From Fibrobacter sp. (GTDB lineage Bacteria; Fibrobacterota; Chitinivibrionia; Chitinivibrionales; Chitinispirillaceae), in NCBI GenBank assembly GCA_012519985.1, contig JAAYPC010000262.1:23947-87946 (forward strand): 64,000 nucleotides of DNA. Reading direction: 5' to 3'. The translations under genes were made by a program, and so were the position numbers. Below, one piece after another: positions 1 through 64,000 of this stretch; the stretch's first letter is position 1; every line of letters starts with the position of its first letter. The notes under the pieces are model-generated. The model saw only the letters and a program-made list of their open reading frames with translations, was not told the origin of the DNA and did no database searches.

Positions 1-1574
1 CGTGGAATCACACTGAATCTGCGCAACCCCAGACCAACAAGCAGCACTGTATGCAGAGGGTTTCCTGCCATTTCCCCGCAGATAGAGAGAGGCATTCCAT
101 TATCATTGGCGCACTTTATGGCATTCTGAATGATTCGCAGGAAAGCGGGTTCAATAGGATTGTACAGATAGTTTACCTTTGCATTATTGCGGTCTGCAGC
201 ACTGAGATACTGAATGAGATCGTTAGTACCAACCGAAGCGAAATCGATCTCTTTCATGAATGTTTCCATTTCCATTATGGCCAGTGGAACCTCAAAAAGG
301 ACTCCACACTTAGGCATTTTCATACCTAAATTCATGGCTACCTGAGCGATAACTGCCTTAGCCTCCAACCACTCCTGCAAAGTGGTAACCATAGGCATCA
401 TTATAGAATAATCGTGGCCAACACCTGCCTTCATGATTGCAGTTATCTGAGTTTCAAAGATATCTCTTCTTTCCAGAAATATCCGTATAGCCCTCCAGCC
501 CATAAATGGATTAAACTCCGCAGGCATATCAAAGAATTGAGGTACTTTATCTCCACCGATATCCATAAGGCGGATTACACAGTGTTTCTGTTTTGTTTTC
601 TCCAGAATTTTCTTGTAGTATTCAAATTGTGCCTCCTCTGAGGGCATCTCTTTTCTGTTCGACAGGAGGTACTCGGTGCGGACCAGTCCTATTCCATCAG
701 CGCCGAAATCATTTGCGTCATTCACATCTTCTGGTAAGGAGATGTTTGCCAGAACATCGATTTGAACCCCATCGGTGGTATAAACCGGCCTGCGCCACTT
801 GGTTTTCAGCATCTCAAAGGCTTTTTCATCGAATGCCTGTCTTTTGTATCTGCTTACAACTGCAGAGGCCGGTCGCACATAAACGACTCCTTTTTCTGCA
901 TCAACCAGGATGTGGTCTCCAGGTCTGATATTTTCAGCAATGTTTCTGATTCCAGATACAACCGGAATAGAATAAGAACGGGCAAGGATTGCAGCGTGAG
1001 AAGTTTTTCCACCACTGGCAGTAACAACAGCCTGAATTTTGGATTTATCGTAAGAGAGAATATCTGTGGGTGTAAAAGTTCTAAGCACAACCAGAACAAC
1101 CGGCTCCATGAAAGTTTTGGTTCTGCCATCATCCTGATAAAGATAGGAGATCAGTTTTTCGCAGATTTCTACCATATCACTACTTCGTTCTTTAAAGTAG
1201 GTAGTGCCGGCAGAATCAAAGCGCTTAATGAAATCATTGGAAACCAAGCGGATAGAAGACTCCAGATCGTAGAGTTTTGATGAAATGGTCTCTACAACCT
1301 GCCCTATAAAGGCAGGATCATCCAGAATATGTTCATAGATATTGAGTATGGAGACATCAACGGTGGAAGATCCACCAAGATCAGTAATGTATTGCCGGTA
1401 GTCTTTTTTAGCCCGTTCCCTGATCTCGTTAAAACGCATGATCTCATCGCCAACATCCTGCCTTGAGATAGAAACGGTAGAAGTTTGTTGAACCGCTCTT
1501 CCTACAAAATAAGCAGACCCCATACCCCAGCCAGATACCACAGGTATGCCAGTTAATTTCGATTCTTTTTTCAT
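1..1574 (-). CDS. ptsI: PTS enzyme I (phosphoenolpyruvate-protein phosphotransferase), 3' end cut by window edge
   Basis: Enzyme I transfers phosphate from PEP to HPr in the cytoplasm, the first step of the phosphotransferase system. About 524 residues are visible, reading from an ATG at 1574 off the left edge. Seen: an N-terminal GIPVVSGWGMGSAY segment, the phospho-histidine motif GGKTSHAAILARS, PEP-binding-barrel motifs (DGIGLVRTEYL, NPFMGWRAIR, SVGTNDLIQY) and the catalytic cysteine loop SICGEMAGNP. The start overlaps the stop of the upstream phosphorylase-like gene (ATGA), so the two are translationally coupled. No HPr gene is adjacent, which is where one is often found. All key residues are present, so it should be active. 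Confidence 0.95.
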   Translation of the reverse strand, partial: MKKESKLTGIPVVSGWGMGSAYFVGRAVQQTSTVSISRQDVGDEIMRFNEIRERAKKDYRQYITDLGGSSTVDVSILNIYEHILDDPAFIGQVVETISSKLYDLESSIRLVSNDFIKRFDSAGTTYFKERSSDMVEICEKLISYLYQDDGRTKTFMEPVVLVVLRTFTPTDILSYDKSKIQAVVTASGGKTSHAAILARSYSIPVVSGIRNIAENIRPGDHILVDAEKGVVYVRPASAVVSRYKRQAFDEKAFEMLKTKWRRPVYTTDGVQIDVLANISLPEDVNDANDFGADGIGLVRTEYLLSNRKEMPSEEAQFEYYKKILEKTKQKHCVIRLMDIGGDKVPQFFDMPAEFNPFMGWRAIRIFLERRDIFETQITAIMKAGVGHDYSIMMPMVTTLQEWLEAKAVIAQVAMNLGMKMPKCGVLFEVPLAIMEMETFMKEIDFASVGTNDLIQYLSAADRNNAKVNYLYNPIEPAFLRIIQNAIKCANDNGMPLSICGEMAGNPLHTVLLVGLGLRRFSVIP

Positions 1575-3979
1575 ATCACTTTCCAGATTTCCCGCGCATA
1601 TTCCAAAGTGGCTCTGTCCGAGGAGAAATACCCTGAACGTGCAATATTCAGAAGACAAGCTTTGGACCACATTTGTTTATCAGCAAACAGTTGATCTATC
1701 GATTCCTGTTTCTTCACATAATCATCAAAATCAATCAGTACAAAATACCTGTCATTATCACGTAAAGATGAGATCAGTGGATAGATTGTAGAGCCATCTG
1801 ATAAAGAAGGTAAAAGACTTTCCAACAGTGAAAAAATGCTGGTTAAACGAGAATCACTCTGCAGATATTCCTGAGGCCGGTAATCGTCAATATTGTCCAG
1901 CTCTTCAGAGCTCTTCCCAAAAAGAGAAATATTGTCCGAGCCAACTTTCTCTGCCAATTCCAGATTAGACCCACATCTGCTGGCAATTGTATAAGTACCA
2001 TTAAAAGCAAATTTCATATTGAATGTGCCACCAGCTTCAAATGATGCGGTTGCAATCTGCTCTGAAAGATCAGCAGATGGGAGAATTTTTTCAGCCCAGC
2101 TCATTCCAAAATTTGGAATAAACACGATCTGCATCTGTTTACTTGCTTCAGGATCATTATTAACCAGATTTTTTGTAACATTAATAAGATGAATGACCTG
2201 TTTTGCCAGAAAATCGGACGGTGAAGCCTTCCCTGCAAACACATGAAGTCTTCTGCACTTTAAGGTTACTCCTGATTTAATCTGCAAGTATCTGTGCAGA
2301 ATGTATAAGACATGCAAAACCTGACGTTTATAGGGATGAATCTTACCACTATGAATATCAAACATAACCGAACAATCATCAACATTTGCCAGAGAAGCCT
2401 CATTAAGGCAGGAGGCTAAATGCTCTTTAGCCTGAAATTTAATTTTTTGAAGGGAGAGCTGATACTGCGAATCATCCGCAAATTTCTCCAGTTCCGCCAA
2501 AGCCAGAGGTTCTGTGATCCATCTTTGGCCAATAGCAGAGCAGATCAGCTCAGATAACCTGGGATTAGCACACATTAACCAGCGACGGTGAGTTATCCCT
2601 GCAGTCTTGTTACAGAATTTTTCCGGAAAATGAGTAAAATAAGCCGGGAAAAGTCTTCGCTTTAAAATCTCAGACTGTTCCCTGGAAACCCCATTTACAG
2701 AAAATGAGCCCATTACGGCCAGATTGGCCAGACGAATCCTTTTAACTTCACCTTCTTCGATAAGAGACAAATCTCTTATTACATCTGCATCACCACTATA
2801 ATTCTGCCGAATATCTTCCAGGTGTATCTGGTTTATATCAAAAAGTATCTGCATGTGCCGAGGCAGGATCTGAGCCACTTTGTAGACTGGCCAGGCTTCA
2901 AGGTTTTCTTTATGAACGGCAGTGCTGGTGTAGGCAAAAACATTTTTGGTGATTTTCCAGGCTTGATCCCAGGAGAGATTTTCTTTGTCTATAAGAATTC
3001 TCATCAGCTCCGGAATAGCCAAAGCACAACGGCTCCCGTTTAACTGAATAACCACTTTTTTATCCAGTTCGGTAATATCCTTGTTAGATATTTTGTAACG
3101 GCGAATTATATCCTGAAGTGCGGCACTGACAAAGAAAAACTGCTGTTTCATCCGCAGTTCAGTCACCCTGCGTATGTCTTCTTCCGGAAAAAGCACTTTG
3201 GTGATACGGCCAAGCTGAGACTTCTCCTCACAAGCCCTGACATAATCCCCGTGGTTGGCATAATCTGGAAGAAACTCTTCAGAAGCACGTGCGGACCACA
3301 ATCGCAGAGTATTGACTATATTGTTGCGGTAGCCAGGTATAGGAACATCATAGGGTATTGCATGAACCTGCTCAGATGCTTTCCACTCATAAGGCCCCAG
3401 CGAACAGAGCGGATCTTTGGGGTAACACTCCCCCGCAAAACCTACACTGCAAGAATACTCAGGTCTGACAATTTCCCAGGGATGTCCCCTATGCAGCCAA
3501 TCGTAAGGACGTTCCACCTGAATTCCATTTTTGATGTCCTGCTGAAATTGGGCATAATCATAGCGCAATCCATAGGCCATGGCAGGCAATCCCAAAGTAG
3601 CCAGAGATTCCAGCGAACAAACTGCCAGACGCCCCTTGCCCGCATACCCCAGCTCGAAATCATCTTCCTGTGCATAAAGCTCTTCTATAGAATAACCCAA
3701 AGAACGAACAGCGGTGGTAAATGGGGACTCAATGCCCAGGTTAACCATATTATGGCGCAGATTTTTGCCAAAAACGTACTCCATGGACAGGTAGTACACT
3801 CTCTTAACATTTTGCTCACGATAATTATTTGTAGTCTTGATCCAACTATCAACCAATTCACTTCTGACAGCATAAGCCAGAGCCATATATTTGTCATATG
3901 AAGTGGCAGAAGTGTCATCTTTGGCTAGAAAATAACGGAGATAACGGTAAAAAGCATCCTTGAGGTCCTTACTTTCCAT
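1571..3979 (-). CDS. Glycogen phosphorylase family protein, probably catalytically dead
   Basis: This is a full-length GT35 (GlgP/MalP) homologue of 802 residues from the ATG at 3979, which has a GGGAG ribosome site 6 bases upstream; a GTG at 3997 is less likely. The fold is clear along its whole length (VYYLSMEYVFG, SLATLGLPAMAYGLRYDY, NTLRLWSARAS, ADLSEQIAT). Active-site motifs are altered: GNGGLGRL is GYAGKGRL (111-118), LNDTHP is LNGSRC (313-318), TNHT is TSTA (351-354; the catalytic-site histidine is lost), VKRIHEYK is SGKIHPYK (544-551), TLDGANVE is SRCGSNLE. The PLP lysine in NMKF (about 656) remains. Family knowledge predicts loss of phosphorolysis. It overlaps ptsI by 4 bases, suggesting a regulatory or scaffold role tied to the PTS (inference). 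Confidence 0.85.
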   Translation of the reverse strand: MESKDLKDAFYRYLRYFLAKDDTSATSYDKYMALAYAVRSELVDSWIKTTNNYREQNVKRVYYLSMEYVFGKNLRHNMVNLGIESPFTTAVRSLGYSIEELYAQEDDFELGYAGKGRLAVCSLESLATLGLPAMAYGLRYDYAQFQQDIKNGIQVERPYDWLHRGHPWEIVRPEYSCSVGFAGECYPKDPLCSLGPYEWKASEQVHAIPYDVPIPGYRNNIVNTLRLWSARASEEFLPDYANHGDYVRACEEKSQLGRITKVLFPEEDIRRVTELRMKQQFFFVSAALQDIIRRYKISNKDITELDKKVVIQLNGSRCALAIPELMRILIDKENLSWDQAWKITKNVFAYTSTAVHKENLEAWPVYKVAQILPRHMQILFDINQIHLEDIRQNYSGDADVIRDLSLIEEGEVKRIRLANLAVMGSFSVNGVSREQSEILKRRLFPAYFTHFPEKFCNKTAGITHRRWLMCANPRLSELICSAIGQRWITEPLALAELEKFADDSQYQLSLQKIKFQAKEHLASCLNEASLANVDDCSVMFDIHSGKIHPYKRQVLHVLYILHRYLQIKSGVTLKCRRLHVFAGKASPSDFLAKQVIHLINVTKNLVNNDPEASKQMQIVFIPNFGMSWAEKILPSADLSEQIATASFEAGGTFNMKFAFNGTYTIASRCGSNLELAEKVGSDNISLFGKSSEELDNIDDYRPQEYLQSDSRLTSIFSLLESLLPSLSDGSTIYPLISSLRDNDRYFVLIDFDDYVKKQESIDQLFADKQMWSKACLLNIARSGYFSSDRATLEYAREIWKVI

Positions 3980-4076
3980 ATTTCTCCCGAAATACACTCT
4001 GAAGTGTTTCGCACTCCCGGCGAAAAAGCTGAATATTAAATTCGATGTCTTTGTCTTCCGGAAAATCCTCCGGAAT
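3969..4076 (-). pseudogene. Possible 3' remnant or leader ORF ahead of the phosphorylase-like gene
   Basis: A minus-strand frame open from about 4124 to a TAA at 3969-3971 reads in protein-like fashion from the isoleucine codon at 4076 (35 codons, ending ...LQSVFREKYGK). It overlaps the downstream gene's start by 11 bases. No ATG, GTG or TTG is in frame, so it is either the decayed tail of a lost upstream gene or chance. No family recognised. Confidence 0.25.
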
Positions 4077-4348
4077 GGAGAGAAAGCATAAGTTTCGACA
4101 GTAACTTAAAATAAAAAAATAAAGCCGAAATCACCGTGCTTCGATGTAATTATACATTCATATTTAATTACAGTGCACTATAAAATATATTCCCGCTTAT
4201 AATGAGTTCAAAATAGTAAGCATATAATAATATGACACTTAAGGCTTATTTGCAGTTCTATTCAAGAACATTGGTCTAAAAAAATAAATCCATAAATAAG
4301 CTTGTTTTGTGCAGCTTACCAATTTATTTTAGACATTCAATAAATTCT
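4077..4348. other. Intergenic AT-rich stretch between the phosphorylase-like gene and tRNA-Ser
   Basis: Very AT-rich and gene-free. It must hold the promoter of the phosphorylase-ptsI operon on the minus strand and of the tRNA on the plus strand, but no -35/-10 pair stands out enough to name. No terminator-like hairpin was seen. Confidence 0.5.
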
Positions 4349-4436
4349 GGAGGGGTGGCCGAGTCGGCTTAAGGCACAGGTTTGCTAAACCTGCGTAGGG
4401 GTAACCCTACCGGAGGTTCGAATCCTCTCCCCTCCG
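4349..4436 (+). tRNA. tRNA-Ser (GCT anticodon)
   Basis: The sequence folds as a class II tRNA of 88 nt. Acceptor GGAGGGG pairs with CCCCTCC (4429-4435) with G as discriminator base. The anticodon stem CAGGT/ACCTG encloses the loop TTGCTAA with anticodon GCT, reading AGC/AGT serine codons. A long variable arm (around GTAGGGGTAACCCTAC) is present, as expected for tRNA-Ser. The T arm has loop TTCGAAT. No CCA is encoded. The 3' half overlaps the end of the convergent ADP-ribosylglycohydrolase gene. Confidence 0.97.
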
Positions 4437-5375
4437 AATATTCTCTCTGTTCTCAACAGCCTTCGAAATAAGCTTTTCTACCAGCACTCTGCCATTTTTT
4501 CCATTTTCCAGACTGCCAAGAAGCCAGGAGGGTATACGTTTATATCCCCAAAACGCCCCAGCAATAGCTCCAGTCATCGCGGCAATTGTATCGGTATCTC
4601 CTCCCATGGAAATAGCGAAAGTGAGGGAATCTTCAAATGATGACGGATTTCTAAGAAAAGAGTAGATTGCAGCAGAAACTGCATCCAGGGCATCAGCGCC
4701 ATTTCCAACCATCCTCACACTCTCATGGGCAGAAGCCTGATGTTTGAGAGCCCTGGCAACATCACCCAGCTTGATCTTATAAGCGCTCTCGATCTCTAAT
4801 TGATAAAAATGAGTAAACCAGTCTTCTGGTGAAACCTCGTTTAAAGCTAACAGCACGGCATAGCCCTGCAACACTGCACCCGAAATTCCATAAGGATGAG
4901 TATGAGTGAGACTGGAGCAAAGTTTTACCTGTTCTGTAAAATCCTCTATTGATTTGATGGAGAAGAAAGCGCTTATCGGTGCAACTCTCATAGCTGCGCC
5001 ATCACCAAAACTGCCCATTCCTCCATACAAACTTCTGGCAGCACTCTCTATGTGCTCTCCACTTCGCCACCGCTCAATCACCTCCAACATCCCTCCACTG
5101 TAATGCCGCCATGGAGAAAACCTCTTGAGAAAACGCTCCTTTAAAGATTCTTGAATTATCTCCCCATTTTCGACCATCTCTTCCAAAACCGAAATGGTCA
5201 TCTGGGTGTCATCAGTATATGTTACTGGAGGATGAGAGATAAAATAGTGAGAATCAAGCGAAGGAATCAAATCCGGTCCATAGCCTTCAAAGGATGCTCC
5301 CGCAGCATCACCAATCCAGGTTCCATAAAGCAAACCCCGGAGTTTATCTTCAGAATAGAGTAAATGTCTTTTCAT
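4407..5375 (-). CDS. ADP-ribosylglycohydrolase (DraG/ARH family)
   Basis: A 322-residue protein of the DraG/ARH family, which removes ADP-ribose from proteins or small molecules using a binuclear metal site. Metal-binding motifs are visible: GTWIGDAAGASFEG near residue 20, TYTDDTQMT near 53-61, and the C-terminal MGGDTDTIAAMTGAIAGA. A GGA ribosome site precedes the ATG. The final nine codons, ending in GEDSNLR, are antisense to tRNA-Ser, so the natural stop was probably lost and the frame now ends inside the tRNA. The target is unknown; no nitrogenase genes lie in the window, although NifA-like regulators and a PII protein occur 27 kb away. Confidence 0.85.
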   Translation of the reverse strand: MKRHLLYSEDKLRGLLYGTWIGDAAGASFEGYGPDLIPSLDSHYFISHPPVTYTDDTQMTISVLEEMVENGEIIQESLKERFLKRFSPWRHYSGGMLEVIERWRSGEHIESAARSLYGGMGSFGDGAAMRVAPISAFFSIKSIEDFTEQVKLCSSLTHTHPYGISGAVLQGYAVLLALNEVSPEDWFTHFYQLEIESAYKIKLGDVARALKHQASAHESVRMVGNGADALDAVSAAIYSFLRNPSSFEDSLTFAISMGGDTDTIAAMTGAIAGAFWGYKRIPSWLLGSLENGKNGRVLVEKLISKAVENRENIRRGEDSNLR

Positions 5376-5410
5376 TCACTTTTCCAAAACAATATTAAAT
5401 TACCGGATTT

Positions 5411-6595
5411 CTAAATTGCAACTTCATTATGAAAGAAATCTGCTGGATTGATACCATAATTGGCAGGATCCAACGAGCAGGATACTTTCCAAAGTTCTCT
5501 TTCACTCTCTTCATTTCTGGAAAGATCCCTTATCTGCAGTTTCTCAATTCTCTGGCCACCTTTGTCAAACAACATTACCAGTTGAGGGGATAAAAGATTA
5601 TCCCTGTTAACTTTTATAACCAGTCCCATCTCACCGGACTCCAGTTTCACAAAACTACCCACCGGATATATACCCATAAGCCTGGTAAAATGCTCCACCA
5701 ATTCTCTTGGATATTGCTCATCTGCACCCTGAAATATCAATGCCAGGGCCTCCTGAGGCAGACAACCCCTTCGAGCAGGTCCCGGAGTAGTAAGTCTGTC
5801 GTAAACATCCGCTATAGCACAAAGCATAGACATCTGTTGAATCTGATCACCTTTGAGACAACAAGGGTACCCACCCCCATTTAAGCGTTCATGGTGCTGT
5901 ACAACAACATGGAAAACCGAAGCCGGTAAATCATCTCTGAATTGCTGCAGCATCTCCAAGCCGTAAAATGGATGTCTTTTTACGGATTCTAACTCCTGAC
6001 GAGTATGAAGTCCCTCTCTGCGAATCAGCTCCTCCGGTAATCGGATCATGCCTATATCGTGTAGTATTCCCGCTATCCCTGCCTCCAATAAAAGCTCTTC
6101 AGAGTATCCTAAGACAGAGGCAAAACCGATCATTAACACAGAGACATTTACTGAATGAGCATACAACTGTTCACTATAATTTTTTATCTGAGTAACTCCA
6201 ATAGTTACATCCGGTTGCTCCAACATCTGGGTTACCAGATCCTGTAACTGGGAAATCATTTCCTTAATGGAAAAATATCTGCCCACCTTTGCAGCCAAAG
6301 CCATGGAACGAACAGCATCAAGCGTACTCTTACGAACAGCTTCAGCCTTCTTTACCTGTTTTTTAAACTCCACATACTTCTCAAAAGAATCTTCTGACTC
6401 TTTTTCAGCTCCCTTGCCCTGAAAAATTACAGTAACAGAAGAAACGCCCTGTTTTCTCAGATATTCAATCTGATGAAATCCGGTAATAAAAGTGTTTGAG
6501 GAAAAAAGAAGAACATTCTTATCATTAAAGACATCACAAATGAACATGCCTGGGCGAAGGTCATTAATAGGAATAGTTCTCTGGTGAGTACTCAT
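5411..6595 (-). CDS. HD-GYP domain protein with DUF3391-type N-terminus (putative cyclic-di-GMP phosphodiesterase)
   Basis: A 394-residue cytoplasmic protein. The first 100 residues (IPINDLRPGMFICDV onward) match the DUF3391 domain often found ahead of HD-GYP. The HD-GYP catalytic region spans roughly 145-300: YAHSVNVS, the HD dyad in ILHDIGMIRLP, KRHPFYG, and the GYP element HHERLNGGGYP, which has N-G-G where D-G-S is commonest. A C-terminal beta region (GSFVKLESGEMGLVIKVN) follows. The family degrades cyclic-di-GMP. No receiver or membrane segment is seen, so the input signal is not evident. No clear ribosome site precedes the ATG. Confidence 0.88.
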   Translation of the reverse strand: MSTHQRTIPINDLRPGMFICDVFNDKNVLLFSSNTFITGFHQIEYLRKQGVSSVTVIFQGKGAEKESEDSFEKYVEFKKQVKKAEAVRKSTLDAVRSMALAAKVGRYFSIKEMISQLQDLVTQMLEQPDVTIGVTQIKNYSEQLYAHSVNVSVLMIGFASVLGYSEELLLEAGIAGILHDIGMIRLPEELIRREGLHTRQELESVKRHPFYGLEMLQQFRDDLPASVFHVVVQHHERLNGGGYPCCLKGDQIQQMSMLCAIADVYDRLTTPGPARRGCLPQEALALIFQGADEQYPRELVEHFTRLMGIYPVGSFVKLESGEMGLVIKVNRDNLLSPQLVMLFDKGGQRIEKLQIRDLSRNEESERELWKVSCSLDPANYGINPADFFHNEVAI

Positions 6596-6654
6596 AAGTT
6601 CATTATAACAGAATTTTTTTGAACAATCAACTCAATCTTATGCAAGTACTCATG

Positions 6655-7242
6655 TTACCATTTAGCTGAAATGCAATGATTAATCTTGTCGAAAAGTTGG
6701 TTTAAAGCCTGCTGACGTTTTTTACGCTGCTCCTGATTGGCCTCGAAAGCAATGTAACCCATCAATTCGTCGATAGCTTCCATGGTTCCTAAAAGACTCA
6801 TACCACCACCATTTTCTATTACCGTAGCATCATGAACAATTTTTCGGGCCTGAGGCTCAAGAATTTCAATTTCAGAGAGTAACCTGAATTCACTCTCTGT
6901 AAGCAACAGTTCGCCAAATTGGGCTCCGTTTGTAAAAGAGGCTCCTCTGGTGTGAGAGAGATTCCATGGTATACCCTTCCAGTTCCGTATTAGTCCACTG
7001 TCAGCACACACCGGACACCACCAACTTAGCTGCGCCGGTTCTTCCTGAAGCTTGAGCCGGATAAAACCATGACAGGCTTTCCGTTCAGGCCTTCTTCTAC
7101 ATCTGATCATAGTGTTTACCTCCACTCCAGGAGGCGCCAAAGTAGCTGCAGATACAATCGAACTAAGGTACTCTGATCTCTCAGATTCACTTGATTTGCT
7201 TTTCTTAGATTCCGGTAAAGCCACTTCTCCGGTATCTCTCAT
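6655..7242 (-). CDS. Conserved-type hypothetical protein with a Cys-rich, zinc-ribbon-like segment
   Basis: A 195-residue soluble protein without a recognised family. The N-terminal 30 residues are serine- and lysine-rich. A likely metal site lies at about 48-82: an MIRCRRRPERKACHGF segment, then WWCPVCADSGLIRNWKGIPW. The last 60 residues are helical and charged (EQRKKRQQALNQLFDKI). No signal peptide or membrane segment. It lies just upstream of the HD-GYP gene on the same strand, with about 60 bases between, so they may share a transcript. Function unknown. Confidence 0.7.
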   Translation of the reverse strand: MRDTGEVALPESKKSKSSESERSEYLSSIVSAATLAPPGVEVNTMIRCRRRPERKACHGFIRLKLQEEPAQLSWWCPVCADSGLIRNWKGIPWNLSHTRGASFTNGAQFGELLLTESEFRLLSEIEILEPQARKIVHDATVIENGGGMSLLGTMEAIDELMGYIAFEANQEQRKKRQQALNQLFDKINHCISAKW

Positions 7243-7446
7243 GCATTACTCCCGTTATTAAAGTCCACCAATAACAGTTTCCCACCCAAAACAAATATTG
7301 AAGTGAAATAGCATCTGTATGGATGGTCCTTAAAAGCATCGGATCCGGTTATCAATATCTGAGATATGCCGATACTGAATCAGTTTCAATTTTGAAAAAA
7401 TTAAAAATAATCTGTTGCAGAGATTTTTGGAAGAGTCTGAAAAGCC

Positions 7447-7866
7447 TTAAATCTGCTTAATCGTTATATAATTCAATTTCTTCAAGGATGCACTAAGCAA
7501 TTCTCGACTGTTAGCGAAATAAAGCTTTTCTATTGCTTTTTCCACTCCAAACCACTTTGGTGATCTGCCCGCTTCACCCTCACCGGACCTTTTCAAATAC
7601 CTGCATAGATAATAAGCCACTTTGTAAGATTTTTCGTTAAGCATAAATTCCAAATCACCTGCCTTTTCCACTATCTCCCCTTCCACCCCAGCTTCCTCTA
7701 AAAGCTCACGGACACATGCCTGCTGCTCTGTCTCATTAAGCTCTATGTGACCTTTAGGAAAAATCCACCTGGAAGGGTTCTTCTTGGAACGTATTAAAAG
7801 AATCTTAAGCTCACCCTTGTCCTGACGAAAAGTAATAGCCCCTGCCTGATAAACTGTCGTTTTCAT
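7447..7866 (-). CDS. Nudix hydrolase
   Basis: A 139-residue single-domain Nudix protein. The Nudix box is intact at about 39-61, reading GHIELNETEQQACVRELLEE followed by AGVEG, with the glycine, the REL and the EE metal ligands in place. FPKGHIE precedes it. Family members cleave nucleoside diphosphates linked to another group; the FPKGH start and the YKVAYYLCRYL strand resemble the diadenosine-polyphosphate/MutT-like subgroup, but the substrate cannot be read from sequence. A weak AAGAAA ribosome site precedes the ATG. Confidence 0.88.
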   Translation of the reverse strand: MKTTVYQAGAITFRQDKGELKILLIRSKKNPSRWIFPKGHIELNETEQQACVRELLEEAGVEGEIVEKAGDLEFMLNEKSYKVAYYLCRYLKRSGEGEAGRSPKWFGVEKAIEKLYFANSRELLSASLKKLNYITIKQI

Positions 7867-8007
7867 ATTTCTTAATCAAAAAAAGGTATTTATATTCTGC
7901 CTGCTCTCCTTTTTATCGGTTTCCCCCTGTTTACCAGACCAATTATTAAAAGGAGCAAATAACATACCGCTACAAGCAGAAAAGGTTTCTAGCCTCTCAG
8001 AGAGACA

Positions 8008-8460
8008 CTACCATTTAACAGACACCTTTAGCACAATTTTGTGTAAATTTCCATTTATTCCTAAAGGCCCATGTGCATCTTCAGGAAAAAAGATGGCACA
8101 TGAACCCGGTGCTAGTCCAAACCAGGTCTCTGGTACATCAGTGAAAAACATAACATCCCTCTGTGCATCATAATCACCATCTCTGCCCATGCACCTTGAA
8201 AGAGGCCGCCAGCCAATATTATCGATCCCGGATACCGCATACTGAATATCGATATACTTTCGATGCGCCTCCAACCTCACAGCCGATACCCCCACACCTG
8301 CTGTTATGGATGCTATGGCAAACAAGCGATCCCCAATAATCTCTCTTTTTCCAGAACTGAATGCATCTGCATCAATAGATCGCAAATATTCAAAAGCCGC
8401 CAGAAAGCCCGGATGAATTCCAGTGTACCTGTCCATAGCATCTAAAGAGTCAAGGATCAT
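8008..8460 (-). CDS. YhcH/YjgK/YiaL family protein (putative sugar anomerase)
   Basis: A 150-residue cupin-like protein of the DUF386 family, whose members include the YhcH N-acetylneuraminate anomerase and the EbgC beta-galactosidase subunit. Seen: the metal-ligand strand EAHRKYIDIQYAVSG, then MFFTDVPETW and the C-terminal FFPEDAHGPLG. A GAGGAG ribosome site lies about 10 bases before the ATG. It lies just downstream of the GH20 gene on the same strand, with a hairpin between them, consistent with a role in amino-sugar handling. Confidence 0.85.
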   Translation of the reverse strand: MILDSLDAMDRYTGIHPGFLAAFEYLRSIDADAFSSGKREIIGDRLFAIASITAGVGVSAVRLEAHRKYIDIQYAVSGIDNIGWRPLSRCMGRDGDYDAQRDVMFFTDVPETWFGLAPGSCAIFFPEDAHGPLGINGNLHKIVLKVSVKW

Positions 8461-8488
8461 GAATTGATATTCTCCTCATAAGATTGAA

Positions 8489-8507
8489 GGCAACCACAAG
8501 GGTTGCC
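8489..8507 (-). terminator. Hairpin between the GH20 and YhcH-type genes
   Basis: GGCAACC pairs with GGTTGCC (7 bp, 5-base loop). Only a short T-poor tail follows on the minus strand, so it may attenuate or stabilise rather than fully terminate. Confidence 0.4.
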
Positions 8508-8554
8508 CCCACAAAATAAACAATAGCTGCAACCCACTCAAAGGTTTACCTTCT

Positions 8555-10390
8555 TTATAAACCCTGAACCTTCTCTAATACTTTTCTAAAAACAGCTACC
8601 ACATTCTGCAACTCCGATTCTTTATTCCTGATACGCCACAAACGTATCAGCTCGGCTAATACATCATATCCCATTTTTATCAATTCAGCTTTTGCTACAG
8701 GTATTTCCAATCTCTGATTATACTCATGTCTCTTCTTAAATAATAATAAAGCCAAAGTCCACACCGTAGCTTTTGCACCAAAAACCAACTCATCAAACTC
8801 CAATCGCTTCTGATTACCAATGGCTCGTAAATTGATAAGCTTACTAAGAACCTCAACTGCACGGTCATAATTGTTTTGAAGTTCCCCAACTCCAATCTCT
8901 TTAACCTTCTGCTCCTTATTCCATAAGCCTTCTGTACCACTCACCCAGGCATAAATATTGCCAAAATGGTAAAAACAAAGTCCGCCCAACTCCCTGAGCA
9001 ACCTATAGAGTGTCTCACTTTTATCCCCCCACTCTAAAACAGATACAGCCCTGTCAAAATCATCATCAGAATAAGATTCTTTGTTCCAGCAAAGTGCTGC
9101 TCCGAAAATCATTCCATGAAACATTCCCGCAAAAAGATTGATATGGCCACAATCTCCCCAATCTGTGTTTAAAACCCCGACAGCTTTGTACTGAAATCCA
9201 AATTGAACCATTTTGCGGATATTATCGCTGGCAGTCCCGATATCGTAAGCAAAGCGACTCCATCCCTGAGTGCCAGGACAAACGTATTGTCTGACTCCAG
9301 TATCTGCAAGAATTCTGATATTCTCATCTGTGATATCGGCTCCATATCCCCAATTCAAAAAAACCACATCCCTGGGTACCTGCTTTATAAGCTCCGGATG
9401 CTTAAGTATTATGTCACCCCAAAGCATAGGTGTTTTTCCATGACTTCTTACCAGGTCTATCAATTTGCTCACAAACTCCAGATACAGAGTACCTGTCCCC
9501 TCCTTTTGAACTCTCAACAGGTTTTTTCCCTTGCCCAAATCAAACGTTTCATCACAACAAATATTAAAGTATTTAGATGAGAAAAGCGGAAGGTACTCTT
9601 CAATCATAGATTTTATCAGCTTATAGCTCTCATCGTTTGTGGGATCTATAGTGTAATGAGCCATTCGATCCCAAAGATTTTGAGGGATTTCTGAAGCCTT
9701 GATGTTCAGCTCATTGAGATGTTCAAAACGTTTCAAACGAAGCAATTCGTAAAGATGGCCAAAAGAAGCCAACGATGGGATCAGATCAATATGAAAACGC
9801 TTGCTGTAGTGATCCAGTTCCAATATTTCTTCCGAAGTAAGCGGATCCCTGCCGCCCCACAACTCAGGTATATTTCTAAAAGCAAAAGAATGCTCCACAT
9901 ATAACTGAAGCTCATTAATCTTATAATAGGCCAGCTTCTCAATCAGAGACTTCAGAGTGGAAAGCTTAGGAACCTTTCCCCGGGTAACATCATGATAAAA
10001 CCCACGATGGCGAAAATCGGGGAAGTCGGTAATCTGTAAACAGGGTATCTCCTGGCCATTAAGGCTTATGATCTGCAGTAATGTCTGTATTGCCCAAAAC
10101 AGAGCTGATGCAGATCTGCCTTCAAGGATTATCCTATCCTTTTCTACAAATATCCTGTATTCCTCGCTATCCTCTTCATCATGCCGAAGAATAATCCCAT
10201 TTATATTATCACGATCTCCAATTGATAGAGCAATATTAATCCCGGTTAATATTTTTATCCTCTCTTTAAGAAAACTTGCAGCCCCGAGCAAATCAGTAGA
10301 ACTATTATTAATGTGAATAGCCTCGGCCTCACATAGAGAAAATTTTTGCCCAGCCAGTATCAATTGTTTCACCTGTGGAATCAGTCTCAT
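8555..10390 (-). CDS. Glycoside hydrolase family 20 protein (beta-N-acetylhexosaminidase type)
   Basis: A 611-residue protein with no signal peptide, so probably cytoplasmic. The first ~110 residues form the small alpha/beta domain typical of GH20; the TIM barrel begins at FRHRGFYHDVTRGKVP. The catalytic Asp-Glu pair appears in YFNICCDETFDLGKGK at about 280, although the usual HxGGDE is here NICCDE. Downstream barrel motifs include TPMLWGDI and GVLNTDWGDCGH. GH20 enzymes release terminal GlcNAc or GalNAc by substrate-assisted catalysis. A GAAGGA ribosome site precedes the ATG. It is followed by a putative sugar anomerase, which suggests an intracellular amino-sugar oligosaccharide pathway. 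Confidence 0.85.
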   Translation of the reverse strand: MRLIPQVKQLILAGQKFSLCEAEAIHINNSSTDLLGAASFLKERIKILTGINIALSIGDRDNINGIILRHDEEDSEEYRIFVEKDRIILEGRSASALFWAIQTLLQIISLNGQEIPCLQITDFPDFRHRGFYHDVTRGKVPKLSTLKSLIEKLAYYKINELQLYVEHSFAFRNIPELWGGRDPLTSEEILELDHYSKRFHIDLIPSLASFGHLYELLRLKRFEHLNELNIKASEIPQNLWDRMAHYTIDPTNDESYKLIKSMIEEYLPLFSSKYFNICCDETFDLGKGKNLLRVQKEGTGTLYLEFVSKLIDLVRSHGKTPMLWGDIILKHPELIKQVPRDVVFLNWGYGADITDENIRILADTGVRQYVCPGTQGWSRFAYDIGTASDNIRKMVQFGFQYKAVGVLNTDWGDCGHINLFAGMFHGMIFGAALCWNKESYSDDDFDRAVSVLEWGDKSETLYRLLRELGGLCFYHFGNIYAWVSGTEGLWNKEQKVKEIGVGELQNNYDRAVEVLSKLINLRAIGNQKRLEFDELVFGAKATVWTLALLLFKKRHEYNQRLEIPVAKAELIKMGYDVLAELIRLWRIRNKESELQNVVAVFRKVLEKVQGL

Positions 10391-10829
10391 TTTAATCCTT
10401 CACATCTTATGTTCAGTACATCCGTGCCTTTTGAACTGTTGTTGCCTGTCGCTTTTCATTCAGACATTCCCAGTATTTATAAAGATAATTATTACACTTT
10501 TTTATCCTGATAGGCCATCTATTCTGTATCCAGTTCGAAAACCATTTAATCAGTAAAAGCCATCTTTGTGTACGAAAAGTAACTTGAAATGGCCGCCTGT
10601 TTCGGACAGAAGTGATGTATATCTATTTAAATAATAACGACATTATGTTCCCTGTTTGATCTTTCTAAACTTGAAAGATAAATATTATCTTCATAGAAAA
10701 TGACATGCACACCTGAAACAGGCAATACTGAAGTTTTTCTGATTCTGCTGAAGAGATTAAGTATTCCAGTTTTATTCATATTAATAGTTTAAAACAGAAG
10801 TTCATGTTTTTTCCTTTCAGGGTTTACTT
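10391..10829. other. Divergent intergenic region between GH20 and the TonB-type operon
   Basis: About 440 bases with no gene. It must hold promoters for both flanking transcripts. I see no sigma-54 pattern, convincing operator palindrome or repeat. Confidence 0.5.
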
Positions 10830-11648
10830 ATGTTTAGATGTAGAAGATATCTGTTGATTTTGATTTCTGTACACTGCTCTTTACTCGGTACGATAAAAGC
10901 TGCGGAGTCTGTTGATCTGGATGAAGAGATCAGGCGGATAAGAAAAGAACTGGCATCAGTTTCGTCTCAACGTCAAGCTGTCAAGCAGGAGACAGCAAGT
11001 GATTCAAAAGACCAGGCTTCTTATAAGGCAAAGTTTGAAAACCGCTTGAGAACAGCAACTGCTGAAGCCGATTCAATTTGGGAACTGATCCAACAACACC
11101 ACCAAAGAAATGATTCTCTCTCTGCCGTAGTTACCAGCCTCCAATCATCACAAAAGCAATATGATCTGTTGCAGGAAAATTTCCGGTTACGCCTGATAGC
11201 AGCTTGTGATCAGATTTCCAGGTTGGCTTCAAATATTCCACCCATGTCCTCAAAAAGTATATCAAATCCAGCAGCTCTTCTGAAGAGTGAACTTGCTTCC
11301 AGAAACATTGACAACGTTGAAGGTTTGCAAAGGCTCATACAGATTTTTAACAGCCACGAAGAATTGACTGCAAGTATTCAGATTTTCCAGGGTATCTCAC
11401 CTGTTCCAGAAATACCCGGAACCGTATACCGCTTACGTATAGGATGTCTCTTTGAAGCAGCAGTCCAGGCAACCGGAAACCGGTACGCACTTTGGAATGG
11501 CGTGGACAGTACAGGCAAAGAAATATGGCTTACGCGATCCGATCCTGAGGGTGCCTCCCAGATTTTGAATGCAATCAATATCCGGGAAGGCAAAGCTCTG
11601 CCATCATTTGCCAGAATACCGCAGTTCGGATTTACTGAAGGAGAATAA
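10830..11648 (+). CDS. DUF3450-type periplasmic coiled-coil protein (TonB2-like system)
   Basis: A 272-residue protein with a signal peptide (RRYLLILISVHCSLLGTIKA) and a long heptad-rich coiled coil through about residue 130, then a globular tail with IPGTVYRLRIGCLFEAAVQ and ALWNGVDSTGKEIW. This is the pattern of the DUF3450 family, which heads operons for TonB-like complexes in Vibrio and other Proteobacteria. The family is periplasmic and is thought to assist the energising complex. It is followed after 5 bases by the long MotA/TolQ/ExbB protein, so the six-gene set is one operon. Confidence 0.78.
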   Translation: MFRCRRYLLILISVHCSLLGTIKAAESVDLDEEIRRIRKELASVSSQRQAVKQETASDSKDQASYKAKFENRLRTATAEADSIWELIQQHHQRNDSLSAVVTSLQSSQKQYDLLQENFRLRLIAACDQISRLASNIPPMSSKSISNPAALLKSELASRNIDNVEGLQRLIQIFNSHEELTASIQIFQGISPVPEIPGTVYRLRIGCLFEAAVQATGNRYALWNGVDSTGKEIWLTRSDPEGASQILNAINIREGKALPSFARIPQFGFTEGE

Positions 11649-11653
11649 TAAAA

Positions 11654-13108
11654 ATGCATAGATTCATTATCTTCATTCTTGCATTGTTTCTTTCAATAAT
11701 GGCCGCAACCGATAAGAACCAGAAACTCAAAGAACAGGAACTCAAAATCCTCAGAGAACAACTGGAATCTGCCAGGGATTCTCTTCAAAACGAGATCGCT
11801 GCCAGATGGCGTATCCGTCAAATCAACATTAGCCAGCGTGAAAAAGATAAGGAAGAACTTGTTCTCCAACACGAAAAAACCGAACGGTTGCGCAACGAGC
11901 TGGCACAGATCAAAGAAGAATGTTACTCAAAGCAACGTACTATCGAAACAGAACAGAAAAAGTTGTCTGAAAAGAAGGAGTTCTGGAATTACCTGATCTC
12001 TTCGATGAACGATGTACTTAAAAGGGAATCTGATCAGATCATGAGTTCTTTTCCGATAGACATCGAAGAGCGTCGAATGGACTTGGAAGAGCTGCGGCGT
12101 AAATTTACAGCCGACAGAAATGCCTCAAACGCTCTGAGCCAATTGACTTCTTATTACTCAAAATATCTGGAAAAAGGGAGCAGGTCTTTTATAGACAAAA
12201 CAACGGTTCTTCCGGAAAACGGTGCTCCGCAGGAGATTACTATTGCCCGTCTCGGAAATGTGTTGGGTTATGGAATCAACCGGGATTCAGTCATTTTTAT
12301 TGTTAATCAATCCGGCAACCTGGGATCAGGCCGTTATAACACTCAGCAGTTGGGGGCATCGGCATTAAAAGAATTCCTCTCTGATGCCTTCCCCAGGTGG
12401 ATTGAGATGAAAGAGGTTAAAGGTCCGTTGATGCTCGATATCATGCAAAATTCACATTCTTCCATATTGATAAAAGGTCAGAAGATAAAAAGGTCTGATC
12501 AATTCAAGCAGTTTATAAAAGCAGGTGGTCCGGTAATGTACCCGCTGGGAGCTCTTGTAATCTGGGCTTTAACACTTATGCTCTGGAAATTGATAATTTT
12601 CAGCCGCAAATACACTTCAGAATCCAGAATTTCAAAAAACGTTATGTCCTATCTTAACAGTAACGATATTGAAAAAGCAAAAAGTTATATCAGCAAACAT
12701 CACGGCGTTGTCGCCAGAGTGGTTCTTGCCTGCCTTGAGCATTCCAAATGGTCAAGAGCATCGGCTGAAAAAGCAGTAAAAGAAATACTGATAGAGGAAC
12801 TCCCTAAACTTAACAGCCACCTTAACACTCTTGCGGTAATTGCAGGAGCCGCGCCACTTTTAGGGCTATTGGGAACAGTGACCGGTATGATCAAGCTTTT
12901 TGAAGTTATCACCAGTTATGGAACCGGCGATCCCAAAATCCTGGCTGCTGGTATATCAGAAGCATTAATCACCACAGAAGTCGGACTTATAATCGCTATC
13001 CCTGTAATGATAATCCATAATTTTCTTCGAAACAGAGCAGATGATATCCTGACTGCAACTGAAAAGCATGCCATGCGTATTCTCAACCGACTATGGCCGG
13101 AGGATTGA
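11654..13108 (+). CDS. MotA/TolQ/ExbB protein with long periplasmic coiled-coil N-terminus (TtpC-like)
   Basis: A 484-residue inner-membrane protein. After a signal-like first 20 residues, positions 25-130 form a charged coiled coil, followed by a domain containing ARLGNVLGYGINRDSVIFI. The C-terminal 190 residues are the MotA/TolQ/ExbB proton-channel domain with three membrane segments and the signature LNTLAVIAGAAPLLGLLGTV. In TonB2 systems this protein (TtpC) is required alongside ExbB and ExbD. The gene is 6 bases before exbB. No residue loss is obvious in the channel signature. Confidence 0.85.
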   Translation: MHRFIIFILALFLSIMAATDKNQKLKEQELKILREQLESARDSLQNEIAARWRIRQINISQREKDKEELVLQHEKTERLRNELAQIKEECYSKQRTIETEQKKLSEKKEFWNYLISSMNDVLKRESDQIMSSFPIDIEERRMDLEELRRKFTADRNASNALSQLTSYYSKYLEKGSRSFIDKTTVLPENGAPQEITIARLGNVLGYGINRDSVIFIVNQSGNLGSGRYNTQQLGASALKEFLSDAFPRWIEMKEVKGPLMLDIMQNSHSSILIKGQKIKRSDQFKQFIKAGGPVMYPLGALVIWALTLMLWKLIIFSRKYTSESRISKNVMSYLNSNDIEKAKSYISKHHGVVARVVLACLEHSKWSRASAEKAVKEILIEELPKLNSHLNTLAVIAGAAPLLGLLGTVTGMIKLFEVITSYGTGDPKILAAGISEALITTEVGLIIAIPVMIIHNFLRNRADDILTATEKHAMRILNRLWPED

Positions 13109-13114
13109 TTTTAC

Positions 13115-13753
13115 ATGAATCTTTTTTCCATGTTTCTTGCAGATTTTCAAAAAGGTGGAATCGTCATGTGGTTTATATTCCTGGCAGCTACAGTTGCCTG
13201 GATGATTGGAGTTGAAAAACTGGTTTCACTTATAAACATTTCCTCTTCCAGAAGAAAATTCCTGCGATTTGCAGATTGCCTGTTTCGAGATAGTAACAGC
13301 GCGGTCGGGAAAACCGGGTTTGAAAATTATGATCTTTTACTGGAACAGCTCAGAAAGAATCTGAAAAGCAATCAATGCGGTTGTAAGGGAGCGCTTCGCG
13401 AATTTCTTATCGGCACAGTTCCTCTCCTTAACAAGCATTTTTCTACTATGTCGGTATGGATATCCATTGCACCACTTCTGGGACTTCTTGGCACAGTCAT
13501 AGGCATGGTGAAAACATTCAAGGTCATTATGGTCTTTGGAATCGGCAATCCAAGTCTGACTGCAGAAGGAATCAGTGTGGCACTTCTGACAACCCAGGCA
13601 GGATTAATAGCAGCATTTCCTTCAATAATCTTTCATAATTACCTGAGAGGGAAAAAGAATGACCTGGTTTCAAAGATTCTTAAAGATTGCGAGCAGATAA
13701 CCAGCAAGACACATTCTTTGCTAACAGGATATTATTCAGAATGTAAGGATTAA
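13115..13753 (+). CDS. exbB: ExbB-like proton-channel subunit
   Basis: A 212-residue, three-helix MotA/TolQ/ExbB protein, shorter than its upstream paralogue and without the periplasmic domain. The signature MSVWISIAPLLGLLGTVIGM and the following TAEGISVALLTTQAGLIAAF are intact. With ExbD it should convert proton-motive force into TonB movement at the inner membrane. It ends one base before exbD starts, implying coupled translation. Confidence 0.9.
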   Translation: MNLFSMFLADFQKGGIVMWFIFLAATVAWMIGVEKLVSLINISSSRRKFLRFADCLFRDSNSAVGKTGFENYDLLLEQLRKNLKSNQCGCKGALREFLIGTVPLLNKHFSTMSVWISIAPLLGLLGTVIGMVKTFKVIMVFGIGNPSLTAEGISVALLTTQAGLIAAFPSIIFHNYLRGKKNDLVSKILKDCEQITSKTHSLLTGYYSECKD

Positions 13754-13754
13754 G

Positions 13755-14168
13755 ATGTTTGATGATTTTGGTTTAATAAACAAAAGCAATAATGCATCTG
13801 CTGAAATCAACATTGGGCCACTTATCGATCTGGTTTTTATTTTACTTATCTTTTTTGTAGTTACAACCAATTTTAACCGTCAGACCGGTATCGATGTGTC
13901 CAGACCCAAGGCGCAGACTGCTGTCACTCAGGGGCAGAAAACGCTTTTAATCGGCATAACACGCGAAGGAACGCTTCATGTTTACGGACGTCAGGTAAGT
14001 ATCGACCGTCTGACTGCTCTGGTAAGTGAAGAGGTCAGCAAGGACCCTTCCCTGAATGTGGTAATCATCTCCGATCAGCAGGCATCAGTAGGAACCGCTG
14101 TGCAGGTTATGGACAAATGTGCCCTTGCCGGAGCTGCAAAAGTATCCATAGCTGCAGACAAGGAATAA
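13755..14168 (+). CDS. exbD: ExbD/TolR-like proton-channel subunit
   Basis: A 137-residue protein with one N-terminal membrane helix carrying the conserved acidic residue in IGPLIDLVFILLIFFVV, followed by a periplasmic ExbD/TolR domain (LLIGITREGTLHVYG, VVIISDQQASVGTAVQVMD). It pairs with the ExbB-type proteins just upstream. It lies three bases before tonB. Confidence 0.92.
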   Translation: MFDDFGLINKSNNASAEINIGPLIDLVFILLIFFVVTTNFNRQTGIDVSRPKAQTAVTQGQKTLLIGITREGTLHVYGRQVSIDRLTALVSEEVSKDPSLNVVIISDQQASVGTAVQVMDKCALAGAAKVSIAADKE

Positions 14169-14171
14169 TTC

Positions 14172-14813
14172 ATGTTGAGATTTCTTCTGAAATCCTCTTT
14201 TTTTGTTTTAAAGCTGCTTATAGTTATTGCCATCAATTTTGTCCTGTTTCTTATGATACCTCTTACTCATAGTCTTTCAAAAAAAATTAAAGATAATGAT
14301 AACGTTTCTGTAAGAGAACCCAGAATTATCGCCGAATATATAAAGCCTCCTCAAAAAGATGAAAATAGAGAACACAAACCCAGAATCCGTCAAATCAAAG
14401 CATCTGCATCCAATCAATTTTCCCAGAAACCTATAAGTCTCAAATTTGTTCCTGATCTGGCAGTGGAACAGGGAAGTACAGATGAGGTAGCAATGTCTTC
14501 GGGCGAACTGGAAGCAGTGATTTTTGAAGAAGGTGAAGTTGACCAGGATGCTCAACCGGTAAGCAGAACCCAAATTCCATATCCTCAAAGAGCAAGAGAA
14601 CTGGGCATCGAAGGAGATCTGGTCCTTATTCTCCTGATAGATATTGATGGTAAAGTAAGCTCGGTTGAAGTAATCAGCTCACCGGATCAAATAATATCTA
14701 AAAAAGCAACTGAAATTATACTTTCAAGTTGGAAATTTAAACCAGCCCGTAACCAGGGGATTCCGGTTAAACAGAGGGTAAAGCAGAAAATCTCTTTCAG
14801 ATTAAATTCCTGA
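14172..14813 (+). CDS. tonB: TonB-family energy transducer
   Basis: A 213-residue protein with an N-terminal membrane anchor (FVLKLLIVIAINFVLFLMIP), a charged linker of about 90 residues that has only a short proline-containing part, and an intact C-terminal TonB domain (IPYPQRARELGIEGDLVLI, IISSWKFKPARNQGIPV-like end). It should span the periplasm to energise TonB-dependent outer-membrane transporters. No receptor gene lies in the window, so the cargo is unknown. Confidence 0.92.
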   Translation: MLRFLLKSSFFVLKLLIVIAINFVLFLMIPLTHSLSKKIKDNDNVSVREPRIIAEYIKPPQKDENREHKPRIRQIKASASNQFSQKPISLKFVPDLAVEQGSTDEVAMSSGELEAVIFEEGEVDQDAQPVSRTQIPYPQRARELGIEGDLVLILLIDIDGKVSSVEVISSPDQIISKKATEIILSSWKFKPARNQGIPVKQRVKQKISFRLNS

Positions 14814-14828
14814 TTACCGGATTTCATT

Positions 14829-15767
14829 ATGTACAAATATTCATTCTGGCATTTCTTTATTTTCTTTCTTACCCTTGAAGCCTCAGCCGGATTAATCGAT
14901 CAGGCTAATGATTTATATGAAAAAGGGAAACTGCCTGAAGCAATTGCATTGTATAAAAAAGCATATTTCTCAGGAGAGAATCCGGCAATCTGCTATTTCA
15001 ATCTTGGAAATGCCTACTTTCAGCTTGACAGTGTTTCTAAGAGTATAGTTTATTACCAGGCAACCGTATCTTCAGCTCCTGATTTTTTCAGAGGTCATCT
15101 GAATCTTGCTATCTCCTATTATTCACTCGAAGATTTAGGCAGATGTGTCGCATCAGTTAAAAGAGCCCTGGAAATTGAACCTGAAAACGAAAAGGCACTT
15201 CTTTTACTGGGTACCTGCTATCGCAGACTCAAGGCAAACTCCGAAGCAATTATCATTTTCGAACATCTCGTCCGGCTTAATCCGCAAAAGGATGAACCAT
15301 ACATAGCAATAGCAGAGATATATAAGGATTTGCTAGACAACGATGAAGCATTAAAATGGTTATCAAAGTGCCCGGAATCCGGGAAAAATGAAAACTATGT
15401 TAATCTTCTGAAAGCAGAAATTTATGAAGAATCCCAGAACATGGAAAAAGCTCTTTTCTATTTGACCACTGCATTCAATAAAAACAGAAATGACAAATGG
15501 CTGCTTTACCGAATAGTTTCTTTGCACCTTGGTATGGGCAATGATCTTGTAGCTCTGCAGCAAGCCGCCAGCGGCCTTGAGCAGTTTCCGGATTTTGCAG
15601 AACTTGCAGTTCTTGCCGGGGAGATCTGCTTCAAAAAACAGAAATATGAAGAAGCAAAACGCTTTTTTACTATCGCTAAGCTGAATGGAAGCGCATCAGG
15701 AGAAAGGGGACTTCAGAATCTCCGGGAGATTCATTTGAACACTAATGAACATGCCCTCACCCACTAA
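14829..15767 (+). CDS. Secreted TPR protein ending the TonB operon
   Basis: A 312-residue protein with a signal peptide (WHFFIFFLTLEASAG) and at least six tetratricopeptide repeats from about residue 22 (ANDLYEKGKLPEAIALYKKA, AICYFNLGNAYFQLDSVSKS and so on). TPR proteins form protein-binding superhelices. A periplasmic TPR protein is the usual last gene of DUF3450/TtpC/ExbBD/TonB operons, and it lies 15 bases after tonB. It probably helps assemble the complex (inference). Confidence 0.85.
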   Translation: MYKYSFWHFFIFFLTLEASAGLIDQANDLYEKGKLPEAIALYKKAYFSGENPAICYFNLGNAYFQLDSVSKSIVYYQATVSSAPDFFRGHLNLAISYYSLEDLGRCVASVKRALEIEPENEKALLLLGTCYRRLKANSEAIIIFEHLVRLNPQKDEPYIAIAEIYKDLLDNDEALKWLSKCPESGKNENYVNLLKAEIYEESQNMEKALFYLTTAFNKNRNDKWLLYRIVSLHLGMGNDLVALQQAASGLEQFPDFAELAVLAGEICFKKQKYEEAKRFFTIAKLNGSASGERGLQNLREIHLNTNEHALTH

Positions 15768-15935
15768 ATATGTCTCCACATCCCTGTATATTAAACCCAA
15801 ATTGAACCTCGATATTCCCATTTCCTTCTTCTCTCCATTCCGGATTTGCTTCGTTGCTGGTCATCAGTATCATCTAATTGTATTGCCATTGAAATCAGAA
15901 TTATGATATGATAGTATCAAAGTGAGAGGTAAAAG

Positions 15936-16196
15936 ATGGCAAACAGTATTAATATGCTTCTTGATGTTTCAGTTCCCATAGCGGTGCAGCTTGGGCAAAC
16001 CAGAATGACTATCCGGGAGCTTCTGAGTTTAAAAAAAGGTGGCATTGTGCGACTCAACCGCATGGCAGGTGAACCGGTCGATGTGTTTCTGAGCAAAAAA
16101 CTAATCGCCAAGGGTGAAATAACCGTTGTAGATGACAAGCTTTCTGTAAGAATCGGGCAGCTTTACGGCGCCAAAGAGAAGTTTAAGCACCTCTAA
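15936..16196 (+). CDS. FliN-like flagellar motor switch protein (single SpoA domain)
   Basis: An 86-residue protein made of one SpoA (FliN/FliM C-terminal) domain: MLLDVSVPIAVQLGQTRMTI, then LLSLKKGGIVRLNRMAGEPV and the closing KGEITVVDDKLSVRIGQ. FliN forms the C-ring of the flagellar switch. A GAGAGG ribosome site lies 6 bases before the ATG. No other flagellar gene is adjacent, which is unusual; a possible FlgM-like gene occurs at 37.5 kb. The short size matches minimal FliN proteins. Confidence 0.88.
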   Translation: MANSINMLLDVSVPIAVQLGQTRMTIRELLSLKKGGIVRLNRMAGEPVDVFLSKKLIAKGEITVVDDKLSVRIGQLYGAKEKFKHL

Positions 16197-16210
16197 ATCG
16201 ACACAAAACT

Positions 16211-17269
16211 CTAAAAAAGTACACCCAAAGTCATACGGAAAAATGAAAAATCAATCTTATCGAAACGAAAAGCATAGTCCATATAATACCTTTTATAATG
16301 AACTCCAGCTCCCAGTGTAGGAATTTTCCCCGATAATCCAGCCCGAAAAACAGCAATATTCCAAAATTCTGCTTCCAGTCCAAGACGCAAAGATGTGGTA
16401 TATTGTTTATCCAATGCCAATGCGAAAGTCCAGTTTCCTCCAAGGTCACCGCTTTTATCAACGTAGGATATTCCATAATAATGTGAATATCTGATTTTTT
16501 CTCTGTATCCCAGAGGAGAATGCACCCAGATGATTTCTGCAGGAAGAAAATCTCTTACAGCAATTCCCAATACGATATTACGATTTGTTACTTTTTTTGA
16601 TAAATCATAATCCAGACCTATGCTAGCCATTACTCCGAGATCAGCGTTTACTCCCACACCCATGTATTTTCTGCCCTCTGGGTTCATGGTCTGCCAGTAC
16701 CCTTTCAGGCTCAAGCCTGCTGAAATATTCAAGGGACGTGGCAGTCCACTTCCTGGGGGTGTAGGCATTTTCAAAGAAAGCATTTTTCCCATGGTAAGGA
16801 TCATCTGATGCTGATTGTTCTGGAAATAACCCTTTGGTACCCCGTCTGATCTGAGTGAGATATCATTGAGGGATTCCTCATAAGTTGAAGGCAATGAATC
16901 AAAAAAAGGTATATTTCCACTTAGAAAAGGGGCATATACAATAGAAGAGGCAATCTGCCCCTGCGGCATTCGCAAAGCAAAACATCCCTGTCGTGAGAGG
17001 CCATGATAGATATCGGCTATTTCAGCCGATAATTCAACATGTTTGGCAAAAGAAACAGATGCCGGATTCCAGATCACTGAAGAAGCTCTTTGAGGCAAAA
17101 CAACCCCGACATCGCCCATTGCTGCGATTTGGGCCCCGGCTGGCAAATGAGCCATATCAGCAGCATAACGAATCTGTAGTTCTTCTGCGAAAGTTTTAAA
17201 GATGTAAGGAAACAGAAATAACAGAGCTGGTAAAAAGACAGAGAAGCTTTTATTATGGCAGGCAGACAT
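16211..17269 (-). CDS. PorV/UPF0164-type outer-membrane beta-barrel protein
   Basis: A 352-residue protein with a signal peptide (SFSVFLPALLFLFPYIFKTFA) and alternating hydrophobic strands ending in an aromatic residue, typical of outer-membrane barrels. The N-terminal AAMGDVGVVLPQRASSVIWNPAS pattern is that of the PorV/PorQ/UPF0164 family, a group related to FadL that in Bacteroidota acts in type IX secretion. Its start shares one base with the stop of yjbQ (TAATG), so they are co-translated. A type IX role is only a possibility here. Confidence 0.72.
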   Translation of the reverse strand: MSACHNKSFSVFLPALLFLFPYIFKTFAEELQIRYAADMAHLPAGAQIAAMGDVGVVLPQRASSVIWNPASVSFAKHVELSAEIADIYHGLSRQGCFALRMPQGQIASSIVYAPFLSGNIPFFDSLPSTYEESLNDISLRSDGVPKGYFQNNQHQMILTMGKMLSLKMPTPPGSGLPRPLNISAGLSLKGYWQTMNPEGRKYMGVGVNADLGVMASIGLDYDLSKKVTNRNIVLGIAVRDFLPAEIIWVHSPLGYREKIRYSHYYGISYVDKSGDLGGNWTFALALDKQYTTSLRLGLEAEFWNIAVFRAGLSGKIPTLGAGVHYKRYYMDYAFRFDKIDFSFFRMTLGVLF

Positions 17270-17676
17270 TATTCTCCAATAATACTGACCGAAACGTGCC
17301 TGTTTCTGGGACCATCAAATTCGCAAAAATAAATGGATTGCCATGTACCAAGAACCAGCGAGCCATTGGTAACCGGAACCAGTGTACTTAAACCAACTAA
17401 AGATGCTTTGAGATGGCTGTCAGAATTTCCTTCAGCATGCCTGTAAAATGGTTCCCGCTGAGGTATCAATTGGGCAAGCTTTTTAAAAAAATCAGTTTCC
17501 ACATCCGGATCAGCATTTTCGTTTACGGTAATTGCGGCAGTAGTGTGCAAACTTATTACCGAACAAATACCATTTTTAATACCGCAATTATCGATAACCT
17601 TTTGTACATTCGGGGAAATGTCTATCCATTGGCAGCGATTCTTGGTGGATAGGGAGATAATTTCCTGCTTCACCAT
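17269..17676 (-). CDS. yjbQ: YjbQ / UPF0047 family protein
   Basis: A 135-residue protein of the UPF0047 (YjbQ) family: ICSVISLHTTAAITVNENAD, HAEGNSDSHLKASLVG and the closing GTWQSIYFCEFDGPRNRHV with the conserved histidines. Members have been linked to thiamine-phosphate synthase activity, but the physiological role is unsettled. A strong AAGGGGGG ribosome site lies before the ATG. It is the first gene of a two-gene unit with the barrel protein. Confidence 0.9.
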   Translation of the reverse strand: MVKQEIISLSTKNRCQWIDISPNVQKVIDNCGIKNGICSVISLHTTAAITVNENADPDVETDFFKKLAQLIPQREPFYRHAEGNSDSHLKASLVGLSTLVPVTNGSLVLGTWQSIYFCEFDGPRNRHVSVSIIGE

Positions 17677-17760
17677 ATTTACCCCCCCTTAAAATAAGCA
17701 AATTACCGACATTTAACAGGACCTCCCAGCCCCTTTACAGTCATGATATCATAATTTGCT

Positions 17761-18693
17761 TTAATCGACAATTACATCTTCAGGAAGAATAAAACTCATG
17801 GGATTCATATGACGGCCATTGACTCTGACCTCATAATGCAGATGTGGACCGGTACTTCTTCCGGTACTTCCCATAAGGGCAATCACTTCACCTCTTTTTA
17901 CATGTTGACCGTTTTTTATCAGGATACGGTCCAAATGGGCATAAACGGTTTCCATCTCAGCCTGTTCATGGCTGACAATAATCGCTTTTCCGTAAAAATC
18001 TCTGTTCCCGGCAAAACGCACCACCCCGTCAGCTGTGGCATGAATAGGAGTCTGATGCACATTGGCTATATCCAGCCCCTCATGAAACATGTTTTGCCCC
18101 TCTATAGGGTGAAAACGATATCCAAAAGGAGAAGTTATTCTTCCCTTAGTAGGCCAGATGGATGGGCGCTGATTCCAGTAATTTTGAATACTGGAGACTT
18201 TTTTTGACATGTGAGTTAAGGTCGAATCCTGAAGCTGTGCACGCCGCAGAAGCGATTCCACATTCTCTTTAACCGATTCTGCATGCACCAATACCGGATC
18301 CAGAAGTGTGGCAATTATCATATCCTGACTACTGGGTTTTCCTCCGATACCAGCCATACGCACATCATTGCTGATTGGTTCCAACCCGTACTGAAGACGT
18401 ACCCGGTCCTCAAAGTCTACCAGCGATCTAATTCGCTGCTCCTCTTTCAGGATGAACTTTTTGAGAAACTGTATCTTTAAAAGCAATCCTTCGTTATCAC
18501 GTCTTGCTTGATAGACTCCGAATTTTGCGATTCCTAAAGAGGTAGTGAACCACACCAATCGTCCTAACCCATAAAGACCGGCAACTGAGAAAATTATTAC
18601 CGAAAAAATGGTAATGGCTGAAACATAAGCTTTTCGAACTTTTGAAAAGGATTTAGTAGTCAGCAGTACCAGATTCCATTCCGGTTTGCTCAT
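17761..18693 (-). CDS. Membrane-anchored M23 (LytM) peptidase
   Basis: A 310-residue protein with one N-terminal membrane helix (AITIFSVIIFSVAGLYGLG), a coiled-coil linker to about 170, and an M23 domain. The zinc and catalytic motifs are intact: HEGLDIAN, VYAHLDRI, and GPHLHYEVRVNG. These enzymes cut peptidoglycan crosslinks or, when degenerate, activate amidases; this one looks active. An AGGAGA ribosome site precedes the ATG. Confidence 0.92.
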   Translation of the reverse strand: MSKPEWNLVLLTTKSFSKVRKAYVSAITIFSVIIFSVAGLYGLGRLVWFTTSLGIAKFGVYQARRDNEGLLLKIQFLKKFILKEEQRIRSLVDFEDRVRLQYGLEPISNDVRMAGIGGKPSSQDMIIATLLDPVLVHAESVKENVESLLRRAQLQDSTLTHMSKKVSSIQNYWNQRPSIWPTKGRITSPFGYRFHPIEGQNMFHEGLDIANVHQTPIHATADGVVRFAGNRDFYGKAIIVSHEQAEMETVYAHLDRILIKNGQHVKRGEVIALMGSTGRSTGPHLHYEVRVNGRHMNPMSFILPEDVIVD

Positions 18694-18834
18694 TATCTTA
18701 AGATCTCCTGAAATTTAAAAGGAACTTACAATAAAATTGTAATACCCAGAATTTATAATTTCAACATTAATTATACGTTTAAATAGCCAAAAAATATAAA
18801 TTAATTTAATTTGTGCTCTCTGGGAGTGTTAAGT

Positions 18835-19845
18835 TTAAGTTTTCTTTAATCCTGGAGTAATATCAGAACTGCTGAAAATCTGCCGATAAAGACTTTTTTT
18901 CTGCATAATTCCTACTACAGATCTGTTATCCACTACCAGATAATGATCTGCGTTATCAGGTTTAATATCCTGAAAAACCGAAAGCAAAGTTTGGTGGACC
19001 TCAATCTCTTTTAGCGGTTTTGTAAATTCAGATAGTTTGCTTTTATGACTTTGTGCTGCGATATCCAGAACAGAAACGGTTCCAAGAGGCGTAGACCCCT
19101 GCTCATCAAAAACCAGAATTTCATCGGAATCGGGAACTTTATTAATAACTGAGCCAATTGTCTGATTGCACCTGAAGACATCCTTATCCTTTTTATACTC
19201 GGAAATACCAATCATCAGGTCCCTGATTGTTTTATCTTTCAGCTTTAAGACGTTATTAATGAGAATATCTGCAGACTCTATCAGTGTTCCTCTTTTTGAA
19301 CCTTCAAGAGCCACTAACACCATCTCCTCTCTTACCTTAGCCTTGAATGATTCTTCAAAACCCGGCGGCTCTTTTCTAAAAAGAGCCATGGCTTTGGAAA
19401 AAAGCCAGGTAAACGGCAGAGTTAAATAATAACAGGCCATTAATAGCGGTATCGCTTTCAGAGTCAATCTTAAAGAATAGATTCTAAAAAGTGATTTGGG
19501 CAGCATTTCCCCGAACAGGACTAAAAATGGGGTGAGAAACCATGACTCAGGAGATGGAATCCGTGCAAGATCTAAAAAAACAAACTGGTCGATAATCTCA
19601 TAAACTATCAAAAATGACAGTGTAGCTCCAATATTGCAGATATTATTGGCAATAAGTACAGTGGATAGAAGCCGATCTTTATGATTCATTAAATAGAGAG
19701 CTCCTTTTGCAAGGAGATCTCCCGATTCTGCTTTGTGTCTGACTTTTATGGGATTCAAGGAAACGAAACCAGTTTCAGATCCCGAGAAGAAAAAAGAGCC
19801 TGCAAGGCAGATAAGTAAAACCAGAAGAGGTTGTAATTCTATCAT
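18835..19845 (-). CDS. CNNM/CorC-type membrane protein with CBS region
   Basis: A 336-residue protein: an N-terminal CNNM (DUF21) domain with four hydrophobic segments (LLVLLICLAGSFFFSGSETG is the signature) and a cytoplasmic CBS-pair-like region from about 205. The usual C-terminal CorC/HlyC domain is absent, so it is shorter than typical members. The family is tied to magnesium or cobalt efflux. No clear ribosome site is seen before the ATG. Confidence 0.85.
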   Translation of the reverse strand: MIELQPLLVLLICLAGSFFFSGSETGFVSLNPIKVRHKAESGDLLAKGALYLMNHKDRLLSTVLIANNICNIGATLSFLIVYEIIDQFVFLDLARIPSPESWFLTPFLVLFGEMLPKSLFRIYSLRLTLKAIPLLMACYYLTLPFTWLFSKAMALFRKEPPGFEESFKAKVREEMVLVALEGSKRGTLIESADILINNVLKLKDKTIRDLMIGISEYKKDKDVFRCNQTIGSVINKVPDSDEILVFDEQGSTPLGTVSVLDIAAQSHKSKLSEFTKPLKEIEVHQTLLSVFQDIKPDNADHYLVVDNRSVVGIMQKKSLYRQIFSSSDITPGLKKT

Positions 19846-19913
19846 ATTGGTAAAATTTTAATGTGCTTACCAGATTTTATTCTGGCAAAAGCACAGCAGC
19901 TTTGTAAGTCTTT

Positions 19914-20132
19914 CTATTCTTCTGTGTTTTTTTGAGTTTCTTCAAATTTTTCTTTTTCCGGAAGCAGATACCAGGCTGCCAGATAGGTTACAACTCCAGG
20001 CCAGATTCCGGTGAGTACCGTAGCAAAGATGAAGATCAGCCTTATCAATGTCACATCCATTTTAAAACTGTCAGCGACCCCTGCACAAATACCAGCAATT
20101 TTTTTACCCTTTTCCATTTTGTACAGTTTCAT
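19914..20132 (-). CDS. PspC-domain small membrane protein
   Basis: A 72-residue protein matching the PspC domain end to end: MEKGKKIAGICAGVADSFKM, then DVTLIRLIFIFATVLTG and WYLLPEK with one or two membrane segments. The domain occurs in envelope-stress proteins. A strong GGGAGGGG ribosome site precedes the ATG. No pspA or pspF is adjacent. Confidence 0.9.
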   Translation of the reverse strand: MKLYKMEKGKKIAGICAGVADSFKMDVTLIRLIFIFATVLTGIWPGVVTYLAAWYLLPEKEKFEETQKNTEE

Positions 20133-20180
20133 TTCCCCTCCCGATAGTAAGATATGGTAGATTCAATCACAGTTTTTTAT

Positions 20181-21002
20181 TCAATTACTGTCATTATCAT
20201 TATAAAGCGAAATTCTTCTCTGTTCAAGCAGCGGTAAACGCCCTCTTGCTTCCTTAATCAACTCCTGCCTGCACTCTGCATAGATAATCTGTTCCTTTTG
20301 GTCGGCTTCTGACAGAATATCTCCCCAGGGCGAAACCACCATTGAATGGCCGTAGGCTTTGTACAAAGATTTGCTGTTTTCACCCTGAGAAACTGCGGCC
20401 AGAAAGATTTGGTTTTCAATAGCCCTGGCTCTCATCATCACATGCCAATGAGCCGGCCCGGTAATATTATTAAACACAGCCGGTACCAGCAGAAGATCTA
20501 TACCCAGAAGGTTTTTCTTACGCAACAGTTCAGGAAAGCGAATATCATAACAGATCAGGATTGCGATTCTTCCCAGATCAGTCTGTACAGAGGCAATCTG
20601 GTTTCCAGGGGTAAAAACAGATGATTCCTGAATCTGCAACCCTTTAAAATTAACATCGAATAGATGTGTTTTATCATACTTTAGTAATATATCACCCCTG
20701 GGGCCCAATAAATAAGAACGGTTAAACACTGTGCCGTTTTCTTTGCATGCCATAGAACCGGTACATAAATAGATGCCCAGCCTCTCTGCTGTCTGACAAA
20801 AAAGTGAAACAGTTCTGCTTTCATCTGCAGCTATCTTACAAAGTCCCTGAATTTGAAATGGATAATAAAACATCTCTGGCAGGCAAACCAGAGCAGCTCC
20901 TCTGGCAGCGGCCTCTTCAATCATGGTAATAGCACGCTCAATGTTAGCTTCTTTATCAAAAGTTGGAATAATCTGGCAAAGAGCCACAGTAAAGGTTTTC
21001 AT
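20181..21002 (-). CDS. Carbon-nitrogen hydrolase (Nit/omega-amidase type)
   Basis: A 273-residue nitrilase-superfamily enzyme with the intact Glu-Lys-Cys triad: Glu in LVCLPEMFYYPF, Lys in LLKYDKTHLFDV, Cys in AILICYDIRFPELLR. Length and motifs fit the Nit1/Nit2 branch, which hydrolyses small amides such as alpha-ketoglutaramate or deaminated glutathione. It ends with a short polar tail (LYNDNDSN). The gene is divergent from ahcY, with a 186-base gap. No clear ribosome site is seen. Confidence 0.9.
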   Translation of the reverse strand: MKTFTVALCQIIPTFDKEANIERAITMIEEAAARGAALVCLPEMFYYPFQIQGLCKIAADESRTVSLFCQTAERLGIYLCTGSMACKENGTVFNRSYLLGPRGDILLKYDKTHLFDVNFKGLQIQESSVFTPGNQIASVQTDLGRIAILICYDIRFPELLRKKNLLGIDLLLVPAVFNNITGPAHWHVMMRARAIENQIFLAAVSQGENSKSLYKAYGHSMVVSPWGDILSEADQKEQIIYAECRQELIKEARGRLPLLEQRRISLYNDNDSN

Positions 21003-21188
21003 AATATTAAAGTAATATTTGCACCATTTGCATCCAATGCGACTATATGTGGGTGTCTTTAGTAGATTCTTTTACAGTGATTAAATTTGGGGGTTTTCAG
21101 TAGCTCAGACACGGTTGTATTTTTGAAAGATTCAATCTTGCAATAAAAACAGAAAAATTAATTTCAAAAACTCAAATAAGGAGGGTGC

Positions 21189-22619
21189 ATGGCACCACAT
21201 GTAGAGATCTGGTCCCAATTGCCACATATAGTTGCGGATATGGGACTTGCAGACTGGGGACGCAAAGAAATTGAAATTGCAGAAAAAGAGATGCCTGGGC
21301 TTATGGCGGTGAGAGAAAAATATGCTTCCCAAAAGCCTCTCAGTGGTGTACGAATAACTGGTTCGCTTCATATGACCATTCAGACTGCAGTTCTTATTGA
21401 AACCCTGGTGAAGCTGGGAGCGCAGGTGCGCTGGGCATCCTGCAACATCTTCTCCACTCAGGATCATGCAGCCGCAGCCGTTGCCAAAGCAGGTGTTCCT
21501 GTATTTGCCTGGAAAGGTGAAACTCTTGATGATTACTGGGCATTGACCTTTCAGGCACTCAATTTTGGAGATGGCAAAGGTCCTCAGTTAATTGTGGATG
21601 ATGGTGGTGATGCCACTCTACTTATACACAAGGGTTACCAGCTTGAAAATGGCGACACCTGGGTAGATTCACCTTCAGAGAGTCAGGATGAAATCTCTCT
21701 TAAGAAGGTTCTCAAGGCTGTTTACCAAAAAGATAACCAGTTCTGGCATAAGGTAGTAAAAGAGTGGAAGGGAGTATCGGAAGAAACCACCACTGGTGTT
21801 CATCGGCTTTACCAGATGATGGAAAAGGGTACACTTCTGGTTCCTGCAATAAATGTTAACGACTCGGTTACCAAATCAAAATTCGACAATCTCTATGGCT
21901 GCAGAGAGTCTCTGGCAGATGGTATCAAACGTGCCACCGATGTGATGATTGCTGGGAAAGTGGCTGTCGTTTGCGGTTATGGTGATGTAGGAAAAGGATG
22001 CGCACAGTCCTTGAGTGGTTTTGGTGCACGAGTAATTGTCACCGAAATCGATCCTATCTGTGCTCTTCAGGCTGCAATGGCAGGATATGAGGTGACCACG
22101 GTTGAAGACACCCTGGGTAGAGCAGACATTTATGTAACTACCACTGGAAATACCGATATCATTACTGCAGAACACATGGCCAAAATGAAAGATCAGGCTA
22201 TTGTGTGCAATATCGGCCATTTCGATAATGAAATTCAGGTTTCCGCTCTGGAGAAAATTCCAGGAATCACCAAAGTTAATATTAAACCACAGGTGGATAA
22301 GTACATTTTCTCTGACGGACATGCAATTTTCCTGCTGGCAGAAGGCCGGTTGGTAAATCTTGGATGTGCAACAGGACACCCCTCTTTTGTAATGTCAAAT
22401 TCGTTCACCAATCAAACACTGGCCCAGATTGATCTGTGGGAAAATCGTGATAGCTATAAAGCCGGTGTTTACCGTCTTTCCAAAAAACTTGACGAAGAAG
22501 TTGCACGGTTGCATCTGGAGAAAATCGGAGCTAAATTGACTAAGCTGACCCAGAAGCAGGCCGATTATATTGGTGTTCCTGTTGAGGGCCCCTATAAGCC
22601 TGAGCATTACAGGTATTAA
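21189..22619 (+). CDS. ahcY: S-adenosylhomocysteinase
   Basis: A 476-residue enzyme that hydrolyses S-adenosylhomocysteine to adenosine and homocysteine, closing the methyl cycle. Seen: the substrate region [33 protein letters not shown], the NAD-binding [20 protein letters not shown] and the C-terminal [14 protein letters not shown], ending [16 protein letters not shown] ribosome site lies 4 bases before the ATG. Length is normal for the bacterial type carrying the extra insert. The ThyX-like gene follows on the same strand. No SAH riboswitch was recognised upstream. Confidence 0.97.
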
Positions 22620-22710
22620 TCCTCCAAGCCGCAGTGGCCGTTTTCCCTTTTGAAAAATGGCTGCTGTGTACACCTTTTTCTGCTTAAAATCCAAGGAAGG
22701 TCTTTGTGCC

Positions 22711-24063
22711 ATGAAAATCCAGGGAATTGCTATCTGCCCCCCGCCCGGAGCAAAGGATAATCCCGCAGTTACTCCAGAACTTCTGGCCAGTTCTCTTGCC
22801 CGTTACTCCCGCTCCAATAAGGGTATCGATTCCATTCTCTCCTCTATCGACTGGAACGATCCGGACAAATCGGTTGATGCAATTTTCAGATTTGTGGATT
22901 ATGGCCATGCCTCTATTGCCGGAATGACCGGTGGGATAGCCATAGTTATCGATGGCTGTTCCATGTTCCTGGCTTACAAACTTTTTGAGCTCTCACAGCT
23001 CTGCGATGGTCAGGAATCCAGCACTCGCTATATAAAACTGGATAAATCCAATCTGCCTTCAGCTTTAGAAACCGGGATACCTTCAGAGCTTTCAGCCCAG
23101 TGGCAGGAATTTATGGAGCTTTCCTTTGAAATTTACCATGAAGTCTACCAGAAGCTTGATCAGATAGCTGAGCAGAATCCTTCGGTTGTAAGGGTACCAT
23201 CAGGTGCATCTCCCAAAGTAGTGGAGCGACTTAGAAAAAATTATGCCCTTGACCGCTCCAGATATTTCATTCCATTTGCCACCCGAACCAATGTAGCGCT
23301 GGTTATGACAGCACGGGTCTGGAGTGAAACAATCAAACAACTGGACTCAATACCTCTTCCGGAAGCCAGAGAATGTGCAGAAGGACTTCGAAGGGAGCTT
23401 TCCAGGTTCGCTCCCCGACTCAGTCGCCATTGTTATGCGGATGACGCCAGCAGGTTTCAGACGCAGCAGGTATTTGATTATGCAGTTGGCAAGATCAGGG
23501 AACACGGAGTACCTGTTACTTTATTGGCAGATAAAGTATGGGTAGAAGTTGACAATCAATTTGCAGATTTCCTGCCGCAGATTCAGAACATAGAGGACTC
23601 TTTTCGCGGGAAAGCCAATCGTTACAGTACAACGGGGACATCGGTGAGAAGGGTTATGGTGAGGGCAGCGTGGAACAACCTGTCTATTGCAGAACTGAGG
23701 GATTTGAACCGTCATCGCAGCGGATACCGTTTCAGTCCGCTTACACCTGAAGGTTTTTATGTACCTGCTGAAGTCAAGCATCCGCGGATGGAAGAGTTAA
23801 TGAGAAAGAAGTCGGATTTTCTCAGAAGAATAGTTATGACCAAAGACAGTGCTGCTTATGTATATGGACTTTTACTGGGGACACAGGTACCTTTTGAACA
23901 TTCGACTCATCTGGACAAATTTATTTATGAAATTGAGCTTCGAACTGGTCTTGGGGCACATTTCCGTTACGCAGAGCATCTTAGTGCAGCTTCAAGAGAA
24001 TTGTTAAAAAAGATGCCTCAGCTTAAGGATTACATTGAAATAGGCAGTGCTGAACCAGAGTAA
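22711..24063 (+). CDS. ThyX-like flavin-dependent thymidylate synthase, long form
   Basis: A 450-residue protein from the ATG at 22711, chosen because AAGGAAGG lies 10 bases upstream; an in-frame ATG at 22657 lacks one. It contains two ThyX-like halves, about twice the usual ThyX length. The first has FVDYGHASIAGMTGG and ELSQLCDGQESSTRYI; the second has RRVMVRAAWNNLSIAELRDL and NRHRSGYRFSP. ThyX makes dTMP from dUMP with FAD and methylenetetrahydrofolate. The canonical RHRxxSxNExSxRY motif is split between the halves, so activity is not certain. It follows ahcY, another one-carbon gene. Confidence 0.7.
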   Translation: MKIQGIAICPPPGAKDNPAVTPELLASSLARYSRSNKGIDSILSSIDWNDPDKSVDAIFRFVDYGHASIAGMTGGIAIVIDGCSMFLAYKLFELSQLCDGQESSTRYIKLDKSNLPSALETGIPSELSAQWQEFMELSFEIYHEVYQKLDQIAEQNPSVVRVPSGASPKVVERLRKNYALDRSRYFIPFATRTNVALVMTARVWSETIKQLDSIPLPEARECAEGLRRELSRFAPRLSRHCYADDASRFQTQQVFDYAVGKIREHGVPVTLLADKVWVEVDNQFADFLPQIQNIEDSFRGKANRYSTTGTSVRRVMVRAAWNNLSIAELRDLNRHRSGYRFSPLTPEGFYVPAEVKHPRMEELMRKKSDFLRRIVMTKDSAAYVYGLLLGTQVPFEHSTHLDKFIYEIELRTGLGAHFRYAEHLSAASRELLKKMPQLKDYIEIGSAEPE

Positions 24064-24208
24064 GATTCTCTTATTACCTGAATTCTCGATTGTTTCTGAC
24101 TACACTCAATTCAGTTGCCGAAAAAGTTATGGGCCATCGGGCAAGCGGTTTTTTCCCTGACACTTTCCCCTGATCTCCGGTACTTTTTTTATGCGATGTC
24201 ATTTTTCT

Positions 24209-24608
24209 GTTTTCATGATGCCTTTCCTGTTTTCACGATGGCATTTTTCGTTTTCACGATGGCATTTCCCGTTTTCACGATGGCCTTTCCCGTTTTCAAG
24301 ATGGCCTTTTCCGTTTTCACGATGGCCTTTTCCGTTTTCACGATGGTCTTTCCCGTTTTCAAGATGGCCTTTCCCGTTTTCAAGATAGCCTTTCCCGTTT
24401 TCAAGATGGCCTTTCCCATTTACACGATGTCTCTTCCCATTTACACGATGTCTCTTCCCATTTACACGATGTCTCTTCCCATTTACACGATGCCCCTACC
24501 CTGTTTACACGATTGCATTTTCCGTTTACGCGATGTCTATTTCCGTTTACACGATGTCCCTTCCCATTTACACGACATCCCTTCCCTGTTCACATGATGG
24601 CTTTCGAT
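24209..24608 (+). repeat. Minisatellite of 19 units, 21 bp each
   Basis: Nineteen head-to-tail copies of a 21-bp unit. Units 1-10 follow GTTTTCACGATGGCCTTTCC (with C/A variation), and units 11-19 follow a second variant RTTTACACGATGTCTCTTCC. Units 1, 14 and 18 are 20 or 22 bp. The array translates as heptads (MAFPVFT on plus, GKAILKT on minus) but the off-size units break any single frame, arguing against a coding repeat. It lies between the thyX-like gene and the EPS operon promoter. Confidence 0.9.
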
Positions 24609-24760
24609 TTTATGGTAAATTTAGCAGGCTGGCACTATAGCTTAGAGGTTGCCGTTTGTTACGTATGATTCATCTTGATATTGTTATTCTGAGCTATACA
24701 TCTGCTATCCTAAGCGCATAACATAAAAGGATCTTCTTTCCCCTCTTTTCTTTTCCCTTC

Positions 24761-24776
24761 TGGCATGTCTCTTGCA
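24761..24776 (+). promoter_or_regulatory. Sigma-54 promoter of the EPS operon
   Basis: TGGCATGTCTCTTGCA matches the -24/-12 consensus with GG and GC separated by exactly 10 bases. Expected start near 24788, about 97 bases before the first gene. It implies control by an AAA+ enhancer-binding protein; two such genes lie 7-9 kb downstream. Confidence 0.8.
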
Positions 24777-24789
24777 CTTTGTTTATCTG

Positions 24790-24809
24790 AAAGGTGTATG
24801 GTCACCTTT
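24790..24809 (+). promoter_or_regulatory. 5'-leader hairpin of the EPS mRNA
   Basis: AAAGGTG pairs with CACCTTT around a 6-base loop. It starts within a few bases of the predicted sigma-54 transcription start, so it would sit at the very 5' end of the mRNA and may protect it (inference). Confidence 0.5.
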
Positions 24810-24884
24810 TCCAGGGAGATTACTGATGATATTTATACAATTGATCTATAAGACTGGCAATCAGCCTGATAGCAGGAGGTGGAA

Positions 24885-25526
24885 ATGAACCTTTACCGGA
24901 AAAAAGGGATTGTGTTTGGGATGTTTGTACTGCTGTTAAGGGTTATGGTTTTTTCTGGTGATGGTGCCCAGTTTTTTAATGCTGGAGATGGCCTTAGAAT
25001 TACTGTTCCTTTAGACAGCACATCCTTTATAAACGGCATTTATCCCATAGATGGGGATGGTAACATTTTTTTACCTATAATCGGCCAGTATAATGTGACA
25101 TCCAAGAGTCCTGAAGAATTTAAAGATTTCCTTAAAAGCACATACGAGCAGTATCTTCATTACCCGGAGATTCAGGTTACTCCACTGATAAGAGTGGGTT
25201 TACTGGGGGGATTCACCCGTTCGGGGATGTACTATGTAGAGCCTCAGAGTTCCATGTGGGATCTTATTTCTCTGGCAGGTGGAACAGTTCATGAGAGGGG
25301 GCTTAAAAAGATGACCTGGGAGAGGGACCGCAAGGTGCTCGACAGGAATCTGATTCCTTATCTGGAATCCGGAAAATCTCTTCAGGCAATCGGTTTCAAG
25401 TCTGGTGATCAGATCTGGACGCCCACTGACAACAGAAGTTTCAGGGAGATTCTGGTCAGAGATATTCTTCCCATAGCCACCTTCTTTCTCTCTTTCTATG
25501 TGGGAATCATGACCATCAGGGATTGA
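24885..25526 (+). CDS. Polysaccharide export protein (Wza/BexD family)
   Basis: A 213-residue protein from the ATG at 24885 with AGGAGG 5 bases upstream; a GTG at 24879 overlaps that site. It has a signal peptide (IVFGMFVLLLRVMVFSGDG), a Poly_export domain (FFNAGDGLRITVPLDST, YPIDGDGNIFLPIIGQY), an SLBB-like segment (VGLLGGFTRSGMYYVEP) and a C-terminal membrane helix (ILPIATFFLSFYVGIMTI). It should form or gate the channel for polymer export. It lacks an obvious lipobox Cys, unlike E. coli Wza. First gene of a three-gene operon. Confidence 0.82.
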   Translation: MNLYRKKGIVFGMFVLLLRVMVFSGDGAQFFNAGDGLRITVPLDSTSFINGIYPIDGDGNIFLPIIGQYNVTSKSPEEFKDFLKSTYEQYLHYPEIQVTPLIRVGLLGGFTRSGMYYVEPQSSMWDLISLAGGTVHERGLKKMTWERDRKVLDRNLIPYLESGKSLQAIGFKSGDQIWTPTDNRSFREILVRDILPIATFFLSFYVGIMTIRD

Positions 25527-25605
25527 TGGTTTGATTATCAAATTTCAACATCCGAGGTATATTGTGAGCTTCAGAACCCAAACCAACAGGACGAATCAAC
25601 CCGGT

Positions 25606-27891
25606 ATGAAGCGTCAATTGGATCATTATATCCATCTTATTTGGCGTAAACTGTGGTTTATTCTTCCAACATGTATTGTCGTTATTGCAGCCTGGTTTGT
25701 GGCAATAAATAAACTGGGAGTGGCAAAGCCGCAGCTTAGTGCCACAGCCATTCTGCATTTTGATGATCCTGATGAACTCAGTGCCGTAGATGAAAGGGTC
25801 ACACTGGGGCCGGAGGCCAAAGCTGTGCTGGTAAAGAGTCGGACATTTCTGGAGAAAGTGGTTCGAAAGCTGGCCCTGCAGTTAAGTGTTTCCAAATATC
25901 CCCGTTCCATGATCTTTGATTCTGTGGCAGTGGAGATTGATGCAGATCCTGGTGTTTACCAGTTAAAAATAAAAAATCAGAATTTTACACTCTACTTTAC
26001 AGACAGATCGGGACAGAGAAGAATAGTCCAGAGCGCAGATGTCTCTTCACTCAATAAAATATCAATTCATGGCCTTCATCTTCGTTTTTCAAAGGATTTT
26101 CTTTCATCTCCTTTCAATGTGAAATTTACGGTAAACAGAGTCAGAGATGCAGTGGATTACATTGTAGATAACATGGTAACCAGAACCGCTTCCAGAGATG
26201 GCATGGTATTGGCTATCAGTATGAATGGAAGAGATTATGAGATGATTACAGCAATCGTTAACACCATTGCAGATGATTTCGCCGCTGAAAACACCGCTAC
26301 AAAACAAAAAAGAATAAGTAGTCTTATTTCTGCATTGGAAAAGCAGTTGGAGACTGCCCGCAAAGAGATGCTTCAGGCAGAATATTCGGTTCGTAAATAC
26401 CGGGAAAGATATCCCACAATAGGCATGGCTGATGCATTCGCACCACCCGTGGCACTTATGGATCTAAGAGAGACCGAAGCAGAATTGAAGTCGGCCCTTT
26501 TTCAGGCCCAAAGCCTTATTGAGCGGTACTCTTCAGTTTCTGATTCCAACCGTCTGGCACTTTTAAATGAAATGGTTTCATTTCTGAGCAGATTCCAGAC
26601 TGCTACCTCAGAAGGGCTTAGTGCAGAGCTGGATAAACTTGAACAGGAAAATCAGCGCCTGACATTACAGTATGCACCAAATCACATGTTTATCCTCAAA
26701 AATAAGGAAAATATCCGGGTATTTGGTCAAGATGTGCAAAATGCACTTAATGGTCTTCAGAGCGACCTCAATAGAAAAGTAGCTCAGAACAAAAACAGAA
26801 TAAATAAGCTCAGTTCTGAAATTGCCACTCTTCCGGCAAAAGAGCTTCACCTTTCAAAACTGCAGAGAAACCACGATGTAGCGGCGCAGATTTTTGCAAG
26901 TGTGCTTAGCAGATATAATGAGGCGCAGATTGCTCATGGAGTAGCCGTGGGAGATGTCAATGTGGTGGATCATGCAGTGGTTCCAGAGCCAAAAATGGAT
27001 TTTAAAACACTTCTGGTCATAGTAGGATTGGGACTGTTCCTTGGATTAGCTCTGGGGATAGGACCGGTTATAGTAATAGATTTTTTTGATTGTACTGCCA
27101 GAACCGAAAAGGATCTGCGAAGAATGACCGATCTGGTAGTTCTGGAATCGATTCCGGTTAAGGGTAGCTGGGCTAAATCAATCAATTTCGGGAAAACAGT
27201 AGATGAGAAACTGGTAACTGCGGATTATTCCCATAATTTTGCAGATGAGACGTTCCGCTCTTTGCGGGCAAAGATTCTTCTGGGTCTCAGCGATACCAAA
27301 AAGAAACGGATTCTTATAACCAGTCTGGGAATCGGGGAAGGTAAATCCTTTACCGCGGCCAATCTGGCAATTACTCTGGCTCAGCAGAAAATCTCCACCC
27401 TGCTTATCGATGGAGATCTGCGAAGAGGTATCCAGCATCAGCATTTCGGGCTTCCCAAAAATCCTGGACTGTCTTCCATTCTTCTAAACAACGTTTCACT
27501 CAGTCCGGTTCTTCTGCAGCCAGTATTACAGTCGACCCATATCCAGTATCTTAAACTTCTGGGAGCTGGCTCTACCATTGTCAACTCAACCGAGCATCTC
27601 AATTCACAAAGGTTCAGAAATCTTATCGATATTCTTTCCAATGAGTTTGAGGTGATCATACTTGACACGCCGCCGGTAGCGGTCACTACCGATGCAATCG
27701 GTGTTCAGGACATCTTTCCCAGGTATATCTTTGTGGTAAAAGCGATGCACACAGATATTGCAGAGCTTAACAGAAAAATCCGGGAGTTTCCGGGTCTGCG
27801 CAAACGGATCATGGGGGTAGTGCTAAACGGGGCACCTTATAAGCAAACCGAATATAATCAATACACCAGTTACAAATACGAAGTGGACTGA
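25606..27891 (+). CDS. Chain-length determinant fused to tyrosine autokinase (BY-kinase, Wzc-like)
   Basis: About 761 residues from the ATG at 25606; an upstream in-frame TTG at 25531 is less likely. N-terminal Wzz domain with a membrane helix (FILPTCIVVIAAWFVAI), a long periplasmic coiled coil, a second helix (LLVIVGLGLFLGLALGIGPV), then the cytoplasmic kinase. Walker A is ITSLGIGEGKSFTAANLA, Walker A' LLIDGDLRRG, Walker B VIILDTPPV. The C-terminus is tyrosine-rich (YKQTEYNQYTSYKYEVD), the autophosphorylated cluster. It should set polymer length by phosphorylation cycling. It sits between the export gene and asnB. Confidence 0.9.
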   Translation: MKRQLDHYIHLIWRKLWFILPTCIVVIAAWFVAINKLGVAKPQLSATAILHFDDPDELSAVDERVTLGPEAKAVLVKSRTFLEKVVRKLALQLSVSKYPRSMIFDSVAVEIDADPGVYQLKIKNQNFTLYFTDRSGQRRIVQSADVSSLNKISIHGLHLRFSKDFLSSPFNVKFTVNRVRDAVDYIVDNMVTRTASRDGMVLAISMNGRDYEMITAIVNTIADDFAAENTATKQKRISSLISALEKQLETARKEMLQAEYSVRKYRERYPTIGMADAFAPPVALMDLRETEAELKSALFQAQSLIERYSSVSDSNRLALLNEMVSFLSRFQTATSEGLSAELDKLEQENQRLTLQYAPNHMFILKNKENIRVFGQDVQNALNGLQSDLNRKVAQNKNRINKLSSEIATLPAKELHLSKLQRNHDVAAQIFASVLSRYNEAQIAHGVAVGDVNVVDHAVVPEPKMDFKTLLVIVGLGLFLGLALGIGPVIVIDFFDCTARTEKDLRRMTDLVVLESIPVKGSWAKSINFGKTVDEKLVTADYSHNFADETFRSLRAKILLGLSDTKKKRILITSLGIGEGKSFTAANLAITLAQQKISTLLIDGDLRRGIQHQHFGLPKNPGLSSILLNNVSLSPVLLQPVLQSTHIQYLKLLGAGSTIVNSTEHLNSQRFRNLIDILSNEFEVIILDTPPVAVTTDAIGVQDIFPRYIFVVKAMHTDIAELNRKIREFPGLRKRIMGVVLNGAPYKQTEYNQYTSYKYEVD

Positions 27892-27894
27892 GCT

Positions 27895-29937
27895 ATGTGT
27901 GGGATTGCAGGTATTTTTCATCCGGATCCATCCGTTACAGTTGATATTCATCATCTGCAGAGTATGACCAGAGCTTTTGACTACCGTGGTCCGGATGATG
28001 AAGGATTTTTTGTGGAAAATAACATAGGTCTGGGACAGCGTCGGCTCAGCATTATAGACCTTACCGGTGGTAAACAGCCTATGTGTAATGAAGATGGCAG
28101 TATATGGGTTGTTTTCAATGGAGAAATATTCAACTATCTTGAACTGATGGATTATTTAAAGAGCAAGGGGCACCATTTCAGCTCCAGATCGGATACTGAG
28201 GTACTGGTTCACCTTTACGAAGAATACGGTGAGAATTTCGCCACTCATCTCAATGGACAATTCGCCATTGCCCTGTGGGATAAGCGAAAACGTACCTTAA
28301 TATTAGTACGTGACCGGGTTGGAATCTGCCCCTTATATTATACCCGATCCAAGGATAGAGTTTTTCTCTTCGGATCCGAGATCAAATCCATTTTCTGCCA
28401 TCCTGCAGTGCACCCTGAACTTGATTTCACCGGGTTAGAGCAGGTTTTTACTCTCTGGGTACCAGTTCCTCCCAGAACTGTGTTCAAAGGGATTACCGAG
28501 CTTAAGCCCGGTCATCTATTAAAAGTCACTGCAGAAACAGAGCAAATTAGCTGTTACTGGAAACTGAGTTTTCCCCATAGGGATCAGTACGATCAAAAGC
28601 CGCTGGAATATTACAAGAAGCAATTGCAGGAGCTTTTATATGATGCAGTGCGACTGCGTTTGCGTTCCGATGTCACAGTAGCTGCGTATCTTAGCGGGGG
28701 ATTGGATTCTTCTGTTGTCTCTGCTTTGGTCAAAAAGTATCACAACCGGGATCTTATCACCTTTTCTGTTTCTTTCAATGATTCTGCATTCGATGAGCGA
28801 AACTTTCAAAATGCTATGGTGGAATTTCTTAAAACCGACCACCGTAACGTAGAAGTCAACTATCAGAACATTGGAGAAGAATACTCTGAGGTTATCTGGC
28901 ATTGCGAAACGCCACTGATCCGCACTGCACCAGCTCCGCTTTTTGCTCTTTCCAGACTGGTGTATGACAATCATATCAAAGTTGTTCTTACCGGTGAAGG
29001 AGCCGATGAATTCTTCGGTGGATACAACATTTTCAAGGAAAACCGTATCCGCAGGTTCTGGGCAAAATTTCCCTCTTCCAGATTCCGGCCTGCACTTCTC
29101 TCTCGTATATACCCTTATATTGGTGTGGATAAGGATAACCGTTTCTGGCAGAATTTCTTTAAGAGACAGTTGACCGATACGGCAAATCCATTCTATTCAC
29201 ATTTAATACGCTGGTTCAACACATCCAGAATAAAAAGATTTTTTGCGCAAAAATATCGCAGCGCTTTCAATATGCAGAACATCTATGAGGAACTGGTTGC
29301 CTTCGCGGATCCTCAAATTGTCAACTGGGATCCGCTTTGTCAGGCACAATATCTGGAGATAACACTGTTCATGTCCGGATATCTTCTGTCATCCCAGGGT
29401 GATCGTATGATGATGGCACATTCGGTGGAAGGACGCTTTCCTTTTCTTGACCATAGAATAATAGAGTTCGCTTCATCGATTCCTCCACAATTTAAGCTCA
29501 ATTTGCTTAATGAAAAATATTTACTTAAAAAGGCGTTTACGGAGCTGATACCTCCAGAGGTCTTGAACAGGTCCAAACAACCCTACAGGGCTCCGATTTC
29601 TCAGTGTTTCTCTGAGAAAACAAACAATCTCTCCAGTATGGTACTCAGTGATGATGCCCTGGAATGCTCCGGGCTTTTCGATATTGATTCTGTGAGGTTA
29701 CTCAGGCAGAAAGCCAACAGTTCTGCTGCCGGTTTGTCTGAGGTGGATGAAATGGCGGTGGCAGGTATTGTCTCTACCCAGCTATTGTATCATCATTTTA
29801 TTGCAGAGCTTGTACCATCACTTGGTTCGGATAAAATCCGGCTCAGTAATGAAACTGGTACAGCAAAAGGACCCATTATTAATACTCTGACCAACCGCAG
29901 TTTATCGATACCTGTCAAATCTTCAGATCAGGGTTGA
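27895..29937 (+). CDS. asnB: Glutamine-hydrolysing asparagine synthetase family protein (EPS-associated)
   Basis: A 680-residue two-domain enzyme. The N-terminal glutaminase starts with the nucleophile Cys2 (MCGIAGIF) and has RGPDDEGFF and the VVFNGEIFNY loop. The synthetase domain has the PP-loop VAAYLSGGLDSSVVSAL and LTGEGADEFFGGYNIF. AsnB homologues in EPS clusters amidate uronic acid residues rather than make asparagine; the context here supports that. It starts 3 bases after the BY-kinase stop. The stop codon lies within a terminator hairpin. The last ~40 residues extend beyond the conserved domain. Confidence 0.88.
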   Translation: MCGIAGIFHPDPSVTVDIHHLQSMTRAFDYRGPDDEGFFVENNIGLGQRRLSIIDLTGGKQPMCNEDGSIWVVFNGEIFNYLELMDYLKSKGHHFSSRSDTEVLVHLYEEYGENFATHLNGQFAIALWDKRKRTLILVRDRVGICPLYYTRSKDRVFLFGSEIKSIFCHPAVHPELDFTGLEQVFTLWVPVPPRTVFKGITELKPGHLLKVTAETEQISCYWKLSFPHRDQYDQKPLEYYKKQLQELLYDAVRLRLRSDVTVAAYLSGGLDSSVVSALVKKYHNRDLITFSVSFNDSAFDERNFQNAMVEFLKTDHRNVEVNYQNIGEEYSEVIWHCETPLIRTAPAPLFALSRLVYDNHIKVVLTGEGADEFFGGYNIFKENRIRRFWAKFPSSRFRPALLSRIYPYIGVDKDNRFWQNFFKRQLTDTANPFYSHLIRWFNTSRIKRFFAQKYRSAFNMQNIYEELVAFADPQIVNWDPLCQAQYLEITLFMSGYLLSSQGDRMMMAHSVEGRFPFLDHRIIEFASSIPPQFKLNLLNEKYLLKKAFTELIPPEVLNRSKQPYRAPISQCFSEKTNNLSSMVLSDDALECSGLFDIDSVRLLRQKANSSAAGLSEVDEMAVAGIVSTQLLYHHFIAELVPSLGSDKIRLSNETGTAKGPIINTLTNRSLSIPVKSSDQG

Positions 29938-29952
29938 TTCTAAAACCCTGAT
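29927..29952 (+). terminator. Terminator hairpin at the end of the EPS operon
   Basis: ATCAGGGTT pairs with AACCCTGAT (9 bp, 8-base loop), followed by a pyrimidine-rich tail. The asnB stop codon lies inside it. Confidence 0.7.
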
Positions 29953-29976
29953 CTCTTCTCCCGTTTCTGCTTTCTA

Positions 29977-29992
29977 TGGCAGGCTCTTTGCA
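29977..29992 (+). promoter_or_regulatory. Sigma-54 promoter of the deacetylase-like gene
   Basis: TGGCAGGCTCTTTGCA has the -24 GG and -12 GC exactly 10 bases apart. It lies just past the asnB terminator and about 60 bases before the next gene, so that gene is a separate sigma-54 unit. Confidence 0.75.
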
Positions 29993-30053
29993 TATTATAA
30001 TAGAAGAATACCTGACAAATTTTTACAAGAGAAAGGTAATCTGAGAGCTGGTG

Positions 30054-31214
30054 ATGTTTCGCTGGATAATAATAGCAGTATCAACCACAGCAGTTTTCCT
30101 TTTCCTCTGGCTGCTTCTCAATTCATTACGCAGGTTCAGATGGCTTCTCATTTCACGCCGTTTATCCGTTAGAGCCAGCAGGGTTCAAGATGAACCTGTT
30201 AATATTTATCTGGCTATCTGCGATCATTATCAACCATTCTGGGGGCAAGTCTCTCAGGAAATAGCCGAACATAGGGTTGTAACCTGGTGCAGGGAGTATC
30301 CACGGGTAGCCCGTGATCACATGGACTTCAGAGGAAGGCATCCTGTACACACATTCTTTTATTCTGAGCAGGACTATAACCCTAACCTGCTCGATTCAAT
30401 TTACAAATTGCACAAAGATGGATTCTGTGATGTTGAATTGTTGCTGGCGCACAGTAACGATTCTCCTCAGAATTTTAAGCGTAAAATCGAAGAGTTCAGA
30501 GATGTCCTCTTTCATCACCATGGACTTCTCAGGAAAGATTCCAGTGGGAACATTGTCTATGGATTTATTCATGGTTACTGGGCGTTAAACAACTCCCGGC
30601 CAGACGGACGGTTCTGTGGAGTAGACCATGAAATACCGATCTTAAAGGAGACAGGATGTTACGCTGATTTTACCTTCCCTTCGGCACCGGATATTACCCA
30701 ACCTTTAGTAGTAAACAGTATCTATTTTGCAGCCGATGTACCAGGACAAGCAAAGGCCCATGAACGCGGGTATGCTGCAAAAAGAAATAACTGGTCCGAA
30801 AAAGATCTCTTGTTAATTCAGGGGCCATTGACTTTAAACTGGAAAAACCGCAGGTATAAGATTTTCCCCACCATTGAACATGGAGGCTTGAGCTATACAG
30901 CAAGGTTTCATCCTGACAGAGCCGCCTGTTGGCTGAAAACTGCTGTCTCTATCTCCGAAATCCCCGGCCATATTTTCATAAAACTTTTCACTCATGGTGC
31001 TATCGATCAGACCATCAGGTATCTGTTTAATGAAGATGGCTTTGCTGAGTTGTGGAGTTTTATGGAAAACAAGTATAATGATGGTAAAAATTACAGACTC
31101 TATTATGTATCCGCTTATGAAATGTTCAATATCATTAAAAATTTGTGCCTGAATTCCAAGGCAATTTCCACTTACACTGGTTTACCTAAGAAAGATTTGG
31201 ATCATCTCTTATAG
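30054..31214 (+). CDS. Putative polysaccharide-modifying protein, deacetylase-like fold
   Basis: About 386 residues from the ATG at 30054 (a GTG is just ahead). One N-terminal membrane helix (IIIAVSTTAVFLFLWLLLN), then a domain with AICDHYQPFWG, YPRVARDHMDFRGRHPVHTF and YGFIHGYWALNNSRPDGRFC. Clustered His and Asp residues recall metal-dependent NodB/DA-barrel enzymes, and similar proteins occur in EPS clusters, but the standard deacetylase motifs are not exact. It is expressed from its own sigma-54 promoter next to the EPS operon, which supports a role in EPS. Function is inferred, not read. Confidence 0.55.
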   Translation: MFRWIIIAVSTTAVFLFLWLLLNSLRRFRWLLISRRLSVRASRVQDEPVNIYLAICDHYQPFWGQVSQEIAEHRVVTWCREYPRVARDHMDFRGRHPVHTFFYSEQDYNPNLLDSIYKLHKDGFCDVELLLAHSNDSPQNFKRKIEEFRDVLFHHHGLLRKDSSGNIVYGFIHGYWALNNSRPDGRFCGVDHEIPILKETGCYADFTFPSAPDITQPLVVNSIYFAADVPGQAKAHERGYAAKRNNWSEKDLLLIQGPLTLNWKNRRYKIFPTIEHGGLSYTARFHPDRAACWLKTAVSISEIPGHIFIKLFTHGAIDQTIRYLFNEDGFAELWSFMENKYNDGKNYRLYYVSAYEMFNIIKNLCLNSKAISTYTGLPKKDLDHLL

Positions 31215-31343
31215 TAAAGAATAATATTGAACCTGAATCGTAGGCTTGTTAAAAGATTAGTGTCCAATTTAGGTTAAACATTCTTTATTTGGAAGAATAG
31301 TGATCAAGTAGTATTTTTGGGTATCGTGGAGAATCTTAGTTAA

Positions 31344-32903
31344 ATGCCAGCTCAAATAAAGACAGAACTCAGTTTTAATGGTTTGACCGCCCTTTATCAG
31401 ATTGCCCATTTTCTTGCCTCCGGTCAGGATCTTGAAGTGATAATGACCAAAATTTTAGAGATCCTTGAAAATAATGTAGGGATGAGTAGAGGGATGATTA
31501 CTATACTTAGCCCTAATAACGAGGAACTTGCTGTTGATGTAGCAAGGGGGATTTCTGAGAGCGACAAGAAAAAAGGCAAGTATCGTCCTGGAGAAGGGAT
31601 AACCGGCAAAGTGGTTGCTACCGGAAGACCAATTGCAATTCCGACTCTTAATCAAGAACCGACATTTCTTGACAGAACCGGAGCGCGCAAAGGGCTTAAC
31701 CATTCCGATCTTGCTTTTTTGTGTGTTCCAATCAAAACCGGTGACATGGTAATCGGAGCTTTGTCTGTAGATCGGGTTGCGGTGGAGGATGCAGTTACAC
31801 TGGAAGGTGAGCTCCGTTTTCTGGAAGCTGTGGCGGATCTAATAGCACAGGTAGTTCAGGTAAGAAGAAAAAACTATGACCGGATTCATGCTCTTGAAAA
31901 AGAAAATCTGGAACTTCGGCGCACACTGGAGGATAAGGGCAAACCAGATCTGATGATAGGTAACAGCAGTTCGATGCGTGAAGTATACCGTCAGATCGGG
32001 CAGGTTGCCCCTTCATTAACTACGGTTACCATACGTGGTGAAACCGGAACCGGTAAGGAACTGGTAGCCAGAGCTATTCATCAAAAAAGTCCCTGCAGCA
32101 AGGGGCCGTTTGTGGCTGTAAACTGCGCCGCACTTCCTGAATCCTTACTGGAGAGTGAGCTTTTTGGGCACGAAAAGGGTTCATTTACAGGTGCTACAGC
32201 CAGAAGAATCGGTCGTTTTGAAGCGGCTGATAATGGGACTTTGTTTCTGGATGAGATTGGAGAAATGTCGCTTTCTGCACAGAGTCGTCTTCTTAGAGCA
32301 ATACAGGAAAAGGAGTTCCAGAGAGTAGGCGGTTCTGAATCGATTCGGGTTAATGTAAGACTTATTTGTGCTACAAACCGGGATCTGGAAACTGATGTCA
32401 AAGAGAACCGTTTTAGAGAAGATCTTTATTACAGAATCAATGTTTTTAGCATCGCACTTCCACCGTTGAGGGAGCGGGGTGCTGATGTACTTTTACTGGC
32501 TGACTATTTTGTCAAAAAATACTGCCAGCTTCATGACAGAAATATCCAGAGGATCTCAACTCCTGCCATCGATATGCTTTCTGCTTATCACTGGCCTGGC
32601 AATGTCAGAGAGTTAGAAAATGTGATTGAACGGGCAGTAATCGTTGCCACTGCGGACGTGATCGAGGGTAAGGATCTACCCCCTACTCTTCAGATGAAGG
32701 ATGTCGCTTTGCAGGGTAAGCGGAACGATTCATTTGAGAATCTGGTAGCTGCATATGAACGCACCCTGATCTTGGATGCACTCAAAGACACCGGTGGAAA
32801 TCAGACAGAAGCTGCAAAAGTACTTGGAACCACAAAACGTATCATCCAGTATAAAATCAACAAATATCAGATTGATTGTTCTCGTTTCCGTCGCAGTGAA
32901 TAA
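31344..32903 (+). CDS. NifA-family sigma-54 activator 1 (GAF-AAA+-HTH)
   Basis: A 519-residue enhancer-binding protein. The N-terminal GAF domain (20-180) resembles NifA closely: [49 protein letters not shown]. The AAA+ domain has Walker A GETGTGKE, the sigma-54 contact loop as GSFTGA (a variant of GAFTGA), and Walker [11 protein letters not shown]. The C-terminal Fis-type HTH contains [20 protein letters not shown]. The GAF in NifA senses nitrogen or redox state via partners such as PII. No sigma-54 promoter is evident in front of it, unlike its paralogue. Confidence 0.9.
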
Positions 32904-33418
32904 TCCCGGAAGGCATTCGCAAATTTCCTGTTCTTAAACCCATATTGCCCATTAGACAGGGACTTAAATTAAGCCCGACCAGGCAAACCTGTTGGTTGCT
33001 CCGGTAAGCCCTCAGTGACAGTCAATTCGGTGCGTCCTCGCTCTCCATTACTTTGACGAGCCCTCGTTATCTGTCACTTCGACGAGCTTGCGAGGAGAAG
33101 TCTTTTCAATGGGACAAAAATTATGGGCCCGATCCACTCTGCCAGGTACAAAACCGGTTACTGTCTACTGGAAAATTGGGTTAAAAAAGCAACAGTTTTG
33201 TTCCTCTTTTTATCATCTTTGCTACAATTTTGTACCCATCAATCATCCTTCATCTCTTAACATGGATATTGATGCCCTTTTTTTATTCTATTTAGTCTTT
33301 TCTACTGAGCTGAAGATTAAATAAAAAATATGGCTCAAGCTTTGCATATATCCCCGCATGTACCGAACAAAACCGATAGCATTTTTCCGGGCCTGTGATG
33401 TAACTGTTAACCATCATT
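32904..33418. other. Gap between the two activators
   Basis: About 515 bases without a gene. A GACGAGC-rich stretch near 33030-33100 with partial dyads looks like degraded intergenic repeat DNA. The open frame at 33088-33324 has no ribosome site and no protein-like composition. A sigma-54 promoter lies at its right end. Confidence 0.55.
33331..33346 (+). promoter_or_regulatory. Sigma-54 promoter of activator 2
   Basis: TGGCTCAAGCTTTGCA has correctly spaced GG and GC. Predicted start near 33358, about 60 bases before the second NifA-like gene. It suggests that activator 1 (or activator 2 itself) controls this gene. Confidence 0.7.
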
Positions 33419-34993
33419 ATGACATGTAATCATTTTGAAGATTCCAAAATCAATCTGAGTTTTAATGGCTTGATGGTGCTCTATCAGATTGCCAGAATCC
33501 TTAACACAGGAGGACCATTAAGCAATTGTATGATGGAAGTCCTTCGGGCATTGCAGGATCTGGCATCGATGAACCGGGGAATGATATCTCTGCTCAATGC
33601 CTCTGGTGATAAATTGACCGTAGATGTAGCATATGGAATACCCGATTATCTGCGGCAAAAAGGTAAATACCGATTGGGTGAAGGAATTACCGGTCAAGTA
33701 GCAAAAACTGGACAAGCAGTAATTATCTCCAGACTTGAAAATGAACCAGCTTTTCTTGATCGTACCGGAGCGAGAAAGAATTTAAAGCTTTCTGATCTGG
33801 CGTTTCTATGTGTACCAATAAAGATTTCTGATAAAGTAATTGGAGTCCTTTCGGTAGACCGGGTAGTATTGGATCAGGATGTTACTTTAGAGAATGAGTT
33901 ACATTTTCTGGAGGCAGTATCGAATCTGATATCACAGGTAGTTGAACAGAGGCGTCGACAGACCGAACAAATATCTGCACTGGAGAATGAGAACAAAGAA
34001 CTCAGGCAGATACTGGAAAACAGAGGGCGTCCTGACCAGATGATTGGCAACAGCAATTCCATGCGTGAAGTATATCGTTACATAGCTCAGGTTGCTCCCT
34101 CTACTACAACGGTGCTTATCAGAGGAGAAACCGGAACCGGTAAAGAGTTAGTGGCACGTGCCATACACCAGAAAAGCGCTCTTCGTGAAGGGCCTTTTAT
34201 CGCAGTAAACTGTGCTGCACTTCCTGAGTCTCTGCTGGAAAGTGAGTTGTTCGGACATGAGAAGGGAGCCTTTACAGGAGCACTCAGTACCAGAATTGGC
34301 AAATTTGAAGCGGCGCAGAATGGTACGCTCTTTCTGGATGAGATCGGTGAGTTGAGTCTGAGTGCACAGGGTCGGCTTCTCAGAGCGATTCAGGAGAAGG
34401 AGTTTCAAAGAGTAGGCAGTATGGAAAATATCAGGCTCAATGTGCGGCTGATCGCTGCTACCAATCGCAATCTGGAAAAAGACGTGCAAGAAAAACGGTT
34501 CAGAGAGGATCTGTTTTACCGTCTGAACGTGTTTACAATTGTTTTACCTCCTTTGAGAGAAAGAGGTGCAGATATACTCCTTCTTTCAGATCACTTTGTA
34601 AGAAAGTATTCGAAACTTCACATGAAACAGGTGGAAAGGATCTCTACCGGGGCAATCGAACTGCTTTCTTCTTACAACTGGCCTGGTAATATAAGAGAGT
34701 TGGAGAATGTGATCGAGCGTGCTGTATTAGTTTGTGAAGATAATGTGATAAAGGGTCACGATCTTCCCAGAATTCTTCCGCAGACAAACAGGATAAAAAG
34801 TTCAATCAGGAAATCCGGTACATTTGAAAACCTGGTAGCCTCTTATGAGAAAGAGCTTATCATAGAAGCTTTGAAAGACTGTAAAGGCAATCAGACAAAT
34901 GCTGCAAAACTTCTACAGACCACCAAAAGAGTTATTCAGTACAAAATCGACAAATATGGGATAGATTACCGCAAATACCGCAAAAGTGCGTGA
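33419..34993 (+). CDS. NifA-family sigma-54 activator 2 (GAF-AAA+-HTH)
   Basis: A 524-residue paralogue of activator 1, closely alignable end to end. GAF signature [19 protein letters not shown]; Walker A GETGTGKE; canonical GAFTGA loop; Walker [12 protein letters not shown]; Fis-type [23 protein letters not shown]. The canonical loop and its own sigma-54 promoter suggest a cascade with activator 1. It lies 533 bases before amtB, which also has a sigma-54 promoter, so ammonium uptake is a likely target. No clear ribosome site was identified. Confidence 0.9.
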
Positions 34994-35439
34994 TCTGAAA
35001 AAATCGAATCGCTTTCTGATATTTTGCACATTCCATATTAGTGAAATAACATCCAATAATTACCTGGAATTGTAACTACTCAGGAATGTGGTGGTAAAAA
35101 GGGTAATAATTTCAAATCAGAAAAAAAATAAGAACCAATATCAAAACAATATCTAATCAGAAGTAATCTGGGAAAAAATATCTAAACGAAGAACGGAATG
35201 GAAAAAGCTCCAAATTTTTCCGGGCTTATCTGATTATGTATTGCTTCTGATTCTTTTGACGATTGTTTCTGATTTCTCACCAGTCTTTTGCTCAATACAC
35301 TAAACCTAATTCGGATGAGTTTAGATTTTTCTCCAACCCCAATTCTTTAATGATACTTTCTTGTAATACACTTTGGTATTTCGCACAAAATTGTCTCCTG
35401 AAAATCTTCACAGTCCCCCAAATTAAAACAAATGATAGT
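34994..35439. other. Gap between activator 2 and the amtB promoter
   Basis: AT-rich and gene-free. It contains a MITE-like repeat copy at about 35072-35197. The remainder shows nothing identifiable apart from space for upstream activator sites. Confidence 0.55.
35072..35197 (+). repeat. MITE-like element, copy 1 (3' end diverged)
   Basis: It begins with GTAACTACTCAGG and contains a core (TCAAATCAG, then AAAACAATATCTAATCAG, then ATCTAAACGAAGAA) that matches, in inverted orientation, the copy at 40718-40844. The right terminal repeat is not recognisable. Confidence 0.6.
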
Positions 35440-35455
35440 TGGTATAATTGTTGCA
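35440..35455 (+). promoter_or_regulatory. Sigma-54 promoter of amtB-glnK
   Basis: TGGTATAATTGTTGCA fits the -24/-12 consensus with 10-base GG-GC spacing. Predicted start near 35467, about 60 bases before amtB. This is the classical arrangement for nitrogen-regulated ammonium uptake. Confidence 0.75.
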
Positions 35456-35526
35456 TAAAATGGCAAGGCAGAACAAATGACCCGGGATCTTGTTTTTAAC
35501 AGAATTTTTTTTTAGGGAGGATGTAA

Positions 35527-36942
35527 ATGGTAAAGCTAAGTAAAGGAGCTACCTTGCTTTTGGTAGCATCTGCGGGTACCATATTAGCTGATGATGGAAC
35601 CAGCTATAATATGGTAGATACTTTATGGGTATTGATAGCAGCATTTCTGGTGTTTTTCATGAATGCCGGTTTTGCTTTTGTAGAAAGTGGTTTCTGCCGT
35701 GCCAAGAATGTAGTTAATATTCTGGCCAAAAACTTTATAGTCTTTGCAATTGCAGCTGTAGCCTATTGGGCTATAGGCTACGGATTTATGTTTGGAAATG
35801 GAACCATAATTGGAACCGATTCTTTTCTGGTAAATGAGACTGCAAACAGTCCGGTAAGCAATATACCTCCATTTGTTTTTTTCTTTTTTCAACTTGCATT
35901 TGCCGCGGCAGGGTGTTCCATAATTTCAGGAGCAGTAGCAGAGCGGATTAAACTGATCTCTTTCTTAGTATTTGGGACACTGATGGTGGCATTCATCTAT
36001 CCATTGACAGGACACTGGATCTGGGGAGGCGGCTGGCTTTCAGGGCTTGGATTTTATGATTTTGCCGGCTCTACTGCGGTTCATTCGGTTGGAGGCTGGT
36101 GTGCACTTACCGGTATTATTCTTCTGGGGCCCCGTATTGGTAAATACCGCAAGGATGGCTCGCAGCATGCAATACTGGGCCACTCCATTCCTCTGGCTAC
36201 GCTGGGTGGTTTTATTCTATGGCTAGGATGGTTTGGATTCAATCCGGGAAGCCAGCTTGCCATGGATGCTAATGTTCCACGGATTGCCTTAACCACTGCA
36301 CTGGCATCCTGTACCGGAATTCTGGGAGCAATGATTACATCATGGCTTTCCAGAGGTAAACCTGATCTTTCCATGATAATAAATGGCTGTCTGGCAGGAT
36401 TGGTGGCAATAACCGCTCCTTGCGCAGTAGTCACTCCGGTTGGTTCGGTGATTATAGGCTTAATTGCCGGAATAATTGTGGTATTCTCAGTATATACCTT
36501 TGATAAATTTCAACTTGACGATCCAGTTGGAGCGACATCTGTTCACCTTGTCAATGGTATCTGGGGCACATTGGCTGTAGGTCTCTTTGCCTCACCAAAA
36601 TATTTCGATGGTAAAGCCGGTCTTTTTTACGGAGGTGGAGCTGCACAATTAGGAATCCAGTTGTTAGGTGTTCTGTCTGTTGCAGTGGCTATACTGATTG
36701 GTTCATTTTTGCTCTGGAGTATCATCAAAGCAGTTTTCGGATTAAGAGTATCACGAGAAGAAGAAATTGGTGGACTTGATGTTGGTGAAATGGGGCTGGA
36801 AGGATACAGTGGATTCCAGATTTTCACCACCGAAGATATCAGCCCATTAACTACAAATGAACCAACTAAGAATGCAACATCATTTAAGGAGGTAAGAAAT
36901 GAAACTGGTAGTGGCAGTTATTCAGCCAACAAAGCTGCCTGA
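35527..36942 (+). CDS. amtB: Ammonium transporter
   Basis: A 471-residue Amt/Rh channel with a signal-like N-terminus and about eleven membrane helices. The pore histidines lie in [13 protein letters not shown] and [15 protein letters not shown], and [16 protein letters not shown] is the family segment near the start. It passes ammonium across the inner membrane and is gated by GlnK. A GGGAGG ribosome site precedes the ATG. The last 44 bases overlap glnK, giving a long cytoplasmic tail ending SYSANKAA. Sigma-54 promoter upstream. Confidence 0.97.
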
Positions 36943-37240
36943 TGTCAAAAGAGCACTTTTTGAGGCTGATGTTCGTAAAATGACTGTAACAAATGTTATC
37001 GGCTGCGGGCAACAGGGCGGTTATACCGAAAGCTACAGGGGCAGTATAATAGAAGTCAATTTACTAAAGAAGATAAGAATAGAAATTGCAGTAAACGAGA
37101 ATTTCGTTAAACCGACTATTGATGCTATTATCAAAGGTGCAAGAACTGGTAACATTGGTGATGGCAAAATATTTATTCTGGATCTACCCCAGTGTATCCG
37201 TATCCGCACTGGTGAAGAAGGAAATGAAGCAATTGGGTGA
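36899..37240 (+). CDS. glnK: PII nitrogen-regulatory protein lacking the uridylylation tyrosine
   Basis: A 113-residue PII protein, numbering aligned to E. coli GlnB/GlnK. The B loop [14 protein letters not shown] and the C-terminal [13 protein letters not shown] are intact. The T-loop reads [17 protein letters not shown]: Tyr51, the site modified by GlnD, is Ile; Ser49, phosphorylated in cyanobacterial PII, is present. It should bind ATP/ADP and 2-oxoglutarate and gate AmtB but not be uridylylated at 51. The start is well supported by AAGGAGG 6 bases upstream. It overlaps amtB by 44 bases. Confidence 0.95.
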
Positions 37241-37256
37241 AATACTACCTCAAGGA

Positions 37257-37274
37257 GGAGGACGTTAGTCCTCC
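37257..37274 (+). terminator. Hairpin after glnK
   Basis: GGAGGAC pairs with GTCCTCC (7 bp, GTTA loop), 16 bases after the glnK stop. No T-run follows, so termination is not certain. Confidence 0.45.
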
Positions 37275-37543
37275 GCCCTCTTAAACCACCATACGTACGG
37301 TTAGTTATTTGGCTTTTCGTAACAGGTTAATGATCAGATACAATTATGTCATACAGTAAACAAGTCCAATTTGGCCGAAATGGTATTCGGGAAGCGCCTT
37401 TTATTGAGTCCCTCAATTATCAGTTGCACTGATCGACACTATTCAAACAATTACGCTACTAAAAGCTTAAGCAAAATAAAACCAAAGTCGATATTTAATA
37501 TACGGAAACGAACTGAAAATAGATACAAACCAGGGATGGTAAA
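37275..37543. other. Intergenic region after glnK
   Basis: No gene seen. It contains a CCATACGTACGG motif near 37288 of unknown meaning and otherwise nothing recognisable. Confidence 0.5.
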
Positions 37544-37732
37544 ATGAAAGACACAGTCCACAATTCAATTAAGAAGGGCCGCTTTCTATGGATGGAAAGC
37601 CCGGCTAAAGAGAAATACGTTGCATCGTTGAAGAAAAAAGTTGAAAGCGGCTATTATTTTTCAGAATTAATTTTGACCAAAATCGTTGATGAGCTGGCAC
37701 CGATCATCTCAGAGATAGTCCCAAATGAATGA
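37544..37732 (+). CDS. Small FlgM-like protein
   Basis: A 62-residue protein whose C-terminal half (AKEKYVASLKKKVESGYYFS followed by ELILTKIVDELAP) resembles the end of FlgM anti-sigma-28 factors, which have lysine-rich KKKIESGEY-type segments then two short helices. The N-terminal half of FlgM is missing. A weak GGGATGG site precedes the ATG. If correct, it would hold sigma-28 inactive; the only other flagellar gene in the window is the fliN-like one at 15.9 kb. Confidence 0.45.
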   Translation: MKDTVHNSIKKGRFLWMESPAKEKYVASLKKKVESGYYFSELILTKIVDELAPIISEIVPNE

Positions 37733-37840
37733 GATTAAAAACGGAGTGGCATTTTTAAGGGCTAACGGTATCTATGATCGATCCTGCAAAAATATCAAAG
37801 GTCCCTGACAATCAGATAGAGACCTTCAGATATTTTTAAG

Positions 37841-37862
37841 GGAGAGGAGTAAGCGCCTCTCC
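37841..37862. terminator. Convergent terminator hairpin
   Basis: GGAGAGG pairs with CCTCTCC (8-base loop). It lies between the FlgM-like gene and the convergent FGE-like gene and touches the latter's stop codon; it could serve both strands. Confidence 0.6.
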
Positions 37863-39742
37863 TAATTGCTTTTACAACATCTGAATCCAGTTTGAGGTTT
37901 AGCTCCCCCACCCACCCCAGGTGATACTGTCTGACATTTGGAATAAGGCCCCCCCATAAGCATTGGATCATTATTTGTTCCGGTCACCCATTCGAAAATA
38001 TTGCCTACCATGTCATATCCGCCATACTTACTTACGCAGTTATGCCTGCTTCCGGACCGTTCTACTACAACAGCACCCTCTGTGTTGCATTTATTGTCAT
38101 CCCGATTCCATCCATAGGGGTATGTGTATCCTTCCAGGCCACTGCAGGCCCATTGCCACTCATCCTGAGTGCACAGGCGTTTGCCTTTCTTTTTGCATAA
38201 CTCCTGCGCTTCCTGATAAGAAACATTTCCCTGAGGAATAACATCTCTCTGGTTAGGATATTCAAAACGATCAACACAGACCTTAAAAAATGGTCTGCCC
38301 TGTTTGCCAGGAGGAATATCTACCAGAAACATGTCATCGGGACAGAATAACGGTTTTGCGTATCTTTGAATGGTTTCCTCATAATTGCTGGTAGAATGCT
38401 TGATAATACGGGTCACCTGAGTACGTGAGATCTCTTTAGTGGCTCCATTGGATAATTTCATTATGACCGACTGATTATTAATATTACTGATTTCCCCTGC
38501 AAAAATGAGATCATCTTTGGCTTTACCCTCTTCATCAGTTTCAGAGTTTTTTACAAAGATTGTATCAGTTGGTTGAGACTGAATTTTTTTGGTAGTTTCC
38601 TTTTCTGCTGCCTTTTTCTCTGGTGGCAACAAGCTGATCTGGGCGACAACTGCTTTGGCGATAGGAATCTGGGATCCTTCAATATCAATGGTCAGCATAG
38701 ATTCATCAACAGAAACAACTTTTCCCTTAAATATGGACCCATTTGAGATCCGAACCTCGGTGATCCCTTTATATCCGCCTTCACTCTTTAATTCATCGTA
38801 GGATACTACCCTGACCTCGGAAGCAGCAGAACTTATTTGAGAGGATTTCTGAGTTTTTTGGGGAGGAGGAGGAGGAGTCAGAAGCTCGTAACTTTTAAGC
38901 AGATGATGCCCGAAAGCATAAGGTTTACCTTCGGTTGTTTCCAGAATCAGTGACGTATCATCTTTTGCTTCTACAATACCGATAAGCTCATCTCCGGTAG
39001 TCAGACTCATACGGTATTTACCCTTCAGTTTAATTTCGCTAAATGCCTGTCCGCCAGAAAGAGCAGGTCCGCTTATAACCGGTTTTACTGAAGCTGCTGC
39101 AGAGAGTTGTGCACTCCCGCTCTCATCCCACCATTTTTTCCAGGCGGATAAATCGTTGCCAAAATTCATAGCAGTTATTCTCTCCAGAGCGCAACTTCCA
39201 ATATTTAAAGAGAGGATTACAATTATATTTACCCTTCCCCGTTTTCCTGCAGATTTATCCAGGTACTCGACTTCTGAAGAGCTCTGGATATGGTGTTCGC
39301 ACAAAGACATAGAGTTATAATCCAGGAATGGAGAAGCAAGCAGAAATTTATTTCTTTCGCTGGTGACATATGTCTGTACCCAGTCTTCAAACGTTCCTTC
39401 TCCGGCATATCGGGCGTTCTTAATGATGCTCACGTGAACAGCCTTAGGAAAGACCTCCAATAGTACTGGTACGGCTCCAATTGCTGAGGGGCCCATATTT
39501 GCCAGAGATGCAGCAGACCTTAAGCTTTTAAAGGCAATCTCCTTTTCCACTTGTGGTGCGATATCCTGCTGGGTTTTGGAAAAATAGGCATAAGCTTCGG
39601 TTGAATAATAAACAGATGGACCAGCCTTAATATCTCCGGTGAGAATTGCGAGTTTATCCTGTGCAGATAAGATCTGAAAAAACAGCCCGATACAAATCAA
39701 TATCTTGAATGGATTTTTAGCTGATGAAAACGAATTCGACAT
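37862..39742 (-). CDS. Secreted protein with formylglycine-generating-enzyme-like C-terminal domain
   Basis: A 626-residue protein with a signal peptide (FKILICIGLFFQILSA). Residues 30-215 are helical and unassigned. Three short beta-rich repeats follow at about 240-290, 328-375 and 410-450 (TGDELIGIVEAKDDTSLILE, GSIFKGKVVSVDESMLTID, LIFAGEISNINNQSVIMK), separated by a proline run and charged linkers. The C-terminal 140 residues are the FGE/SUMF1 fold (CVDRFEYPNQ, LCTQDEWQWACSG, GGYDMVGNIFEWV, TGFRCC). Most bacterial members bind ligands or carry out unknown chemistry; the FGE catalytic cysteine pair was not seen. Confidence 0.75.
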   Translation of the reverse strand: MSNSFSSAKNPFKILICIGLFFQILSAQDKLAILTGDIKAGPSVYYSTEAYAYFSKTQQDIAPQVEKEIAFKSLRSAASLANMGPSAIGAVPVLLEVFPKAVHVSIIKNARYAGEGTFEDWVQTYVTSERNKFLLASPFLDYNSMSLCEHHIQSSSEVEYLDKSAGKRGRVNIIVILSLNIGSCALERITAMNFGNDLSAWKKWWDESGSAQLSAAASVKPVISGPALSGGQAFSEIKLKGKYRMSLTTGDELIGIVEAKDDTSLILETTEGKPYAFGHHLLKSYELLTPPPPPQKTQKSSQISSAASEVRVVSYDELKSEGGYKGITEVRISNGSIFKGKVVSVDESMLTIDIEGSQIPIAKAVVAQISLLPPEKKAAEKETTKKIQSQPTDTIFVKNSETDEEGKAKDDLIFAGEISNINNQSVIMKLSNGATKEISRTQVTRIIKHSTSNYEETIQRYAKPLFCPDDMFLVDIPPGKQGRPFFKVCVDRFEYPNQRDVIPQGNVSYQEAQELCKKKGKRLCTQDEWQWACSGLEGYTYPYGWNRDDNKCNTEGAVVVERSGSRHNCVSKYGGYDMVGNIFEWVTGTNNDPMLMGGPYSKCQTVSPGVGGGAKPQTGFRCCKSN

Positions 39743-40035
39743 ATTCCTCCCTGCTCACAAATACAATTTAACTCCACTATCCCTTTATTTTTAATCTGTA
39801 TTGTATGGCGGTCAGTAGAGATCTGGTTGGAGATTTTAATCCATACTTTAAAATACCTTATGACCAACAAAATTAAAAAGGCATTAGCCGCAATAAAACA
39901 GTTTAGGTTAACGAATTTTTTATAGAGGAACTATATAAAGTTCCTTTGAAAAAAGACCGAAAGTTATAATAAAGAATGATTAGAGAGTAGTTTAAATACT
40001 ATTAAATTTATGAAGATCCTGCATAGGGGGCAACT

Positions 40036-40197
40036 ATGATGCACCAGAGAGTGGAACCGTTTGTAACCCTCGATGACCGCCCTGAAAGGGATACAGTAAT
40101 AGAAAAAGATGAGATCATTAGTTTGATAATTGATATCGAAATCATGACGATTGCTGATTTTTACAAAAAGTACTTTTCCCTGGAAGAGCGATCGTGA
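40036..40197 (+). CDS. Small ORF, 53 residues
   Basis: It starts with two ATG codons after a strong AGGGGG ribosome site 5 bases upstream. The product is acidic and helical (VIEKDEIISLIIDIEIMTIA, FYKKYFSLEERS). No family recognised. It is followed by a 24-codon frame and a strong terminator, making a plausible short transcript. Confidence 0.5.
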   Translation: MMHQRVEPFVTLDDRPERDTVIEKDEIISLIIDIEIMTIADFYKKYFSLEERS

Positions 40198-40268
40198 AAA
40201 GGATTCTGCGGTATAAAGGAGAGAAGAACAAAGACCTGCTGGATTTTCTGTTTTTCAAGCCGGTTTAA
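40194..40268 (+). CDS. Possible 24-residue ORF overlapping the small ORF
   Basis: A GTG at 40194 overlaps the preceding stop (GTGA) and opens 24 codons rich in Lys, Arg and Leu, ending in the left arm of the terminator. Coupled translation is possible, but such a short frame may be chance. Confidence 0.2.
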   Translation: MKRILRYKGEKNKDLLDFLFFKPV

Positions 40269-40286
40269 AACCGGTTTGAAAAACAG
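40248..40286. terminator. Strong bidirectional terminator (19-bp stem)
   Basis: CTGTTTTTCAAGCCGGTTT pairs with AAACCGGTTTGAAAAACAG with one G-T pair and almost no loop. Outer bases (AACAAAGA / TCTTTGTT) extend the dyad. It separates the plus-strand small genes from the convergent minus-strand gene at 40310. Confidence 0.85.
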
Positions 40287-40309
40287 AAAACTTTAAGATC
40301 TTTGTTTTT

Positions 40310-40633
40310 TCAGATGTGAAGATCCTGAAGAATTCTTTTTATGTTTTCTTTTTCCATTTGAATTTCCGAAGTCAGATTATTTATCTGGTTCAGACACTCG
40401 CTTATTTTCTGCAAATGTTCAGCAACATTCATTCTGATGGACTGTAACTTGACAGGCTCATCTGTTGTTACAGCCTGCTGTTCTGGATACTGTGGTTGCC
40501 GTGGTTCTGGAGAAACGTGCTCGAGCTCTGCCTGGGGGACCTTTTTCCTCCCCTGCTCAAATTGAGGATTTGCAAAACTTTCCTCATAAACACTCTCTGC
40601 CCTTTTTCTTGCACTGGTTGAAGATATCATCAT
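40310..40633 (-). CDS. Hypothetical protein with C-terminal coiled coil
   Basis: A 107-residue soluble protein. The first 60 residues are polar and proline/glutamine-rich (VSPEPRQPQYPEQQAV), and the last 45 form a heptad-rich helix (NVAEHLQKISECLNQINNL). A GGGGGG ribosome site lies just before the double ATG. No family recognised. It ends at the strong shared terminator. Confidence 0.6.
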   Translation of the reverse strand: MMISSTSARKRAESVYEESFANPQFEQGRKKVPQAELEHVSPEPRQPQYPEQQAVTTDEPVKLQSIRMNVAEHLQKISECLNQINNLTSEIQMEKENIKRILQDLHI

Positions 40634-40717
40634 TATCCCCCCTTTTTAAATCAAATTCTATTTAAAGCCAGGCCTACTATAAATACGTTTTGGAGGAAGG
40701 GTTATATTTGATTTTGA

Positions 40718-40844
40718 GTAACTACTCAGGTATTCTTATTCTTCGTTTAGATACTTTGTCAGATTACACCTGATTAGTTATTGTTTTAATATTTCTTCTT
40801 ATTTTTTCCGATTTGATATTACTTCAGTTTACCAGAACAGTTAC
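40718..40844 (-). repeat. MITE-like element, copy 2 (127 bp, with imperfect terminal inverted repeats)
   Basis: The left end GTAACTACTCAGG and the reverse complement of the right end, GTAACTGTTCTGG, match at 10 of 13 positions. The core matches the copy at 35072 in inverted orientation. No coding capacity, which fits a non-autonomous element. No clear target-site duplication. Confidence 0.6.
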
Positions 40845-40885
40845 AATCTTGACATTATTGTAGTCCTGCCGAATTTCTTCTTAAC

Positions 40886-41986
40886 TTATCGGTGGGGAAG
40901 CAGTGGGAGAAGATCATTCCTCTCTTCAAATCCACCCAGTCCTTTAATAACCGAGGGAGGAATATCATAACGCAATAGCGGACTGATAACATCCTTTTGT
41001 AAATCAGGAACAGTTATACATAGAAAACGGGCGGAAGCATCGCCGGATATATCCACTCTCTCAAGAACAGAAGGAAGTAGAACGGTCTGGCCCTTGTGCA
41101 GTTGTTGGTTTCCGGACGGATAATGCATGGTAAATGTTCCCTCTAAGGCAGTCAATATCCGGAAATATTCCTTGGGAGGTAAACGCAAACTGGTTGTGCT
41201 TGCCAGAAAATACTCCTCCATGGTAAAATAGCGACACGCTATCCGATATGAATGCTGATATGTACCATGGTTCAGAGTAACTGGTTCAATCCGGTAATTA
41301 TGTGGTGTCAAATCCGCCGTATGCACGGATTGTTCAATGTGAAGTTCTCTGCAATTTCCGTTTCCATCGATCCTGCCCCAGTCATAAAGACGTAAAGTAG
41401 TATCTGAAGGCTGCTGGATCTCGCAAATCAGATTTCCCCCCAGGATTGCATGAACAGTCCCTGCTGGGATGTAATACACCTCACCAGGACGGACATTAAC
41501 ATAGTTGAGCAGATGATGCAACGAGTCGTTTTTTATGGCATAGCGAATCTCATCTAAAGTAACTTCCCGTTTAAAACCCAGAATGAGTTGAGCATCTTCG
41601 GCTGCATCCAATATATACCAGCATTCCGTTTTACCACAATCCCCCATACCATGTGTTCTGGCATATTCGCCATCCGGATGTACCTGAACAGATAAGTTGT
41701 CTGCTGCATCCAGGAATTTAATCAGCAGTGGAAATGAGGGAGAGGGATAATTGTTTATCAATCCAGGTCTGTGATCCCTGAAAAGCTCTCCCAGGGTTTT
41801 CCCAGTTAGTGGGCCCTGCTTAACGATACTTTGTTCAGAGCCAAAACCGCAAATTTCCCATGATTCACCGATTAATTTGCCGGAAGGAATGTTTTTATTT
41901 AGAACGGAAGCCAGCGCTGAACCGCCCCATATTCTTTCTTTGTAAACTGAAGTAAAAAAAAGCGGTTCTGCATCCAGAAAGCTCAT
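40886..41986 (-). CDS. manA: Mannose-6-phosphate isomerase, class I type
   Basis: A 366-residue cupin enzyme interconverting mannose-6-phosphate and fructose-6-phosphate, a route to GDP-mannose or into glycolysis. Zinc ligands are visible in LSVQVHPDGEYAR, KTECWYILDA and YIPAGTVHAIL. The start PLFFTSVYKERIWGG and GESWEICGFGSEQS fit the short bacterial (Bacillus-like) class. The start overlaps the STAS gene stop (ATGA), so they are coupled. Confidence 0.93.
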   Translation of the reverse strand: MSFLDAEPLFFTSVYKERIWGGSALASVLNKNIPSGKLIGESWEICGFGSEQSIVKQGPLTGKTLGELFRDHRPGLINNYPSPSFPLLIKFLDAADNLSVQVHPDGEYARTHGMGDCGKTECWYILDAAEDAQLILGFKREVTLDEIRYAIKNDSLHHLLNYVNVRPGEVYYIPAGTVHAILGGNLICEIQQPSDTTLRLYDWGRIDGNGNCRELHIEQSVHTADLTPHNYRIEPVTLNHGTYQHSYRIACRYFTMEEYFLASTTSLRLPPKEYFRILTALEGTFTMHYPSGNQQLHKGQTVLLPSVLERVDISGDASARFLCITVPDLQKDVISPLLRYDIPPSVIKGLGGFEERNDLLPLLPHR

Positions 41987-42339
41987 ATATACTCTTTTTC
42001 AAGTACATTATTTGCAAACTCCTCGAATGTCTTGTATTGATAACCTTCAAAAACAAGGTCAAATTTCAGAGTCTCAAATATGTAATTAATGTATTCGTTA
42101 GAAGAGATAATATAAATCGCTCCACCCATCTTTTTCACTTTATTAAGGTTGTAAACCAAAGCACCGATTCCACCGCTGCAGATAAATGCGACATCATCCA
42201 GGTTAAACGCTATACGGCAGTACCCTTCATTGATGATATCCTGTATTACCTGATCCAATCTACGGGCATTTTCCCAATCAATACGCCCGGAAGGTTTAAT
42301 CACTTTGCATTTAGAAATTTCGATTACTGAAAGCTTCAT
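41983..42339 (-). CDS. STAS-domain protein (anti-sigma-antagonist-like)
   Basis: About 118 residues from the ATG at 42339, which has GGGGG upstream; the frame stays open to 42372. It is a single STAS domain: VIKPSGRIDWENARRLD, then FNLDDVAFICSGGIGALVYN. In SpoIIAA-type antagonists the segment is DSSG with the second Ser phosphorylated; here it is CSGG (54-57), so that Ser is Gly while the preceding Ser remains. Partner-switching by phosphorylation may be altered. It is coupled to manA. Confidence 0.82.
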   Translation of the reverse strand: MKLSVIEISKCKVIKPSGRIDWENARRLDQVIQDIINEGYCRIAFNLDDVAFICSGGIGALVYNLNKVKKMGGAIYIISSNEYINYIFETLKFDLVFEGYQYKTFEEFANNVLEKEYI

Positions 42340-42372
42340 CTTTTCCCCCTTTGCACCGGCAATCACTATCAA

Positions 42373-42729
42373 CGCACCTCCTCATAATCGGCATCACTGA
42401 TATCTTTTCCGGTACCATCATACCTTTTAGTTTCTCTGGATGAATGAAAAAATGTTTTTCTTTTTTTTCCGGGAAGTATAATGTGTAACAATCTGTTCAA
42501 AACAATAAACAGAAGTACAAATTCAAGAATTTTGAATATTATGATCATGTCCCGGTTTTGGAAAGTTCAGGTAAAATGGTATATTAGAAGTTTCCCGGAT
42601 TCAAGGGGATTTATTAGTACTTCCAAAAATAATAATAATACGTAATGCGTAATAAATAATTGTTTTAAAAGAAAACAGCAGATTCCTGGTATTATCTGCA
42701 TGATTAATTTTGCATAATCGGAGGAGCTC
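42373..42729. promoter_or_regulatory. Divergent STAS/moxR intergenic region with a possible sigma-70 promoter
   Basis: AT-rich. TTGGAA (42558-42563) and TATATT (42580-42585) with a 16-base spacer form a plausible promoter for the moxR operon with a leader of about 140 bases. No other structure seen. Confidence 0.35.
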
Positions 42730-43719
42730 ATGGGAGCAGATATAGCACAATTAAACGAGATGGTTAAAGAAGAGAGTACATTTGTCACTCTTCTAAGAAA
42801 TGAGTTGGGAAAAGTTATTGTCGGTCAGCCTAAGATGATCGACCGGCTGCTCATAGGTCTTCTGACCAGAGGACATATTCTTCTGGAAGGAGTGCCGGGG
42901 CTGGCCAAGACACTGGCCATCTCCACGCTTGCCAAAGTAATCGATACCGATTTTAAGCGGATTCAGTTTACTCCGGACCTTCTTCCAGCAGACCTTGTAG
43001 GAACGATGATCTATAACCAGAAAACCAGTGAGTTTGTGGCTAAAAAAGGTCCTTTGTTTTCAAACATAATTCTTGCAGACGAAATCAACAGAGCGCCGGC
43101 AAAGGTCCAAAGCGCGCTACTGGAAGCCATGCAGGAACGTCAGGTTACTATAGGTGAATCCACATACAAACTCCAGGAACCTTTTCTGGTTCTGGCTACT
43201 CAAAACCCAATAGAGCAGGAAGGTACATACCCTCTTCCAGAAGCACAGGTTGATCGTTTCATGCTCAAACTCAAAATCGCCTACCCATCAAAGGAAGAAG
43301 AAAAACTTATTCTCCAGCGAATGGCCAAAGGAGAAATCCCGGAAGTGTCAAAGGTAATTTCTGTGGATAAGATTATGTCAGCAAGAAAGATAGTTGCTGA
43401 TATCTATATGGATTCAAAAGTAGAAGATTACATCGTTAACATCGTTTTTGCTACCCGAGAGCCACAGAATTGCGGCCTGGCTGATATAAAAGACCTAATC
43501 TCTTATGGAGCATCTCCTCGTGCTACTTTGTTTCTTACCCGTGCCGCCAGAGCTCATGCTTTTATCAGAGGGAGAGGCTATGTGACTCCCGAAGATGTTA
43601 AAAATGTTGGTATGGATGTACTACGGCACCGCGTTATCACCACTTATGAAGCTGAAGCAGAAAATATCACCCCTGAAGATATCGTTCAGAAGATTTTTGA
43701 CAGTGTCGAAGTTCCATGA
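42730..43719 (+). CDS. MoxR-family AAA+ ATPase
   Basis: A 329-residue AAA+ protein. Walker A GVPGLAKTLAI, Walker B IILADEINRAPAKVQSAL, sensor 1 VLATQNPIEQEGTYPLPEAQ, and arginine-finger region LPEAQVDRFMLK. MoxR proteins act with DUF58/VWA partners in maturation or stress complexes. A GGAGGA ribosome site precedes the ATG. It heads an operon with a TPR protein, a DUF58 protein and an M20 peptidase. Confidence 0.95.
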   Translation: MGADIAQLNEMVKEESTFVTLLRNELGKVIVGQPKMIDRLLIGLLTRGHILLEGVPGLAKTLAISTLAKVIDTDFKRIQFTPDLLPADLVGTMIYNQKTSEFVAKKGPLFSNIILADEINRAPAKVQSALLEAMQERQVTIGESTYKLQEPFLVLATQNPIEQEGTYPLPEAQVDRFMLKLKIAYPSKEEEKLILQRMAKGEIPEVSKVISVDKIMSARKIVADIYMDSKVEDYIVNIVFATREPQNCGLADIKDLISYGASPRATLFLTRAARAHAFIRGRGYVTPEDVKNVGMDVLRHRVITTYEAEAENITPEDIVQKIFDSVEVP

Positions 43720-43736
43720 TTCTTTGCGGAGCATAA

Positions 43737-44690
43737 ATGAACAGAACTGCTTTGGGGTTCCAATTTCTGCCTTTTCTTCTCTGCTGTACGATTCATTCTT
43801 TTCTGTATGCAGAGAAGGTTATAGTTTATGATCCTGTAAAAGGAATCATTTTTGTCGATAAAAATGAAGCTGAAAAGCAGAAAAAAAACACCAGTAGTAC
43901 TTCTGTAGCTAAAAAACAAAAAAAATCAAGTTCTGCCGATCTGCATATAGGACGTAAAAAAGATCCCCCTGAGCTCTACTTCAAATCAGGCCTGGAATAT
44001 TTCAAGAATGGTGATTATAAAAATGCGCTGAAAAACTTTTCCTATGCAGATTCGGTAGCACCCAGTCCTCAATCCATGTTATGGAAAGCCAAGACATACC
44101 GTCAAATGGGAGATTTCGACAAAATGCTTTTTATCATGCAGCAGATTATCGAAAACTTCCCAGACTCGGATGTCGCAGATGATGCACTTTTCGAACTGGC
44201 TCTGCATTACCAGAAAATCGATGATTATGAACGTGCATCTCTGCTTTACACTCGTCTAACCGAACAGTACCCCTTCGGACTTCTCTTTTCAACCGGAGAG
44301 GAGTTGCGTGAAATAGCACGGGAACAGAAAAAATTAATGCGGGCTGAACTCATCAATCTGCTTTCCATTCTTGGATTTTCGGGAGATGAATTGACTGTCA
44401 ATATTCGCAGCTTCCAAAAAAGCAATAACATGGAAATAACAGGTAGCGCGGATCAAAAAACAGTTCAGATGATTCGAACCAGACACACTGAATTTCTTCA
44501 TGAAGAGCAAAAGCAGCTTCTTGAGCAGAACAAAAGGAAAAAATCCTCTGTTATGCTTCTTGGTGCTGCTGCTGTATCCGTTTTCATACTGGGAATGCTT
44601 ATTCTTTTGCGATTAAAAATAAATACTAAGAAACAACATATAGCAGAACTCAGAAAAATCATCACAGATCTCGATTTGAGTAAATTATGA
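43737..44690 (+). CDS. Membrane TPR protein of the moxR operon
   Basis: A 317-residue protein with a signal-like N-terminus (FLPFLLCCTIHSFLY), a lysine/serine-rich linker, TPR repeats at about 80-185 (YFKSGLEYFKNGDYKNALKN), a possible peptidoglycan-binding-like segment (LTVNIRSFQKSNNMEITGS), and a C-terminal helix (VMLLGAAAVSVFILGMLILL) followed by a charged cytoplasmic tail. It replaces the usual membrane partner between moxR and DUF58 genes. It overlaps the next gene by 4 bases. Confidence 0.75.
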   Translation: MNRTALGFQFLPFLLCCTIHSFLYAEKVIVYDPVKGIIFVDKNEAEKQKKNTSSTSVAKKQKKSSSADLHIGRKKDPPELYFKSGLEYFKNGDYKNALKNFSYADSVAPSPQSMLWKAKTYRQMGDFDKMLFIMQQIIENFPDSDVADDALFELALHYQKIDDYERASLLYTRLTEQYPFGLLFSTGEELREIAREQKKLMRAELINLLSILGFSGDELTVNIRSFQKSNNMEITGSADQKTVQMIRTRHTEFLHEEQKQLLEQNKRKKSSVMLLGAAAVSVFILGMLILLRLKINTKKQHIAELRKIITDLDLSKL

Positions 44691-45568
44691 TACCCAAAGA
44701 AGTTCTTCAAAAAGTCCGTCACATAGAGATCAAGACCAAGCGCATTGTCGATTCGATAATATCAGGAGGTTACCACAGCGCTTTTAAAGGTAAAGGAATG
44801 GAATTCTCCGAAGTCAGGGGATATATCGAAGGTGATGATGTTCGCACGATCGATTGGAATGTCACAGCCCGCATGGGAGATCCTTATGTCAAAAAGCACG
44901 TAGAAGAGCGTGAACTGACAGTGATTCTCATGGTCGATGCTTCTGCATCGGGAAATTTCGGTTCAGTTAATAAATTCAAAGGCGAAACAGCGGTAGAACT
45001 CTGTGCACTGCTGGCTTTTTCTGCCATTAAAAATAATGACAGGGTGGGGCTTATCATCTTTACCTCAGATGTGGAGCTTTACATTCCTCCCAAAAAAGGG
45101 AAAAATCATGTACTGCATGTAATCAGAGAACTCCTGTTTTTCAAACCTGCGCAATCAGGAACCAATATAACAGAGGCACTAAAATTCCTTAACCGAGTGC
45201 AAACTAAAAAAGCGGTGACATTTCTGGTTTCCGATTTTTTTGCATCTCCATTTGATGCAGCCTTGAGAATAGCTGCAAAACGACACGATTTGATAGCAAT
45301 CACCGTAAACGATCCCAGAGAGATGACTTTTCCGGATTCCGGACTGATAGAGCTTGAAGATGCTGAAACTGGTGCAACAATTCTGGTGGATTCGGGAAGT
45401 AAACAATTCAGAATGTTTTATGAGCAGGAAATGCAGAAAAAGCATAGCTACATCAGTAACCTCTTTAAAATTTCTGGCATTGATGAGATCCGTATTTCCA
45501 CAGAAACCGGATATGTAGACCCTCTGGTTCACTTTTTCAAAAAGCGTGAAAGAATGCTGCGGAGATAA
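44687..45568 (+). CDS. DUF58-domain (VWA-like) protein
   Basis: A 293-residue soluble protein. The DUF58 core is GMEFSEVRGYIEGDDVRTID followed by WNVTARM, with a MIDAS-like DASASG. DUF58 proteins are the standard partners of MoxR ATPases. The ATGA overlap with the preceding TPR gene and the 3-base gap to the next show one operon. Confidence 0.92.
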   Translation: MIPKEVLQKVRHIEIKTKRIVDSIISGGYHSAFKGKGMEFSEVRGYIEGDDVRTIDWNVTARMGDPYVKKHVEERELTVILMVDASASGNFGSVNKFKGETAVELCALLAFSAIKNNDRVGLIIFTSDVELYIPPKKGKNHVLHVIRELLFFKPAQSGTNITEALKFLNRVQTKKAVTFLVSDFFASPFDAALRIAAKRHDLIAITVNDPREMTFPDSGLIELEDAETGATILVDSGSKQFRMFYEQEMQKKHSYISNLFKISGIDEIRISTETGYVDPLVHFFKKRERMLRR

Positions 45569-45571
45569 ATA

Positions 45572-46768
45572 ATGAGCCTTACTATTAATGATAAAGAACT
45601 TGATTCCCAGATCGAAAGTGTATTACCAGAAATAACCAGTATCCGCAGGATAATACACCAGAATCCCGAACTCTCAGGCTCTGAAAAGGAAACAGCCCGG
45701 CTGGTTTATGACAATCTCAGAAAAATTGGCCTGAAACCTTCCTTTCATCTTGACAAAACCGCCGTTACTGCATCATTAAATAATGGCCGGGGTAAAACGA
45801 TTGTGCTTCGGGCTGATATGGACGCACTGCCAATAGAGGAGCAGACCGGCTTATCTTTTACTTCAAAGAAAAAAGGGGTTATGCACGCCTGCGGGCACGA
45901 TTTACATACATCAGTCCTTCTGGGGGCAGCTTCAGTACTTAACAAGATCAAAAACAGATGGAAAGGCAATATACTTTTTCTATTCCAGCCATCGGAAGAA
46001 GTTGAACCTGGTGGAGCTTACCTGCTCATTAAAGGCGGCGTTTTTCCCAAAAAGGCAGATGCGGTCTTTGGCTTACACGTCTCCACAGATCATCCTTATG
46101 ATATCATCGGAGTCAAGGAAGGGTTAGATTATGCCGGAGTCACCACCTTTGACATAATAGTCAAAGGTAAAAGCGGTCATGGGGGAACACCTGAGAAAAC
46201 GATAGATCCGGTAGTCTGCTCTGCAGCAATAATATCCCAATTACAGACTCTGATCAGCCGGGAAGTTTCCAGATTTACTCCTGCTACTCTTACCATCGGA
46301 TCTTTACACGCAGGAAGCATCAGGAACATAATTCCAGATCAGGCAGTTATGCATGGTACTTTGCGCACACACTCCAAAGATTGTATGAATATGATGGTAA
46401 AGCGAATAGAAGACATGGTTGTTTCAACCGCCAGATCTTTCAGGGCAACTGCGGAAGTTTCCTTTAACCGCTCTTACCCGCCTGGCTACAACAATCCGGA
46501 TCTGCTGAATCAGTTTTCAAATGAATTTAAGGCACTTGCGGGTCAGGGTTCCTTAGTGCAAAGAACAAACCCTTCAATGTATGCAGAAGACTTCTCATAT
46601 TATCAGGAACTTGTTCCCGGAATCTTTGTGCATCTGGGTGTCAATGACCGGAAGAAAAGCTCAGCGATGTTCGGTATCCATTCCTCCAAATTTAATCCGG
46701 ACGAAAGAGCAATTAAAACCGGAATCGCTGCACATATCGCTTTCGCTCTGAAAATCCTGGCCCCTTAA
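45572..46768 (+). CDS. M20 family amidohydrolase (hippurate hydrolase/IAA-amino acid hydrolase type)
   Basis: A 398-residue metal-dependent enzyme of the M20D subgroup. Metal motifs are HACGHDLHTS, FLFQPSEEVEPGGA and YAEDFSYYQE; the lid domain begins at IVKGKSGHGGTPEKTIDP. Family members cleave N-acyl amino acids or related amides. Its place as last gene of the moxR operon, 3 bases after DUF58, is unusual and may be incidental. Confidence 0.9.
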   Translation: MSLTINDKELDSQIESVLPEITSIRRIIHQNPELSGSEKETARLVYDNLRKIGLKPSFHLDKTAVTASLNNGRGKTIVLRADMDALPIEEQTGLSFTSKKKGVMHACGHDLHTSVLLGAASVLNKIKNRWKGNILFLFQPSEEVEPGGAYLLIKGGVFPKKADAVFGLHVSTDHPYDIIGVKEGLDYAGVTTFDIIVKGKSGHGGTPEKTIDPVVCSAAIISQLQTLISREVSRFTPATLTIGSLHAGSIRNIIPDQAVMHGTLRTHSKDCMNMMVKRIEDMVVSTARSFRATAEVSFNRSYPPGYNNPDLLNQFSNEFKALAGQGSLVQRTNPSMYAEDFSYYQELVPGIFVHLGVNDRKKSSAMFGIHSSKFNPDERAIKTGIAAHIAFALKILAP

Positions 46769-46815
46769 GAGACCACTCTCTCAGGATAGCCCCTATGGAG
46801 CATCATTAAAATTGA

Positions 46816-47283
46816 TTATTCAATATATTTATTTTCACTTTTGATAATGATATCCATAAACTGCTCGGCAGAGTTGGCATTCATCAACTTTTTTCTGACA
46901 TCCTCATAAGACATGATGCGCGAGAGAGATGAGAGTATATGAGTGTGTTCCGCTGAAGTGTTCATCGGGGAGATCATCATAAAAAGCAGATGAACCGGTT
47001 GTTCATCGATGGCATTGAACTCAATGCCATTTTTATGGCGGGCTGCAACCATATAAAGACGATCTATGCCGGAAATTCTGGCATGTGGTATGGCAATTCC
47101 ATAGCCAATTCCTGTTGACATGTCGTTCTCACGTTCCAGAATTTTCTGTGATATGTCATCCCCATCCTGCAACCCGTGCAATGAAGCCATAAAACGGGCC
47201 ATCTGTGTGAGCACATCCCGTTTATCGACACTGTTAAGGTCAATGAGAATGGCGTTTTTCTGAAGAAGATCCTGAACTTTCAC
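46816..47283 (-). CDS. PTS EIIA domain protein (EIIA-Ntr/fructose type)
   Basis: About 155 residues from the GTG at 47283, which has AAGGA 6 bases upstream; a TTG at 47289 lacks spacing. It is a single PTS_EIIA_2 domain with the phospho-His in YGIAIPHARISGID and LLFMMISPMNTSAEHTHILS. It would receive phosphate from HPr. Stand-alone members often have regulatory (nitrogen, potassium) roles. With ptsI at the left edge, it is the second PTS part in the window; no EIIB/C is seen. Confidence 0.9.
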   Translation of the reverse strand: MKVQDLLQKNAILIDLNSVDKRDVLTQMARFMASLHGLQDGDDISQKILERENDMSTGIGYGIAIPHARISGIDRLYMVAARHKNGIEFNAIDEQPVHLLFMMISPMNTSAEHTHILSSLSRIMSYEDVRKKLMNANSAEQFMDIIIKSENKYIE

Positions 47284-47423
47284 GTACAATCCTTTGCTTT
47301 TTAGGTATAACTATCAAAAAGACCCTGAAATCTTTTAAAATCCCGTTTTTCAGTGAACTTCCAGAGTCAGCAATTCATCCAGTGATTATTCATCAGAGAA
47401 AGGGCTATAGAAGCATTATACCA

Positions 47424-47666
47424 TTAAGTATTGGAATCTCTACGAAAAATCGTATTTTTTTTTCTGCGCTGTGTTGCAACTAATACTCGTCCTACAATAT
47501 AAATTACAAAACCAGCTATAGTCACACCAAAGGCTAATTGCGGTACAAAATTACCCATAAAACGAGTCTGCATATAAACCAGCAGTCCTCCAAGAGCGAC
47601 CACAAACCCGATAACCATCACATAGATGCTGTGAGAAAGAAGATACTCATATACTTTTTTGAACAT
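47424..47666 (-). CDS. Small membrane protein, unknown function
   Basis: An 80-residue protein with two hydrophobic segments (YVMVIGFVVALGGLLVYM and LAFGVTIAGFVIYIVGRVLV) and a basic C-terminal tail. A GGGGGCG ribosome site precedes the ATG. No family recognised. Confidence 0.6.
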   Translation of the reverse strand: MFKKVYEYLLSHSIYVMVIGFVVALGGLLVYMQTRFMGNFVPQLAFGVTIAGFVIYIVGRVLVATQRRKKNTIFRRDSNT

Positions 47667-47944
47667 AAGCGTAACGCCCCCTGTTTAAAGGTAATATAAA
47701 ATGATTTCTGTCTGAGTGTTTTTCAAGTGGGACACCGAGGACGTTTTTAAAAAAATTGGCCATTCTTCCTTATAAAAACTTGACAACACCTTTTTTGAAT
47801 TGATCATTTTATTTAGCCCTATGGGTCTATTTGGATCCCTGAAGGGGTATTTCCAGGTTTTTCCTGAAACCATAGTCTTAGTATTCATTTATCACAAGAA
47901 TCGATACTATGGGAGGAGTTCACGGAGAAATCCTTCACTTATCA

Positions 47945-48979
47945 TCACTTTGTCGAGGTACTGCCACCTGTTTTTCTGCTACTGCCGTTTATAATTTTGA
48001 AAACCATAAACTGACTCGCACAATGCAGTCCTGAGTAGTCTTTACCTGCCTCAATGTATCTGCCATGCAAAGTATAGCAGATTTTTTGCGGTGATATGGA
48101 TTTATTAAAAGTTTTTTTATTTGACAGGATAATTTCTGCACCGGTATTGGAAAAGAAGCATACAGATTTTCCATCTCTATTCCTGATCCGGTCTTTTTTT
48201 AAGCTGAAAATAGCCATTTCTCTCTCTTCTCCTGCCACGTAAATTGTGCCATCGGTCTCATTGCAGGTAATTCCTTCAGGCTGGTTCATATCAATTTTTA
48301 TTTCTGATAAAACTCTTCCAGTAGAATCCATTCCGACTATTTTCTTTCCTATCTCATTGATTATTAATATATTACCATCTGCCAGAGCATAGATTCCTGC
48401 AGCATCTCCTTCCAGACCGTCCCAGGAAAATGATAAAACCTCCTGATAATCTACTGGTTTCCCTGAGTTATCAAAGAAGAGTCGAAAAAGGGCAGAAGGA
48501 TTCTTTTCCTTCACCGCGAAGCCGGATTTTCTGGATGGTACATATGTAACATCTTCGATACCGGAATTAAAATTGTCTTCTAAAATGTATAATACCTGGC
48601 AATCTTCCTTATTTATCGAACCGCTACGGGATTGAGGTAAATTTATCCGGATCACATTCCCTTTTCTTTCTTCGCACACCAGAAAATAGCTGTCTGCCTG
48701 AAAAGCAATTCCCTCCACATCATTAAAGCCGTTGAGCTTAATGCTGTTCACGAGTTGCCCCGAGGTTGTCACCTCATGAATATTACAAGTATTGTTATCT
48801 ACAACCAGTAAGGTACCATTATTAGGGTCAAAAGCTACACCCGAGATATTCGAATCGTCAGTCTGAACCTCTTTTTTTGAGATCATTTCATAATCATCAA
48901 GGATTTCTGCAATAGAATGGGCATTCGAAAGAGATGTTAAAAACAGCAGTGTAACAAGAGGATTTTTCAAGGAATACAT
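47945..48979 (-). CDS. SdiA-regulated-type beta-propeller protein
   Basis: A 344-residue secreted protein with a short signal peptide (LVTLLFLTSLSNAHS). Repeated beta-strand motifs (NISGVAFDPNNGTLLVVDNN, GFNDVEGIAFQADSYFLVCE, QPEGITCNETDGTIYVAGE) match the SdiA-regulated/YjiK propeller family. Function in the family is poorly known. No operon partner. Confidence 0.75.
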   Translation of the reverse strand: MYSLKNPLVTLLFLTSLSNAHSIAEILDDYEMISKKEVQTDDSNISGVAFDPNNGTLLVVDNNTCNIHEVTTSGQLVNSIKLNGFNDVEGIAFQADSYFLVCEERKGNVIRINLPQSRSGSINKEDCQVLYILEDNFNSGIEDVTYVPSRKSGFAVKEKNPSALFRLFFDNSGKPVDYQEVLSFSWDGLEGDAAGIYALADGNILIINEIGKKIVGMDSTGRVLSEIKIDMNQPEGITCNETDGTIYVAGEEREMAIFSLKKDRIRNRDGKSVCFFSNTGAEIILSNKKTFNKSISPQKICYTLHGRYIEAGKDYSGLHCASQFMVFKIINGSSRKTGGSTSTK

Positions 48980-49276
48980 CGCTTAAACCAACCAAATAGG
49001 GTCATAGTAATTTGGGGATGTGTTATGTAATCTAATTGGTCCAGAGTTTTTAATCAAGTGGCAATCGATGATCCAGATAATAGAGAATAAAGGTCGAAGC
49101 ATTAATTTTACCTAAATATCCTATGAGACAGTCAAAACAGTTATCTGAGTTTATTTTATTGTTTTTTTAATCAATTTAAGATATATTCAGGGTGCTTGGA
49201 CCAAATGTAAAGGCTTACTCAAATTTGAAAGGCAACATTTTTTAATCTTAATACATTTTAACGTCTGGAGTTTTCC

Positions 49277-49429
49277 ATGCAAAAAATAAAATTTGCGGCT
49301 GTTTTTCTTCTACCAATTTATTTTCTGCTAGCAGGATGTGATTCTCCTGTAGAGCTTTACTTTTCTCTGATGTCTCCACATGCCAGGCAGTTCTTGTCAA
49401 CAGAACCTGAACCGGTGTTAGCAACCTAA
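49277..49429 (+). CDS. Small putative lipoprotein
   Basis: A 50-residue frame with GGAG 8 bases before the ATG. Residues 1-21 are a lipoprotein signal ending in the lipobox LLAGC, followed by about 29 residues rich in Ser and Pro. The second half overlaps a segment repeated at 51149, so the coding status of the tail is doubtful. Confidence 0.45.
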   Translation: MQKIKFAAVFLLPIYFLLAGCDSPVELYFSLMSPHARQFLSTEPEPVLAT

Positions 49430-49540
49430 TTTCTATTTCACTGCGCTCTTATCTTTTGACAGATTTCTCAATCATTATTATATTGATAAATACATTTTGG
49501 ACTTTACTAATAAATTTCATTTTGCATAAACCCGGCTCAA
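49345..49540 (+). repeat. Duplicated segment, left copy
   Basis: Shares many blocks with 51149-51335, including CTGTAGAGCTTTAC, CTCTGATGTCTC, TCTTGTCAACAGAACCTGAA and ATTTTGCAT-AACCCGG. The two copies bracket the band-7 gene in direct orientation. Confidence 0.7.
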
Positions 49541-50064
49541 TCTTTACGGTAAATAGACATGTCATCAAATTGTGGATAGCGGGGAAGTTTTTACAGATAA
49601 AGATAAGGATTGGGCGAATTTGGAACTATTCTTCTCTGCAACACACAAGTTAAAATTACAATAAAAAGTGAAACGATAGAAGCATCAACCTGTTACATTG
49701 AGTTTGGTATAATATTCATGGAATTGAGCGATTACCAAAACGGACGATTTAGGTCTATTTTCCTCTGCCTTGCTTTTTTTTGGTTGGGGTACTTATTTTA
49801 TCATTTACCTGATTTGGACTTTTTCATTTTAGTGTGACTCGCCATAAGATGTCTCCCACTTTAGAGGATGCATCGTTTTGTCTACTCTTCGCAGTGATTT
49901 GCAAGCACCTTACACTAACAAATGAATATCGAAATCATACAACTAGGCGGGTTTTCAGTTTTTTTTGATTAAGACCCGCAAAAGAACAACAGCTTCAGGA
50001 TGAGAAAGGCTTTTTTGTGAATATTTTTAAAGAAACAAGAAAAACTACTTATTGTGAGTGAAAC
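49541..50064. other. Intergenic region before the band-7 gene
   Basis: AT-rich. Short open frames (such as 49610-49837) have no ribosome site or protein-like pattern. Nothing else identified. Confidence 0.5.
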
Positions 50065-50970
50065 ATGAAACCTACACCAGATGAACGAATCGATTTATTT
50101 CTCAAAAAAAAGGGGCGACGAGGTATGTCTGAGCATGATGTTTATGGAGTGAAAAATATTATTAAAAATGAACCGGCATGGTTATTTATAGTGCTTGGGT
50201 TATTACTGGTGATATTGGTGTTTTTCCGACCATGGGTACAGATTGGAGCCGGTGAAAGAGGTGTTTTGCTCAATTTCGGTGCGGTACAGGAAAGAGTGTT
50301 GGATGAAGGGTTGCACTTTAGAATACCAGTCATGCAGCAGGTCGTTCCTGTTGATGTAAAGGTTCAGAAAGCTATTACAGGTGCGGCCGCTTCTTCATCA
50401 GACCTCCAAGAAGTAAGTTCCGAAGTGGCGCTAAATTACCATATAATTCCTGACAAGTCCAATATTGTATATCAGACTATCGGAAAAGATTTCAAAGACA
50501 GAATAATTGACCCTGCGATTCAAGAGGTTGTTAAAGCTGTCACTGCACTTTATACAGCCGAAGAACTCATTACCAAAAGGCCTTTGGTTAGTGCTTCCAT
50601 GAGAGAGCATCTCTCTGAAAGATTGTTGAAATATCATATAGCCGTTGATGCGTTTTCTATTGTTGGTTTCAGCTTTTCTAAAATCTTTATGGATGCCATT
50701 GAATCGAAACAGACCGCAGAGCAACTTGCTCTAAAAGCCAAAAGAGATCTGGAACGAGTTAAAATTGAAGCAGAACAGAAAATTACTATCGCTTCAGCCG
50801 AAGCCGAAGCGCTCAGAAAACAAAGAGACATCATCTCCAGGGATCTCATAGAGTTAAGAAAAGTCGAAGCCAATTTAAAAGCTATTGAGAAGTGGAATGG
50901 AATAATGCCACAGGTAGCAGGAAATGGTGCCATGCCTTTTATTGGAGTTGGTGATCTTAATAAACAGTGA
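50065..50970 (+). CDS. Band 7/prohibitin (SPFH) family membrane protein
   Basis: A 301-residue protein with one membrane helix near the N-terminus (WLFIVLGLLLVILVFFRPW), an SPFH domain starting at GAGERGVLLNFGAVQERV, then a long alanine/glutamate-rich coiled coil (EAEQKITIASAEAEALRKQR) and a short tail. Prohibitin-like proteins form membrane rings and often act with proteases such as FtsH. No partner gene is adjacent. It is bracketed by related ~190-bp segments. Confidence 0.9.
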   Translation: MKPTPDERIDLFLKKKGRRGMSEHDVYGVKNIIKNEPAWLFIVLGLLLVILVFFRPWVQIGAGERGVLLNFGAVQERVLDEGLHFRIPVMQQVVPVDVKVQKAITGAAASSSDLQEVSSEVALNYHIIPDKSNIVYQTIGKDFKDRIIDPAIQEVVKAVTALYTAEELITKRPLVSASMREHLSERLLKYHIAVDAFSIVGFSFSKIFMDAIESKQTAEQLALKAKRDLERVKIEAEQKITIASAEAEALRKQRDIISRDLIELRKVEANLKAIEKWNGIMPQVAGNGAMPFIGVGDLNKQ

Positions 50971-51665
50971 GAAGAACCAATTGCAATAGTCTGATCATTC
51001 TTTATGCTTTTGATAAAAAGATGATTATTGACTTTTCCGATTACCTTAAATATTAATGGTTACGATACAGTATATGTAAAGCTCAAGGGTTACTTTCCGG
51101 GCTTTTGCACAATCCAGTTTACCAGCTTTAATGGTTTCCGTGCCTCTCTCCTGTAGAGCTTTACATTGCTCTGATGTCTCAGTGATCCTGGCAGCTCTTG
51201 TCAACAGAACCTGAACCGGAGTCTGCAATCATATTTCCTGCATCCTTTCTTTTAACAGATTCCCGCGTTATTCATTGCTATATCTACAAATAAGCTTCGA
51301 CTTTATAAATAACATTTTGCATTAACCCGGATCACTATCAGAAACAGTTTAAAGAATCTCGATTTAAAAGAAAAGCTTTATTTGACTGCGGGCTTATTTC
51401 ATGAAATAATTATAAGGGTTATGGCGTATGCGGTAGCTGCTGCAACCACTGACAAATTAATTATTATGAAAGGAGAAGCGGTTATGTAGTATATTAAAAA
51501 CTTGAGAATTGCTGTTGATGTTTCGAAATTGAATATTAATCCGAATCAGCCGGTTTTAATGTTTCCATTTAGATTGCTGCAGTTTTTTCCTGTCTTACTA
51601 TTTTGAACCCTTACACTAAACCTAACAGGATTTCAAATCTTTAAATCTGAAAAGAGGAATTTAAG
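50971..51665. other. Gap with duplicated segment and possible tiny ORF
   Basis: Holds the right copy of the duplicated segment (51149-51335) and a 22-codon frame at 51421-51489. A minus-strand frame (51046-51228) runs through the repeat but has no recognisable family. No other gene seen. Confidence 0.5.
51149..51335 (+). repeat. Duplicated segment, right copy
   Basis: Direct-orientation relative of 49345-49540, with shared blocks of up to about 20 bases separated by diverged stretches. The lipoprotein start present upstream of the left copy is not present here. Confidence 0.7.
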
Positions 51666-53147
51666 TTGAATATTTTGCTGATCTATCTGGAAGTACCACC
51701 CACTTTCTGGAGTTTTAAACACGCGCTGAAATTCGTTAACAAAAAAGCGGCTCTTCCTCCGCTAGGTCTTCTGACTGTCTCCAATCTGCTGCCTTCAAAC
51801 TGGCAAAAACGTTTGATTGATCTGAATATCTCAAAACTAAAGGACTCGGACATAGAGTGGGCTGATTATGTATTTATAAGCGGCATGATTGTTCAGAAGG
51901 CGTCTGCGATCGAAACCATTTCCAGAGTTAAAAAGTGGAACAAGTTTATTGTTGCTGGCGGCCCTCTTTTTACCACCGGATACAGTGAATTTGAAGAAGT
52001 AGACTGCTTTGTGCTCAATGAGGGTGAAATTACAATCCCGATGTTTCTTGAGGATCTGCAAAAAGGAACTCTTCAACGCATTTATACTTCGAAGGAAAAG
52101 CCAGATATTACCAAAACACCGGCGCCTGACTGGTCTTTAATAAGAATGAAAGATTATGCATCAATGGCCTTACAGATCTCCAGGGGATGTCCATTTAATT
52201 GTGAGTTCTGTGATATTGTGATTATAAACGGTCGAATTCCGCGGGTGAAAACGCCCCAGCAGGTTATTGCGGAATTTGATGCACTTTACGATGCAGGATG
52301 GCGAGGATCACTGTTTGTTGTTGATGATAATTTCATTGGAAATAAAGCAAAAGTAACAGAGATTCTGAAAGAAATTGGTGCCTGGATGAAGAAGAAAAAA
52401 CGGCCATTTGTCCTTTACACCGAAGCGTCAATCAATCTGGCTGATGATCCTGAAATCATGCACCTTATGCGTGAAGCAAACTTCAACTGCGTATTCGTGG
52501 GTATAGAGACACCTGAAGAAGAAGGGCTTCAATCATGTGGAAAGGTTCAGAACACAAATAAAAATCTTCAAGAAAAAGTAAAAATCCTGCAAAATAACGG
52601 CTTTGAGGTTCAGGCCGGCTTTATCGTGGGATTCGATACCGATACAGTAAAAACATTTGATAATATGATCCGGTTCATTCAATCAAGCGGGATCGTAACT
52701 GCTATGGTAGGCCTGCTCAATGCCCTGCCAGAAACACAGCTTTTTCAAAGACTTCAAAGTACCGGAAGAATTCTGAAAAAACCAAGTAATGGCAATAATA
52801 CTGACTTTACGATTAATTTTATTCCGAAAATGGATGTTGACACCCTGATTCTGGGGTATAAACGCGTGCTCAATTCAATCTTCAGTCCCAAAAACTATTA
52901 TTCCAGAATTAAAACCCATTTGAAAGAATACCGTCAGACCTCAAAGGCTCCCCCGCTTCCCATTTCTTTGCAGCTAAGAGCCCTTACAAAAGCTGTCTGG
53001 AAACTGGGTATTCGGGAAAAAGGACAGCGCCATTTCTGGAAACTCTTTATCTGGACCACAATTTGTCGTCCGAAAATGCTTCCAAATGCAATAACGCTGT
53101 CAATTTATGGTTTTCATTATCGTCGTGTATTGATGAGCCAGGTATAG
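51666..53147 (+). CDS. B12-binding-domain radical SAM protein (DUF4070 type)
   Basis: A 493-residue protein starting at TTG (51666), supported by GAGGAA upstream. A cobalamin-binding-like domain (about 1-140) precedes the radical SAM core with the cluster motif SRGCPFNCEFCDIVIINGR. After the core (to about 370) a C-terminal DUF4070-like region follows (ILGYKRVLNSIFSPKNYYSR). Members include hopanoid/bacteriochlorophyll methylases and many of unknown substrate. No pathway partner is adjacent. Confidence 0.88.
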   Translation: MNILLIYLEVPPTFWSFKHALKFVNKKAALPPLGLLTVSNLLPSNWQKRLIDLNISKLKDSDIEWADYVFISGMIVQKASAIETISRVKKWNKFIVAGGPLFTTGYSEFEEVDCFVLNEGEITIPMFLEDLQKGTLQRIYTSKEKPDITKTPAPDWSLIRMKDYASMALQISRGCPFNCEFCDIVIINGRIPRVKTPQQVIAEFDALYDAGWRGSLFVVDDNFIGNKAKVTEILKEIGAWMKKKKRPFVLYTEASINLADDPEIMHLMREANFNCVFVGIETPEEEGLQSCGKVQNTNKNLQEKVKILQNNGFEVQAGFIVGFDTDTVKTFDNMIRFIQSSGIVTAMVGLLNALPETQLFQRLQSTGRILKKPSNGNNTDFTINFIPKMDVDTLILGYKRVLNSIFSPKNYYSRIKTHLKEYRQTSKAPPLPISLQLRALTKAVWKLGIREKGQRHFWKLFIWTTICRPKMLPNAITLSIYGFHYRRVLMSQV

Positions 53148-53183
53148 CTTACGTTTCGGGAATAACCGCTATAAAATGTCTAA

Positions 53184-53203
53184 ATCCTCCCGAGAGGGAG
53201 GAT
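53184..53203 (+). terminator. Terminator-like hairpin after the B12 radical SAM gene
   Basis: ATCCTCCC pairs with GGGAGGAT around a GAGA tetraloop, about 40 bases past the stop. No T-run follows. Confidence 0.6.
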
Positions 53204-53372
53204 CATTGCCAATTAGCGAGTTCCCTGGTCAGAAATTGAAATGTTTGGAGCCTAAAAGAGGATGCTTAGTGAAATTTCCCCGCTGGAAGCGAGCTACCGC
53301 ATCTGTCGATAGCTGCAACCTCCCGTTCTAAACAAAAGTTTTTTTCTAAAATAAAAACTCGCAAGTTCACCT

Positions 53373-54875
53373 TCATGGCTTTGGATGATGTGAGGAATAA
53401 TAGCGATCAATGAGCTCCTGAGGGCATTGAACCTCTCTGTAGCTAAAAGTAGGATTATCAACAGCGTGCATCCAGTCCACATACCATATACATCCCTCCC
53501 AGAGATCATGTAACGATGGATCTTTTCCAAAGAGGTTATCACACATATTTCTGACACAATCTTTTATGTCCTCAGGATCTGCATCCCAACCTACCTTTTC
53601 CTGGCAATATGAGGTCAATCCACCACTTCCCTTTCCTACCAGAGCTTCATTATTAACATCCACTTTCCATTGCCTGGCACATCCATTTCTGAATGCCCCC
53701 AAACCGCCTCCCGGAATCATTATATCAAATTGTCCACCACCTACATCATGACCGATATTTGAGGCCATAACGATCATTGTTTTACCCTTCATCATCGCAT
53801 GAGCCGCCTTGGGTTCACCATGTCTGAAGCCGCCATCAAACTGAAGCTGAAAACATTTTCCACAGGCATCATCTCCCGCCGGAACTGCCGCAAATCCGTA
53901 AGCCAGATTCTTGCAGACAGCAAACGGAACGTGACAATAGCACATGAACGCCTCTCCATCCTGATCACAACCGCTTTTTATTCCTTCAAGACCGGTCCAG
54001 TGCTCATCTCCAACCACTTTAAAGCAGGGAACCTCCGTTTTGCCATCGATACTGCAGTTTGCTGCGTAATGTTTTGTTTTGTCAGGCCATGAGCAGTGCG
54101 GTTTACAGCAGTCCCAATATCGGGAACCCCAACCGTTCTGCCCACCGGAAACCGTACCCGGCATCACTCCATCATCACAGTCCTTGTCTATATTATCCAG
54201 TCTTGAATGACTTGTTTTTTCCAGAATTATCACAATCCCGCTCTGATTGTAGGAGGAAATGGGATACCTTACCGATTGATAACCTTCTGCGCTGACTAAC
54301 AATGTATCAATAGCAGTCTGGGCCAAAAGAGCGAATTTTTTCAATACTGCTGTATTTGCCCTCGATTTTTCCGGCACTTTTTTTTGTAATCCAGTTATTT
54401 GTGCCGATGACAAATACCTGAACACTTCACTTTTTCCTTCATAATTTATGGCAATCATATAAACACCGGCTCCAAATCTGCTCCTCGGAATGGCAAAATC
54501 GTTGAGTCCAGCATTTAGCAGGCCCGAATTGAATTCGTACACTTTTTTTCCAGAGATATTATAAATGTTAATAGTAACGGGGGAAGATTTTCCAAGAACT
54601 ACCTGAATATTAGAGCCGCGAACCGAAGCAGAGGAATTGAACCTGGATTTATAGTGCCCCACAGATGTTATCTCTCCTGTGATAGAGAACTTTCCCTCTG
54701 AATCGGTCTTTGCATTTAAATCGCTGTTACTTAAAAGTAATACTTCAGCATTCTCTACAGGGCTACCGGATTGATTCTGGATTTTGCCGCTGAGATTTAC
54801 CTCTTCTGCATTTAAAAGGTTAAATGAAAAAGCCAGAAGAAAAAAAGAAAAAAGAAAACTGCTTTTAATAGTCAT
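53373..54875 (-). CDS. Secreted GH45 endoglucanase with N-terminal modules
   Basis: A 500-residue protein with a signal peptide (FLFSFFLLAFSFNLLNA). Residues 25-90 are a carboxypeptidase-regulatory-like beta domain (GKIQNQSGSPVENAEVLLLS), 95-160 resemble a type IX sorting domain (TINIYNISGKKVYEF, FGAGVYMIAINYEG), then a linker. The GH45 domain (about 240-470) starts at SRYWDCCKPHCSW, where the Asp is the catalytic base, with the second acid in GGGQFDIMIPGGGLGAF; many cysteines fit disulphides. GH45 cleaves beta-1,4-glucan. The sorting-like module is internal rather than C-terminal. Confidence 0.9.
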   Translation of the reverse strand: MTIKSSFLFSFFLLAFSFNLLNAEEVNLSGKIQNQSGSPVENAEVLLLSNSDLNAKTDSEGKFSITGEITSVGHYKSRFNSSASVRGSNIQVVLGKSSPVTINIYNISGKKVYEFNSGLLNAGLNDFAIPRSRFGAGVYMIAINYEGKSEVFRYLSSAQITGLQKKVPEKSRANTAVLKKFALLAQTAIDTLLVSAEGYQSVRYPISSYNQSGIVIILEKTSHSRLDNIDKDCDDGVMPGTVSGGQNGWGSRYWDCCKPHCSWPDKTKHYAANCSIDGKTEVPCFKVVGDEHWTGLEGIKSGCDQDGEAFMCYCHVPFAVCKNLAYGFAAVPAGDDACGKCFQLQFDGGFRHGEPKAAHAMMKGKTMIVMASNIGHDVGGGQFDIMIPGGGLGAFRNGCARQWKVDVNNEALVGKGSGGLTSYCQEKVGWDADPEDIKDCVRNMCDNLFGKDPSLHDLWEGCIWYVDWMHAVDNPTFSYREVQCPQELIDRYYSSHHPKP

Positions 54876-55227
54876 AAAAAAATACCCGATCAGAGAAATG
54901 TTTTAATTATTTGATTACCATTTTAGATTATACCAGAATCGAATCGTTTTTTCCTGATGATAAAGCAAAAGTACCCTCTAACTAGCAGATCCCACAGCTC
55001 TGTTCACCCATGTCCCTGGGAGTAGCCGGGCAGAAAAAGGAGTAGGATATATTCAAAGGTGATATGCTTCAAAGAGGATACGCAAAAGGGCAAGAAAATC
55101 ACTCCATCAGAATCATCCGATTCAGGTAAAATTTAATCGTCAGCAATAAGATAAATGATTCATCCTTGTTGTCCAAAACCGATTTTCTGCTAACAAGATC
55201 AATTGCCTATGCTACTGTCTTCAGCTT
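54876..55227. other. Intergenic region upstream of the GH45 gene
   Basis: About 350 bases between two minus-strand genes. It must carry the GH45 promoter, but none stands out. No repeat, RNA or hairpin recognised. Confidence 0.5.
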
Positions 55228-56223
55228 CTAGTGCCCGGTGTAAAACTTTTTCACTGTAAGTATAGAATCTATATGTTTTTTTCTTAAAACCGATTCGATC
55301 TCAAAAGGAACCACACATCCGCATCGTGAACAGTCTGCCTCAGATCCCATTACGCAGGGATTCTTTATCTTTCCTTTTGCATCAATGCTGAGAAAGGCTC
55401 TGGGAGCCATACAACGGGTAGTAATTTCCGATGAAACCGTTGATTTCATGAGCTTAAGAGTTGAGCAACTGTTGATAATAAAGTTTCCGTATTCCTTTTT
55501 GAGATTCAGAATTCTGTCTATAATCCGATCCTTCTGTGCGCCATCCAGATAGAGTGAATCATCAATACCCCTTTGCGGAGTATAGAAACTGAAACTTATC
55601 CCCTGTATATGGGTATTTTTCCATTCATCCAGGAATGCTTCTATACAATCAGCATTTAGCCTGTTCAATACACAGGTAACATTAATCCGGATATCATTGC
55701 GATTGGCATTATCCTTTACTTTATCATATACACCAGTTCCCCGAACAGATTCGTAATACCTCCTTGTTCCATCTACTGAGACATTAAAAACACCATTTTT
55801 TATCACTGGCAGCTCTATCGTTCCATTTGTTACAATCATATTAATTGGAAATAATCGCACACATTGGACAAGAAGTTCTTTTCTCAGAAGAGGTTCCCCC
55901 CCAAGCCAGGCAGCGTGTATCACCGATGGATAATTCTTTTTAAGTTCCTGTATTCTTAGCAGCGACTCTTCATCACCAAGTTCTGTACTCTGGTTCTGTT
56001 TGAGAAAATAACAATGCTTACACCGCAAATTACAGCGGTTAGTAAGATCAACGGAAATTCCCAATGGGAAATCGACTTTAAAAAAGAATCTTCTAATCAG
56101 AAAATAAAGAGTATTCAGTAAAGCCATTTCTTCATCACCTGCCAGATAGAGGGTATTAAAAATGTTATATCTTGAAACTGCAATAAGTATTCCAACAGAA
56201 TGCTTTATATTCTTTGCAAGCAT
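55228..56223 (-). CDS. Radical SAM protein with SPASM-like Cys cluster
   Basis: Up to 331 residues; an internal Met (about residue 32) before ALLNTLYFLIRR is another possible start. The radical SAM cluster motif is NRCNLRCKHCYF, followed by HAAWLGGEPLLRKEL. The C-terminus has extra cysteines (RCMAPR, KNPCVMGSEADCSRCGC), consistent with auxiliary Fe-S clusters of SPASM or twitch type. Such enzymes modify peptides or act in cofactor synthesis. No precursor peptide was found next to it. Confidence 0.82.
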   Translation of the reverse strand: MLAKNIKHSVGILIAVSRYNIFNTLYLAGDEEMALLNTLYFLIRRFFFKVDFPLGISVDLTNRCNLRCKHCYFLKQNQSTELGDEESLLRIQELKKNYPSVIHAAWLGGEPLLRKELLVQCVRLFPINMIVTNGTIELPVIKNGVFNVSVDGTRRYYESVRGTGVYDKVKDNANRNDIRINVTCVLNRLNADCIEAFLDEWKNTHIQGISFSFYTPQRGIDDSLYLDGAQKDRIIDRILNLKKEYGNFIINSCSTLKLMKSTVSSEITTRCMAPRAFLSIDAKGKIKNPCVMGSEADCSRCGCVVPFEIESVLRKKHIDSILTVKKFYTGH

Positions 56224-56570
56224 TCATTTATTCCCTTCAAGTCCAGTCATTGCTGGACCCAACAATCAAGCTAATTGTAAATTATTTTTCAAAACTGATT
56301 TTTCCAGGTATTGCTTTTATTAGAAAAAGTTGCTCCAGGTACAGTCATTTACTTTATAAAAACATTTTCTAAATCAATGAGCTTGAACTGTTGAATTTTA
56401 AATGATCTGACATTATCTTTTATCTGCACCATCTGGGTGACCTGCTTTACCAATGACTGACAACTGGTCATCGGCCATTAAGTCAGAACCTCAAATGGTT
56501 ATTTGTTGATCTTTCATGTTCAGGTATTGATATTTAATTCGTGTCTTTTTGTTTTTTCCACGGAGGAATG
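56224..56570. other. Divergent region upstream of kamA
   Basis: No gene. AT-rich, with an imperfect dyad near 56450-56475. It presumably contains the kamA-ablB promoter; no confident -35/-10 was found. Confidence 0.5.
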
Positions 56571-57893
56571 ATGTCTTTTAATCACAGACAGAAAACTATT
56601 GCAGAAACACTGGAAAAGGGTGCCGATATAGAAAAATGGCAGAACTGGAAATGGCAAATCCGCCATTCCATTACTACCATTGAACAGCTCGAATCCATCG
56701 AAGGCCTTGAGTTGACCAGTGAAGAACTGAATCAACTGGAAATAACAATAGAGAAATTTCCCCTCAGTGTTACCCCCTATTATCTTTCATTGATTGACAT
56801 TGATGACTTTCGCAACGATCCGGTATATCTGCAGGCAATACCCCGCTCCAGTGAACTGATCAGAGCCCCTTATGACATGACCGATCCACTCTCTGAAGAC
56901 AAGGACTCTCCTGCACCGTATCTGACTCATCGCTATCCGGACCGTGTTCTTTTCCATGTGAGCAATCTCTGCTCAATGTACTGTCGCCACTGCACCCGTA
57001 AGCGTAAAGTAGGTGACCGTGACTCCATACCAAGCTTTGAACAGCTCCAGCCGGCAATCCAGTATATTCGTGAACACGAAGGAATCCGCGATGTACTTCT
57101 TTCCGGCGGAGACCCCCTTATGCTTGAAGATAACAAACTGGAACTTCTCTTAAGAGCTATCCGCGAAATTTCCCATGTTGAAATTATCAGAATAGGAAGT
57201 CGTATGCCGGTTGTGCTCCCCTATCGTATAACCGATAAACTGGTCGCTATGCTAAAAAAATACCAGCCGATATTCCTTAACACGCATTTTAACCATCCTC
57301 GTGAACTTACGAGCGTGTCACGGCAAGCTCTGGCGAGACTCGCTGATGGCGGTGTTGTTCTGGGAAATCAGTCAGTACTTCTTGCCGGAGTAAATGACTG
57401 CCCACGTATTATCAAACGACTCTGCCAAAAACTTCTTACCGCACGAGTTCGACCCTATTATCTATACCAATGCGACCTTTCAGAAGGACTCACTCATTTC
57501 AGAACCCCGGTAGGAAAAGGAATTGAAATTATGGAAAGCCTGATCGGGCATACTTCCGGACTCGCAGTTCCCACCTATGTAGTCGATGCACCCGGCGGAG
57601 GTGGAAAGATCCCCATTATGCCCAATTACCTTATTTCCTGGTCCACAAACAAGGTCGTACTTCGAAATTATGAGGGAGTAATAACCACCTACAAGGAACC
57701 AGATTCCTACGAACCAACTTTCTGTGACCGTAATTGCGAAGAGTGTAATCTGCAACTCAAACTCAATGACGCAGAGGAACATTCGCCCATCGGCATCCAG
57801 CGCCTCCTTTCGGATGAGGATTCAACCATTTCGCTGACTCCCGCCGGCAATGAGCGGATAAACAGGAGATCCTTATGTCCTGCGACTGCATAG
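56571..57893 (+). CDS. kamA: Lysine 2,3-aminomutase
   Basis: About 440 residues from the second ATG (56571) with GGAGG 4 bases upstream. It converts L-lysine to L-beta-lysine using SAM, PLP and a 4Fe-4S cluster. Seen: the cluster motif [14 protein letters not shown], the [12 protein letters not shown] segment, and the PLP-lysine loop [17 protein letters not shown]. The next gene, overlapping by 19 bases, is the beta-lysine acetyltransferase, so the pair makes N-epsilon-acetyl-beta-lysine, an osmolyte of salt-adapted methanogens and some bacteria. Confidence 0.95.
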
Positions 57894-58708
57894 AAAAAAA
57901 AGACGGTGCGCTTTTCCAGCACGGAAAAGCCAGTGACCGTCTATATTTGATGAAATGGGATAGGAATGAACCAAAAAGGCTTCTGCAAACCATTTACCGG
58001 CTTATTACCGCAAATGGGTACACCAAAGCCTTTATCAAAGTACCAGAGCATCACGCATCCTTCTTTGCCCAAAATGGATTTGAGGAGGAAGCGAGGATAC
58101 CTGCCTACTATGATTTAAATGCTTGCATCTTTATGGGAAAATTTTTTCATCCGGACCGCAAAAAAGTTCTGCCCCAGATACAGGAAACCATGGACAGAAA
58201 TCTTGCGCTTGCCCTGGATAAAAAGCGTGAAAAATCGACTCCAGCACTCCCGCAGGGTTTTTGTCTGCGGGAACTGATAAGTGGCGATTGCCAGCAACTG
58301 GCCTCTCTGTACCGGAATGTTTTCCTAACCTACCCCTTCCCCATCTTTGACCCGGCCTACCTTGAACAGACGATGAAAGAAAATATTGCCTATTTTGGCA
58401 TATTCTCCGGCAAAACCCTTGTTGCCGCATCTTCGGCCGAAATGGATCTGGAAACCAGCAGCGTTGAATTCACCGACTTTGGAACAAATCCCGACTTCCG
58501 GGGGAACAGCTTTGCCGCAATCCTGCTTGCAAAAATGGAAAAATCAATGACAGTGCGCGGTATAAAAACACGCTACACCATCGCCCGAGCACTTTCCGCC
58601 AGTATGAATATTACCTTTGCAAAAGCCGGATACCACTACTGCGGTACCCTTACAAACAATACCGGTATTTCAGGTAGTATAGAATCCATGAATGTCTGGT
58701 ACGCATAA
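57875..58708 (+). CDS. ablB: Beta-lysine N-acetyltransferase
   Basis: A 277-residue GNAT protein. It begins with a short non-GNAT region then an AblB-type first domain ([37 protein letters not shown]) and a second GNAT domain ([40 protein letters not shown]). It acetylates beta-lysine at N-epsilon using acetyl-CoA. AGGAGA precedes the ATG. It overlaps kamA, so translation is coupled. Confidence 0.9.
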
Positions 58709-58882
58709 TGGGAGAATAGACACCAGTAAGAATGATTTTAATACGGTTTAACAGGGTAATGGCATTTGGACCTTTCTCATTTTTGATTTATCTTTAGTCT
58801 TGTTAATGCTGCCAGAAGTTTTATATGATGATTCCCCGGAACATAAAATATCGACGCACTTAAAAGAAATGGTTTTCTACCT

Positions 58883-59968
58883 ATGCATAAACTGATTCTT
58901 CGTTGTGCCAAATATTACTGGACCTTTATTGGTTCCAGTTACTTTAAGGGAAATCGTCCCGATTGCCCACCCAAGCGCATTCTGATCACTAAATTTGATA
59001 GACTGGGTGATTTTTTCCTTCTCATCCCTTTTCTTCAACAGCTTCAGAAGAGGAAGATAGAAATAGTCCTTATCAGCCCACCAATGAACAAAGAGGTCAT
59101 CGACCATCTTCAGATTCCGGTTTCCTTCATTCCATTTGACAACAGCAGCATTGAAAAGTTCTCAGAACTTCTCAGATTTGTGCGTGAAACATCTTTCAGT
59201 CACGCCATTAATCTCAGCATGAATATCTGGGGAGGCTTTCTGGTGAATCAATCGAAATCCGCTCACAAGCTCGGACTTTTGCAGGAGCGGGAACACTATG
59301 TTTACAAAGGTGCCAAGCTGTTCTACGATAAAATTCTGAGTTATCCACCAGACACACATAATTTTGATGTCCTATGCAGGGTATTTGGGGAAATCACCGG
59401 GGAAGACCGGTTTTTTCCACTGATAGAGAAGAAAACCACTGATAACGGATGGATAGTTATTCATCCGTTCGCATCATGGAAACCCAAGCAGTGGCCAAAG
59501 TTTTTTGAGCTTATGGAGAATCTGACAGAACAGAACTACAAAGTTAAGGTAATAGGTACCCCAAAGGAGTATCAGGATTTTATCGTTCCGAAAAATCTTC
59601 AAAACAACCCGTCGGTGTCATTTACCGTTCTTTCCTCTGTTAAAGAACTGATGGAGCAGATAGACAGTTGCACTGCATTTATTGGAAACGACTCCGGTCC
59701 GGCACATTACGCAGCACTCATTGGAAAACCTACGACCATTATCTGGGGGCCAGGATTATTTGAAAGAATTCATGCTCGGGGAAAAAATGTTCATTTCTGT
59801 ATAGTGCCGGTAAATTGCCGTCCATGCCGCCAGAAAGGTGTTACCTGTCAAAGAGGTAACAATATCTGTTTGCAGAATGTAACTGTGGAAATGGTTTTGG
59901 AGAAGTTTGAAAGCAGCCTGAATAAACATGTAAATCATTCTGATCGCAGTTCAGACACACCCCTTTAA
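58883..59968 (+). CDS. Glycosyltransferase family 9 (heptosyltransferase-like)
   Basis: A 361-residue GT-B enzyme. N-terminal ILITKFDRLGDFFLLIPFL is the GT9 start; the donor-binding part has VIHPFASWKPKQWP and FIGNDSGPAHYAALIGKPT; the C-terminal Cys-rich CRPCRQKGVTC is usual in this family. GT9 enzymes add heptose to LPS core. The acceptor is not known. It stands alone. Confidence 0.9.
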   Translation: MHKLILRCAKYYWTFIGSSYFKGNRPDCPPKRILITKFDRLGDFFLLIPFLQQLQKRKIEIVLISPPMNKEVIDHLQIPVSFIPFDNSSIEKFSELLRFVRETSFSHAINLSMNIWGGFLVNQSKSAHKLGLLQEREHYVYKGAKLFYDKILSYPPDTHNFDVLCRVFGEITGEDRFFPLIEKKTTDNGWIVIHPFASWKPKQWPKFFELMENLTEQNYKVKVIGTPKEYQDFIVPKNLQNNPSVSFTVLSSVKELMEQIDSCTAFIGNDSGPAHYAALIGKPTTIIWGPGLFERIHARGKNVHFCIVPVNCRPCRQKGVTCQRGNNICLQNVTVEMVLEKFESSLNKHVNHSDRSSDTPL

Positions 59969-60053
59969 TAGTAATGATTTCTGCATGTTTCTTTCACGAT
60001 AAAGAATCAATTTGCGAAACATTTGTAAATAGCGAAGATTATCTCTTTCAATC

Positions 60054-60125
60054 ATTCGTGTTTCCTCATTTGAGCTATTCGTGTTCCACTACAATCAAAT
60101 TCCTGAGATAACGGGAATCACTCTA
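60054..60125 (+). repeat. Dispersed repeat copy A
   Basis: It begins with a 30-base block, ATTCGTGTTTCCT then ATTTGAGCTATTCGTG after one C, which matches 63195-63224 with two mismatches, and continues with looser similarity (a GATAACGGGAAT end). Confidence 0.6.
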
Positions 60126-60159
60126 CCTGATATTGCCCATAAAAACACAAATAGCGGGT

Positions 60160-61683
60160 CTAGGCTATTGAACTGTTCCTTTCAACTATTCTTCCACTTA
60201 ATTTCACTTCCGGGCTTCCATTTAATAAGCATGTACTATTGGGGTAGAGAAGATGATTCAACATATTCTGCACTTCTCCGAAAGTATTAAATTCGTATGA
60301 ACTGATATTTCGTTCGAAACTTTTGAAAGAATTGTCAAAACCGATAAGGGCTGGTCTTTGAGAAAGCGGGACTGAGCAGTAGTTCCAGTAATCAGTTATC
60401 AATACCGCAATGTGATCGTTTGCACACACCCAGGCAGTTATCGAGCTGTCTTTTGAAGCTTCATTAATAAACTCCTCACAAACGGTAAAAATCATATTAT
60501 CGCGTAAGAGGATGTCATGTTCATACTGAATTGAAGCAATCCGGTTTCTCAGAAACGGATGCAACCTCTCTGCGACTCCTGAAACCAGTTTTTTGCCAAA
60601 TGAGGATTCTCCGGTAATTTTAATCATAAAAAAATAATCATTCAGATATTCAGTAGACACGTAAGGTATTATCCGGATATCCTGATATACCATTGCTGCC
60701 TTTTTCAAACCAGCTAACCGGTTCTGAGACCAGGGGCTTTTATGAAATGGTGAGATATAGGCGATTCTTTTATGTCCTTTCCCTATAAGATATCTTCCTA
60801 CCTCATAACCCGGAAGAATCGAATAGCTCGAATCAAAAAAGGACAGTTTCTTTTTTGCAGGACCATGATAGTCAACCATACGCAATATCCTGTGATCTTC
60901 AACCCACGCAGATATTGGTATGTTAAAAACCAACAATTTACGCAAACATTCTGCTGAATCTTTCATGTGGTACGATGAAAGAATTATTCCGATGACATTT
61001 TTACTTTTCAGGTAATGAACAAGAGGGGTATCATCAGGAGTATAGAATTGTGGTTCATCAAGATAATCATTGCAGCATATTGTTTCTAAGATAACATTCT
61101 GCTGCATTGCCGCATTGAAAAGTAAACGATAAAAATTCCGTTCACGCTCTGTTTCAATCTTTACAGCATTTTTGGCTAATCCAAAAGCAATTATTGCAAT
61201 CCTTGATCTGGATTTGGTCTGACCGGTGAAAAAGTAGTACCTGGATCCGCTCCGCTTTATAACATTTTCGTCAGTTAAAATTGCCAGTGCCTTTTTAATC
61301 GTAGGATAACTTACATTGTAATATGCAGTCAATTGTTTTATTGATGGTAACGGTAAATGAGTCTGGTATTTCCCTTCGATAATATCTTTCTTAATTGTTA
61401 TTACAGTTCTTTCTACCGTGTTATGATTCTCAAGATCTGCTGCTCCATCATGAATTGATTTTTTTTCTTTGGTTGCATAGTAACCATTACCCCATCTTCC
61501 TTGCAGCACACCTTCGTTTTTTAAAACATCTATGGCCCGAAGTATTGTTACCGGTGATACAGAACAATGCCTGGCCAGATTTCTAACTGAAGGCAATCTG
61601 CCGTCGGTTGTCTCTTCAATAACAGTTCGCAGTTTTTTCACTGTTTCCGATAATATTGGCGATTTGCGAGGTTTCATAATCAT
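60160..61683 (-). CDS. Transcriptional regulator with two GntR-type HTH domains and a LacI-like sensor
   Basis: A 507-residue protein. Winged-helix domain 1 at about 8-75 (LPSVRNLARHCSVSPVTILR), domain 2 at about 90-155 (LPSIKQLTAYYNVSYPTIKK), then a periplasmic-binding-like effector domain (RSRIAIIAFGLAKNAVK, GRYLIGKGHKRIAYISPFH, ALIGFDNSFKSFERNISSYE). Most GntR/LacI hybrids have one HTH; two in series is unusual. It is divergent from the GH26 gene and probably controls it in response to a sugar (inference). Confidence 0.85.
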   Translation of the reverse strand: MIMKPRKSPILSETVKKLRTVIEETTDGRLPSVRNLARHCSVSPVTILRAIDVLKNEGVLQGRWGNGYYATKEKKSIHDGAADLENHNTVERTVITIKKDIIEGKYQTHLPLPSIKQLTAYYNVSYPTIKKALAILTDENVIKRSGSRYYFFTGQTKSRSRIAIIAFGLAKNAVKIETERERNFYRLLFNAAMQQNVILETICCNDYLDEPQFYTPDDTPLVHYLKSKNVIGIILSSYHMKDSAECLRKLLVFNIPISAWVEDHRILRMVDYHGPAKKKLSFFDSSYSILPGYEVGRYLIGKGHKRIAYISPFHKSPWSQNRLAGLKKAAMVYQDIRIIPYVSTEYLNDYFFMIKITGESSFGKKLVSGVAERLHPFLRNRIASIQYEHDILLRDNMIFTVCEEFINEASKDSSITAWVCANDHIAVLITDYWNYCSVPLSQRPALIGFDNSFKSFERNISSYEFNTFGEVQNMLNHLLYPNSTCLLNGSPEVKLSGRIVERNSSIA

Positions 61684-61876
61684 ACCAAAAACAGAACAGG
61701 TTTAATTATAACAGTATAACAACAAAATAAATATATCAATTTTTCTAAATTAATCCATAATTCTAAAGTCACTATATTTTCAGACAAAGAGTGAGTTTAA
61801 ATCTGACAGATCACATCTGGTTGGAAACGAAACAATTGCAGGATAAGACACAAATATTACAGGTATGGAGGTAAGA

Positions 61877-62980
61877 ATGAATTATAGCGCCCTTTGTCTG
61901 GCGATCGCATCACTTATTACAGTTTCTTCGGCAGAACTTCGTCTGATTGGTGCCTGGGTTGGTGGAGACGGTACCTATCCACAACCTACCAAAAAAAATG
62001 TCGAGGCATTTCAAACGTTACAGAACAGACATCTTGATCTGATAAGCTTATTTGTCCTGTGGGATGTAAATGATTGGGACTGGACCAGAAAGTATGCAGA
62101 TATTGCAGATGAAAACAGGTCAACCCTTGTAGTGACATGGATGGCAAATGGTTATACCACACCACAGATCATTAATGGAGAAGCAGATACTTATTTGAAA
62201 GAGTATGCGAAAGGAGTAAAGTCCTATGGTAAAGAGATCTGGCTTCGTCCGTTTCATGAAGCAAACGGTGACTGGTATGACTGGGGAATAGCCAAGCAGG
62301 GAGCCGGTAATACAAACCAGACACTGATTGATGCCTGGAAACATGTTGTAACCATTTTCCGTGATCTCGAAGTTACAAATGTCAAATGGGTCTGGACTAC
62401 CAATGCCACAAACAGTGGATCAGCAACATTTACCGGATGGTTTCCCGGAGATGACTGGGTGGATATGGTTTCCATTGATGGTTACAATTGGGGAACTACT
62501 CAAAGCTGGTCAAGTTGGACCAGTTTTGCAGATGTGTTCGATGAGGCATATAAGGCACTTTCAATTTCTCAAAAGCCTTTGTTTATTGCAGAATTTTCCT
62601 CAACTGAGCATGGTGGCAACAAGGCACAATGGATTACTGACATGTTCAATGTTATACCAGAAAAGTTTCCCAGGATATTTGCGCTTATGTGGTTCAGTCA
62701 GTCTAAAAGTGCAGAAGCAGACTGGGCACTTAACACAAGTGAGGCAGCTTTGAATGCCTGGAAAGATGGTATCTCGAAGATCAGCAGTGTTGGGATTTCT
62801 AAAAAAAAAGTAAACTGCAAGCCGGCAAATAACAGTTCCGGTTATAAAAAATCAGTATTTATAAGGTCATTGCCTGATTATCAGAATTTCTGGGATCTTC
62901 AGGGGAAGCAGGCCGAAAACAGTTCAACACGCGGTATTGCTAAGGGTACTTATATAGTCTCACCAGGAAATGTAAAGTAA
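61877..62980 (+). CDS. Secreted GH26 beta-mannanase
   Basis: About 367 residues from the ATG at 61877, with GGAGG 5 bases upstream; a Met at 61865 is part of that site. Signal peptide (LCLAIASLITVSSA), then a GH26 domain: acid/base Glu in IWLRPFHEANGDWYDWG and nucleophile Glu in PLFIAEFSSTEHGG. GH26 cleaves beta-1,4-mannan. The C-terminal ~60 residues end in a sorting-domain-like WDLQGKQAENSSTRGIAKG. Paired with a divergent regulator. Confidence 0.92.
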   Translation: MNYSALCLAIASLITVSSAELRLIGAWVGGDGTYPQPTKKNVEAFQTLQNRHLDLISLFVLWDVNDWDWTRKYADIADENRSTLVVTWMANGYTTPQIINGEADTYLKEYAKGVKSYGKEIWLRPFHEANGDWYDWGIAKQGAGNTNQTLIDAWKHVVTIFRDLEVTNVKWVWTTNATNSGSATFTGWFPGDDWVDMVSIDGYNWGTTQSWSSWTSFADVFDEAYKALSISQKPLFIAEFSSTEHGGNKAQWITDMFNVIPEKFPRIFALMWFSQSKSAEADWALNTSEAALNAWKDGISKISSVGISKKKVNCKPANNSSGYKKSVFIRSLPDYQNFWDLQGKQAENSSTRGIAKGTYIVSPGNVK

Positions 62981-63194
62981 TTTACCTGATGCGGGTGTTA
63001 TTCGGGTGAAACCTGTTTAGTGGTAATTGTGTTCAACTGCCAACAGAATTTTGAAGGTAACATGAATCATACGGATTGGACTCGGACACTAAATAGACAC
63101 CAATCAGAAAAAAGAGAGCTGGTAGGATTCATCGATTTTGTGTTTTTCCCCAGAGATGCTTCCTTTTCGCATTAAAGCTTCAACTCTGGGGAGC

Positions 63195-63290
63195 ATTCGT
63201 GTTTCCTGATTCGAGCTATTCGTGATACTCTTTCAACCAGACTTGGAGGTAACGCGAATTATAGGAATGTGATTAAGCACCGACACGGGA
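63195..63290 (+). repeat. Dispersed repeat copy B
   Basis: The first 30 bases match copy A at 60054 with two changes. Its tail (GGAGGTAACGCGAATTATAGG, closing CGACAC) resembles 63053-63090, the end of a more diverged copy C. Copies lie on both sides of the regulator-GH26 pair. Confidence 0.6.
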
Positions 63291-63297
63291 GTGAAAA

Positions 63298-63384
63298 ATG
63301 AGAGTCAGCCTGTCTGTTGTGTTTTTTCCGGCAGCCGATTCAGTTATCTATTTGGTAGGTGATTCCAGCTCCACTCTGTATTAG
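63298..63384 (+). pseudogene. Possible truncated SGNH-hydrolase start
   Basis: An ATG with GGGAG 6 bases upstream opens 28 codons that look like a signal-peptide-like start then SVIYLVGDSSSTLY, reminiscent of the block I GDS of SGNH esterases, before a TAG. The rest of such a gene is not found in frame. Could be chance. Confidence 0.25.
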
Positions 63385-64000
63385 ACTCATATCGAATTTA
63401 GAAGCAATTCTAAATCAGGAGTAATTTCAAAAAAGCAGCACCATCTCTTCTCCCCAGAGGTAAAATATTATGTAGGGAAGAAAATTATCTCCGGGGCAGT
63501 CTCAAAGAGCTGCTTAAAAAGGACCCTTCTGCTCTGAAAGAGCGCCTCATATTCGTCCCTCAGCCCCCCCGTTTTCACTCGATTCCTGATGATAATTGCT
63601 TATTTTAGTCAAATAACGCAGGTTGGTCTTAAGGAGATTCAGAAAATATGCCCAAAATGGCCAGATTTTAGCTGCCAAATGTCACTTTTTCTTTGCAAAA
63701 GGATCGATTTCCTTTACAAAACCGGCCATTTTTTTACTTTTATAATTTTTTTCCTTTATAAAAAATAGGAAAATTCCTAGTTGAAAAAGGATCATTCTAT
63801 TCTGATTAAAGACAGATGCAAAAAAAACAAGAAAAATTCTTTGAAAATGATTGTGAACTCTTTGAAAATGATTGTTTTTCCTTTGGCAAACATCAATTAT
63901 TCCATGAAAAACATACGACATACAAGAATTTTTATTGACCCGCCCAACAAAAAAATTGGTTGAACCTGTTCCAACAAAGAATGATGTTTGTTGAACAAAG

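Follow-up and report, generated by a model that had tools for sequence, protein, structure and literature searches.

What does a glycogen phosphorylase homologue do once its catalytic motifs have been replaced, and why does its gene run into that for enzyme I (EI) of the phosphotransferase system (PTS)? We examined both questions in a 64,000-nucleotide stretch of Fibrobacter sp. DNA, hereafter the window. The homologue, which we call pGP, is encoded on the minus strand at 1571..3979, in a frame that runs from an ATG at 3979 to a stop codon at 1573..1571. The initial annotation had described an intact frame of 802 codons but gave no strand; the frame is indeed free of internal stops. A Shine-Dalgarno-like GGGAG precedes the ATG (3984..3988, minus strand, by eye), and a promoter and terminator scan gave signal at background level. 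In a profile search, the 802-amino-acid product was identified as a GT35 (glycogen phosphorylase) homologue by TIGR02093 at 880 bits, and it is the only PF00343 match in the window genome. The family profile and fold extended over its full length, the structural matches of its model included the E. coli complex 9s8k, and K656 (2012..2014, minus strand) aligned with the pyridoxal phosphate (PLP) lysine, rabbit K680. Retention of the fold and of the PLP lysine, both claimed from the outset, is thereby confirmed.

Five motif changes had been listed in the initial annotation, and alignment to rabbit numbering recovered every one of them. All on the minus strand, they are GYAGKGRL for GNGGLGRL in the glycine loop (residues 111-118, rabbit 132-139; 3626..3649), LNGSRC for LNDTHP (residues 313-318; 3026..3043), TSTA for TNHT with loss of the H377 equivalent (residues 351-354; 2918..2929), GKIHPYK for KRIHEYK with the K568 and R569 equivalents changed and K574 kept (residues 545-551; 2327..2347), and SRCGSNLE for T(L/M)DGANVE (residues 667-674; 1958..1981). 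Beyond that list, we found N484→A, K568→G, R569→K, G677→F, and Y613→D, with the K574 and E672 equivalents kept. Additionally, the 280s gate is rewritten as FPEEDIRRV (residues 264-272; 3164..3190, minus strand), which is conserved in the 188-row set described below and not in a divergent family, f3.

We then followed an octet of residues (H377, N484, K568, R569, Y573, K574, E672, and K680) that we take to be the catalytic and phosphate site and whose invariance was tested on canonical rows. At these positions, the window protein (P0001) has T A G K Y K E K. None of the 34 full-length pGP copies from loci had a complete octet, versus 135/135 canonical rows; this set includes 5 rows from the further-eroded family f3 and leaves out the partial pGP of genomes G008, G011, G032, G036, and G038. 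In a wider set of 188 rows (29 from loci and 159 database proteins; 176 distinct sequences), the octet was complete in one, P0154, and deviated solely by R569→K in 26, while losses of H377, N484, K568, R569, and Y573 were each widespread among members. D339 was G in 186/188 rows and P342 was C in 183/188. The losses are thus shared clade-wide among relatives of the window protein, which rules out a sequencing or assembly error behind the motif changes. Judged from these residues, pGP is predicted to be catalytically inactive.

The initial annotation had called the active site stripped. The catalytic losses stand, but "rewritten" describes the site of the window protein and of its close clade better, because several new residues are nearly frozen there (G339, C342, A378, D613, S691, E283, D284, and R287), the PLP lysine is kept in 185/188 rows, and the octet of P0154 is whole. 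Even so, P0154 has lost other canonical-invariant residues (L136→K, D339→G, H341→R, P342→C, N376→S, T378→A, S674→C, and G675→S). The lasting PLP lysine and E672 (182/188) fit some remaining active-site role. Together with K574 (173/188) and W491 (188/188), they also fit a pGP that is an enzyme of altered or weak activity (another acceptor, another anion, or glucan transfer), not dead in at least part of the clade; the octets that deviate by a single residue, P0154, and the near-frozen residues, as expected of a new specificity, point the same way. We nevertheless consider such an enzyme rather unlikely, given the eight further changes in P0154, the five octet residues lost in so many members, and the five 21-residue stretches of greatest loss, which are all catalytic segments (a ranking only; those over catalytic loops come up to the shuffle limit without exceeding it).

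Family f3 bears on the same point. A diverged pGP (34-40% identity) is present there beside EI. It is the most eroded family, having lost most of the octet, K574 in 5/5 members and K680 in 3/5, yet its pairing with EI stays, which argues further against a retained enzyme activity. Neither the frozen residues of the main clade nor D339→G is common to f3, and the rewritten gate is therefore not a trait of all pGP. All six effector residues considered below are kept in f3 (5/5). Here, even the PLP lysine would seem dispensable, while the pairing with EI and the effector residues persist.

Is the gene merely decaying? Of 10 pairs, 7 had a pGP dS below 2 and gave dN/dS values of 0.037-0.142 (Nei-Gojobori; the pairs are non-independent, having genomes in common); the other 3 were saturated. 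These values and the full-length frames rule out a decaying pseudogene and uphold the earlier claim that pGP is maintained, by purifying selection. On trees pGP formed one group (SH-aLRT 100, quick method); the GlgP lineage from which it arose was not resolved, the branches being long. Across 20 matched genomes, mean identity was 0.572 for pGP, 0.690 for GlgP, and 0.701 for EI, and at 46 positions that we take to be the active site it was 0.714 in pGP versus 0.985 in GlgP. The protein evolves faster than GlgP by a median of 1.6-fold. One segment, residues 17-37 (rabbit 38-58, presumably the cap/alpha-2 segment; 3869..3931, minus strand), was more conserved in pGP than in same-genome canonical GlgP, with identity higher by 0.219 against a shuffle 95% limit of 0.117. 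The faster evolution, and the fact that the pGP and ptsI genes overlap or lie close, would suit a bystander remnant kept only for carrying the ptsI promoter and translational coupling. The low dN/dS over full-length frames, the clade-specific near-frozen residues, and the one segment more conserved than in GlgP make this very improbable.

The conserved segment is presumably a dimer-interface segment, and canonical GlgP sequences were obtained from 26 order genomes, so that pGP might instead be a regulatory subunit that pairs with the cell's own canonical GlgP in mixed dimers. This, too, seems improbable. Six of the 39 pGP genomes had no other phosphorylase match among the matches listed (completeness 97% for G000, 99% for G016, and 95% for G019, and less for G022, G033, and G034), and the gene link is to ptsI, with EI present at 0/6 of the canonical loci for which longer flanks were retrieved. 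A strict dependence of the pGP-EI pair on glycogen is weakened by G033, which holds the pair with no GlgA-family match above 26.8 bits and, among the matches listed, no phosphorylase besides pGP; because G033 is 90% complete, absence there is no proof. The window genome has two strong GlgA-type genes.

Next, we examined the pairing itself. Among the matches listed, pGP occurs in 39/40 genomes of the Fibrobacterota order examined. It lies directly upstream of ptsI, on the same strand, in all 35 order loci whose contig continues, and 4 further loci, outside this count, end at contig ends. The pairing therefore exceeds chance, and the glgP-like/ptsI pair that the initial annotation had proposed to look for elsewhere recurs across the order. 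In the window, the 5' part of ptsI occupies 3..1574 on the minus strand and continues to the left, to 583 amino acids (TIGR01417, 431 bits; cut-off, 342). The overlap of 4 bases noted earlier is exact: the pGP stop and the ptsI ATG at 1574 share ATGA (1571..1574, minus strand). A Shine-Dalgarno-like GGAAAG lies before ptsI within the end of pGP (1579..1584, minus strand, by eye). This arrangement suggests that the two proteins are translationally coupled and made in a fixed ratio.

The genes that flank the pair formed 16 groups on the upstream side (24 loci) and 15 on the downstream side (26 loci); a GTP-cyclohydrolase-like gene after ptsI on the opposite strand was common to 8/26 loci, and one upstream gene was common to 5/24. 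The pairing, as read from these loci, outlasts change of its flanking genes. The adjacency could reflect shared expression alone. We searched for the pair in this phylum and in 78 outside loci (of 80 in a contig scan; mostly canonical GlgP, none titled Fibrobacterota, with flanks of 0-8 kb, some very short). An adjacent EI was found at 0/78, and one EI-like open reading frame lay 2.6 kb off on the other strand. In a Fibrobacter-family genome (G090), a second phosphorylase on C65 (L131) is 33% identical; the EI-N match there is not adjacent but lies roughly 6.8 kb from it. We found no description of a phosphorylase-like/ptsI pair or of a GT35 pseudoenzyme in the open-licence PMC literature.

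In the partner EI, the active-site His and Cys are kept in the window protein and, together with the Arg and Asp that we take to be the PEP site, in 28/28 aligned EI (f3 not included). Among the matches listed, EI-N (PF05524) is present in 39/40 order genomes, with three matches in the window genome and a single match in ten genomes with a pGP-linked EI; in these ten, the linked EI is therefore likely the sole EI. EIIA_2 (PF00359) occurs in 40/40 order genomes among the matches listed, while profile searches for EIIC (PF02378), EIIB (PF02302), and EIIA-man (PF03610) each gave 0/40. EI, HPr, and EIIA are thus present without the searched EIIB and EIIC families, as in a permease-free regulatory PTS, HPr having been established for the window genome only. 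A stand-alone EIIA_2 protein in the window (46816..47289, minus strand; PF00359, 132.5 bits) is likely a downstream element of the relay that starts with EI. By eye, two of the three HPr genes of the window genome encode the phosphorylatable His and one does not, and one clusters with rpoN- and hpf-like genes. A search for HPr kinase gave no match in this genome, and its control also missed B. subtilis.

HPr offers another possible target. The initial annotation had invoked an E. coli precedent for HPr binding to glycogen phosphorylase, and the precedent is real, as stated in PMC5320558 and PMC11046441 and in the title of PDB entry 9s8k. With three HPr genes in the window genome, two of them for a phosphorylatable protein, pGP might bind phosphorylated or unphosphorylated HPr as a decoy or effector that acts on HPr and not on EI. 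We regard this as unlikely, since what is conserved is the link to the EI gene and all three HPr genes lie on contigs other than that of pGP.

To see what pGP might contribute, we turned to the effector site, with AMP and phosphate contacts taken from the Fig. 6 legend of PMC9081730 and Table 2 of PMC4161293. Those kept in pGP are D42 (34/34), R193 (34/34), D227 (33/34), R242 (33/34), R309 (34/34), and R310 (33/34); Y75, which contacts adenine, is not retained. Because the order's canonical GlgP also keeps R309 (26/26) and D42 (25/26), the residues were retained and not gained. R193, D227, and R242 are near-invariant in canonical rows (128/135, 133/135, and 134/135, respectively) and so may be structural. 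E. coli GlgP binds AMP, according to the title of PDB entry 9ukr.

We tentatively prefer, with less than even confidence, the reading that pGP is a noncatalytic, ligand-sensing partner that tunes EI at the head of a phosphorelay to which our searches could assign no sugar permease. The effector site that pGP retains between its subunits would bind a phosphorylated metabolite, either AMP-like or a sugar phosphate; the bound or unbound state would alter EI autophosphorylation or transfer to HPr, and that in turn would change EIIA phosphorylation. A broader version is somewhat more doubtful: that the pGP lineage is a dedicated sensor subunit of EI, using the old AMP-type site to read a phosphorylated metabolite and setting permease-free regulatory PTS flux across the order. 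Of the pseudoenzyme/ptsI reading with which this analysis began, the clade-wide residue loss, the purifying selection, and the conserved pair held up, and the word stripped did not; the inactivity, any binding of EI or HPr, and the role as sensor or scaffold are predictions.

If the preferred reading is true, evolution has parted the effector site of a much-studied allosteric enzyme from catalysis, leaving a pseudoenzyme, and the EI of a regulatory PTS has gained a built-in input. To our knowledge, the input sensed by EI in permease-free PTS is an open question. Among the best 120 of several thousand database matches, pGP-type proteins are named glycogen or starch phosphorylase, which probably leads to an overestimate of glycogen breakdown in these genomes. 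Because the group includes a cultivated species, Chitinispirillum alkaliphilum (PMC4814513), the idea is testable; the available part of that description has no occurrence of "PTS" or "phosphotransferase."

Compared with GlgP, MalP, and PYGM of GT35, pGP differs in its incomplete octet, in the rewriting of its 280s gate and of its glycine and H377 loops, and in its place beside ptsI at every testable locus, and it coexists with canonical GlgP in many genomes. It resembles the E. coli HPr-glycogen phosphorylase pair in tying a PTS protein to a phosphorylase; however, the E. coli enzyme is active and its partner is HPr, whereas pGP is predicted to be inactive and its gene partner is EI. EI-Ntr carries a GAF domain. 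The system is like the PTS-Ntr of Brucella (PMC2937029) in combining EI and HPr with EIIA while none of the searched EIIB and EIIC families is present, and in having an HPr gene near rpoN- and hpf-like genes, but it differs in that the window EI has no GAF domain in the 523 amino acids scanned and a pseudo-phosphorylase accompanies EI instead.

Rabbit numbering was taken from the PDB row of the alignment, in which the PLP lysine lands on 680, and eight residues (H377, N484, K568, R569, Y573, K574, E672 and K680) were taken as the catalytic set, with their invariance then checked in ordinary (canonical) GlgP-type phosphorylases. All 135 canonical rows carry the full octet, versus 0 of 34 full-length locus copies of pGP, the predicted catalytically dead phosphorylase homologue. 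The window copy, P0001 (1571 to 3979, minus strand), reads T, A, G, K, Y, K, E and K at these positions in the alignment, so that the initial annotation was right that the His377 equivalent is lost (T at 377) and the PLP lysine kept (K at 680); the losses are also common to its relatives (octet incomplete in 34/34), though graded.

Beside catalytic inactivity stands the rival that pGP is a changed enzyme. When the set was widened to 188 pGP sequence rows (29 locus copies and 159 database proteins; 176 distinct sequences), octet loss was graded, with R569 to K alone the most frequent state (26/188 rows), and the octet was complete once, in the protein P0154, which nonetheless carries L136 to K, D339 to G, H341 to R, P342 to C, N376 to S and T378 to A. 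Because new residues are near-frozen across the 188 rows (G339 in 186, S340 in 178, C342 in 183, A378 in 178, D613 in 187, S691 in 184, E283 in 180, D284 in 174 and R287 in 183), the alignment points to new constraint in the main pGP clade rather than decay. Copies from f3, the family with the most eroded pGP, lack most of these residues and retain D339 (5/5); K574 is lost in 5/5 and the PLP lysine in 3/5. The predicted structure of the f3 copy from genome G029 is phosphorylase-like (pLDDT 79.4, TM 0.88 to 0.90).

The 29 pGP rows formed one side of a branch (SH-aLRT 100), as did pGP plus f3 (34 rows) with a quick tree method that carries a long-branch warning. As claimed initially, pGP appears maintained and not decaying, with dN/dS of 0.037 to 0.142 in the seven pairs, out of ten compared, whose dS was below 2. 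A further rival makes pGP a regulatory subunit of GlgP. In 20 genomes containing pGP, GlgP and enzyme I (EI), the evolutionary rate of pGP was about 1.6 times that of GlgP or EI. In the trees, the canonical GlgP of G021 (locus L199) clusters with those of G035 and G036, not with that of its genus neighbour G020, and was possibly transferred or replaced. The top five 21-residue windows of conservation loss in pGP were all catalytic (rabbit 466-486, 668-688, 128-148, 366-386 and 557-577), and none passed the shuffle limit (-0.365 vs -0.366). Conservation was greater in pGP at rabbit 38-58 (+0.219; shuffle limit 0.117), the cap/alpha-2 segment.

For mammalian phosphorylase, a figure legend in PMC9081730 gives AMP/ATP contacts as D42', Y75, F195, D227, R242, R309 and R310, and a table in PMC4161293, for docked ATP, gives phosphate contacts as R193, D227, R242, R309 and R310. 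In pGP (n = 34), D42, R193 and R309 were present in 34 rows and D227, R242 and R310 in 33; the adenine contact Y75 was not conserved in the alignment. Canonical rows (n = 135) had D42 in 81, R193 in 128, D227 in 133, R242 in 134, R309 in 87 and R310 in 126. Judging from these alignments, the effector residues of pGP are retained, not gained, because canonical GlgP within the order has R309 in 26/26 and D42 in 25/26. All six were present in 5/5 f3 copies despite the losses of the PLP lysine and K574.

In a search of 167 genomes of the phylum, all P0001 matches listed with at least 48% identity fell within the window's order, where 33 genomes out of 40 had one. Adding f3 (34 to 40% identity, 5/5 genomes) and a partial copy in G038, absent from the P0001 matches listed, pGP occurs in 39/40; G003, 82% complete, alone among the 40 lacked it. 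Named relatives among the matches listed were Chitinispirillales/Chitinivibrionales MAGs and Chitinispirillum alkaliphilum; for clusters P0007 and P0013 the source gives the label Fibrobacter sp.

The glgP-like/ptsI pair that the annotation proposed to seek in other genomes was found: EI was the next same-strand gene in 35/35 testable loci of the order (29, 1 and 5 from three locus sets), with four loci cut at a contig edge (G008, G011, G018 and G036) outside this count. With longest frames, the gap ranged from -106 to +112 bases over 29 loci and was -4 in 9; in the window, with the true start, it is -4. EI was found at 0/6 canonical GlgP loci of the order and adjoining GlgP at 0/78 outside loci, none of them titled Fibrobacterota, where flanks were often short. 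Neighbouring frames fell into 16 groups upstream of the pair (24 loci; largest 5) and 15 downstream (26 loci); the biggest downstream group, with 8 members, is a GTP-cyclohydrolase-like gene encoded on the opposite strand. That pGP is a bystander is another rival reading. Because stepwise catalytic loss, a constrained effector pocket and subunit-interface segment, and constant EI pairing coincide, the favoured reading makes pGP a ligand-sensing partner of EI: it would be catalytically inactive, bind EI and sense a ligand.

Upstream of pGP in the window, ARAGORN called a tRNA-Ser (gct) at 4348-4437 (plus strand); an ADP-ribosylglycohydrolase gene (PF03747; 4407-5375, minus strand) overlaps this call with its 3' end. 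In L131 (G090:C65), from a Fibrobacter-family genome, a second phosphorylase, which shares 33% identity with pGP, lies about 6.8 kb from an EI N-terminal (EI-N) match on the same contig, which is possibly foreign. Elsewhere in the window, a tandem array at 24209-24575 (21-bp unit, 17.5 copies, 86% match) lies in a plus-strand ORF (24115-24597, 160-aa frame) and encodes a repeating FTMAFPV-like unit of about 7 residues.

EIIC (PF02378), EIIB (PF02302) and EIIA-man (PF03610), the three permease families searched, were found in 0/40 order genomes, and EIIA_2 (PF00359) in 40/40, often in multiple copies, many inside long frames. EI His, Cys and PEP-site residues were intact in 28/28 aligned sequences, f3 not among them. 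Given these results, the PTS of the order looks regulatory rather than transport-linked. Order-wide, EIIA_2 occurred as stand-alone copies and in frames of about 450 to 1100 aa (for example G000:C322:79492 and G000:C327:397, in the window's genome), with up to at least 10 matches per genome, apparently a large EIIA fusion set. At 31344-34993 and 35527-36942, two successive genes of the GAF + sigma-54 activator + Fis-type HTH type are followed by an ammonium transporter gene (Pfam), possibly a locus for nitrogen control alongside the PTS-Ntr-like relay of this genome. Since ten genomes with a pGP-linked EI (G007, G009, G010, G012, G013, G014, G023, G025, G028 and G029) have a single EI-N match listed, the linked EI is likely their sole EI.

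Another rival has pGP acting on HPr, as in E. coli. The window's genome has three HPr genes, and three EI-N matches among those listed. Its third HPr-family protein (L187:3472-3804, on G000:C90; 44.4 bits) is without the phosphorylatable histidine and is a possible pseudo-HPr. At L185 (G000:C322:1-9000) of the same genome, one HPr gene comes after an mlaD-like gene, with rpoN- and hpf-like genes close by and no EI, and in L213 (G063:C3:20000-34000), from a Fibrobacter-family genome, the genes run mlaD-like, HPr, EI; save for HPr in L185 and EI, these names were assigned by eye. In the window's order, it is pGP that seems to neighbour EI instead.
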